Part shown: positions 1-22,794 of the stretch, piece after piece
How the letters are laid out: each line of letters opens with the position of its first letter
Position numbering within the stretch: the stretch's first letter is position 1
Origin: a virus
Length of the DNA stretch: 22,794 nt
Strand: one strand, 5' to 3'
Virus record (IMG/VR): IMGVR_UViG_3300044630_003177
Location: 1-22,794 of that record
The notes under the pieces: generated by a model
Database searches by the model: none
Seen by the model: only the letters and a program-made list of their open reading frames with translations
What the model was told of the DNA's origin: nothing
Program-made: the position numbers and the translations under genes

Positions 1-1
1 T

Positions 2-310
2 CTTGACCGTGACCAATCCTGCTGGCATTGTGGGGCTGATACAGACCTCATACCTCACCACAGGATAAACCGAGGCATGGGCGGTTCAAAAGCCCGCCAC
101 GAGCCTTCTAACATCATTGTGATGTGTTCTAGGGTCAATGGGCTGATGGAATCTGATCCGATCGTGGCAACTATGGCACGAGAGTTCGGTTGGAAACTTG
201 AATCATGGCAAAAACCTGAAGATGTGCCTGTGTATCATCTTGTAGAGGTGCAATGGTTCAAAATAGAAAAATACGAAAGGGTAGTTTATGAAAATAGGTT
301 CTCTATTTAG
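2..310 (+). CDS. HNH endonuclease, C-terminal part (5' end outside window)
   Basis: The reading frame is open from the first bases of the window, so the gene begins upstream. The visible start carries a CxxC knuckle (CWHCG), then a PHHRINRG histidine motif and further on IIVMCSRVNGLMES. This order of Cys pair, His-His-Arg and a downstream Cys...Asn is what small phage HNH nucleases show; HNH proteins nick or cut DNA using one metal ion. The last 40 residues are not recognisable. The stop lies inside the next gene, so the two overlap by 23 bases and are probably co-translated. A recombination-associated HNH protein is equally possible. The exact role (homing, packaging or replication nuclease) cannot be told from the fragment. 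Confidence 0.72.
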   Translation, partial: LDRDQSCWHCGADTDLIPHHRINRGMGGSKARHEPSNIIVMCSRVNGLMESDPIVATMAREFGWKLESWQKPEDVPVYHLVEVQWFKIEKYERVVYENRFSI

Positions 311-845
311 TGGCTATGGCGGTCTTGACATGGCCGTGGCTGAGATGACGGGTGGCTCTGTTGCTTGGCATTGTGAATGGGATGATGCGCCTTCTAAAGT
401 TTTGGAAGCCCGCTATCCTGGTGTGCCTAACTATCGGGATGTGTCAAAGGTGGACTGGACTTCGGTTGAGCCTGTAGACATTTTGACTGGTGGTTTTCCT
501 TGTCAGGATCTCTCGCTGGCAGGTAAAAGGGCAGGTTTGAAAGAGGGGACTCGTTCCGGTTTGTGGAGTGAGTTTTTGGCAGCTATTGAATACATAAAAC
601 CGAGATTGGTGGTTATTGAGAATGTTCGTGGAATTTTATCAGCAGAGGCACATAGCGACTTGGAACAATGTTCGTGGTGTATGGGAAACGGATCTGGTGA
701 GCCTTCTTTGCGCGCACTCGGAGCTGTTCTCGGGGACTTGGCCAGCATCGGGTATGACGCAAGATGGACAGGCTTACGAGCTGCAGACGCTGGCGCACCC
801 CATAACCGTTTCAGAGTCTTTATCATCGCCTATCCCCGAAGATAG
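288..845 (+). CDS. DNA (cytosine-5) methyltransferase, catalytic part
   Basis: This 185-residue protein transfers a methyl group from S-adenosylmethionine to C5 of cytosine in DNA. It shows the family motifs in order: motif I SLFSGYGGLD (about 5-14, AdoMet binding), motif IV GGFPCQDLS with the catalytic Cys72, motif VI ENVRG (111-115) and motif VIII GAPHNRFRVFIIA (169-181). Motifs IX-X and the target-recognition region are absent; the frame stops right after motif VIII, about half the usual family length. A motif X-like segment is found in the next frame, which suggests a split enzyme. The ATG at 288 follows GAAAGGG at a good distance. A probable role is protection of phage DNA from host restriction. 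Only the split arrangement makes activity uncertain. Confidence 0.9.
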   Translation: MKIGSLFSGYGGLDMAVAEMTGGSVAWHCEWDDAPSKVLEARYPGVPNYRDVSKVDWTSVEPVDILTGGFPCQDLSLAGKRAGLKEGTRSGLWSEFLAAIEYIKPRLVVIENVRGILSAEAHSDLEQCSWCMGNGSGEPSLRALGAVLGDLASIGYDARWTGLRAADAGAPHNRFRVFIIAYPRR

Positions 846-846
846 T

Positions 847-1734
847 ATGTTGCGAACTCCGTCTGCCATTGAGGGGCAGGGCGGGGCGATTACTGAGAAG
901 CAGTCCCGTGAACGGGGCCGCATGTTGCAGGTTCGTGATCAGATGGCTCAGTTAGCTGCTGAGAATGGCTTGAAAGTGTCTGATGGTATTGCTGATTCTT
1001 TGTTGCCTACGGTCAAGGCTCGTGATTCTAATCCTGAAGGTTACGAGGCTGGTTTGCGTCGCGGTATGCCTCAGCTTGGAACGATGGTGAAAGCGATCGT
1101 GGATGGTGATGATCGTTTAGATTTGTTGCCCACGCCGAACACTATGGAGCATCGTGAGATCAAAACACCTGAGCAGATCGCTGAGATGAAAGCCAAATCG
1201 CCTGGTGGTTACCGGAACCTGCGTGAATCTGTAATCAACGAGCTTCTTCCTACGCCTATTGTGCGTGATTACAAGGATGGTTCGGCAGCTCAAGAGCGTG
1301 ACGGCAAAGTTTCTACTGATACTGTTGCTAGAGCCATCTTCAACAGCGGTGAAGTGCTTTTACCAACGGCAACATCAAATGATTGGAAAGGCGCAAACAA
1401 CTCTGGCGGTAAATCAACATCAGCCCAGGGACTTGCTACCGCCATTGACAATTTGCCTGAAATTACTTGGGGTAAGTTTGAGCCAGCGATTCGCCGTTGG
1501 GAACAAGTGCTAGATAGACCTGCTCCAGCACCAACTAAACCTGACGGCAAAGACGGTAACCATCGTCTTGCTGCCGAGTTCACCGAATGGATGATGGGGT
1601 TACCCGCCGGACATGTCACCGATCCCTCATTGGGGCTTACAAGGGTTGAAATGTTGAAGCTCTGCGGTAACGGTGTGGTGCCGCAACAGGCAAAGCTCGC
1701 TTTGCAGATTTTGTTAGATGGAGTTGATTGGTAA
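847..1734 (+). CDS. C-terminal partner of the split cytosine methyltransferase (motif IX/X region)
   Basis: The frame is +1 relative to the catalytic half. Its C-terminus reads EWMMGLPAGHVTD ... LKLCGNGVVPQQA (about residues 230-282), which matches the motif IX-X end of phage C5 methyltransferases (GNxVVPQQA). The middle holds at least four degenerate repeats beginning LLPT (LLPTVKARD, LLPTPNTME, LLPTPIVRD, LLPTATSND), a pattern I recall from actinophage methylase-like proteins, function unknown. ATG 847 is chosen because it lies one base after the stop of the catalytic half with GAAG five bases upstream. The frame is however open back to TTG 616/ATG 622, and that overlapped part also looks like protein (FSGTWPASGM), so a longer form or a frameshift fusion is possible. 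It probably completes the methyltransferase in trans. Confidence 0.72.
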   Translation: MLRTPSAIEGQGGAITEKQSRERGRMLQVRDQMAQLAAENGLKVSDGIADSLLPTVKARDSNPEGYEAGLRRGMPQLGTMVKAIVDGDDRLDLLPTPNTMEHREIKTPEQIAEMKAKSPGGYRNLRESVINELLPTPIVRDYKDGSAAQERDGKVSTDTVARAIFNSGEVLLPTATSNDWKGANNSGGKSTSAQGLATAIDNLPEITWGKFEPAIRRWEQVLDRPAPAPTKPDGKDGNHRLAAEFTEWMMGLPAGHVTDPSLGLTRVEMLKLCGNGVVPQQAKLALQILLDGVDW

Positions 1735-2585
1735 TGAGCATCGAAGTGATGCAATCGGTTTGGCGTGAATCTGCGTCTGACGGTCGTGCGAGGCTAGTTT
1801 TGTTGGCGATTGCTGATCATCAGGGTGAGATTGGTGCATGGCCTTCGCTGGAAACTTTGGCTCGCATGGTGAACTCATCAGTCCGATCAGTTCAACGCGA
1901 CATTCAGTATTTACAGCAGCTCGGTGAGTTGATTGTTTTGACACAGAAAGCACCATCAAGATCGCAATACAAATCGAACCTTTATTGGGTCAATTTGCCT
2001 TCCGTTCGGTTGCTAATCAACCCTGAAATTATGCCACAGTCAGGGGTGACAGATTCGGTGTCAGGGGTGACAGAATTGACTTCAGGGGTGACAGAATCAG
2101 CGTCAGGGGTGACAGCAGGTGGCATACTAACCCTTAATAGAACCATTACTAAACCATTACTAAATATATCGTCAGAGTTTGAAAAGTTTTGGAATGTTTA
2201 TCCGCGAAAGGTTGCAAAGAAATCTGCACTCAAAGCGTGGGTTGCTTGCGTCACTAAAGAGAACCTTGATGATGTCGTTGCTGGTGCTATCAGGTTTGCT
2301 AATGATCCGAACTTGCCTGTTGAACAGTTTGTTCCACATCCTTCTACCTGGTTGCGTAGTGAGCGTTGGCTGGATGGGCCGTTGCCGGAACGCAAGTTGA
2401 GTCCCGAAGAGCGTGAAGCGAAAGAGCTGGCGATCATTGAGCGTCGTCGGGAACTTGAGCGTAAGCACATGGCTGAATTGTTAGAGCAAGATAAGATTTC
2501 TCGTCAAGGGGCTTCTGCGCCCCGCTGCGAACATGGCAAGATTGTGGCAGCTTGTATGCCCTGCATCAAGGCGGGCAAGATTTGA
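1734..2585 (+). CDS. Phage replication initiator / replisome organiser with internal origin
   Basis: This 283-residue protein has the lambda-O-like plan. An N-terminal winged helix (about 15-75; VLLAIADHQ, PSLETLARMVNSSVRSVQRDI) should bind DNA. A repetitive linker (103-127) has four SGVT repeats of seven residues. A C-terminal domain (148-215) has FWNVYPRKVAKKSALKAW and FVPHPSTWLRSERW, a signature of phage primosome/replisome proteins. A charged helix (222-255) and a Cys-His cluster (CEHG...CMPC, 265-277) end it. Its job is probably origin melting and helicase loading. The ATG shares one base with the preceding stop (TAATG), which settles the start. The DNA under the linker is itself a repeat array (see origin). 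The helicase-loader partner is not visible. Confidence 0.82.
   Translation: MSIEVMQSVWRESASDGRARLVLLAIADHQGEIGAWPSLETLARMVNSSVRSVQRDIQYLQQLGELIVLTQKAPSRSQYKSNLYWVNLPSVRLLINPEIMPQSGVTDSVSGVTELTSGVTESASGVTAGGILTLNRTITKPLLNISSEFEKFWNVYPRKVAKKSALKAWVACVTKENLDDVVAGAIRFANDPNLPVEQFVPHPSTWLRSERWLDGPLPERKLSPEEREAKELAIIERRRELERKHMAELLEQDKISRQGASAPRCEHGKIVAACMPCIKAGKI
2040..2115 (+). repeat. Four iterons, exact 21-bp period
   Basis: The 13-mer TCAGGGGTGACAG occurs four times without mismatch, at 2040-2052, 2061-2073, 2082-2094 and 2103-2115. The starts are exactly 21 bases apart, i.e. two helical turns, so all copies face the same side of the DNA. The spacers between copies differ, so the conserved part is the DNA site and not just the peptide. 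The array sits inside the initiator gene, as in lambda O, P22 and relatives. Confidence 0.88.
2040..2170. other. Probable phage origin of replication (iterons plus AT-rich unwinding tract)
   Basis: The iteron array is followed within about 10 bases by an A/T-rich stretch (2126-2170) that contains a tandem 11-mer ACCATTACTAA (2142-2152 and 2153-2163) and ends AATATATC. Iterons plus an adjacent AT-rich tract inside the initiator gene is the known architecture of lambdoid origins, where the initiator winged helix binds the iterons and the AT tract melts. Origin function here is inferred from that architecture. Confidence 0.75.
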
Positions 2586-2598
2586 CTAAACTTTTGGT

Positions 2599-2862
2599 GT
2601 GGATGAAAACAAGGTTCTTTGTGAACGGTGTGGTGCGTCTTGGGCTGTCAATCAAGAGAAGCGGCACCGGACTGATCTGCTTTGTTTTTCATGCCGTATA
2701 AAACCTGCAACAGTTATTCAGTATGGGACTATGCGTTGCGTTCCGTGGGCTGGTGACTTTGCTAAAGATGGGGTGACTCCAATGTTTCAAGGTCAGGTGC
2801 ATATGCCTGGCGAAAGAATTTGTGGTCATCTTGATTGTGTAAATGTCCGTCATTTGCGCTAA
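2599..2862 (+). CDS. Small zinc-ribbon protein with HNH-like tail
   Basis: This 87-residue protein has two CxxC knuckles (CERCGASW near 8-15 and CFSCRI near 29-34) forming a likely zinc ribbon, and a tail CGHLDCVNVRHLR that resembles the Cys-His-Asn-His end of HNH folds (CGHxDCVNxxH). The HNH metal-binding histidine pair is incomplete, so catalysis is doubtful; a nucleic-acid binding role is more likely. GTG 2599 is the only usable start, because an in-frame stop lies just upstream at 2587; no good ribosome binding site precedes it, so it may depend on translational coupling to the initiator gene 14 bases upstream. The family is recognisable from actinophages but has no assigned function. Confidence 0.7.
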   Translation: MDENKVLCERCGASWAVNQEKRHRTDLLCFSCRIKPATVIQYGTMRCVPWAGDFAKDGVTPMFQGQVHMPGERICGHLDCVNVRHLR

Positions 2863-2892
2863 AGTGAAAATAACTCTAGGAAGGGGTTAGTT

Positions 2893-3180
2893 ATGGGCGA
2901 GATTCGCTTTGAAAATGTTGAGGTCGTTAGAACTCACCGTGGTGGTTTTACTGTTGTTGAGAAGTTCCGTAAGCGTGATGGTGGCGAGGGTTCAACCTAT
3001 GTCAAGGTTTGGTCTGACGCTGCTGTGACTGAGGGTAGCAAGGTTACTGTTTTGGGTGAACCGTCTGCTCGCATTTCGGAATACACCGACAAGCAGGGCC
3101 AGCACAAGGTTGTTGCCGAGCTTCATGTAAACAATGCTCAGATCGTCAAACCTGCCGATGCTGGACTTGCACCGTTCTAA
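2893..3180 (+). CDS. Single-stranded DNA-binding protein (OB fold, short)
   Basis: This 95-residue protein looks like a minimal OB-fold single-stranded DNA-binding protein. It is beta-rich with alternating strands (IRFENVEVV, GFTVVEKFR, TYVKVWSDAA, SKVTVLGEP, HKVVAELHVNNAQIV). It ends in GLAPF, reminiscent of the acidic ...PF tip through which SSB recruits partners, although here the tip is less acidic than in bacterial SSB. AGGAAGGGG eight bases before ATG 2893 is the strongest Shine-Dalgarno in this part of the window, in keeping with the high copy number SSB needs. It lies between the initiator and RusA, in a replication/recombination block. An unrelated OB-fold protein is the alternative. 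Confidence 0.68.
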   Translation: MGEIRFENVEVVRTHRGGFTVVEKFRKRDGGEGSTYVKVWSDAAVTEGSKVTVLGEPSARISEYTDKQGQHKVVAELHVNNAQIVKPADAGLAPF

Positions 3181-3338
3181 TGCCAGCCATTATCGTTTTA
3201 GCTTTCAACATTGTCGTGTTGATGGCTTTGTCGCTGACTGCTAACGATTTTCTAAAGTATTCAGCATGGCTACTGTCCACTATTTTTGCTGTTTCGATCA
3301 TCACTTGGGTGTCGGGAAAAGTTTTCGGTAGAAAGTAG
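3180..3338 (+). CDS. Two-helix membrane protein, 52 aa
   Basis: The start codon overlaps the SSB stop (TAATG) and the stop overlaps the RusA GTG start (TAGTG), so the gene is locked in a translationally coupled chain. The protein has two hydrophobic segments (about 3-20, PAIIVLAFNIVVLMALSL, and 29-46, AWLLSTIFAVSIITWVSG) separated by a short polar turn (TANDFLKYS) and a basic C-terminus (GRK), the profile of a small hairpin membrane protein. No homologue comes to mind. Holin function is possible by shape only; its position in the replication block argues against that. Confidence 0.7.
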   Translation: MPAIIVLAFNIVVLMALSLTANDFLKYSAWLLSTIFAVSIITWVSGKVFGRK

Positions 3339-3724
3339 TGTTCGACTTTTATGTGGTAGGCAGACCTGCCCCTCAAGGTTCTAAGAAGAGCGTTGGGCGT
3401 GGCAGGTTTGTCGAAGCATCAAAGTATTTACCTGCATGGCGAGCTGCTGTAGTTGAGGCAGCTCGTTCTGCATTTACAGGGGAAATGATTACGACTCCGG
3501 TGCGAGTTCGTATCGTGGTGTTTATGGATCGCCCAAAGAAACCAAAGTTTGATGTGGCTCCAGGTGTGATGCCTGACGCTGACAAACTTGCTCGCGGGAT
3601 TTTGGACAGTTTGAAGATCGCTGGAATCTACGAGGATGACGCATTAGTTGTGTCGTTGGAGATTGACAAGGTTTGGGCTGATGAACGCCCACAGGGGGCT
3701 TTTGTGTCGGTTGTAACGATCTAA
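3338..3724 (+). CDS. rusA: RusA-family Holliday junction resolvase
   Basis: RusA dimers cut four-way DNA junctions symmetrically, resolving replication/recombination intermediates before packaging. The 128-residue length fits the family (about 120). The opening FYVVGRPAPQGSKK and the core MPDADKLARGILDSLKIAGIYEDDALVVSLEIDK are typical; the metal-binding acidic residues are expected to be Asp80, Asp82 and Asp100 or Asp101, with a conserved Lys (Lys111) nearby. GTG 3338 overlaps the stop of the upstream membrane protein by one base. Most of the family is found in replication modules of phages, as here. Confidence 0.93.
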   Translation: MFDFYVVGRPAPQGSKKSVGRGRFVEASKYLPAWRAAVVEAARSAFTGEMITTPVRVRIVVFMDRPKKPKFDVAPGVMPDADKLARGILDSLKIAGIYEDDALVVSLEIDKVWADERPQGAFVSVVTI

Positions 3725-3816
3725 TAACACACCGCATTTTGGTGCTTGTGTTTTGATTGTGTCGCTGGCAGAGTTGGTTTAGAACCCGCACGGGGTTCGG
3801 AAAAGGAAAAAGGGAA
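3725..3816 (+). promoter_or_regulatory. Intergenic leader with two weak hairpins
   Basis: A short gap follows rusA. An imperfect hairpin (ACACACC ... GGTGCTTGTGT, about 3726-3752) runs into TTTTG and could be a weak terminator. A second hairpin, GAACCC/GGGTTC with a five-base loop (3782-3798), lies just before a purine-rich ribosome binding site AAAAGGAAAAAGGGAA and could tune initiation of the next gene. No promoter was recognised. Confidence 0.3.
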
Positions 3817-4062
3817 ATGAAAATGATTGAAGTAAAAGCGGGTGAGTTCAAAGCTGTTGTTCGCCCGTTTAGGGAGTTGCCAGCGATAAGAACTTTGAAG
3901 CTTCTCACTCTCACAACAACAATGGACAAGGTTCTTGCAGCTATTGAGTTGATGCGCGACGAGATTGCTGTTGAACTATGGCCAGCGTTTGACTCGTTGA
4001 ATCAGCAGGAGATTAGTGATTTGTTGAACCAATGGATGTCTGGTGAGAACAATGAAAGCTAG
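3817..4062 (+). CDS. Hypothetical protein, 81 aa
   Basis: The gene starts at ATG 3817 behind a strong AAAGGGAA ribosome binding site; an upstream in-frame start exists but would read through the leader hairpin. The protein begins with a short beta-like part (MKMIEVKAGEFKAVVRPFREL) followed by alpha-helical, acidic sequence (TMDKVLAAIELMRDEIAVELWPAFDSLNQQEISDLLNQWM). The helical half is loosely reminiscent of phage tail-assembly chaperone C-termini, but the location among replication genes does not support that. Its last 11 bases overlap the start of the next gene. Function unknown. Confidence 0.7.
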   Translation: MKMIEVKAGEFKAVVRPFRELPAIRTLKLLTLTTTMDKVLAAIELMRDEIAVELWPAFDSLNQQEISDLLNQWMSGENNES

Positions 4063-4345
4063 AAAGTCTGATCCGGTAACTTCGCACGAGGCTGCTGAGT
4101 CTGTCAAGAATCTGAGCGCAACTAAAGAGGGTATTTTGATTGCGTTGGGTTCTCGTTCGATGTCTGATTCTCAGATCGCTTGGGAATACAATCGTCTGGT
4201 TTTGTCGAATAAAGCACCTATGGCTTCGGAGTCTGGTTTGCGTTCTCGCAGGTCTGAGCTTGTTGCTGATGGCTTGGTTGAAGCTGACGGATTTGGTAAG
4301 ACTCCGTTTGGTCGTAGAACTATTTTGTGGAAGGTTGTTCGATGA
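4052..4345 (+). CDS. Winged-helix DNA-binding protein, 97 aa
   Basis: The sequence opens with KSDPVTSHEAAESV and continues with ATKEGILIALGSRSMSDSQIAWEY (first helices) and SESGLRSRRSELVADGLVEADGFGKTPFGRRTILWKVV, which reads as a recognition helix followed by a wing. This order is characteristic of a small helix-turn-helix family frequent in actinophage replication regions. ATG 4052 is preceded by GGTGAG; an in-frame GTG nine bases upstream is the alternative. It overlaps the upstream stop by 11 bases and the next ATG by four. It may be a transcriptional regulator of early genes or a replication accessory; the sequence does not decide. Confidence 0.75.
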   Translation: MKARKSDPVTSHEAAESVKNLSATKEGILIALGSRSMSDSQIAWEYNRLVLSNKAPMASESGLRSRRSELVADGLVEADGFGKTPFGRRTILWKVVR

Positions 4346-4527
4346 AGCGGGCGTTTCCGCCTGTAAAGGCAAGCCAGGTTACTGGCCGTCATCGTGCTGA
4401 GTATTCTCGCCGGACTTGGTGGCAAACCTGGTTTGGTTTCAAGAATCGTGTGTATTGGTTGTGGCGTTCTGTTCGTGACGAAATTCAATGTTTGCGAAAG
4501 GATTGGTTCACATGGCGACAGAAGTAG
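4342..4527 (+). CDS. Small basic Trp-rich protein, 61 aa
   Basis: ATG 4342 overlaps the preceding stop (ATGA), indicating coupling. The protein is strongly basic with six tryptophans clustered in the middle and end (SRRTWWQTWFGFKNRVYWLWRSVRDE, spread over about 23-48). The pattern suggests either a nucleic-acid binding peptide or an amphipathic membrane-surface peptide. No homologue recognised. The 3' end overlaps the next gene by 16 bases. Confidence 0.6.
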   Translation: MKRAFPPVKASQVTGRHRAEYSRRTWWQTWFGFKNRVYWLWRSVRDEIQCLRKDWFTWRQK

Positions 4528-4697
4528 ACCTGAATCGTTGGCGTGAAGCTGGCAAACAAATTGGTCGCAAGATTGGTGTTGTTGAAGAACGCGAACGAAT
4601 CGTAAAACTATTGGAAGATGCAGCGTATCAGGGTGATCCCGACTGGGATGCTTTTGTGCATGACGCTGTGGCACTTATCAAGGGAGAGAACAAGTGA
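4512..4697 (+). CDS. Small charged helical protein with EERERIVKLLE module, 61 aa
   Basis: ATG 4512 is preceded by AAAGGA at nine bases; an earlier in-frame ATG at 4488 would overlap the upstream gene further. The protein is nearly all helical and charged, with VEERERIVKLLEDAA in the centre. A very similar segment, KEERERIIKLLID, occurs in the gene at 5116, so the two may be paralogous. Comparable short EERERI-containing proteins are common in phage genomes but have no known function. The stop overlaps the GTG of the following nucleotidylyltransferase. Confidence 0.65.
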   Translation: MATEVDLNRWREAGKQIGRKIGVVEERERIVKLLEDAAYQGDPDWDAFVHDAVALIKGENK

Positions 4698-5119
4698 GAA
4701 AACTGGTTTTGGTAACAGGTGGGTTTGATCCGTTACACAAAGGTCACATCGCTTATCTTGAAGCGGCCTACAAGCTTGGTGACGGGCTTGTTGTTGGTTT
4801 GAACAGCGATGCCTGGCTCCAGCGCAAAAAAGGCAAACACTTTCTTGACTTTGATGATCGTAAAGCTGTTCTTGACGCTTTATGGATGGTGGATGAAGTG
4901 ATTGCTTTTGACGACTCTGACGATTCCGCTAGGGCAGCTATTCAGTTCTGTTTGGACAATACTGAAGAAGGGGTCATTTTTGCTAACGGTGGTGACCGGA
5001 CTTCGGTGAACATCCCTGAAATGGATGTAATGTCTGATCGTCTTCACTTTGTGTTTGGTGTCGGCGGTCAAGACAAACTAAACAGTTCGTCTTGGATTTT
5101 GGAAAGGTGGAACAAGTGA
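4694..5119 (+). CDS. HxGH-motif nucleotidylyltransferase (cytidylyltransferase-like)
   Basis: This 141-residue protein is a full-length single-domain member of the TagD/HldE-C family, enzymes that join a nucleotide from CTP or ATP to a phosphorylated alcohol, sugar or lipid head group. Evidence is the N-terminal VLVTGGFDPLHKGH (HKGH at 15-18, nucleotide binding), VVGLNSDAWLQRKKG with the expected basic loop, DRKAVLDALWMVDEV, and a C-terminal NSSSWILERW in the position of the family's STT-like motif. GTG start overlaps the previous stop (GTGA). A second member of the same family lies at the window end (22698), next to glycosyltransferases, so both may feed nucleotide-activated precursors to them. 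Substrate cannot be deduced. Confidence 0.85.
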   Translation: MRKLVLVTGGFDPLHKGHIAYLEAAYKLGDGLVVGLNSDAWLQRKKGKHFLDFDDRKAVLDALWMVDEVIAFDDSDDSARAAIQFCLDNTEEGVIFANGGDRTSVNIPEMDVMSDRLHFVFGVGGQDKLNSSSWILERWNK

Positions 5120-5355
5120 GTAAAAACTTTGAAATCATTTACAAAGAGTTTATGGAATCTGAAACTTTCGTTGTTAGCCGTTCGCTGATCGAAGATTACA
5201 AGCTGCAAGCTGCTAAAGAAGAGCGTGAACGCATCATCAAACTTTTGATTGACCTAAACGCTGTTAGACGCGACGCCCTTGGCGAGCTTGTCGCTTTCAA
5301 CACTTACGGCACGGAAGTTATTTACTTGAGTGGCCTAGAAGTGGAGAGTAAGTGA
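5116..5355 (+). CDS. Small helical protein with EERERIIKLLID module, 79 aa
   Basis: GTG 5116 overlaps the previous stop (GTGA) and is preceded by GGAAAGGTGGAA. The first half is helical (NFEIIYKEFMESETFVV), followed by AKEERERIIKLLIDLNAVRRD, related to the module in the gene at 4512. The end (TYGTEVIYLSGLEVESK) is beta-like. Function unknown; the repeat of the module in neighbouring genes suggests local duplication and divergence. Confidence 0.65.
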   Translation: MSKNFEIIYKEFMESETFVVSRSLIEDYKLQAAKEERERIIKLLIDLNAVRRDALGELVAFNTYGTEVIYLSGLEVESK

Positions 5356-5555
5356 GAGAGTTCACCGATCTGACTTACAGCGGCCCCGACTGTGTATGTT
5401 GCAAAACAAAACAGCAAATCATCAAGATCATTGAGCTTGAGCGTGACACCTGGACACGACCAGCATCATTTAGTTACCGTGCAGCTTTGACTGCGCTCAT
5501 AAACAAAATCCAACAAGATAGTGTCGCAGTTAGTAAACTAGACACAACCGAGTAA
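5352..5555 (+). CDS. Hypothetical protein, 67 aa, CxCC motif
   Basis: GTG 5352 overlaps the preceding stop (GTGA). The protein contains CVCC near residue 14-17 followed by a helix QQIIKIIELERDTW, which resembles the EERERIIKLL modules of the two upstream small genes, and a second helix RAALTALINKIQQD. Single Cys cluster only, so metal binding would need a partner. Function unknown. Confidence 0.6.
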   Translation: MREFTDLTYSGPDCVCCKTKQQIIKIIELERDTWTRPASFSYRAALTALINKIQQDSVAVSKLDTTE

Positions 5556-5570
5556 TAAAAGGGGGAAGCC

Positions 5571-5795
5571 ATGTTAGAAGATCTACAAATTCCTGAACGC
5601 TCATACAACTGTAAAGTTGAGCAGCTCAAAGAAGAACTATCACCAAGTGACCACAAGATCCTGTTGGATGCTGTAATGAATCCGGCATGGACTCAAGTTG
5701 GTTTGCAGTCGGCTTTGCGTGAGAAGGGCATCATTTTGTCTGCTTCAACAATCAAGCGTCACCGAACGAGAGTATGTTCATGCTGGAAGATCTAA
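5571..5795 (+). CDS. Small helix-turn-helix protein, 74 aa
   Basis: ATG 5571 follows the strong AGGGGGAAG ribosome binding site. The core LSPSDHKILLDAVMNPAWTQVGLQSALREKGIILSASTIKRHRTRVCSCWKI reads as a compact helix-turn-helix (split here: DHKILLDAVM, VGLQSALREKG, SASTIKRHR) with a CxC tail. Proteins of this type, ending in RHRxxxCxC, usually sit directly before a metallophosphoesterase in actinophages, as here. Probably a DNA-binding protein; target unknown. The 3' end overlaps the next gene by 22 bases. Confidence 0.68.
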   Translation: MLEDLQIPERSYNCKVEQLKEELSPSDHKILLDAVMNPAWTQVGLQSALREKGIILSASTIKRHRTRVCSCWKI

Positions 5796-6925
5796 CTCCT
5801 GCCCCTGTCAATCAACCGTCACCTTTCGGGGCTGTATCGGTAGAGTTTGACGGCATAGAGGGTGTTGCTACGACCCCTGGTTTACCTGACGGTGCAGACT
5901 TTCGTGAGTTTCTAATTGACGCAGGGTATTCACCTGACGAGTATGAAGTTGTAGGTAACCCTCGCACGAGCCGTTGGCAACGCTATGACGGTTCATGGCT
6001 GACAAGTTACAGGTTCAACTTTCGTCTAAAGAACAAAGACATTGACCTACCGACTTTGTATGCACAAGCGAAGCGCACTAAACCTGCGGCCCCAAAAACG
6101 GTGCAGGGCAAAGCGTTCGTTATCTTGACCGCTGACTTTCAAGTTGGCAAGGTAGCTTCTCGTGGTGGCAGTAAAGAACTTGTGGAACGCATACAGGCAG
6201 CTTACAACCGTATCGAAGCGCATCTAAAAAAGAACAAGTATGAGCAGATTGTTGTGCTTGACGGTGGTGACATTGTTGAAGGCATTGAGAACGCAGCTAA
6301 TCTTGCACAGTTGCAGTCAAGCGATCTATCTCCGATGCAACAGGTTGATCTAGCATCCGCTCTGATGTGGGATCTACTGAAGCTGACCACTAAGCATGCT
6401 CCGGTGTCGTATGCGTCTGTCGGTTCTAACCATTGCCAATGGCGTGTATCGAAACAGACTGTAGGCAAACCAGGCGTAGACGATTGGGGCATCGTGATCA
6501 CGCAACAGCTGCGTAGACTCTCGCACGAAGTTGGGCTAGATGTAACTTTCTACATTCCGCAACCGCATGACGAATCACTAACCGTTGATGTTTTCGGTGA
6601 CGGATTCCACATTCTTGGTTTAGCGCACGGGCATCAAGTGAACCGACCTGACAGTATGCAACGCTGGTTGGAGAAACAGTCGTTTGGTCGGCAACCACTC
6701 GCCGGATTCACCGTGTTCTGCTCAGGTCATTTTCACCACACTCGTGTCGAAGAGTTAGGGCCAGCACATAACGGCGGTTCACGCTATTGGATTCAAGGCA
6801 GCACTATGGACAACGGATCAGACTGGTATCGTCTAGCTGGCGGATCTGGTGACTCACAAACAGGCATCACAACATTTGAGTTGGAACGGGACATTCCGTT
6901 CGCTGGCAGTATAAAAAGATTTTGA
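5774..6925 (+). CDS. Metallophosphoesterase (calcineurin-like, SbcD/Mre11-like core)
   Basis: This 383-residue protein has a long N-terminal part (1-110) without recognised motifs and a two-metal phosphoesterase core: ILTADFQVGK (Asp121; Gln123 replaces the usual His of DxH), VLDGGDIVEG (164-170), VGSNHCQW (GSNH 217-220), GLAHGHQV (H285, H287) and SGHFHHTRV (318-325). The family hydrolyses phosphodiesters or phosphomonoesters; in phages it is usually thought to act on DNA ends, but no SbcC-like ATPase partner is visible here, so the substrate is open. ATG 5774 is taken, with an equally plausible ATG two codons on. The Asp-x-Gln variation is the only departure from the canonical motif set. It closes the first operon; a promoter region follows. 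Confidence 0.82.
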   Translation: MFMLEDLTPAPVNQPSPFGAVSVEFDGIEGVATTPGLPDGADFREFLIDAGYSPDEYEVVGNPRTSRWQRYDGSWLTSYRFNFRLKNKDIDLPTLYAQAKRTKPAAPKTVQGKAFVILTADFQVGKVASRGGSKELVERIQAAYNRIEAHLKKNKYEQIVVLDGGDIVEGIENAANLAQLQSSDLSPMQQVDLASALMWDLLKLTTKHAPVSYASVGSNHCQWRVSKQTVGKPGVDDWGIVITQQLRRLSHEVGLDVTFYIPQPHDESLTVDVFGDGFHILGLAHGHQVNRPDSMQRWLEKQSFGRQPLAGFTVFCSGHFHHTRVEELGPAHNGGSRYWIQGSTMDNGSDWYRLAGGSGDSQTGITTFELERDIPFAGSIKRF

Positions 6926-6944
6926 AAAAACTTACCGAATGGAC

Positions 6945-6974
6945 TTGACACACTACGCAAGGTGTCACTAAACT
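6945..6974 (+). promoter_or_regulatory. Promoter with embedded inverted repeat
   Basis: TTGACA (6945-6950) is a perfect -35 box; an 18-base spacer leads to TAAACT (6969-6974), four of six matches to the -10 consensus. The arms TGACAC (6946-6951) and GTGTCA (6962-6967) form an inverted repeat that covers the -35 and most of the spacer, a typical operator position for a repressor. The start of this promoter (CTTGACACnCTnCG) resembles the one at 9360. Confidence 0.68.
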
Positions 6975-7177
6975 CGGTAATAACCAATCATGGTTTCGTG
7001 TGTGTTTTCCCAGATTGGTTCGGGCTATTGGTTTCAGGGGTTTCCTTCCCCCATTCGTTTTCCCCTGGTTAGGTTCAATTCCTGACAGCCCACAAGGTGA
7101 CCTTCTTGATCACGAATGTGAAAAGAATCTTTGGTTAGTTCCCTGAAGGTCATCTTTCTTTTTTGGGAAGGGAAGCT
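6975..7177 (+). promoter_or_regulatory. Structured 5' leader (riboswitch/attenuator-like) before the sugar operon
   Basis: No gene fits in this stretch. The RNA can fold a closed domain: stem GGGCT/AGCCC (7022-7026 with 7087-7091) enclosing hairpins CAGGGG/CCCCTG (7035-7040 with 7062-7067) and TTAGG/CCTGA around a seven-base loop TTCAATT (7069-7085). Two bases later comes a terminator-type hairpin ending in a U tract, and immediately after it the ribosome binding site of the next gene. Sensor domain, terminator, then Shine-Dalgarno is the layout of transcription-attenuating leaders. It matches no riboswitch class that I recognise. Confidence 0.5.
7094..7164 (+). terminator. Intrinsic terminator/attenuator in the leader
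   Basis: A 12-base-pair stem, AAGGTGACCTTC (7094-7105) with GAAGGTCATCTT (7145-7156), one G-U pair, encloses a 39-base loop that holds a small hairpin TCAC/GTGA. The right arm runs into TTTCTTTTTT (7155-7164). The gene at 7178 starts 14 bases downstream with its Shine-Dalgarno in between, so termination here would shut off the whole operon. Confidence 0.6.
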
Positions 7178-7369
7178 ATGTGCAAGAACTGTGGCCTTGA
7201 GTTGAATCGGGCGGTTCTTTTGACGCGAACAATCCGGTCTGGTGAAGAACACTTTTGTGATGTTTGCATCCTAGAGTTTGAACGCATTAGCCGTTACTAT
7301 GTGACGCATCAAAGAAAATCTTTGGTCAAGCTTCACAACAAGCTCGTCAAAGAAAAGAGAGTGTTCTAA
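7178..7369 (+). CDS. Zinc-ribbon protein, 63 aa
   Basis: ATG 7178 is preceded by GGGAAGGGAAG, so the upstream in-frame TTG at 7163 is unlikely. MCKNCGLELNRAVLL gives one CxxC pair and HFCDVCILEFER the second, forming a zinc ribbon; the rest is basic (RKSLVKLHNKLVKEKRVF), suggesting nucleic-acid binding. First gene after the attenuator-like leader and coupled by TAATG to the next gene, also a zinc ribbon. Function unknown. Confidence 0.7.
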   Translation: MCKNCGLELNRAVLLTRTIRSGEEHFCDVCILEFERISRYYVTHQRKSLVKLHNKLVKEKRVF

Positions 7370-7548
7370 TGCCTGTTTACGATTACGCCTGTGAGTGTGG
7401 CAACAAGCGCACACAAACGGTCAGCATCCAAGTCAAGGATTTCAAAGCGATCTGTGACTGTGGCAAAGAAATGAAAAGGGTTTATGCGGCCCCGAACATC
7501 AAGTTCAATGGTTCGGGTTTTTACACAACAGATAAGGGAAAGAAATGA
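7369..7548 (+). CDS. FmdB-type zinc-ribbon protein, 59 aa
   Basis: This 59-residue protein starts MPVYDYACECGNKRTQ and continues CDCGKEMKRVYAAPNIKFNGSGFY, the full pattern of the FmdB/CxxC regulatory-type zinc ribbon (MPxYDYxCxxCG, two Cys pairs, then a PxxKFxGxGFYxTD tail). Here the pairs are CxC rather than CxxC. FmdB was named as a putative regulator of formamidase; for phage copies no role is established. Start overlaps the upstream stop (TAATG) and the stop overlaps the next start (ATGA). Confidence 0.85.
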   Translation: MPVYDYACECGNKRTQTVSIQVKDFKAICDCGKEMKRVYAAPNIKFNGSGFYTTDKGKK

Positions 7549-7871
7549 AACGACCGTGGGGCGAATACAAAGTGCTTGGAGAGTATCCGGTATGCGTCAA
7601 GATCATTACAGTCAATGCACATAGCCGACTATCGTTACAAACGCACAAGCTGCGCGACGAGGTTTGGTTAGCTCTGCAACCAGGTCTATACGCTCACATT
7701 GACGAAAATGTTTTCGCTATGGGTGTGCTAGATCGGTTCTATGTTGAGCAAGGTGTCAAGCACCGTATTGAAAACCCTACAGACCAACCGATTCAACTCA
7801 TTGAACTCATGTATGGCGAATACGATGAGGATGACATTTGCCGATTGGAAGACGATTATGGTCGCAACTAA
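7545..7871 (+). CDS. Cupin-type mannose-6-phosphate isomerase (type II PMI domain)
   Basis: The 108 residues match the isomerase domain at the C-terminus of bifunctional ManC/AlgA proteins but stand alone, without the nucleotidyltransferase domain. Landmarks are RPWGEYKVLGEYP, VKIITVNAHSRLSLQTHKLRDEVW (metal ligands probably H34, E39 and later H73), GVKHRIENPTDQP and the closing GEYDEDDICRLEDDYGR, almost invariant in the family. The domain interconverts fructose-6-phosphate and mannose-6-phosphate. It overlaps the next gene, a phosphomannomutase, by 14 bases; the pair would turn fructose-6-phosphate into mannose-1-phosphate, the precursor of GDP-mannose. No GDP-mannose pyrophosphorylase is seen in the window, so that step would be host-supplied. 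Confidence 0.85.
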   Translation: MKRPWGEYKVLGEYPVCVKIITVNAHSRLSLQTHKLRDEVWLALQPGLYAHIDENVFAMGVLDRFYVEQGVKHRIENPTDQPIQLIELMYGEYDEDDICRLEDDYGRN

Positions 7872-8586
7872 ACTGTTCGTCTTTGACCTAGACGATACCC
7901 TCGCCCCATCGAAGCAACCTATTCCGGTTGAGATCCAACACCTTTTGGTTCGTTTGGTTGAAAAGTATCAAGTCGCTATCCTGACTGGCGGGCAGTATCA
8001 GCAAGTGCGTAAGCAAGTGCTTGACCAGCTGCCAGATTCGGTTCGGTCACAAATAAATGTGTTCTCATGCTCGGGATCGCAATACGCTCTCGGTGACGGG
8101 AATGTGCAAACCGATCTGCTACTGCCAGAGGATGCTTCACGCATCAAAGATTTGGTCGAAAAAGTTGCTATCGAATTTGGTTATTGGTGTGACGATCCTG
8201 ATGGCCCGATCATTGAGGATCGGTTGAGTCAAATCACTTTCTCGGCACTTGGTCAGAACGCTTCACCCGAACGCAAATTCGGTTGGGATCGTAACCGTTC
8301 AAAGCGTCAAGCAATGGTTGATCGTTTGGTCAAGCTTGTGCCGGAATACAGTTTCACTATTGGCGGTAGCACGAGCATAGATGTAACGCTGCCTGGTCGC
8401 GACAAGCGGTTCGGTATGGAACGCATCCTTGAGCTGCTTTCGGTTGATCGGTTAGAAACCGTATTTATTGGTGATTCGTTTGAACCTTCTGGCAACGATT
8501 ATCCGGTTCTTGACTGTGGCGTGTTCTGCCTACAAGTGAACCGATGGGAAGATACCGCCGACTTGATGCGATCACTTGGTATCTGA
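7858..8586 (+). CDS. Phosphomannomutase-like HAD hydrolase
   Basis: This 242-residue protein matches the eukaryote-type (HAD) phosphomannomutase in length and motifs: FDLDDTLAPSK (Asp10/Asp12, the phosphorylated nucleophile and acid/base), AILTGGQY, EDRLSQITFSALGQNA, GGSTSIDVTLPGRDKRFGMERIL and FIGDSFEPSGNDYPV (HAD motif IV with Asp206 and Asp214). The enzyme shifts phosphate between C6 and C1 of mannose. ATG 7858 is preceded by GGAAGAC; earlier in-frame starts would lie deep inside the isomerase gene. A sugar-phosphate phosphatase of the same superfamily is the alternative. Pairing with the isomerase upstream argues strongly for mannose metabolism. Confidence 0.85.
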   Translation: MVATKLFVFDLDDTLAPSKQPIPVEIQHLLVRLVEKYQVAILTGGQYQQVRKQVLDQLPDSVRSQINVFSCSGSQYALGDGNVQTDLLLPEDASRIKDLVEKVAIEFGYWCDDPDGPIIEDRLSQITFSALGQNASPERKFGWDRNRSKRQAMVDRLVKLVPEYSFTIGGSTSIDVTLPGRDKRFGMERILELLSVDRLETVFIGDSFEPSGNDYPVLDCGVFCLQVNRWEDTADLMRSLGI

Positions 8587-8915
8587 TGGGTAAGTTTCCA
8601 AAACCGTGCCTAGACTGTGGCCGTCTAACAACACTCGGTAACCGATGCCAAGAACACAAACTTTTGGTCGAACGCCTACATGACGCTAAACGAGCGCAAA
8701 TAAAAAAAGAAACGGGTCAGTATTCTGGTGCATACCGGAAACGGGCAGCTTTGGTTCGCGCTACCGCTTTGGTTTGCCATTTATGCGGTGACGGGTTTCG
8801 GGCTTCTGATCCGTGGGTTGCTGACCATGTGGATCCGGCTACTCATGGCGATGAAGCTGAGTTGCGGGCAGCTCACCGTTCTTGTAACGCTAAACGGGGT
8901 AATAAACCGTTGTAA
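8586..8915 (+). CDS. HNH endonuclease, 109 aa
   Basis: The start overlaps the phosphomannomutase stop (TGATG). An N-terminal Cys/His cluster (PCLDCGRLTTLGNRCQEH, residues about 7-24) is followed by a basic helix and a complete HNH core: VCHLCGDGF (CxxC), ADHVDPATHGDEAELRAAHRSC and NAKRGNKPL. Order and spacing match phage HNH proteins, which in many genomes lie near the terminase and assist packaging. Here the island separates it from the terminase by almost 5 kb. The stop is immediately followed by the TTTGGT array. Confidence 0.87.
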   Translation: MGKFPKPCLDCGRLTTLGNRCQEHKLLVERLHDAKRAQIKKETGQYSGAYRKRAALVRATALVCHLCGDGFRASDPWVADHVDPATHGDEAELRAAHRSCNAKRGNKPL

Positions 8916-9200
8916 CATTTGGTCAAAATTTGGTCGGCATTTGGTTCGGTCATTTGGTCAAAATTTGGTAGATTTGGTTTAGCCGTCAAACCCATGCATG
9001 TAAACGCCCTGGTTTGGCGGTTTTGCCTTTTGGTTCGGTATTTGGTTCATTTGGTTTGGTTGAACATTTGGTCAAAATTTGGTTTTTTGGTTGATTTGGT
9101 TCGGTCAAGCATTTGGTTCGAATTTGGTCATTTCGTCATTTGGTTGAAATTTGGTTCTTTTGGTTATTTGGTTCGGTTTTGGTTCTTGATCAAATTTGGT
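8916..9200 (+). repeat. TTTGGT array, 22 copies, non-coding
   Basis: TTTGGT occurs 22 times in 285 bases on the + strand and hardly ever as its complement, giving extreme G/T strand asymmetry. A 19-mer CATTTGGTCAAAATTTGGT is present three times exactly (8916-8934, 8951-8969, 9065-9083). Spacing is irregular (about 5 to 12 bases), unlike CRISPR or a simple tandem repeat. It begins one base after the HNH stop codon. An interruption at 8981-9020 contains GCATGTAAACGC, also found before the late genes. Function unknown. Confidence 0.9.
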
Positions 9201-9333
9201 CACTTGGTCAAGCTCCGATAACCGCCCAGGCACGGGGCCGAAACCCCGAAGATTCACCCCGCCGGATCGCGCCCGTATTGCTCTAGCTGCCAACTTGCGG
9301 GGCATGCCCAGGCGGGAGCATGTTTGCGACACG
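9201..9333. other. C-rich spacer, no gene
   Basis: After the array the composition flips to C-rich. It contains CCGCCCAGG (9222-9230), a motif that returns four more times in the other two island spacers, a hairpin CGGGG/CCCCG (around 9233-9248) and a GCGACACGCC block (9326-9335) that is repeated before the second island promoter. I see no coding sequence here. Confidence 0.6.
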
Positions 9334-9336
9334 CCA

Positions 9337-9389
9337 GAAAAAAAGTTTTACGAAAATACTTGACACGCTCCGAATGTTGCCCCCAGAAT
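9337..9389 (+). promoter_or_regulatory. Island promoter 1 (A-tract, TTGACA, CAGAAT)
   Basis: A GAAAAAAA tract (UP-element-like) is followed by TTGACA (9360-9365), an 18-base spacer and CAGAAT (9384-9389). The same layout with the same spacer length recurs at 11897-11946. The first gene of island operon 1 starts 45 bases further on, behind the leader CGAAGGGAATCAAAAAATG. Confidence 0.65.
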
Positions 9390-9433
9390 GTTCGCATGGC
9401 AACCGCCAGAACAAAAACGAAGGGAATCAAAAA

Positions 9434-9880
9434 ATGCCGTTACCAACTATTTACGCCGAACGGGTATGGCCCTCTGGTGCTATCCGGCTTCACGGGTTGC
9501 ATGAGTCACGCCTATTTTTGGGCTACACGCTTAGGGAAGCTAAACGGGCTTACCGTGACGAATTCCGCAAACTAAACGGCGGGGATGAATTCAAGAATGC
9601 TAAAGGGGAACTTACGCCCTATGCGTTCGCTTGCGGGTATGTTGAAACTCACGGGAGATTCCGGCTTCACCGTGACGGGGCCGCCTATGTTGTTGACGGG
9701 CTTTTATTTCGTGAATCGTTCGCCACACTCACCGAAGCCCGTAGAGCTGCCCGCCGTCTATCGAAGGGGCGTTCTAAATGCTGTAACGCTGTAGTTTTGT
9801 GGCTTCCGTGTTCGGGGTGCGGTATCGCTAACGATCGCCACGAATTCGGCACTTGCCAAAAATGCGGGGGTGATGCATAG
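9434..9880 (+). CDS. Hypothetical protein with C-terminal zinc ribbon, 148 aa
   Basis: ATG 9434 follows GAAGGGAA at the usual distance; the same leader precedes the first large gene of island operon 2. The first 100 residues mix beta and helix (IYAERVWPSGAIRLHGLHESR, YTLREAKRAYRDEFRKLNG) with no recognised domain. The end is a cysteine cluster (CCNAVVLWLPCSGCG ... TCQKCGGDA, about 118-148) giving a probable zinc ribbon. The basic central part (ARRAARRLSKGRSK) together with the ribbon suggests nucleic-acid binding. First gene of island operon 1; its stop overlaps the next GTG. Confidence 0.7.
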   Translation: MPLPTIYAERVWPSGAIRLHGLHESRLFLGYTLREAKRAYRDEFRKLNGGDEFKNAKGELTPYAFACGYVETHGRFRLHRDGAAYVVDGLLFRESFATLTEARRAARRLSKGRSKCCNAVVLWLPCSGCGIANDRHEFGTCQKCGGDA

Positions 9881-10059
9881 TGACCGCCGAAACATTCGCG
9901 GCCATTTTCACGAAACACGGCGACGCGTGGAATTTTTGGGGAGCGTTCACCGATGCGGAACACGCCCGCCAGAATGTTCAAGCTTTTCTTTTGGCTAATC
10001 CGGCATGGAAGCCCGAAGATTTCGAAACCCGCATTTTGCCATTCGGCACGATGCTTTAG
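9880..10059 (+). CDS. Hypothetical protein, 59 aa
   Basis: GTG 9880 overlaps the preceding stop (TAGTG). The translation MTAETFAAIFTKHGDAW... contains helix-forming sequence with aromatic residues (WNFWGAFTDAEHARQNVQAFLLANPAWKPEDFE). No domain recognised. Supported by coupling to the upstream gene, by codon use like its neighbours, and by a ribosome binding site for the next gene just after its stop. Confidence 0.6.
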   Translation: MTAETFAAIFTKHGDAWNFWGAFTDAEHARQNVQAFLLANPAWKPEDFETRILPFGTML

Positions 10060-10075
10060 TGAAGGGAAGAAAAAA

Positions 10076-10375
10076 ATGAAACACGAAGGATATTTAGAAA
10101 CCTATAAAACGGGCGGATTTTGTTCGTTCGTCTGGTATCAAATTGTTGAAAAAAATGGCGGGTTCCAGGTTGAATTCCAAGAATCCGGCAACTCAGAACC
10201 GAACGGTTACGGGTTCGCCGTGTTCAACACTCTAGGGGCCGCCCTAATGTATCTAGCTCTAGCTGCCGATACGGTTGCGAGTGATGGAACTCTAACCGTT
10301 GAAGCGTGGAAGCTTGAAGAAGAATTCGGCACGATCGCGGGCCGATATGTAACACACAAAACCGAAGGGAACTAA
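10076..10375 (+). CDS. Hypothetical protein, 99 aa
   Basis: ATG 10076 follows GAAGGGAAG. The protein starts with several short strands (YLETYKTGGFCSFVWYQIVEKNGGF, QVEFQESG) and has a hydrophobic alanine/leucine helix (TLGAALMYLALAADTVA) in the middle, then an acidic helix (VEAWKLEEEFG). The hydrophobic helix is short for a membrane span. Family unknown to me. Confidence 0.65.
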   Translation: MKHEGYLETYKTGGFCSFVWYQIVEKNGGFQVEFQESGNSEPNGYGFAVFNTLGAALMYLALAADTVASDGTLTVEAWKLEEEFGTIAGRYVTHKTEGN

Positions 10376-10381
10376 TCAAAA

Positions 10382-11137
10382 ATGAACACACAAACACACA
10401 CCGAAACCGATGCCGTGATTCTGGGCATGCTTACCGAAAACACGGGCAAAAGTTTTCTTGACTCCGGCGGGGCTTACGGGCGGAATTGGGAACGCAACCA
10501 GGCTAAGGGCGTTGAAGCTTTAGCCGAATTGCCCGCCGTCACTTTTTCGAACGGTTCGCCCGTAATCGCTATGTTCCCGTTCTTGCGTGAACACTTGGAA
10601 TTCGCTGCCGTTCTTGATTCGGCGTGGAGCGTGTTCGATGAAGCCCGCCCCGATGAATCGTGGCTAAGTAATCTCGAAGAATTTTTCGACACTCTAGGCG
10701 TTCCGGCAGAAGGGGAGTTCTATTCGGAAGCCCGTTGGTCACTCAACACTTACAATTCGGAATATTGCTTACTCGCCCAGACTCTACAATTTAGCTTTTT
10801 CGGTTTTGGCGGTAACGATTACATAGCTCTACAAATTCACGGCGGTTGCGATGTTCGGGGCGGTTACACGAAGCCCCGAATTTTCTTGATCAAAACTAGC
10901 CGTGAAGATTTCTATCTATCGGCGGAATCGGCACGGGTTACATGCTCTAGCTGCAACCTAGAAATAGATTTTTCACCTAACGGTTTAGAAATTGAAACTA
11001 GCAAAATGAAACCCGAAGAAGCCGAAAAATTTGAACGCCTAGAAATTCAAGAAATTCGTGAATGGTTCTGGGATGGCAACACCGAAAACACTTGCCCGAA
11101 TTGTGGCAACTCCGGCACGATCGCGGGGAGCAACTAG
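10382..11137 (+). CDS. Conserved phage protein of unknown function (NTGxxFLDSGGAYGRxWxRNQ family), 251 aa
   Basis: Near the N-terminus it carries LTENTGKSFLDSGGAYGR followed by NWERNQ (about 17-40). This segment I recognise from uncharacterised proteins of phages and large viruses of aquatic microbes; no function is established. The middle is acidic and aromatic-rich, and two cysteine pairs (CSSCNLEIDF about 184-193; CPNCGNSG about 239-246) can form a split zinc ribbon at the end. The gene starts six bases after the preceding stop, with GAAGGGAA upstream reading across that stop. Its stop overlaps the next GTG. Confidence 0.72.
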   Translation: MNTQTHTETDAVILGMLTENTGKSFLDSGGAYGRNWERNQAKGVEALAELPAVTFSNGSPVIAMFPFLREHLEFAAVLDSAWSVFDEARPDESWLSNLEEFFDTLGVPAEGEFYSEARWSLNTYNSEYCLLAQTLQFSFFGFGGNDYIALQIHGGCDVRGGYTKPRIFLIKTSREDFYLSAESARVTCSSCNLEIDFSPNGLEIETSKMKPEEAEKFERLEIQEIREWFWDGNTENTCPNCGNSGTIAGSN

Positions 11138-11232
11138 TGAACATGTTGGGAGCAATTCTTAAGGGCATTTTCGTTTTCGTTATCGCTATCGGGCTATCCA
11201 TGTTCGCCATGATTTTCGGTAGCAAGCGATGA
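11137..11232 (+). CDS. Single-span membrane peptide, 31 aa
   Basis: GTG 11137 overlaps the previous stop (TAGTG) and its own stop overlaps the next ATG (ATGA). The peptide is one hydrophobic helix (ILKGIFVFVIAIGLSMFAMIF) with a basic end (GSKR). Similar tiny membrane proteins recur at 11988 and 12889 in this island. Too short for homology; the overlaps on both sides support translation. Confidence 0.55.
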   Translation: MNMLGAILKGIFVFVIAIGLSMFAMIFGSKR

Positions 11233-11456
11233 ACTACTACACGGCGCAAATTCTTACCCGTGAAGGGTTCGAAGAAGAGTATTTAGAAGCCGAAACCGCT
11301 GCCGAAGCTATCGCCCAGGTGCGGGCCATGTTCGGTTATGACTTGGTTTCGGTTGCTATCCGCAAACAACTATATAAAGAATGGCGGTGCAATTTGACCG
11401 TGGCGGGCGTGTGCCATGTTACTCATGGCGGGAAGCATGCCCCGCTAACGGCGTAA
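11229..11456 (+). CDS. Hypothetical protein, 75 aa
   Basis: ATG 11229 overlaps the preceding stop (ATGA). N-terminal pattern NYYTAQILTREGFEEEYLEAETAAEAIAQVRAMFG is a strand, a charged turn and a helix; the start of the gene at 12116 (TYQVTRTETVTVTARNEEQAEEFA) has the same strand-turn-helix plan, so the two may share a small alpha/beta domain. The end (CNLTVAGVCHVTHGGKHAP) has two cysteines and two histidines that could bind metal. Last gene of island operon 1; a strong terminator follows 14 bases after the stop. Confidence 0.62.
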   Translation: MNYYTAQILTREGFEEEYLEAETAAEAIAQVRAMFGYDLVSVAIRKQLYKEWRCNLTVAGVCHVTHGGKHAPLTA

Positions 11457-11470
11457 CCCGTTCAAGCTTT

Positions 11471-11503
11471 AGCCCCGTAGCCGATTCGGTTGCGGGGCTT
11501 TTG
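11471..11503 (+). terminator. Intrinsic terminator of island operon 1
   Basis: AGCCCCG (11471-11477) pairs with CGGGGCT (11493-11499), with an inner CCG/CGG stem, followed by TTTTGCTTTT. A clear rho-independent terminator 14 bases after the stop codon. Confidence 0.88.
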
Positions 11504-11640
11504 CTTTTGGTTTCGGTTCTTGGTTTCGGTTCTGGTTATTCGGTTCGGTCATTCCGTTCGGTTCTTGGTTTTGGTTTTTGATCAAGGGGATTCGGTTCCG
11601 GCGGGTTCGGTTCTTGGTTCGGTTCTTGGTTCTGGCTTCT
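11504..11640 (+). repeat. Second G/T-rich array (GGTTC repeats), non-coding
   Basis: GGTTC, TCGGT and TTGGT words alternate irregularly through the stretch on the + strand. It shares GGTTTTGGTTnTTGATCAA (TTGATCAA at 11578-11585) and GGTTATTnGGTTCGGT with the 8916-9200 array, so the two arrays look homologous, with this copy shifted toward GGTTC. No gene is supported in it. Confidence 0.82.
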
Positions 11641-11890
11641 GAAAGTGACCCGCCCAGGGTGACCCGTGCCAAAAAAAACCGCTCTCAGCTGCGTGACCCC
11701 CGCCCGAAAAAAATGACCCCGCCGGCCGAAAATCGCACCCCCAAAAATTCGCCCCGCTGCCTAACCCGCCCCCAAAAATTTTCGCCATGATCGCGGGCAA
11801 AAATGACCCCCGCCAGAACCAAAAAAAGCCCCCAGAATCTCCGGCGAGTTCGCTCCCAAAATTTTCACCATGCCCCGCCCAGGCGACACG
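11641..11890. other. C-rich low-complexity spacer with TGACCC(C)GCC and CCGCCCAGG words
   Basis: No gene is seen. TGACCC occurs five times (11646, 11659, 11692, 11715 and 11803, approximate) and CCGCCCAGG twice (11650-11658 and 11875-11883), separated by A tracts. A long open frame on the - strand across this region has low-complexity translation and no ribosome binding site. The end shares GCGACACGCC (11883-11892) with the spacer before island operon 1. Confidence 0.65.
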
Positions 11891-11896
11891 CCCCCG

Positions 11897-11946
11897 AAAA
11901 AAAATTTGCGAAATAGTTGCACTTTTCAAAAGCCCGCCCCCAAAAT
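11897..11946 (+). promoter_or_regulatory. Island promoter 2 (A-tract, TTGCAC, CAAAAT)
   Basis: An eight-base A tract, TTTGCGAAATA, then TTGCAC (11917-11922), an 18-base spacer and CAAAAT (11941-11946). Each element matches promoter 1 in order and spacing, with the C run before the -10 also kept, so this is a diverged copy. The -35 is weaker than in promoter 1. Confidence 0.55.
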
Positions 11947-11987
11947 AGAAACACGGCACCGAAGCCGAAAAAACGAAGGGAACAAAA

Positions 11988-12089
11988 ATGAGCAACAAAA
12001 TCGCAACCGCACTCATGGCGGTAATCGCATTTTCACTAATCACCGCCACGCTCTCGCTAATGCTCTGGGCGTTCGGGCTAATCAAGTAA
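11988..12089 (+). CDS. Single-span membrane peptide, 33 aa
   Basis: ATG 11988 follows CGAAGGGAACAAAA. The peptide (IATALMAVIAFSLITATLSL, then MLWAFGLIK) is almost entirely hydrophobic, one or at most two short helices. It is the first gene of island operon 2, and the next gene's ribosome binding site starts just after the stop. Function unknown. Confidence 0.6.
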   Translation: MSNKIATALMAVIAFSLITATLSLMLWAFGLIK

Positions 12090-12115
12090 CCAAACAAAAC
12101 GAAGGGAATCAAAAA

Positions 12116-12892
12116 ATGCCAACTTACCAAGTAACCAGAACCGAAACCGTGACCGTTACGGCACGGAACGAAGAGCAAGCCGAAGAGTTCGCCATTGAGA
12201 AAATGCAAGAACTCCCTAACGGCGATTATGAAATTGAAGCCATTACGCCCGCCCCGAAATTCGCCGAAATCGTGGAAGCTCTGAACGCTCTGGGAGTGTC
12301 TGCCTATGTTGATGACTACAAAAACAACACTTACGATTTCATTCGCATGAGTTCCGTTGAGAGTCACCCCGATGATGACCCGAATCACTTTTTGCTTTTG
12401 CCGTCACTTGATGACGAAGAAGAGTTCAACGGGGTTGCCTATGAGATTTACACGAATGATTGCTACACCGAAAAAGCGTCATTCCCCGCCGAATTGAACA
12501 CCCGTGTTCTGGCGCAACTAATCGCCAAAAAGCTCCGTCAAATTGCTCCCGCCAAAATGGTTGCAAGCATGGAAGAAATCGGTTTTCTACTCAAGCAAGC
12601 GGGCTTAACCGTTAGCGTCGAATCGCAAGAATGGCGTGGCATGCCCGCATGGATTTCTATCGGCGAAACCGTGGATTTCTACGCCGATGGAACGCCAGAC
12701 TATTTCGCCGAATTCACGCTTTACCAGAACCTAAACGAAAACGGCGATGCCGTAGACGGCACGGGGTTTCACCTATGCCGTGGCGATGACGAAGCCGATG
12801 TAGTTCTACAAATTCCGAACATCCCCGCCATGCGTGTAGTGTCGCAAACTATTTGGGCTATGGCGCAAGTTGCTAAGGGCGTGACCGAATGA
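12116..12892 (+). CDS. Hypothetical protein, 258 aa
   Basis: ATG 12116 sits behind CGAAGGGAATCAAAAA, the same leader as the gene at 9434; the frame is open further upstream but that part is low-complexity C-rich sequence. The N-terminus (TYQVTRTETVTVTARNEEQAEEFAIEKMQEL) is a strand-turn-helix unit like that of the gene at 11229. The rest alternates acidic helices and strands (FAEIVEALNALGVSAYVDDYKNN, MEEIGFLLKQAGLTVSVESQEW, FAEFTLYQNLNENGDAVDG) and looks like two related halves: a helix ending in LNALGVSAYVDD resembles a later one ending in LKQAGLTVSVES, so an internal duplication is possible. No function recognised. Confidence 0.72.
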   Translation: MPTYQVTRTETVTVTARNEEQAEEFAIEKMQELPNGDYEIEAITPAPKFAEIVEALNALGVSAYVDDYKNNTYDFIRMSSVESHPDDDPNHFLLLPSLDDEEEFNGVAYEIYTNDCYTEKASFPAELNTRVLAQLIAKKLRQIAPAKMVASMEEIGFLLKQAGLTVSVESQEWRGMPAWISIGETVDFYADGTPDYFAEFTLYQNLNENGDAVDGTGFHLCRGDDEADVVLQIPNIPAMRVVSQTIWAMAQVAKGVTE

Positions 12893-13038
12893 CCCGCCTA
12901 GTGTTCGCACTCTTCACGATCGTTGGAGCTTCTGCAACTCTGGGGGCGTTCATCCACGGCACGAACGCCATGCCGTCACTCTGGCTTTTAGGGCTATCGT
13001 TCGCCATGCTCTACGCCACGAAGGGGGTGACCAAATGA
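12889..13038 (+). CDS. Small membrane protein, 49 aa
   Basis: ATG 12889 overlaps the preceding stop (ATGA) and the stop overlaps the next ATG. Two hydrophobic segments (VFALFTIVGASATLGAFI and LWLLGLSFAMLYA) joined by HGTNAMPS make a membrane hairpin with a lysine at each side of the C-terminus. Function unknown. Confidence 0.62.
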   Translation: MTRLVFALFTIVGASATLGAFIHGTNAMPSLWLLGLSFAMLYATKGVTK

Positions 13039-13181
13039 CCGAAACCGAAACCGTAAAAGCCCTAGAAAAGTTGGCGCTTCAAATTGACGAACTGAGGGCG
13101 CAAATGCCCGAAGATTCAAAACGCTTAGAACAATTGCAGGATGCTTATTACCTAGTTCGGGATGCTATCGAAAACGAGTAG
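13035..13181 (+). CDS. Small coiled-coil protein, 48 aa
   Basis: ATG 13035 overlaps the preceding stop (ATGA). The protein is acidic and helical, with heptad-like hydrophobics (ALEKLALQIDELRAQM, RLEQLQDAYYLVRDAIENE), so a short coiled coil is likely. Last gene of island operon 2; a strong terminator follows 13 bases later. Function unknown. Confidence 0.62.
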   Translation: MTETETVKALEKLALQIDELRAQMPEDSKRLEQLQDAYYLVRDAIENE

Positions 13182-13194
13182 CCCCGCCAGAATC

Positions 13195-13226
13195 AACCCC
13201 CGCCCGAAACACGGCGGGGGTTTTTT
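13195..13226 (+). terminator. Intrinsic terminator of island operon 2
   Basis: AACCCCCGCC (13195-13204) pairs perfectly with GGCGGGGGTT (13213-13222) around an eight-base loop, followed by further T residues. Strong rho-independent terminator. Confidence 0.92.
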
Positions 13227-13483
13227 CATGCCCGCCACGGGGCGCATACGCCCGCCATGACCCCGCCACGGAGTGACCCCGCCCCCGTCACCCCGCCCGT
13301 GACCCCGAAGCTTCAACCCCGCCCCCGCCATGACCCGCCCAGGGTGCGCCCAGCTGCGGGGCCGGTGACCTAAAACGCCCCTAAACGCCCGCTAGACGGG
13401 TTTTCATAACCAAAACGGGGAATCACCCGCCCAGGCACACTCAACCCCGCCACGGGGCGCACACGCCCGCACCCCGCAGCTAT
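13227..13483. repeat. C-rich spacer with 25-bp direct repeat and CCGCCCAGG words
   Basis: A 25-base block around CCGCCACGGGGCGCA occurs at 13231-13255 and 13446-13470 with one mismatch (T/C). CCGCCCAGG occurs at 13335-13343 and 13427-13435, TGACCC four times. A bulged hairpin AAACGCCCG/CGGGTTTT lies at about 13382-13404. No coding sequence is seen. As the spacer before the terminase, it is also where a cos or pac site could lie, but I cannot identify one. Confidence 0.75.
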
Positions 13484-13584
13484 TCGAACAAAAATTCGCA
13501 TGTAAACGCTTACAAAATCGAAAAAGTGTTCGTTCGAACGGATTTTCGAAGGGGGGGGATGGGGCCAATCGAACAAATGTTCGA
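13484..13584. promoter_or_regulatory. LexA (SOS) box cluster before the late operon
   Basis: The actinobacterial LexA site is TCGAAC-N4-GTTCGA. A perfect match lies at 13569-13584 (spacer AAAT). Three poorer sites precede it: 13484-13499 (TCGAAC, AAAA, ATTCGC; 10 of 12), 13518-13533 (TCGAAA, AAGT, GTTCGT; 10 of 12) and 13534-13549 (TCGAAC, GGAT, TTTCGA; 11 of 12). The second and third abut. The terminase start is 84 bases beyond the perfect box, so LexA could hold the late promoter shut until DNA damage. Confidence 0.72.
13501..13514. promoter_or_regulatory. Palindrome TGTAAACGCTTACA
   Basis: Inverted repeat with a CG-containing centre, the general form of LacI/CcpA-family operators. A 12-of-14 match, TGTAAACTTTTACA, lies before the capsid gene (19518-19531). 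Embedded between the first two LexA-like sites. The cognate regulator is unknown. Confidence 0.5.
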
Positions 13585-13667
13585 AAGTAGCACACCCCGC
13601 CCGCCATAGAACGCACATTCCCGCAGTTCAGACCTTTTCGGGCTATGCTTGTGGTGAAGGGAGTTTT

Positions 13668-14117
13668 ATGCCTAATCCACCGAAACCGTTGGAGCAGAAA
13701 CGCTTGACGGGTAATCCTGGTAAACGAGCTTTGCCGAAAGATGGGGCGATTGTGGTGATTGCTCAGGTTGATAATCCTCAGCCGTTGCGACCGTTGCAGG
13801 ATGCGGGGTTGGCCTTTTGGGATGAGGCTTGGGGTAAGGGTCAGTTGTGGTTGGGTCGCACGGATAAGTGGCTTGTGCAGCTGACGGCTGAGATGTTTGA
13901 TGAGCGTGAGGAGTTGCGGGGTATTGTTGCTGACCGGACTGCTGTGGGGGATAAGGATGCTTGGCGTGATCGTAGGCAGTTGCGTGACCTTGAGCGTTCG
14001 ATTGTTGCGAACTTGTCGTTGTTGGCTTGGACTCCTGTGGATCGTTCTCGTTATGGGTTGGCTGAGGTGAAGGCTAAGTCGAAGTTGGCGGAGTTTATGG
14101 AGAAGCATGGCAATTAG
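13668..14117 (+). CDS. terS: Terminase small subunit (P27 family)
   Basis: This 149-residue protein recognises the packaging start on concatemeric phage DNA and hands it to the large subunit. The opening PNPPKPLEQKRLTGNPGKRALPKD is diagnostic of the P27 (HK97-like) small terminase family, followed by LQDAGLAFWDEAWGKG and a long helical region (VQLTAEMFDEREELRGIV, RDRRQLRDLERSIVANLS) ending in RYGLAEVKAKSKLAEFM. ATG 13668 follows GAAGGGAG. The large subunit lies downstream but is separated by an adenine methyltransferase. First gene after the LexA-box cluster; a -10-like TATGCT at 13644-13649 has no convincing -35. Confidence 0.92.
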   Translation: MPNPPKPLEQKRLTGNPGKRALPKDGAIVVIAQVDNPQPLRPLQDAGLAFWDEAWGKGQLWLGRTDKWLVQLTAEMFDEREELRGIVADRTAVGDKDAWRDRRQLRDLERSIVANLSLLAWTPVDRSRYGLAEVKAKSKLAEFMEKHGN

Positions 14118-14679
14118 TAATTTTCCGACTAAAACATATGATGTTATTTACGCTGACCCGCCGTGGCATTTTGGCAGTAAATTCAAAGTTGGGACTGCGG
14201 GCAAAGAACAACAGTCTTTGCAAGAATTTCAGTATCCAACTATGTCTGACTTGGAGCTAAAAACCTTTTTTGAAAATCAAGTAGCAAAGTTGCCTAATGA
14301 AAATGCAGTAATGATCATGTGGACAACTGATGCACATTTGCCTTTAGCCATTGAGTTAGGCCACTTAGCTGGATTTACTTACAAAACCGTTGCCTTTATT
14401 TGGAACAAGAAAACTAGCACAAATAAGCAAGTTTGCTTTATGGGAACTTGGACAATGAAAGGCTCAGAAATTGCTTTATTGTTTACCAAAGGTTCTGCAC
14501 ATAAATTACTCAAAGCCCGTAATGTTAGACAACTTGTTGAAGCAGAAAGAAAAAAACATTCTCAAAAGCCACAAGAAGTAAGAACCCGCATTGAAACAAT
14601 GTTTCCAGATGTGAGCCGTATTGAGTTATTCGCTAGAGATCACTATGAAGGTTGGGATGTCTGGGGTAATGAAATCTAA
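14107..14679 (+). CDS. MT-A70-type adenine-N6 DNA methyltransferase
   Basis: This 190-residue protein has YDVIYADPPWHFGSK near the N-terminus (DPPW catalytic motif, residues about 17-20), then MIMWTTDAHLPLAIELGHLAGF, VAFIWNKK and SRIELFARDHYEGWDVWGNE at the end, all typical of MT-A70-like phage adenine methyltransferases, which transfer methyl from AdoMet to N6 of adenine. The gene is clearly more A/T-rich than the terminase genes on both sides and uses A/T-ending codons. It overlaps terS by 11 bases and terL by 11 bases. Composition and position between the two terminase subunits indicate a recent insertion (moron). A role in escaping restriction is likely. Confidence 0.9.
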   Translation: MAISNFPTKTYDVIYADPPWHFGSKFKVGTAGKEQQSLQEFQYPTMSDLELKTFFENQVAKLPNENAVMIMWTTDAHLPLAIELGHLAGFTYKTVAFIWNKKTSTNKQVCFMGTWTMKGSEIALLFTKGSAHKLLKARNVRQLVEAERKKHSQKPQEVRTRIETMFPDVSRIELFARDHYEGWDVWGNEI

Positions 14680-16192
14680 GGCTTGGCCTCCTGCCTGGCT
14701 GACTCCTGTTCCTGAGCCAGCGATTGCGTCTGGTAAGGGTGAGTCTGTTTTAGAGTTTGCCGAGATTTTTGGCATCATCACTAAGGATTCGATTGCGGGT
14801 CGTGCAGGTTCGCCGTTGGTGTTGCGTGAGTGGCAGAAGGATTTGCTGAGGCATGTGTTTGCTCGTGGTGACGATGGTGGGTTGCGGCACCGTATAAACC
14901 TGATCGGCATGCCCCGCAAACAGGGCAAGTCGGCTCTTGCGTCTACGCTCGGCGTTTACAGTTTGTATGCTGCAGGTATCAAGGGTGCGGAAGTGTATTC
15001 GTGTGCAGCTGACCGTGACCAGGCTCGTATCGTGTTTGCTGAAGCTAAACGCATGGTTGAAGCGTCACCGGATCTGATGAGCATGGCGAAGCTTTACCGC
15101 GACGCTATTGAAATTCCTGAGATGAACTCGGTGTATCGTGTGCTTTCGTCTGAGGCTTTCACGAAGGAAGGCCTTTCACCGACTGCTGTGATCTTCGATG
15201 AGTTGCATGCACAGCCGAACCGCGAACTGTTCGATGTTATGTCGCTTGCTCAGGGTGCGCGTGGCTCTATGGCTACTTTGATTGCGATTACTACTGCTGG
15301 TGTCAAATCGGACAGCACGGGTCAAGACTCTATTTGTTACTCCTTATATCAGTATGGGCAGAAGGTTGCTCGTGGCGAAATAGATGACCCGTCATTCTTT
15401 ATGGCTTGGTGGGAAGCTCCGCAAGAAGCTGATCACAGGTTGCAGGAAACTTGGGAGATCGCTAACCCTGGTCTGGGTGACATTTGTGCATTGTCGGACT
15501 TTGAATCGTCTGTGCGTAGAACGCCAGAGGCAGAGTTTCGCACGAAGCGTTGCAACCAATGGGTTTCGTCACAAATGTCTTGGTTGCCGACTGGCACTTG
15601 GGATGCTTGCGAAACGGTGCAACAGATTGACGCTGACGCTGAGTATGTTCTCGGCTTTGACGGTTCGTTCAATGGTGACACGACTGTGATTGTGGGTTGC
15701 CGGATTCCAACGAACGAGGAAGAGAAACCGCACCTGTTTCTTGTGAAGGCTTGGGAGAAACCTGCCGAGTCTGATGATTCGTGGCGTGTGGACATTCAGG
15801 ATGCAGAAAACGCCATTCTTGACTTTTGTGGCAGGTTCAAGGTTCGTGAGGTTGCTTGTGACCCGTTCCGTTGGCAACGCTCTATGGAAGTGTTGCAGGA
15901 TGCTGGTGTGCCGATTGTTGAATGGCCGTCTACTTCCGCGAAACGCATGGTTGTTGCTTGTGCATCTTTCTATGACGCTGTGTTGGAAGAACGCATCACG
16001 CATGACGGTAATCCGATGATTGCCCGTCACCTTGATAACGCTGTTGTAAAGATGGACAATCTGGGGCCGCGAATCGTAAAAGAGAACCGTGGTTCTAATC
16101 GCCGGATTGACGCTGCTGTAGCTGCAGTCATAGCGTATGACAGATCGGGCAGTAGAATAGAAGAGGCAGTCGTGCCAGGCTTTTACATTTAG
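14669..16192 (+). CDS. terL: Terminase large subunit (HK97-like)
   Basis: This 507-residue protein is the ATP-driven DNA packaging motor and nuclease. The N-terminal ATPase has Walker A INLIGMPRKQGKSALAS (about 76-92), Walker B AVIFDELHA (173-181) and the coupling segment LIAITTAG (204-211). The nuclease domain starts at LGFDGSFNGDTT (Asp331) and ends with RRIDAAVAAVIAYDR, which supplies a further catalytic Asp. ATG 14669 is used, with GGGG four bases upstream, since the MKSKAWPPAW start fits the family and earlier in-frame starts lie inside the methyltransferase gene. Works with terS and the portal. Confidence 0.95.
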   Translation: MKSKAWPPAWLTPVPEPAIASGKGESVLEFAEIFGIITKDSIAGRAGSPLVLREWQKDLLRHVFARGDDGGLRHRINLIGMPRKQGKSALASTLGVYSLYAAGIKGAEVYSCAADRDQARIVFAEAKRMVEASPDLMSMAKLYRDAIEIPEMNSVYRVLSSEAFTKEGLSPTAVIFDELHAQPNRELFDVMSLAQGARGSMATLIAITTAGVKSDSTGQDSICYSLYQYGQKVARGEIDDPSFFMAWWEAPQEADHRLQETWEIANPGLGDICALSDFESSVRRTPEAEFRTKRCNQWVSSQMSWLPTGTWDACETVQQIDADAEYVLGFDGSFNGDTTVIVGCRIPTNEEEKPHLFLVKAWEKPAESDDSWRVDIQDAENAILDFCGRFKVREVACDPFRWQRSMEVLQDAGVPIVEWPSTSAKRMVVACASFYDAVLEERITHDGNPMIARHLDNAVVKMDNLGPRIVKENRGSNRRIDAAVAAVIAYDRSGSRIEEAVVPGFYI

Positions 16193-16199
16193 GTGGACT

Positions 16200-16337
16200 A
16201 TGTTTGCAACAATCATTCAGGTCATAGGCATAGGCGTTGTTGCGTTTGGTGTCGGGATCGCTTATCCACCAGCGGGCATTGTAGTCGCAGGTGTCGGACT
16301 GGTGTTGTTCGGTTTGGCATTGGAACGGAGTAAGTAA
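16200..16337 (+). CDS. Two-helix membrane protein, 45 aa
   Basis: ATG 16200 follows AGGTGG seven bases after the terminase stop. Glycine/valine-rich hydrophobic segments (TIIQVIGIGVVAFGVGIAY and GIVVAGVGLVLFGLAL) flank a PPA turn, and the end is charged (ERSK). The stop overlaps the portal start (TAATG). A small membrane protein between terminase and portal is seen in various actinophages with no known role. Confidence 0.7.
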   Translation: MFATIIQVIGIGVVAFGVGIAYPPAGIVVAGVGLVLFGLALERSK

Positions 16338-17677
16338 TGCTCGGAAATCTTTTTGGTGAAACACGCACTTTGTCGTTCCAGCAAGTTTTTGCTAACGGTG
16401 AAGATTTTGCTACTGAAACGCAAGCTGGTGTTGTTATCAACGCTGACACCGCTTACAAGATTGTTGCTTTCTTTTCGGCTGTTTCGCTCTATTCGGACAC
16501 AATCTCTACTCTTCCGGTAGACGCTTACATTCGCTTAGACGGTGACCGTAAACCTTACCGACCTAAACCAAGTTGGATAGATCAGCCTGATGTGGACATT
16601 AGTCGTCAGGCACATTACGGTCAGGTCGTAACATCTTTGCTCGTTAGCGGTAACTCCTACACTCGTGTGTATCGTGACCGTAACGGCGATGTGGTGAACC
16701 TTGTTGTTCTTGACCCAAATAAAGTCAAGATTGAGCGTTCAGCTTTGGGCCGTAAGACTTTTATCGTAGATGGTGAGCCTAAACCACTAACGAGCAAAGA
16801 AGTGTTGCACATCATTGACTTGGCTATCCCTGGATCGCTTTACGGTGCAAGCCGTGTAGAGAAACTGAAGGATGCTCTTGGTGTGGCTACTGCGTTGCAA
16901 AACTTTGCAGCTCGGTTCTTTCAGCAGGGCGCAACCACGAACGGTGTTATTGAGTTCCCTGGTAACTTGATCCCTGAACAGTTGCGAGCTTTGCAGGAAG
17001 GCTTTGATAGCCGTCACCGTGGCTGGCGCAAAGCGCACAAGACAGGTGTTCTGTTCGGTGGCGCAACTTACAAGCAGACCAGCGTTCCTAACGATCAGGC
17101 ACAGTTCTTAGAGTCACGCCGTTTTGCTGTCGAAGAGATGGCTCGTGCGTTCAACATCCCGCTGCACATGATGGGTATTCCAGGCACTAACACTTACGCT
17201 TCGGTTGAACAAAACAACTTGCAATGGATTAGCCACTCGCTACGCCCTATCTTGGAAAAGATTGAATGGTCGTATTCACAGTTGCTTCCTACGACTGCGT
17301 TTATCAAGTTCAACTTCAACGCTCTTCTTCGCGGTGACCTACAATCCCGTGCTACCGCTTACAGCATCATGCTTCAGCAGGGCGCACAAACAATCAACGA
17401 GGTTCGCAAGGCTGAGGATCTACCGCCGATTGACGGTGGTGACACTCCACGAGTGCCTCTAGCCAATGTTGGCTTACCAGCTGCAGACTTGCAAGAAACA
17501 GCAATGCGTGTAGACATGGCTGACAAACTTATCAAGAGTGGCTTTGACCCGTCATCGGTTCTTGAAGCTCTGAAGTTGCCACAGATTGAGTATGCAGAAA
17601 CCCCAGAGGTTGAGATGCAAGAGGGCGAAATGGACAGCCCTGACGATGAAACGATGGAAGAGGAAGAGGTGCAGTAA
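16337..17677 (+). CDS. Portal protein (HK97 family)
   Basis: This 446-residue protein forms the dodecameric channel at the capsid vertex through which DNA enters. Typical segments are NADTAYKIVAFFSAVSLYSDTISTLPV (about 35-61), SLLVSGNSYTRVYRDRNGDV, LDPNKVKI, LHIIDLAIPGSLYGASRVEKLKDALG, FAARFFQQGATTNGVIEFPG, EEMARAFNIPLHMMGIPG and FNFNALLRGDLQSRATAYSIMLQQGAQTINEVR. Length is normal for the family. The C-terminal tail is strongly acidic (EVEMQEGEMDSPDDETMEEEE). ATG overlaps the preceding stop (TAATG). The next gene starts in the same manner. Confidence 0.95.
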   Translation: MLGNLFGETRTLSFQQVFANGEDFATETQAGVVINADTAYKIVAFFSAVSLYSDTISTLPVDAYIRLDGDRKPYRPKPSWIDQPDVDISRQAHYGQVVTSLLVSGNSYTRVYRDRNGDVVNLVVLDPNKVKIERSALGRKTFIVDGEPKPLTSKEVLHIIDLAIPGSLYGASRVEKLKDALGVATALQNFAARFFQQGATTNGVIEFPGNLIPEQLRALQEGFDSRHRGWRKAHKTGVLFGGATYKQTSVPNDQAQFLESRRFAVEEMARAFNIPLHMMGIPGTNTYASVEQNNLQWISHSLRPILEKIEWSYSQLLPTTAFIKFNFNALLRGDLQSRATAYSIMLQQGAQTINEVRKAEDLPPIDGGDTPRVPLANVGLPAADLQETAMRVDMADKLIKSGFDPSSVLEALKLPQIEYAETPEVEMQEGEMDSPDDETMEEEEVQ

Positions 17678-17934
17678 TGCTTTCGACCGGACAAACAACT
17701 GTGGGAACTGTTGCTGTGCAACTTGACGGCACAAGTAACAGCAACTGGCAGATTCACATTTCTAACGATGACAACACCGACACTCTTTACATCGGCAACG
17801 GTGATGTTACTTCCTCTACTGGTTTGCGTCTTTACAAACTTGAAAAACTTGTTTTGAACATGAACCCAGGCGAAACCTTGCATGTCATTTCGACTAAGGC
17901 AGGTCACACTATTAGTTGGATGAAACAGGTCTAA
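17677..17934 (+). CDS. Small beta-rich virion-type protein, 85 aa
   Basis: Starts in the stop of the portal gene (TAATG) and ends in the start of the protease gene. Sequence is almost all beta (TVGTVAVQLDGTSNSNWQIHISN, TDTLYIGNGDVTSSTGLRLYKLEKLVLNM, ETLHVISTKAGHTISWMKQ), a jelly-roll or immunoglobulin-like pattern. Proteins with this YIGNxDVTxxxGxxL signature occur in head modules of many actinophages; decoration or head-completion has been suggested by position only. Function here is inferred. Confidence 0.78.
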   Translation: MLSTGQTTVGTVAVQLDGTSNSNWQIHISNDDNTDTLYIGNGDVTSSTGLRLYKLEKLVLNMNPGETLHVISTKAGHTISWMKQV

Positions 17935-19259
17935 TGCCATACTTTATTACCGATACTGCTGAGGGTTGCTCTGGTTGGGCAACAATCAAAGACGATGGCG
18001 AAGTTATTGGCTGTCACACCACTAAACAGGCCGCTGTAGATCAGATGGTTGCTGTGTCAATCGCTGAAGACATGGAGCCAGGTGGAGAGCGTAGCGAACA
18101 GCGAGCTTTGAATGTCGCCCCGCCCGAATACATGAGAGCTGCAGCTCGCCGTGGTTTGAAGTATTACGAAGAAGGCAAAGGCGGTGCAGGTCTAGTCCCT
18201 GCAACAATCCGCGAAGCCCGTGAGATGGCAGCTGGTCGTGTTTCAGACGATAAATGGGTGCGCCTATCGGCATGGATCGCCCGCCACCTACCAGACCTAG
18301 ATGCCCCTAAAAACAAGAACGCTACCGATCCTGCCTACCCTGGTGCCGGATTGGTCGCTCATCTACTTTGGGGATCAGGGCCAACAAAGCGTCAGGCTCT
18401 TCGCGTCAAAGCATACGCTGACTCAGTTGTTGCTAGGCTAGAAGCAAGTGGTGAAAGAGAAACTATGACTGAAACTAATGAACAGCGCAACAAGTGGCTT
18501 TCGGCTTCTTGGGCGATCAAGGCTCGCATTGAGGGTCTAACACCAGAGGCTCGCTCTGTTGGCAAGTATGAGGTTCGCACTTTGCCTTCAGAGTTTGAGA
18601 TTCGTGACGAGAGCGATGGCATGACCATTAGTGGCTATGCTGCTGTGTTCAACAGCGATAGCGAACCGCTACCGTTCATTGAGCGAATCGCACCTGGTGC
18701 TTTCCAGCGTTCACTAAAGTCCCGTAACGAGATCAAGTTGCTTTGGAATCACGACAGCGGTGAGCCTATGGCTTCGATGCGTGGTGGCAGTCTACGCCTT
18801 TGGGAAGATGACCGTGGCTTGGCTTACGAGGCTACTTTGGCGAACACTACTCGTGGTCGTGATGTTGCCGAACTGATCCGTAGCAAAGTTATTGACGCTA
18901 TGAGCTTTGGCTTCAATGTCATCAAAGACAACTGGGATGAAAGAGGTAATCGCACTTTGGAGTCAGTCAGAATTCACGAAATTTCAGTCGTTAGCTATCC
19001 GGCATATACGGCCACTTCGGGAACTGTGCAGGTTCGCTCGGCTGAAGGATCAGAAGAACAGCCATCGGGCATTGACGCTGAAGCTCTGGCTGACGCTCTG
19101 CTTCGCCTAGAGTCCGGTGAAGAACTAGAAGCCGAACACGCTCAAATCATCAAGGATGTTGTTTCAAAGCTTGAGAAAACTCCAGAGGTTGAGGAAGTAT
19201 CTGGCAACATCCTAGACTTGAAGCAGAAACAACTTGACCTGCTACTGAAGAGAGTGTAA
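17934..19259 (+). CDS. Prohead protease with N-terminal accessory domain
   Basis: This 441-residue protein joins two parts. Residues 1-45 (YFITDTAEGCSGWATIKDDGE, GCHTTKQAAVDQMVAVSIAE) and 62-170 (PPEYMRAAARRGLKYYEEGKG, VSDDKWVRLSAWIARHLPDLD, YPGAGLVAHLLWG) form conserved phage domains of unknown role. Residues 215-370 are the HK97-type serine protease: GYAAVFNSDSEPLPFIERIAPGAF, LLWNHDS (His273), DAMSFGF (Ser324), and VRIHEISVVSYPAY (His348). It cleaves scaffold and the capsid N-terminus during maturation. The C-terminus is acidic and helical. An internal ATG 18465 (codon 178) with GAAAGAG upstream could give the protease alone (264 residues). Confidence 0.9.
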   Translation: MPYFITDTAEGCSGWATIKDDGEVIGCHTTKQAAVDQMVAVSIAEDMEPGGERSEQRALNVAPPEYMRAAARRGLKYYEEGKGGAGLVPATIREAREMAAGRVSDDKWVRLSAWIARHLPDLDAPKNKNATDPAYPGAGLVAHLLWGSGPTKRQALRVKAYADSVVARLEASGERETMTETNEQRNKWLSASWAIKARIEGLTPEARSVGKYEVRTLPSEFEIRDESDGMTISGYAAVFNSDSEPLPFIERIAPGAFQRSLKSRNEIKLLWNHDSGEPMASMRGGSLRLWEDDRGLAYEATLANTTRGRDVAELIRSKVIDAMSFGFNVIKDNWDERGNRTLESVRIHEISVVSYPAYTATSGTVQVRSAEGSEEQPSGIDAEALADALLRLESGEELEAEHAQIIKDVVSKLEKTPEVEEVSGNILDLKQKQLDLLLKRV

Positions 19260-19432
19260 TGGCTACCAAAGAACAAATCATCGAAGCAATCTTGAAGGTT
19301 GCTGGAGATCCTACTGTTGGAGTTATCAAAGACTTGGCTGAAGATTTTGCTGATGCCATCATTTCACTTGACGCACCCGTTGCTAAGGAAACTAAAGAAA
19401 CTCGTGTAGTCAAGTCTGAAGAAACTCGCTAA
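19259..19432 (+). CDS. Hypothetical protein, 57 aa
   Basis: ATG 19259 overlaps the protease stop (TAATG). The protein is helical (TKEQIIEAILKVAGDPTVGVIKDLAEDFADAI) with a Lys/Glu/Thr-rich tail (KETKETRVVKSEETR). Placement between protease and capsid is where scaffolding-type or short accessory proteins lie, but length and sequence do not decide. A terminator follows 20 bases after the stop. Confidence 0.68.
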   Translation: MATKEQIIEAILKVAGDPTVGVIKDLAEDFADAIISLDAPVAKETKETRVVKSEETR

Positions 19433-19452
19433 CGCCCCCATAAAGCGAGTTC

Positions 19453-19490
19453 ACCCCCACAGGTTACCCCCTTTCCCTGTGGGGGTTCTT
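19453..19490 (+). terminator. Intrinsic terminator before the capsid gene
   Basis: ACCCCCACAGG (19453-19463) pairs with CCTGTGGGGGT (19476-19486), loop 12 bases, followed by TTCTTCTTT. It separates the packaging/protease genes from the capsid gene. Confidence 0.86.
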
Positions 19491-19517
19491 CTTTACCGTG
19501 ACGCATACTTTTCGTTC

Positions 19518-19594
19518 TGTAAACTTTTACATGTAGTTGAGTGTTAGCACCGCTACCTTGTCTGTTGAGTGTCAGCACCGCAGAATCCTTTATT
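19518..19594 (+). promoter_or_regulatory. Capsid gene control region: palindrome, direct repeats, promoter
   Basis: Contents: the palindrome TGTAAACTTTTACA (19518-19531); an 18-mer GTTGAGTGTnAGCACCGC repeated at 19536-19553 and 19564-19581 (28-base period); and two possible promoters, TTGTCT (19558-19563)-17-CAGAAT (19581-19586) or TTGAGT (19565-19570)-18-TTTATT (19589-19594). CAGAAT is the -10 of island promoter 1, which favours the first. The terminator upstream requires a promoter here. Confidence 0.55.
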
Positions 19595-19615
19595 CAATTC
19601 CAATTAGGAGATCCA

Positions 19616-20785
19616 ATGTCTGAATTTGCAAAATTTCAGGCGGAAGCTCGCGCTAAGGCTTGGGAAGCTGCAAAGGTTATTCTTGACCGTGCTGCTACTG
19701 AGAAGCGTGACCTAACCGCAGAAGAGAACGAGTCATACACTCGCATCTCTGCTGAACTTGACGAGCGTGCTGCGCTTATTGAGTCGGCTAACCAACTAGC
19801 TGCCCGCGAAGAGCGAGCTGCTGAAGCTGCTGCTTCGTTCATTCCATCGAACACCCGTTCGGCAGATGACAGCGACATCCTTCGTGCAATCGCACTAGGT
19901 GAGCAGCGTGGACACGAGTTCGCTTCTGAGAAGCGCACCCTTGTTCCAAGCGACAACACCGTTCCAAAGTCGTTCTACAACCAGGTATTCCAGATTGCCC
20001 GTCTTGCTGGCCCAATGCTGGATGTTTCGGATGTCATCAACACCACTACTGGTGAGTCGCTGACCATCCCAACCCTGACTGCTCGTTCGACCGCAACCAT
20101 CAAGGGTGCTGGAACAGCAATCTCAGAGTCAGAGCCAACCTTCAGCTCGATCACTCTAGGTGCGTTCAAGTATTCATTCCTCGTTCCTGTTGCTAACGAA
20201 CTGCTAACTGACGCTGGTTTCGACCTGTCGGCACTTATCGCAGAACAAGCTGGTAACGCTATCGGTTTTGCCGTCAACAACGGTCTAACCAACGGAACTG
20301 GAACTGTTGAACCTACTGGTATCCTCACCGCTGCAGCTTCGGCTGTTACTGGTGGAACTGGTGTATCCGGTGCAGCAACCTACGAGAACCTCGTAGACCT
20401 TGTTTACGCACTTGACGGTCAGGCTCGTCTACTACCTGGCGTGGGCTTCCTCGCTGGCAAGTCGGCTATCGCTTCGATCCGCAAGATCAAGGATGGTGCA
20501 GGTAACTACATCTTCACCCCTGCCACCGCTGGTCAGCCTGACCAGATCCTCGGCTACCGCCTAATTGAGAACCCTGCTATGCCAGCTGTTGCTACCAGCG
20601 CAAAGTCGGTTCTTTTCGGTCACCTACCTTCATACAAGGTTCGCACCGCTGGTGGAATCCAGGTCGCTCAGTCGGGCGACTACGCTTTCGACAAGGATGT
20701 GACCACTTTCCGTGTCACGATGCGCGTTGATGGTAACCTAACCCACTCAGCTCACGCTGTATGGTTCAAGGGTGGCGCAAGCTAA
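19616..20785 (+). CDS. Major capsid protein (HK97 fold)
   Basis: This 389-residue protein builds the icosahedral head. Residues 1-75 are a charged alpha-helical region (FQAEARAKAWEAAKVILDRAA, ELDERAALIESANQLAARE), the scaffold-like delta domain removed by the protease. The mature part has LVPSDNTVPKSFYNQVFQIAR, TIPTLTARSTATIKG (E-loop region), FKYSFLVPVANELLTDA, AIGFAVNNGLTNGTGTVEPTGIL and GYRLIENPAMP, all typical of HK97-type capsids. ATG 19616 follows AGGAG. Codon choice is visibly more C-ending than in neighbouring genes, as expected for very high expression. Terminators at 19453 and 20801 isolate it as a single-gene transcription unit. Confidence 0.95.
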   Translation: MSEFAKFQAEARAKAWEAAKVILDRAATEKRDLTAEENESYTRISAELDERAALIESANQLAAREERAAEAAASFIPSNTRSADDSDILRAIALGEQRGHEFASEKRTLVPSDNTVPKSFYNQVFQIARLAGPMLDVSDVINTTTGESLTIPTLTARSTATIKGAGTAISESEPTFSSITLGAFKYSFLVPVANELLTDAGFDLSALIAEQAGNAIGFAVNNGLTNGTGTVEPTGILTAAASAVTGGTGVSGAATYENLVDLVYALDGQARLLPGVGFLAGKSAIASIRKIKDGAGNYIFTPATAGQPDQILGYRLIENPAMPAVATSAKSVLFGHLPSYKVRTAGGIQVAQSGDYAFDKDVTTFRVTMRVDGNLTHSAHAVWFKGGAS

Positions 20786-20800
20786 AACTTGCCCAAGACT

Positions 20801-20845
20801 GAACACCCCTCAGAGTTGCGTAGGACTCTGGGGGGTGTTCTTTTT
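20801..20845 (+). terminator. Intrinsic terminator after the capsid gene
   Basis: A 16-base-pair stem, GAACACCCCTCAGAGT (20801-20816) with ACTCTGGGGGGTGTTC (20825-20840), one G-U pair, eight-base loop, then TTTTT. One of the strongest terminators in the window. Confidence 0.93.
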
Positions 20846-20881
20846 GCTAGGCTAGAACCACCTACTACGAAAGGTTCTTCA

Positions 20882-22063
20882 ATGTCTAAAAAGGGTGCAG
20901 TAACGGTTTGGTCGAATAGCCCGTATCAGCCAACGGGTTACGGTGTTCAGGCTGGTTATCTTGTTGATCGTCTTGTGCGTGATGGCTATGCGACCGCAGC
21001 TATTTCTAACTATGGTGTTGAGGGTCGCAACACGACTTTAGAAACACCACACGGTGTCATCCCTCACTATGCTCGTGGCTTTGAACCTTACTCTAACGAT
21101 GTAGGGCCAATGAACCACCACCACTTCCTAAGTCAGCACCCTGGTCTAACTGACCTAATGATCACGCTCTACGATGTTTGGGTGTTGAAGGGTGCAGCTT
21201 GGGACAGGATGCGCCGGATCGCCTCATGGACTCCACTAGACCACATCACGATGCCACCAAAGGTTGAGGCGTGGTTGCGTAAACCTAATGTGACACCGAT
21301 CGCTATGTCACCGCATGGTCAGCGTCAAATGCAGGAGAAAGGCATTGACTGTCTTTATGTGCCACACGCTATTGACACGAAAGCGATGAAACCGACTTAC
21401 GAGATCAGCGGTGTGCCTACTCGTCAGTATCTAAGTTTCAACGATGATGACTTTGTGGTTGGCATGGTAGCTGCGAACAAAGCATCTGGACTTGTTCACC
21501 GTAAAGCGTTTAGCGAGAACCTGCTTGCTTTTAGCATCTTTCTAAAAGACCACCCTGATGCCAAGCTTTACCTACACACCGATCCGCTTGGTGCCGCAGG
21601 TGGCTGGAATCTGTTGAAGCTTTGCGAAGCTGTAGGTATTCCTCAAGACTCTGTGCGATTCCCTAACCTTGTTGATTACCGTTACGGTATGGAAACCGAT
21701 CAGGTGGCCGCTTTGATGACGGCTATGGATGTAATGCTTGTCACTTCTTACGGTGAAGGCTTTGGCGTTCCCACGGTTGAGGCCCAGGCAGTCGGAACTC
21801 GTGTCATCGGTTCTAATTGGGCAGCTACCCCTGACCTTGTTGCTGAAGATTGCTTCCTTGTCGAAGGGCAACCAACTTGGGATAGTGGTCAGGATGCTTG
21901 GTGGTCTATTCCGCTTGTGCCATCTATCGTGGATGCTTTGAACAAAGCGTATGACGCACCTAGAGGTCGCTCACAAGTTTGCATTGACTTTGCACAACAG
22001 TTTGATGTTGAGGCTGTTTGGAAAAAGCATTGGATTCCTGCTCTGGATGCGTTGCTTGCATGA
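20882..22063 (+). CDS. Glycosyltransferase, GT4-like (GT-B fold)
   Basis: This 393-residue protein transfers a sugar from an activated donor. The N-terminal half has VWSNSPYQPTGYGVQAGYLVDRL (acceptor-side Rossmann domain), and the C-terminal half the donor site SYGEGFGVPTVEAQAVGTRVIGSNWAATPDLV (about 287-318), the glycine-rich/E-x7-E signature of GT4 enzymes. ATG 20882 follows AAAGG; in-frame sequence upstream overlaps the terminator and is not coding. The gene follows the capsid terminator, so it needs either read-through or a promoter I do not see. The acceptor could be a virion protein, DNA base or host surface; position next to the capsid gene favours virion glycosylation, by inference. 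Confidence 0.85.
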   Translation: MSKKGAVTVWSNSPYQPTGYGVQAGYLVDRLVRDGYATAAISNYGVEGRNTTLETPHGVIPHYARGFEPYSNDVGPMNHHHFLSQHPGLTDLMITLYDVWVLKGAAWDRMRRIASWTPLDHITMPPKVEAWLRKPNVTPIAMSPHGQRQMQEKGIDCLYVPHAIDTKAMKPTYEISGVPTRQYLSFNDDDFVVGMVAANKASGLVHRKAFSENLLAFSIFLKDHPDAKLYLHTDPLGAAGGWNLLKLCEAVGIPQDSVRFPNLVDYRYGMETDQVAALMTAMDVMLVTSYGEGFGVPTVEAQAVGTRVIGSNWAATPDLVAEDCFLVEGQPTWDSGQDAWWSIPLVPSIVDALNKAYDAPRGRSQVCIDFAQQFDVEAVWKKHWIPALDALLA

Positions 22064-22707
22064 TTCCGGTCATCGGCTTTGCAACAGTAAATAGGTTTGA
22101 CCTTGCAGATCGCTTGGTGAAGTCTATTGACTATCCTGTGGAGCATCTCGTCATTATTGACAACTCTGGCACAGGAACATACCTACCACCAGAGAACGAG
22201 AATGTCACCCATGTGTGGGTGTTGCCTATCCCGTTTGGCTTGGGTCTTGTCGGTGCATGGAATCTCATTATCAAGTCCACGCCTTATGCTCCGTATTGGG
22301 TGCTAGTGAACGATGACGCATGGTTTGCACCTGGATCGTTAGAAAAAATCAGTCAGGAAGCTTCGCCTGAAACGATCAGCTTTCCAAGCATTATTCCGCA
22401 TTGGTCTTGTGCAATCTTTGGCGAGCAAGTAGTCGCTAAGGTTGGGCTGTATGACGAGCGTTTCTATCCGCTGTATTTCGATGACAACGACATGGAACGC
22501 CGGATCAAACACGCAGGGTTCGAACCTAAATGGATTGACGCTAAAGTAAACCATGACAACAGTTCAACTTTGAACTCAGGATTTGAGGCAGCTAATGGTC
22601 GCACTTATGGAAAGAATCAAGCTCTTCTTCACAAAAAAACCGAAGAAGAAGATTACTCCGAAGGTGTCTGGAGTTTGCAAGTGCGAAGGGATAACCGATG
22701 GGACTGA
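22060..22707 (+). CDS. Glycosyltransferase, GT2-like (GT-A fold)
   Basis: This 215-residue protein begins IPVIGFATVNRFDLADRLVKSID, a GT2-type start, and has VLVNDDAWFAPGSL (DDA metal/nucleotide site, about 95-100) and LYFDDNDMERRIKHAGFEPKWI, corresponding to the catalytic ED-x-E/acceptor region of small GT2 enzymes. ATG 22060 overlaps the preceding stop (ATGA). It is probably coupled to the GT4-like enzyme and acts in the same route. Its 3' end overlaps the next gene by 10 bases. The tail is basic and charged (KKTEEEDYSEG) and not recognised. Confidence 0.82.
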   Translation: MIPVIGFATVNRFDLADRLVKSIDYPVEHLVIIDNSGTGTYLPPENENVTHVWVLPIPFGLGLVGAWNLIIKSTPYAPYWVLVNDDAWFAPGSLEKISQEASPETISFPSIIPHWSCAIFGEQVVAKVGLYDERFYPLYFDDNDMERRIKHAGFEPKWIDAKVNHDNSSTLNSGFEAANGRTYGKNQALLHKKTEEEDYSEGVWSLQVRRDNRWD

Positions 22708-22794
22708 AAGTTTACACAGGCGGGACATTCGACCTGTTTCACTCAGGCCATGTAGCGTTTCTGAGGAAATGTGCGCTAGTCGGCTCTGTGACTG
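22698..22794 (+). CDS. HxGH-motif nucleotidylyltransferase, N-terminal part (cut by window end)
   Basis: Visible N-terminus: GLKVYTGGTFDLFHSGHVAFLRKC, with the TGGTFDLFHSGH signature of TagD-like cytidylyltransferases (HSGH near 16-19). It runs off the window after 32 codons. Same family as the gene at 4694, but with a different motif (HSGH against HKGH) and a closer fit to the TagD start, so the two are not recent duplicates. Following two glycosyltransferases, it may make a CDP- or ADP-activated donor for them. Confidence 0.8.
   Translation, partial: MGLKVYTGGTFDLFHSGHVAFLRKCALVGSVT

Follow-up and report, generated by a model that had tools for sequence, protein, structure and literature searches.

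The cytosine methylase locus of the window, a 22,794-base IMG/VR virus record, very probably encodes one phage C5-cytosine DNA methyltransferase (C5-MTase) in two chains, alpha and an independently started beta. In this model, alpha would carry cofactor binding and catalysis through motifs I-VIII and end directly after motif VIII, while beta, started inside alpha at ATG 622 (in the alpha sequence ENVRG) and read in the +1 frame, would bring target recognition and the closing motifs IX-X, and the chains would have to associate for the full enzyme. The first ~75 residues of beta (W..WET..LFS..S..TWPxSGM..G.AYELPT) would be overprinted on an older part of alpha, the motif VI-VIII region, both readings of the overlap now being kept by selection. 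That beta is translated, that the chains associate and that the enzyme is active we infer from the sequence.

The two predicted chains and their surroundings

All features of the methylase locus given here lie on the plus strand. Alpha (288-845, 185 aa) represents the catalytic half of a C5-MTase, with matches to PF00145 (positions 1-161, E 1.6e-35), phrog_363 (E 7e-68) and NCBIfam dcm (E 3.9e-32), and contains motifs I-VIII in the order typical of PF00145 members. As originally predicted, motif VIII (GAPHNRFRVFIIAYPRR, 792-842) is read in the catalytic frame. It forms the C-terminus of alpha, the stop codon following 17 residues past the first residue of the motif.

The +1 frame is free of stops from 598 to 1734. 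The prediction of a +1 frame open from 616 to 1734 and containing motif X was correct in these respects, but the start is likely ATG 622 and not TTG 616. The resulting beta chain (622-1734, 370 aa) comprises the overprinted N-terminus, a TRD region and motifs IX-X. Over the bases of alpha, the frame reads IATWNNVRGVWETDLVSLLCAHSELFSGTWPASGMTQDGQAYELQTL, in longer form IATWNNVRGVWETDLVSLLCAHSELFSGTWPASGMTQDGQAYEL, with LLPTP-type modules next; within this stretch, beta TWPASGMTQDGQAYEL is overprinted on alpha DLASIGYDARWTGLRAA (736-783). The putative recognition region with its LLRTP/LLPTP modules (847-1455) is assigned from its position and the phrog_1008 match, followed by motif IX (RLAAEFTEWMMGLPAGHVTD, 1564-1626) and motif X (LKLCGNGVVPQQAKLAL, 1654-1704). 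Both motifs were identified by comparison with L231, a relative encoded entirely in one frame, whose PF00145 match spans 1-318 of 324 and whose C-terminus shows 60% identity over 52 aa to the motif IX-X end of beta. Thus, the motifs IX and X expected of a C5-MTase are found in beta.

In a profile search, beta of the window was not recognised by Pfam, and a sequence search against solved structures gave no match. It matches phrog_1008 (E 1.5e-60; DNA methyltransferase, 329 positions) and belongs to this family with its overprinted N-terminus included, although the entry gives no sign that this N-terminus overlaps another methylase gene. The predicted structure of beta is of low confidence (pLDDT 67, pTM 0.41). 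A Foldseek search with this model returned nothing significant, 10 of the 13 weak matches being C5-MTases, and VIA-align 2 listed only C5-MTases, matching weakly over beta 288-370 (Z about 2-3), the part containing motif IX, to the C-terminal part of these enzymes. The overprinted segment was predicted with moderate confidence as short strands and perhaps represents the first strands of the small domain or a docking element.

The stop codon of beta and the start codon of the replication-initiator gene that follows share bases (TAATG, 1732-1736), so that all three genes, alpha, beta and the replication initiator, are probably organised as one operon. A 21-bp repeat (GTCAGGGGTGACAGAATCGGC) is present in 3.7 copies at 2039-2115, inside the replication-initiator gene (1734-2585, phrog_270). 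Because these repeats are iteron-like and lie inside this gene, a replication origin is likely located there, as in lambda O. Further repeats, rich in TTTGGTT / GGTTCGG, are intergenic (9041-9210 and 11507-11632) and give low-complexity chance ORFs on both strands. An MT-A70-type adenine methyltransferase (14107-14679, PF05063, E 3e-17) is encoded directly before the terminase large subunit, bringing the DNA methylases of the phage to at least two kinds. A sugar-metabolism set was also observed, comprising a cytidylyltransferase-like protein, a cupin-like ORF, a phosphomannomutase-like HAD protein, a group 1 glycosyltransferase and a second glycosyltransferase-like ORF (4694-5119, 7545-7871, 7741-8586, 20789-22063 and 22018-22707), of which the cupin-like ORF and the second glycosyltransferase-like ORF were assigned by eye. 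The prohead protease (17916-19259, PF04586) is considerably extended at its N-terminus, by about 220 residues.

Layouts among relatives and known two-chain enzymes

The same +1 register occurs throughout the family, while the distribution of motifs between the chains follows three layouts. In layout (a), that of the window, motifs IX and X are both in beta (54 of 109 family loci). In layout (b), alpha is complete (I-X) and the nested beta, shorter at about 100-300 aa, lacks IX-X; this layout was found in 28 of the 109 family loci and also in the mycobacteriophages DLane and Tweety. Layout (c) was found in distant relatives (Pseudomonas, Acinetobacter, Porphyromonas, Vibrio and an E. coli prophage), in which alpha comprises I-VIII and X without IX, and motif IX (LNPxWVEWLMGxPxGWT) is present only in the +1 frame. 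A strict pattern assigned eight loci to layout (c) (L215, L224, L233, L238, L326, L328, L331 and L332), and visual inspection added Vibrio phage L327, Acinetobacter phage L335, E. coli prophage L336 and Paenibacillus phage L338. Beta covers almost all of alpha in L328 and L335. In E. coli L337, a stop breaks the beta reading, and the record of this locus itself annotates the methylase as a pseudogene. Where relatives contain motif IX in the alpha frame and lack a beta match, their +1 ORFs do not exceed 77 aa. Among actinophage records, 571 beta matches were obtained, a number that partly reflects the conservation of alpha; the double-frame arrangement is also present in phages and prophages of Proteobacteria, Bacteroidota and Firmicutes.

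Since alpha is complete in layout (b) and yet the +1 frame is conserved, beta must do more than supply motifs IX-X. The short beta of these loci, which lacks IX-X next to a complete alpha, could also indicate a nested +1 product that acts as a phage protein in its own right, such as a regulator or an anti-restriction factor, and is joined to the methylase C-terminus only in the split loci. This is improbable, as beta bears motif IX or IX-X in the split and the M.EcoHK31I-like loci, which ties it to the methylase.

Two further types of +1 reading and an extension of the overlap were observed. In L001, L004, L006 and L007, the +1 frame gives LPTPRATDGTKGGPNQRGSSGDLMLPSAV (or a closely similar word) downstream of motif VIII. 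Because alpha reads differently from the same DNA, the overprinting extends into the recognition region in these loci. An unlike second type of +1 ORF lies over motif VIII in L220, L240, L244, L275 and L319, with a word near LSPKACxGILRRA (or LTPRQWxQYLxRL), and is perhaps another overprinted chain bearing motif IX. At the same place, L272, L280, L282 and L338 (Bacteroidota and a Paenibacillus phage) contain the +1 word LTWKxxxTxxxRLxFQLVPS...GLLPT, in which the same overprinted segment is likely preserved in diverged form.

Two-polypeptide C5-MTases are established biochemically, as in M.AquI, in which alpha carries I-VIII and beta IX-X, and in M.EcoHK31I, in which the larger chain carries I-VIII and X and the smaller chain motif IX (PMC3404938). 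The chains of C5-MTases associate in the natural two-chain enzymes, and split M.HhaI and M.SssI also assemble. Compared to M.AquI (CYCGRG), the window shows the same division of motifs, i.e. layout (a); its recognition region lies nearly entirely in beta and its genes share 224 bp in which both frames are conserved, whereas M.AquI was compared by motif layout alone. M.EcoHK31I (YGGCCR) likewise consists of two chains, and its division of motifs is shared by the relatives with layout (c). In the window, however, motif X is in beta and not in alpha, and beta runs far past alpha. The beta gene of M.EcoHK31I reportedly lies inside alpha in a different frame, a feature that recurs in the window as the 224-bp overlap in the +1 frame.

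A protein hidden in another frame of a phage methylase is also described, in passages of PMC11855218, for ShiLan gp65 and other methylases of cluster F mycobacteriophages. The relatives of alpha include cluster F-type phages (DLane, Tweety). According to these passages, the hidden ORF of the ShiLan type is an inserted HNH homing endonuclease, in contrast to beta of the window, a conserved methylase part lying over motifs VI-VIII; an overprinted methylase segment is not mentioned in them. In the open-licence literature, no prior report of overprinted methyltransferase genes was found. Two-polypeptide C5-MTases and the annotation of two adjacent methylase ORFs in actinophages are already known, while the two-frame selection on the overlap, the selected nested start and the spread over several phyla appear to be unreported in that literature.

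Double coding of the overlap

Relatives were gathered in three ways: via beta, via the overprinted segment, and via the N-terminal part of alpha only. The last set involves no selection on beta and hence no bias towards an open +1 frame. For the null expectation of openness, synonymous codons were permuted within each gene, and the +2 frame served as control. Over the overlap (622-845, 224 bp), the +1 frame was open in 32 of 32 non-redundant beta-found loci (5.7 expected) and in 49 of 72 non-redundant alpha-found loci (17.9 expected), statistics that ignore phylogeny and come mostly from actinophage loci. The +2 frame showed no excess openness, being open in 0 of 32 and 4 of 72 of the respective loci. 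In the window, 910 of 1000 permutations with the alpha protein and codon composition fixed gave a stop in the beta frame within the overlap.

Besides being open, the +1 frame encodes a conserved peptide. In the alpha-found loci, the +1 peptide was scored against a profile trained on other loci and compared with 50 synonymous-codon permutations each; the real peptide exceeded all 50 in 46 of the 47 loci scoring above 20 bits, often by a margin of 30-60 bits. For the window, scored with a profile trained without it and without its close kin, the beta N-terminus reached 107 bits compared to a null of 44 +/- 11 (maximum 76) with alpha held fixed. In the reciprocal test with beta held fixed, alpha scored 130 compared to 44 +/- 10. 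Since the real scores exceed the permutation nulls in both directions, both frames are constrained, which bears out the proposal of two meaningful overlapping frames. The double coding is not due to chance, and both frames are under selection.

The null mean of 44 bits amounts to about 40% of the beta N-terminal signal and originates from the conservation of alpha itself. The idea that the TWPxS..AYE word derives in part from a back-translated motif VIII is therefore correct for this portion, while the remainder of the TWPxSGM signal is selection on the second frame. It could be argued that the whole +1 similarity is a mere shadow of the alpha protein and its codon bias and that the true beta starts at ATG 847, past the overlap. 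The 44 of 107 bits retained by permuted sequences indeed mark part of the signal as a by-product, and annotators often place the beta start late (PhluffyCoco 43). Nonetheless, this explanation is very improbable, because the real scores lie above all permutations and synonymous sites are constrained. A shadow of codon bias was rejected by the permutations both ways and by the +2 frame control.

The constraint on synonymous sites was determined from the synonymous diversity of alpha over 109 family loci, in which the positions along alpha are approximate due to long insertions in the alignment. Upstream of ENVRG, the diversity was 0.91-1.00 of expectation, and directly past it about 0.87-0.91. 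In the core of the overlap, it dropped to about 0.3-0.65 and recovered at the overlap end. A single codon illustrates this effect. The Gly codon of the aligned alpha GYD also contributes the Gly of TWPxSGM in the +1 frame; 90 of 92 loci use GGG here, compared to a usage of 10-20% of Gly codons. Together with the infrequently used AGT and AGR codons of the nested start described below, this bias argues against a shadow of alpha.

Because motif VIII is widespread and a long +1 ORF is absent in other C5-MTases, alpha would have come first over the motif VIII region, whereas downstream of motif VIII the order could be reversed. The same observations fit the original idea that an alternative frame of the methylase gave rise to the TWPxS...AYE segment.

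Start of beta, end of alpha and meaning of the arrangement

Most likely, beta starts at ATG 622 (622-624), which is created by the Asn codon AAT (621-623) of alpha ENVRG (618-632) and has an aligned ATG in the close relatives L011-L014 and L016. The only candidate for a ribosome-binding site before this ATG in the window is weak (GGTGG, 608-612, 9 nt upstream). Two nested starts recur in the family. The first is of the window's type, with the Asn of ENVRG written AAT to give an ATG in the +1 frame. The second lies seven codons further on and is nearly always a GTG in the +1 frame given by Ser AGT, often with Arg AGA or AGG directly upstream. In loci with a GC content of at least 60%, the second start was found in 23 of 47, and 21 of these 23 had AGA/AGG upstream, although AGT comprises 2% of Ser codons and AGA+AGG 5% of Arg codons in such loci. 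The association of the second start with the AGR codon was significant (Fisher p 6e-9, loci with GC of at least 50%), and the purine-rich codon may act in a Shine-Dalgarno sequence. The AAT-derived ATG is commoner in loci without the second start (p 0.002), so that the two types tend to exclude each other; loci with neither contain another ATG. The nested beta start codon is under selection.

The alpha stop lies 16-26 aa past motif VIII in 53 of 55 split loci, and no conserved slippery site before the stop is shared among these 55 loci. Independent initiation of beta is supported because nested starts are selected for and alpha ends without a shared slippery sequence. Alternatively, ribosomes might undergo a programmed +1 shift close to the end of alpha and so join motifs I-VIII with the recognition region and IX-X into a single chain. 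This would agree with the overlap of the frames, with their complementary parts and with the end of alpha in the window (TAT CCC CGA AGA TAG), which contains a CCC-C run. Such a fusion is very unlikely, since the last codons and stops of alpha vary freely over the 55 split loci with no common slippery motif, and the nested start codons are selected for. Furthermore, a shift at this point needs no +1 conservation upstream of motif VIII, where conservation is strong, and would lose motif X in the M.EcoHK31I-like relatives. Due to the absence of a slippery site, frameshift fusion was rejected. From the original pair of options, overprinting with a separately started chain is therefore strongly supported, while the +1 frameshift is not supported.

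Relatives with one long frame (DLane gp65, Tweety gp72) might point to an ordinary one-chain methylase whose frame was broken by a frameshift mutation or an assembly error. This is hardly credible, as 54 of 109 non-redundant family loci show the same +1 split and the +1 ORF over the overlap is kept in one-frame relatives; with identical splits in dozens of loci, sequencing error was rejected.

For the locus itself, the two-chain reading with a nested beta means that a one-gene annotation would miss a protein. Long same-strand overlapping genes with both frames selected are rarely documented in dsDNA phages, and this one provides an example, open to direct testing, of a new protein segment that originated by overprinting on an enzyme and later became incorporated into it. 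It could also explain the many annotated methylases without motif IX and the alternation of gene callers between the two frames. There is about an even chance that a hidden overprinted subunit is general in a large branch of phage and prophage C5-MTases, with the recognition domain, or part of it, born out of frame. If so, a recognition domain that arose out of frame over the catalytic gene would have to be a second chain, and many C5-MTases seemingly without motif IX and many orphan 'hypothetical proteins' with TWPxSGM / LLPTP would represent one stretch of DNA read in two frames. Expression of the annotated alpha gene alone may yield an inactive methylase.

Follow-up and report, generated by a model that had tools for sequence, protein, structure and literature searches.

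A one-directional word, ATYYRGTY, in junction arrays and genes of a tailed-phage family

Repeated signals have been described in phage genomes before, among them stoperators (PMC9283540), lambdoid Chi sites (PMC3784561) and nick sites of the tf type (PMC3517423), two of which have one orientation. Stoperator sites have an asymmetric sequence that points along transcription, and they cease to function on reversal (PMC9283540). Chi sites are recombination hotspots of RecBCD/AddAB, recognized in an orientation-dependent way by a translocating helicase-nuclease. Those of lambdoid phages cluster in the interval from the O gene/ori to terminase/cos (PMC3784561). Intergenic repeats are reported for Microbacterium phages of clusters EC, EF/SAS, EG and EI (PMC7302621).

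The locus described here belongs to a virus record of 22,794 bases, which was analyzed over its full length (the window) and in which all named genes read rightwards. By the large terminase its closest named phage is Pontimonas phage phiPsal1 (60% identity). In a tailed-phage family whose nearest isolate infects a Microbacteriaceae, the word ATYYRGTY (core TYYRGTY) is a nucleic-acid signal that is under selection and reads in one direction; it is found both as junction arrays ahead of accessory operons and as surplus single copies in genes. We are highly confident that the element is real, conserved and selected, and regard a role as polar signal of a moving machine, on DNA or RNA, as probable.

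Like lambdoid Chi, the word is short, asymmetric, G/T-rich, over-represented in the phage genome and concentrated between ori and cos (in the CT/TT class, not in the TCGG class). Unlike Chi, two of its three forms have no excess in the sampled hosts, it is packed at operon junctions into dense arrays with as many as 22 copies, and its class varies by phage lineage. With the stoperators of Cluster A mycobacteriophages it has in common the asymmetry, a single orientation to transcription, tens of copies per genome and lineage specificity, but those are mainly intergenic 13-mers with a phage repressor, whereas we found a 7-8-mer (7-mer core), many sites within genes and no repressor or integrase in 17 genomes. 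The nick sites of tf, phiKMV and T5 are also phage-specific words on one strand; here, in contrast, the copies are far more numerous, form arrays, are at chance level on the other strand and are known from sequence alone. Finally, the Microbacterium phage repeats share with ours the repeated motifs, the host family and, for some, an orientation; most of those described lie upstream of start codons, once per gap and with other sequences, while the arrays described here follow stop codons.

Only a few hosts are known to have short polar signals for moving machines, such as Chi and KOPS. Literature listings on Chi in actinobacteria (AdnAB) and on strand-biased phage oligonucleotides gave no description of this signal. 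A lineage-variable signal that is legible in the sequence itself offers a way to study how phages keep their ends safe, distinguish their own DNA from that of the host and exchange accessory operons, and the TYYRGTY class is a sequence handle for grouping uncultured phages that probably infect small-genome Microbacteriaceae.

The two arrays of the window

From left to right, the window holds an O-like gene, an HNH gene, array 1, accessory operon 1, a terminator, array 2 and accessory operon 2, and then, after a gap free of units, the small and large terminase genes. Genes were called with our own simple caller, and the ORF at 32677 of one relative (G001) and similar calls within arrays are spurious.

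1755-2585, + strand: O-like replication initiation gene, holding a 21-bp tandem repeat at 2039-2115
8589-8915, + strand: HNH endonuclease gene directly 5' of array 1 (PHROG HNH, E 1.6e-7)
8916-9215, + strand: array 1, with 22 TTTGGT, 24 TYYRGTY and 27 YGGTY on + and 0 on - (motif counts)
9360-9389, + strand: sigma70-like promoter TTGACA-18-CAGAAT past array 1 (consensus match only; shuffles give as many)
9434-11456, + strand: accessory operon 1, small function-unassigned genes including 10382-11137 (PHROG 11344)
11471-11499, + strand: intrinsic-terminator-like hairpin of 13 pairs closing accessory operon 1
11500-11640, + strand: array 2, with 15 YGGTY and 11 TYYRGTY on + and 0 on - (motif counts)
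11988-13181, + strand: accessory operon 2, small function-unassigned genes
13182-13667, + strand: gap before terS, with a terminator-like hairpin at 13195-13222 and 0 array units
13668-14117, + strand: terminase small subunit, terS (phrog_83)

Array 1 had been noticed as 22 strand-biased copies of TTTGGT in a non-coding stretch, and both the density and the bias hold, with 22 copies on + and 0 on - in 8918-9200. Dinucleotide-keeping shuffles of 8916-9215 gave a mean of 1.66 and a maximum of 8 (2000 shuffles), and the 55 matches over the whole window (18.4 expected) were reached by 0 of 100 shuffles. The history of duplication claimed with it is visible in an exact 19-mer, CATTTGGTCAAAATTTGGT, that occurs three times in the window. 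The stretch contains no conserved gene, and the decayed gene that would have refuted the earlier note is not borne out; relatives have a repeat-filled spacer of varying length in the same place, and the open frame at 8919-9221 is for this reason most likely accidental. The second array, which the earlier note had placed at about 11504, is equally one-sided but contains just 2 TTTGGT. The unit is in fact wider than had been thought, TTTGGT being the local version of the conserved asymmetric word ATYYRGTY. The position of the arrays at the front of accessory ("island") operons was correctly seen, and the arrangement is conserved in relatives: the HNH stop codon abuts the array in the window and in related phages, array 2 is placed after the terminator and ahead of the next operon, and the TTGACA context recurs in relatives too. 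To say that such a pattern has no match in ordinary phage regulatory DNA was too strong, given stoperators, lambdoid Chi and tf-type nick sites. A role of the array as a recombination or replication element, or as a protein-binding array, is possible. As a replication origin it was rejected; unlike lambda-type origin iterons it lies outside the O-like gene, and such repeats are found at 2039-2115 instead, where the 21-bp tandem repeat is a candidate lambda-type origin.

Searches of the window for Rfam families and for tRNAs found none, and BLAST against phage records gave 0 matches for the array and 0 for the whole window. Proteins related to that of 10382-11137 (ENTG...LDSGG...HGGCDVRGGYT) are encoded close to the right end in Mycobacterium phages and occur in Gordonia phages as well.

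Arrays and genome ends in related phages

HNH relatives were collected twice (7 loci, then 80 of 195). Regions after the HNH stop were taken from the window, L105 and 77 of the 80 loci (the three with fewer than 100 bases were dropped), 79 in all, of which 61 are non-redundant; the related phages compared are not independent of each other. In the 61 loci, ATYYRGTY was found 191 times on the gene strand and 5 times on the other, against 4.7 expected by shuffles, and 47 of the 61 had at least two copies. In 45 of these 47 the units begin -8 to +15 nt from the stop. The core appears as TCG (88), TTG (49), CTG (40), TCA (7), CCA (5) or CCG (2), i.e., it varies by transitions only at three positions (partly built into the pattern definition), and it is kept across lineages while the spacers change. 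Among 135 unit spacings there are peaks at 11 (40) and 13 (21).

What follows the HNH gene matters. In the two loci where terS comes within 600 bp after the HNH stop, units were absent; the 64 remaining loci considered, 11 in which terS is more distant and 53 more with 1.5 kb or longer of sequence, all had at least one. One locus (L145) has no units at the HNH junction, yet arrays appear further along its contig, and whole contigs carry additional, identically oriented arrays where later operons end; reverse-strand unit clusters numbered 0 in the 17 genomes scanned. Two genomes are considered array-negative (G118 and G119) from 228 and 69 bases after the HNH stop and the lack of any pattern match in the whole contig, while two TCGG genomes counted as array-positive (G012 and G013) have one exact unit after the HNH stop. 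When the DNA pattern was used to scan viral contigs, the matches listed were mostly genes with Ser/Gly/Thr repeats, and L105 was the sole new array among them.

The contigs also tell something about the genome ends. A contig end lies at most 3 kb upstream of TerL in 68 of 80 terminase loci, and in 40 of these 68 the distance is 440-700 bp. CCGCAGTTCA-like DNA, common to most of the ten contig starts listed, is found just before terS and is a candidate cos. These assembly ends suggest fixed ends just ahead of terS, which would therefore place the arrays in the right-end part of the virion genome. The same CCGCAGTTCA-like DNA was seen at the contig ends of L325, L327, L329, L330, L337 and L393 and at the start of L012.

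Several minor features accompany the arrays. Odd unit spacings (11, 13, 15, 21, 25, 27) make up 112 of the 135 in post-HNH arrays, a share that common ancestry may inflate. In L160, L161, L163 and L008 the units are about 25-27 bp apart and alternate with short palindrome-like CCTATATAGG/CCTTAAGG words. Tandem direct repeats of the TAACG type, about 11 bp apart, lie past the array and just 5' of a TTGAC-type promoter in many of L138-L157 and L179-L190. Between the array and the accessory promoter, ca. 100-200 bp past the HNH stop, L169, L177, L193, L200 and others have TCGAAC-N4-GTTCGA boxes that we take to be LexA-like, suggesting that the accessory operon is under SOS control.

The word within genes

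The arrays are no isolated non-coding oddity: coding genes, too, are enriched in the word, with its orientation unchanged. Our null model shuffled synonymous codons within each gene, keeping the protein and the per-gene codon usage; codon-pair bias is not kept, which matters for TTTGGT. Over the right 40% of 13 genomes, coding DNA had 120 copies of the word against 53.6 ± 5.7 (2.24 fold, z 11.7), and the reverse complement of the word showed no excess (46 against 48.0). In the left part of the genomes the excess was smaller (102 against 69.3, z 5.1) and due to ATTCGGTY (43 against 11.2). For TTCGGTY in the six TCGG-class genomes the numbers were 140 against 31.1, raised in all three frames. 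In the genes of the window we found 4 TTTGGTY against 1.9 and 3 TTCGGTY against 2.0; its TTTGGT form is the least informative within genes because some hosts favor TTTGGT anyway.

Coding hexamers were also ranked (whole genomes: six TCGG and 10 CT/TT, i.e., nine plus the window; right and left parts: eight CT/TT). TTCGGT, TCGGTT and TCGGTC occupy ranks 1-3 of 4096 in the six TCGG phages, with ACCGAA at rank 2364. In the right 35% of the eight CT/TT phages TCTGGT is first and CTGGTT second of 4096, in the left 65% TCTGGT is at rank 791, and over whole CT/TT genomes TCTGGT and TTTGGT rank 47 and 255. The coding excess of the CT/TT (CTGG/TTGG) class is found in the final third, from the O-like replication gene to terS, and that of the TCGG class is spread across the whole genome, beyond the ori-to-cos interval. 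Single in-gene sites had no bias towards gene ends.

The class of the array matches that of the coding sites (Spearman rho 0.88 in 16 genomes; array counts are non-coding counts, some outside arrays). Five genomes without junction units had coding ratios of 1.14, 1.25, 1.20, 1.40 and 1.23, and 17 others had 1.06-3.08, which is higher (one-sided Mann-Whitney p 0.003). G002, G007 and G012 are weak exceptions, the first of which has an array yet a ratio of 1.06. At residues identical between related phages, TCGG-class coding sites were kept in 60 of 120 comparisons (50%), against 22-27% for control 7-mers, a retention that a raised equilibrium frequency could by itself explain in part. Reverse-strand genes, too few here and mostly spurious calls, do not separate DNA strand from transcript strand. 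The earlier note would have been refuted by arrays scattered at random in many phage genes. The word is indeed present in many genes, but its distribution is not random, being confined to one strand, matched in class to the arrays and in excess of codon usage.

Possible readers of the word

We put first, as a tentative reading, that ATYYRGTY acts like Chi, because a one-strand, frame-independent and genome-wide excess of a 7-mer resembles the signals of moving machines, because in the CT/TT class it is concentrated between ori and terminase, and because of its orientation relative to the candidate cos. A machine moving with polarity along the phage genome would read the word as DNA: a helicase-nuclease or recombination exonuclease would enter the free right end near cos, run left, meet ATYYRGTY in its active orientation, halt degradation there and begin recombination. 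This could protect and join phage genomes and favor the swapping of accessory operons bordered by arrays, which would be high-efficiency versions of the single sites. The reader may be a host or a phage enzyme, with a specificity that would differ by phage lineage (CTGG, TTGG, TCGG). In favor of Chi-like action are the orientation after the HNH stop and the same-strand coding excess, the first rank of TTCGGT and of TCTGGT (the latter in the right 35%), the match of classes, the retention of coding sites, the contig ends clustered near terS, and a short G/T-rich 7-8-mer in which CTGGT is common to E. coli Chi, GCTGGTGG. The CT/TT excess between the O-like gene and terS recalls the lambdoid distribution (PMC3784561). 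In lambda, active Chi faces cos in the same orientation.

Several observations weaken the Chi-like reading, above all that the sampled hosts show no excess, that the gap next to terS is empty and that the arrays are tied so closely to stop codons and operon borders. A Chi sequence is as a rule more frequent than expected in the genome of its host. The phages probably infect small-genome Microbacteriaceae; in genome collections, the HNH protein had only one relative in a plausible host, a Microbacteriaceae MAG, the second match being a Verrucomicrobia MAG (40%). In 12 Microbacteriaceae genomes (ca. 0.1-0.4 Mb each) TTCGGT and TCTGGT were never among the top 200 of 4096 coding hexamers, their best ranks being 220 and 252, both in G016; this speaks against these genomes only, which may not include the true host. 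A triple-unit array pattern matched 1 of 100 Microbacteriaceae genomes, once. The gap beside terS, which a nuclease from the right end would meet first, has no units in the window, G004, G006 and G007, and a nuclease signal has no need to hug a stop codon. Moreover, the phages encode their own exonuclease of the YqaJ family (15 of 17 by clustering), the TCGG-class excess is genome-wide and G002 has an array without coding excess. It is possible, although we hold it with some doubt, that a phage-encoded machine reads a lineage-specific one-way heptamer, a private Chi- or KOPS-like grammar that is not shared with the host and marks self DNA and the exchange borders of accessory operons. A small HTH protein (window 5571-5795) was rejected as the reader, as it does not discriminate, being present also in phiPsal1 and G015.

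The link to stop codons and operon borders fits a stop of transcription better than it fits Chi. A phage DNA-binding protein on asymmetric sites could stop RNA polymerase from one side, as stoperators do, with arrays that insulate or silence the accessory operons and scattered sites that aid silencing or transcription shut-off. Every site points along transcription, the arrays start at the last stop codon, they are present where an accessory operon follows (64/64) and absent where terS follows directly (0/2), and the specificity varies by lineage; Cluster A actinophages provide a precedent (PMC9283540). Still, we think this explanation unlikely. Single sites lie inside genes without bias towards gene ends, a 7-mer is short for a repressor site (that of L5 is a 13-mer), and in the 17 genomes we found no integrase (0/17 for PF00589 and PF00239) and no repressor above the HTH_3 cut-off (0/17, with weaker matches in 4/17).

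The signal might instead act in RNA, as AUYYRGUY in phage mRNAs bound by a phage RNA-binding protein, nuclease or termination factor, with the arrays as 3' untranslated regions. The strand of the word is the transcript strand, the arrays come directly after stop codons and, wherever a clear intrinsic terminator was seen (10 of 10 loci, one lineage), all 24 units precede it. Array 2 of the window, however, starts past a strong terminator, and we judge this reading decidedly unlikely. The sense-strand C-over-G bubble of Rho (rut) sites was absent from 38 array loci without intrinsic terminator, where C-G was -0.07 at +0..40, -0.05 at +40..80 and near zero beyond. Pairing to the 3' end of 16S rRNA was rejected by reasoning: the Y/R pattern fits, but the commonest variants pair worst.

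Improbable, too, is that the word marks strand-specific nicking by a phage enzyme, for which the neighboring HNH protein might be a candidate; tf, phiKMV and T5 have such nick sites. The word is phage-specific, and in tf the top strand carries all 14 sites (PMC3517423). The HNH gene adjoins array 1 in this set, which is no independent evidence because the set was fetched by HNH, and the same HNH family occurs where arrays and coding excess are absent (phiPsal1, G116-G119). The word is at chance level on the other strand too.

Neutral tandem duplication with codon or oligonucleotide bias is very improbable as a whole and largely refuted for the TCGG and CTGG forms, given a core conserved across lineages while spacers change, an excess in all frames on one strand, the array/coding class match and a TTCGGTY that is not enriched in three hosts, although the exact 19-mer repeats and the 1.3-1.9-fold enrichment of TTTGGT in the genes of the same hosts speak for it; the TTTGGT coding excess alone could be neutral. 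TTTGGT is within the top 200 in hosts G026, G108, G111, G029 and G075, and TTTGGT and TTGGTT rank 4 and 1 in G026 and 7 and 71 in G108, perhaps due to codon context.

Two of these host genomes have a heptamer of their own. ATCGGTG/CACCGAT is raised ca. 3.4 fold over synonymous shuffles in G026 (L247, L263-L282), on both gene strands (159 against 47 and 163 against 46), and is also raised in G108 (L258, L283-L292), with no replication-strand skew. It is possibly an uptake-like or architecture motif of these hosts.

Follow-up and report, generated by a model that had tools for sequence, protein, structure and literature searches.

LexA-like palindromes at the cos end of a phage genome match the SOS box of its probable host family, Microbacteriaceae

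The stretch analysed, called the window here, is IMG/VR record IMGVR_UViG_3300044630_003177, positions 1–22,794 (22,794 nt). Every convincing gene lies on the plus strand, and family scans of the window gave a rightward order in which a right arm with cytosine methylase, replication-initiation protein (phrog_270), RusA and exonuclease is followed by terS, terL, portal, protease, capsid and glycosyltransferases. The family scans placed the terminase small-subunit gene terS (phrog_83) at 13668–14117 and the large-subunit gene terL (phrog_9) at 14621–16192, both on the plus strand. A second contig, G001, is 100% identical to window 13606–21189, and its other end overlaps window 1–127, also at 100%; given these overlaps at both ends, the window and G001 together make up a circle of about 33.8 kb, with the joined genome ends lying inside the window contig. 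Megablast of the window against phage records gave no match, Rfam and tRNA scans of the window found none, and the right-arm proteins encoded at 10382–11137 and 11870–12892 recovered no relatives when used as baits for right-end contigs. Phage relatives are plentiful in metagenomes. Between terS and terL lies a DNA methyltransferase gene (14107–14679; phrog_359, MT-A70-like in our reading), which we regard as an insertion in the window phage and G001, since BLAST alignments of five relatives skip from about 14114 to 14676. The cytosine methylase (288–1734) appears to be split over the overlapping frames 288–845 and 616–1734, the latter with no Pfam match, which may reflect a frameshift or a broken gene.

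Upstream of terS, four palindromes conform to the 16-bp actinobacterial LexA (SOS) box pattern TCGAAC-N4-GTTCGA or come close to it. Box 1 (TCGAACAAAAATTCGC, 13484–13499) and box 2 (TCGAAAAAGTGTTCGT, 13518–13533) match 10 of the 12 specified positions, box 3 (TCGAACGGATTTTCGA, 13534–13549) abuts box 2 and matches 11, and box 4 (TCGAACAAATGTTCGA, 13569–13584) matches all 12; no strand is assigned to any of the four. The cluster is genuine and well outside what chance would produce: among 2000 dinucleotide shuffles of the intergenic stretch, not one yielded four or more matches (mean, 0.012 matches with up to two mismatches), and none of 300 shuffles of the whole window placed four matches within 101 bp. 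The earlier note on this DNA had described the clustered sites, their scores and the abutting pair at 13518 and 13534, all of which are borne out. It had also proposed looking for further boxes, and within the window a fifth site (11/12) was found at 19847, inside the major capsid gene; it recurs at similar places in relatives and is thus probably driven by codon usage. Another palindrome, TGTAAACGCTTACA (13501–13514, no strand), lies between boxes 1 and 2 and is the sole exact match to its pattern in the window, and none of 100 shuffles reached the window's number of matches with up to two mismatches. It presumably resembles a LacI-family or cre operator, and we rejected it as a conserved partner of the boxes, as it was found beyond the window's own copies only in L164.

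The boxes lie at a genome end. Among 41 contigs bearing TerS, 20 start at one identical base, corresponding to window 13606 and located 17 nt before a conserved GCANTTCA; four others begin 7, 22, 30 or 32 nt ahead of this motif, 13 run through it or begin farther off, and four lack it. These 41 are the 44 TerS loci minus L033, L046 and L047, whose matches begin inside the gene; the extra letters preceding the start base in L011 and L014 are presumably Illumina adapter. Of the 19 far ends inspected, five extend unmistakably to the right genome end: four terminate immediately ahead of the overhang and the fifth contains it. Taken together, the shared start base and the right-end stops place a cos overhang of about 11–12 nt, approximately ACCCCGCCCGCC and probably 3' protruding, at 13594–13605 on the plus strand, with independent contigs sharing fixed physical ends at one base. 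All four boxes fall within the last 111 nt of the right genome end. On the plus strand, a poly-G element of the cos region (GGGGGGGGATGGGG, 13551–13564) was recognized by comparison with cos-spanning relatives, in which GGGGAGTGGG is followed by CACCCCGCC at nearly constant spacing, and boxes 3 and 4 flank it. At the left genome end, the plus-strand element GCAGTTCAGACC (13623–13634) is kept in 13 of 13 aligned cos regions, with GC..TTCA invariant. The boxes hence occupy the right end of the genome, standing on both sides of the conserved poly-G/cos element, with terS on the other side of cos. The cos site had been overlooked in the earlier note, which placed the boxes in front of the late genes; they are indeed the final non-coding elements ahead of terS, yet the genome is cut at cos between the two.

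The same motif occurs in the probable host group. Of 60 Microbacteriaceae genomes, 34 contain TCGAACANNTGTTCGA and one contains a control pattern; this is the family of G030, a metagenome-assembled genome titled Microbacteriaceae. Twenty host loci were collected and ten of the adjacent proteins were scanned for families, four giving no family and one LAGLIDADG. Genes beside the motif include imuA' (NF058630; two), DNA polymerase III alpha/error-prone polymerase (two), Rv2578c radical SAM (three), an IMS (Y-family) polymerase and a DUF222-HNH protein, and several of these gene types are LexA targets in mycobacteria. In G030, near-matches lie upstream of lexA, and two of the three motif sites are on phage-like contigs. 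The exact 16-mer of box 4 is present at imuA' in G066, a Microbacteriaceae chromosome of 1,760,810 bp. Judged from these motif matches before known SOS genes, the four-box motif is the LexA box of the probable host family, the family being known only through relatives of the phage, and the identity of the sites proposed in the earlier note holds in this respect.

A putative -10 element of terS, TATGCT (TAGGCT in others), was located at 13644–13649 on the plus strand, with TA..CT invariant in 13 aligned sequences. It lies 18 nt before the terS ATG and 59 nt downstream of the end of box 4, beyond cos, and is common to box-bearing and box-free relatives. In L035, L132 and L154, the ATG follows the -10 element by 6–8 nt, a spacing that would suit leaderless transcripts. 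A sigma-70 promoter scan of 13150–13750 found none, and so none over the boxes. A candidate intrinsic terminator that would close the right-arm transcription unit (13195–13222, plus strand; a 10-pair stem followed by a T run) is weak when taken alone, shuffles averaging 1.2 such matches.

Two systems in which LexA directly controls phage genes serve as references. According to the passages cited, the late promoter P3 of the Bacillus phage GIL01 carries tandem LexA boxes, is controlled by LexA plus gp7 and activated by gp6, and has no dedicated phage repressor (PMC6182141). The window resembles GIL01 in its tandem boxes before late genes and in the use of host LexA as the switch, LexA binding being a prediction here. 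In these passages, however, the GIL01 boxes are contained in the promoter, following its -35 element, whereas those of the window adjoin cos and overlap no late promoter; lysogeny has been demonstrated for GIL01, whereas the window phage is known from its sequence and no lysogeny gene was found. In Streptomyces venezuelae, the prophage genes vnz_21525, vnz_21545 and vnz_21550 have LexA boxes 123–182 bp before their start codons and are induced 190- to 526-fold (PMC9380542); distance alone is thus no bar to LexA control in the window. The likeness is that an actinobacterial LexA acts directly at phage genes, but the S. venezuelae case is a predicted chromosomal prophage cluster of tail-fibre and hypothetical genes, with no relation to cos in the passages of that source.

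We compared 26 right ends, comprising the window, 5 close relatives and 20 others (L034 covering only 60 nt and L148 106 nt; near-duplicates L132/L142, L041/L042 and L136/L154 included), and where the overhang motif was absent the end was placed by a fixed offset. All five relatives with a TerS identity of at least 82% and a visible right end (L008, L009, L010, L012 and L016) keep one or two boxes at a fixed distance from cos. With positions counted along the final 130 nt, an outer box begins at 63–64 in all five, and an inner box begins at 105–106 in every one but L016, which has lost it; the window has its inner box at 105 and outer boxes at 20, 54 and 70. These boxes persist while the surrounding non-coding DNA diverges. 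None of the 20 more distant right ends contains a box with up to two mismatches, and most of them keep the poly-G. Several relatives without boxes at cos carry the palindrome in another non-coding gap, 50–250 nt upstream of a small-gene operon's promoter region; in some of these relatives, an AATYTGGTC-like repeat array lies next to it. That the motif was gained at two distinct non-coding locations suggests that it is itself under selection. The strict core CGAACANNTGTTCG occurs 14 times across 41 viral records, 11 of which contain it, and the control pattern does not occur; we read 11 of these sites as lying in non-coding gaps and three (in G099 and G107) as lying in coding DNA. Over 28 relative records, counts with up to two mismatches amounted to 51 by our sum, against 45 for the control pattern, so that only strict or clustered sites carry weight, and we rejected genome-wide counts at this threshold as evidence. 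A pattern search for poly-G plus box returned one match, already known.

No repressor of the HTH_3 (cI-type) or S24 kind and no tyrosine integrase was detected in 29 viral records, many of them fragments, the sole resolvase match being below threshold. G008 is the closest complete relative, its ends overlapping with small differences, and no convincing repressor was found in it by PHROGs searches of 10 mid-genome genes and Pfam searches of 27 right-arm genes and one mid-genome gene. The remark in the earlier note that no phage repressor is visible in the window thus extends, for the cI (HTH_3) and S24 types, to G008 and 28 other viral records. The temperate setting that it assumed finds no such backing, given the missing integrase in these 29 records. 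The nearest cultured relative, phiPsal1 (MG835450; L281), with 59.9% identity in TerL and 48% in portal, comes from Pontimonas salivibrio (Microbacteriaceae) and is described as lytic, with no integration seen, in the passages cited (PMC6106888). An episomal prophage state may nevertheless exist in the window phage. phiPsal1 is similar to the window phage in gene order, end motifs and a Microbacteriaceae host; it differs in that the final 130 nt at its right end are free of boxes and in that cI/cro-like HTH proteins are annotated in it. Within its coding DNA at 8039–8259, phiPsal1 has three LexA-like sites (8039, 8211 and 8244; two of them perfect) in about 220 bp, at the junction of glycosyltransferase and methyltransferase genes.

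The explanation towards which we lean, if only just, is that the cluster would be an operator array for host LexA, lying at the right terminus of the linear genome in a cos phage that infects aquatic Microbacteriaceae. Once the genome ends have joined in the cell, the four boxes, occupied by LexA dimers, would mask the poly-G/cos element together with the DNA leading up to the terS promoter, and the packaging/late junction would be held inactive while the SOS response is off. LexA self-cleavage triggered by RecA, after outside damage or damage from phage replication, would then release the junction. On our best reading of the motifs, host LexA would make the cos/terS junction SOS-responsive, its output being either terS and late transcription or the access of terminase to cos; precedent, by analogy, favours the former and the geometry of the site the latter. 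The more specific version in which packaging itself is gated, with LexA dimers flanking and covering poly-G/cos and blocking terminase cutting until LexA is destroyed, appears improbable. The proposal of the earlier note that late genes are silenced by LexA stands in part: the motif is that of the host family and no cI/S24 repressor was found, but no promoter overlaps the boxes and the terS -10 element is kept in relatives without them. These last two points count against the operator reading in general, as do the lack of any detected lysogeny gene, the box-free right end of phiPsal1 and its cI/cro-like annotations.

The same palindrome might instead have been adopted by a phage-encoded regulator, the candidate being a 74-aa HTH protein (5571–5795) with a weak HTH_32 match that is present in 18 of 27 records. 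The cI/cro-like proteins annotated in phiPsal1 would fit such a regulator, and in G016 and G019 the outer base pair is altered symmetrically (CCGAAC..GTTCGG and GCGAAC..GTTCGC), which makes a symmetric dimer the likely binder, whatever its identity. However, the 74-aa protein is a core gene that also occurs in the large records G011, G020, G021 and G025, which have no strict box; its presence does not track the boxes, and we rejected it as the cognate regulator. As no HTH_3 or S24 protein was found in the 29 records and the motif is the host LexA box, we consider a phage regulator unlikely. Likewise rather unlikely is a packaging signal, in which the palindromes would be subgroup-specific small-terminase sites near cos (cosB-like) and their likeness to LexA boxes a coincidence. 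The boxes do bracket the poly-G, the inner one lies in a poly-G-to-cos spacer of nearly constant length, outer and inner boxes hold their distance from cos in close relatives, and box-free relatives often have an AAATTCT-like sequence at the same place. Yet an element of this kind should be common to phages with the same terminase and cos, and the boxes are missing from all 20 distant right ends, though most share poly-G and overhang; several distant relatives carry the palindrome away from cos, and the motif is identical to the host LexA box.

It is quite improbable that the boxes are inert, being relics or motifs that drift without regulating anything in this phage. Boxes 1–3 deviate from the full pattern and in part occur only in this phage, and box number and place shift quickly between relatives, as drift would predict; against this stand the failure of all 2000 shuffles to yield such a cluster, the retention of boxes amid diverging non-coding DNA and the recurrence of similar sites in non-coding gaps of relatives.

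Under the LexA-operator reading, the damage alarm of the host may decide when the phage begins to make and fill particles. Host LexA also takes part in the control of CTXphi and other phages, as proposed here; CTXphi differs in being filamentous, in having its own repressor and in not being packaged by a terminase at cos. Phages run by LexA are already known and, in the passages on GIL01, the boxes are on promoters; LexA boxes around cos would make packaging, thought to be controlled by the phage alone, answer to host DNA damage. If packaging were gated, the damage response would time DNA packaging itself and not, or not only, transcription. Judged by titles and the openings of abstracts, no report of LexA boxes at a cos site was found among the papers listed. 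The host family has cultured members and a clear LexA box, which makes the idea testable in vitro.

Other repeated elements were seen in these phages. Many relatives have, ahead of the promoter of their right-arm small-gene operon, a further operator-like sequence, GTTAYCAAATTGTTAYC or the same sequence inverted, and elements of this type are near boxes in L224, L225, L227, L230, L016 and L199. Repeats of the TTGTGGATAA type follow a LexA-like pair in G027 and G028 (L228 and L229); we take them to resemble DnaA boxes, which would suit an origin there. In the window, a dense array of ATTTGGTC-like repeats at 8914–9210 follows an HNH gene and may be a replication origin or partition site; similar arrays occur in relatives, some of them beside LexA-like boxes.
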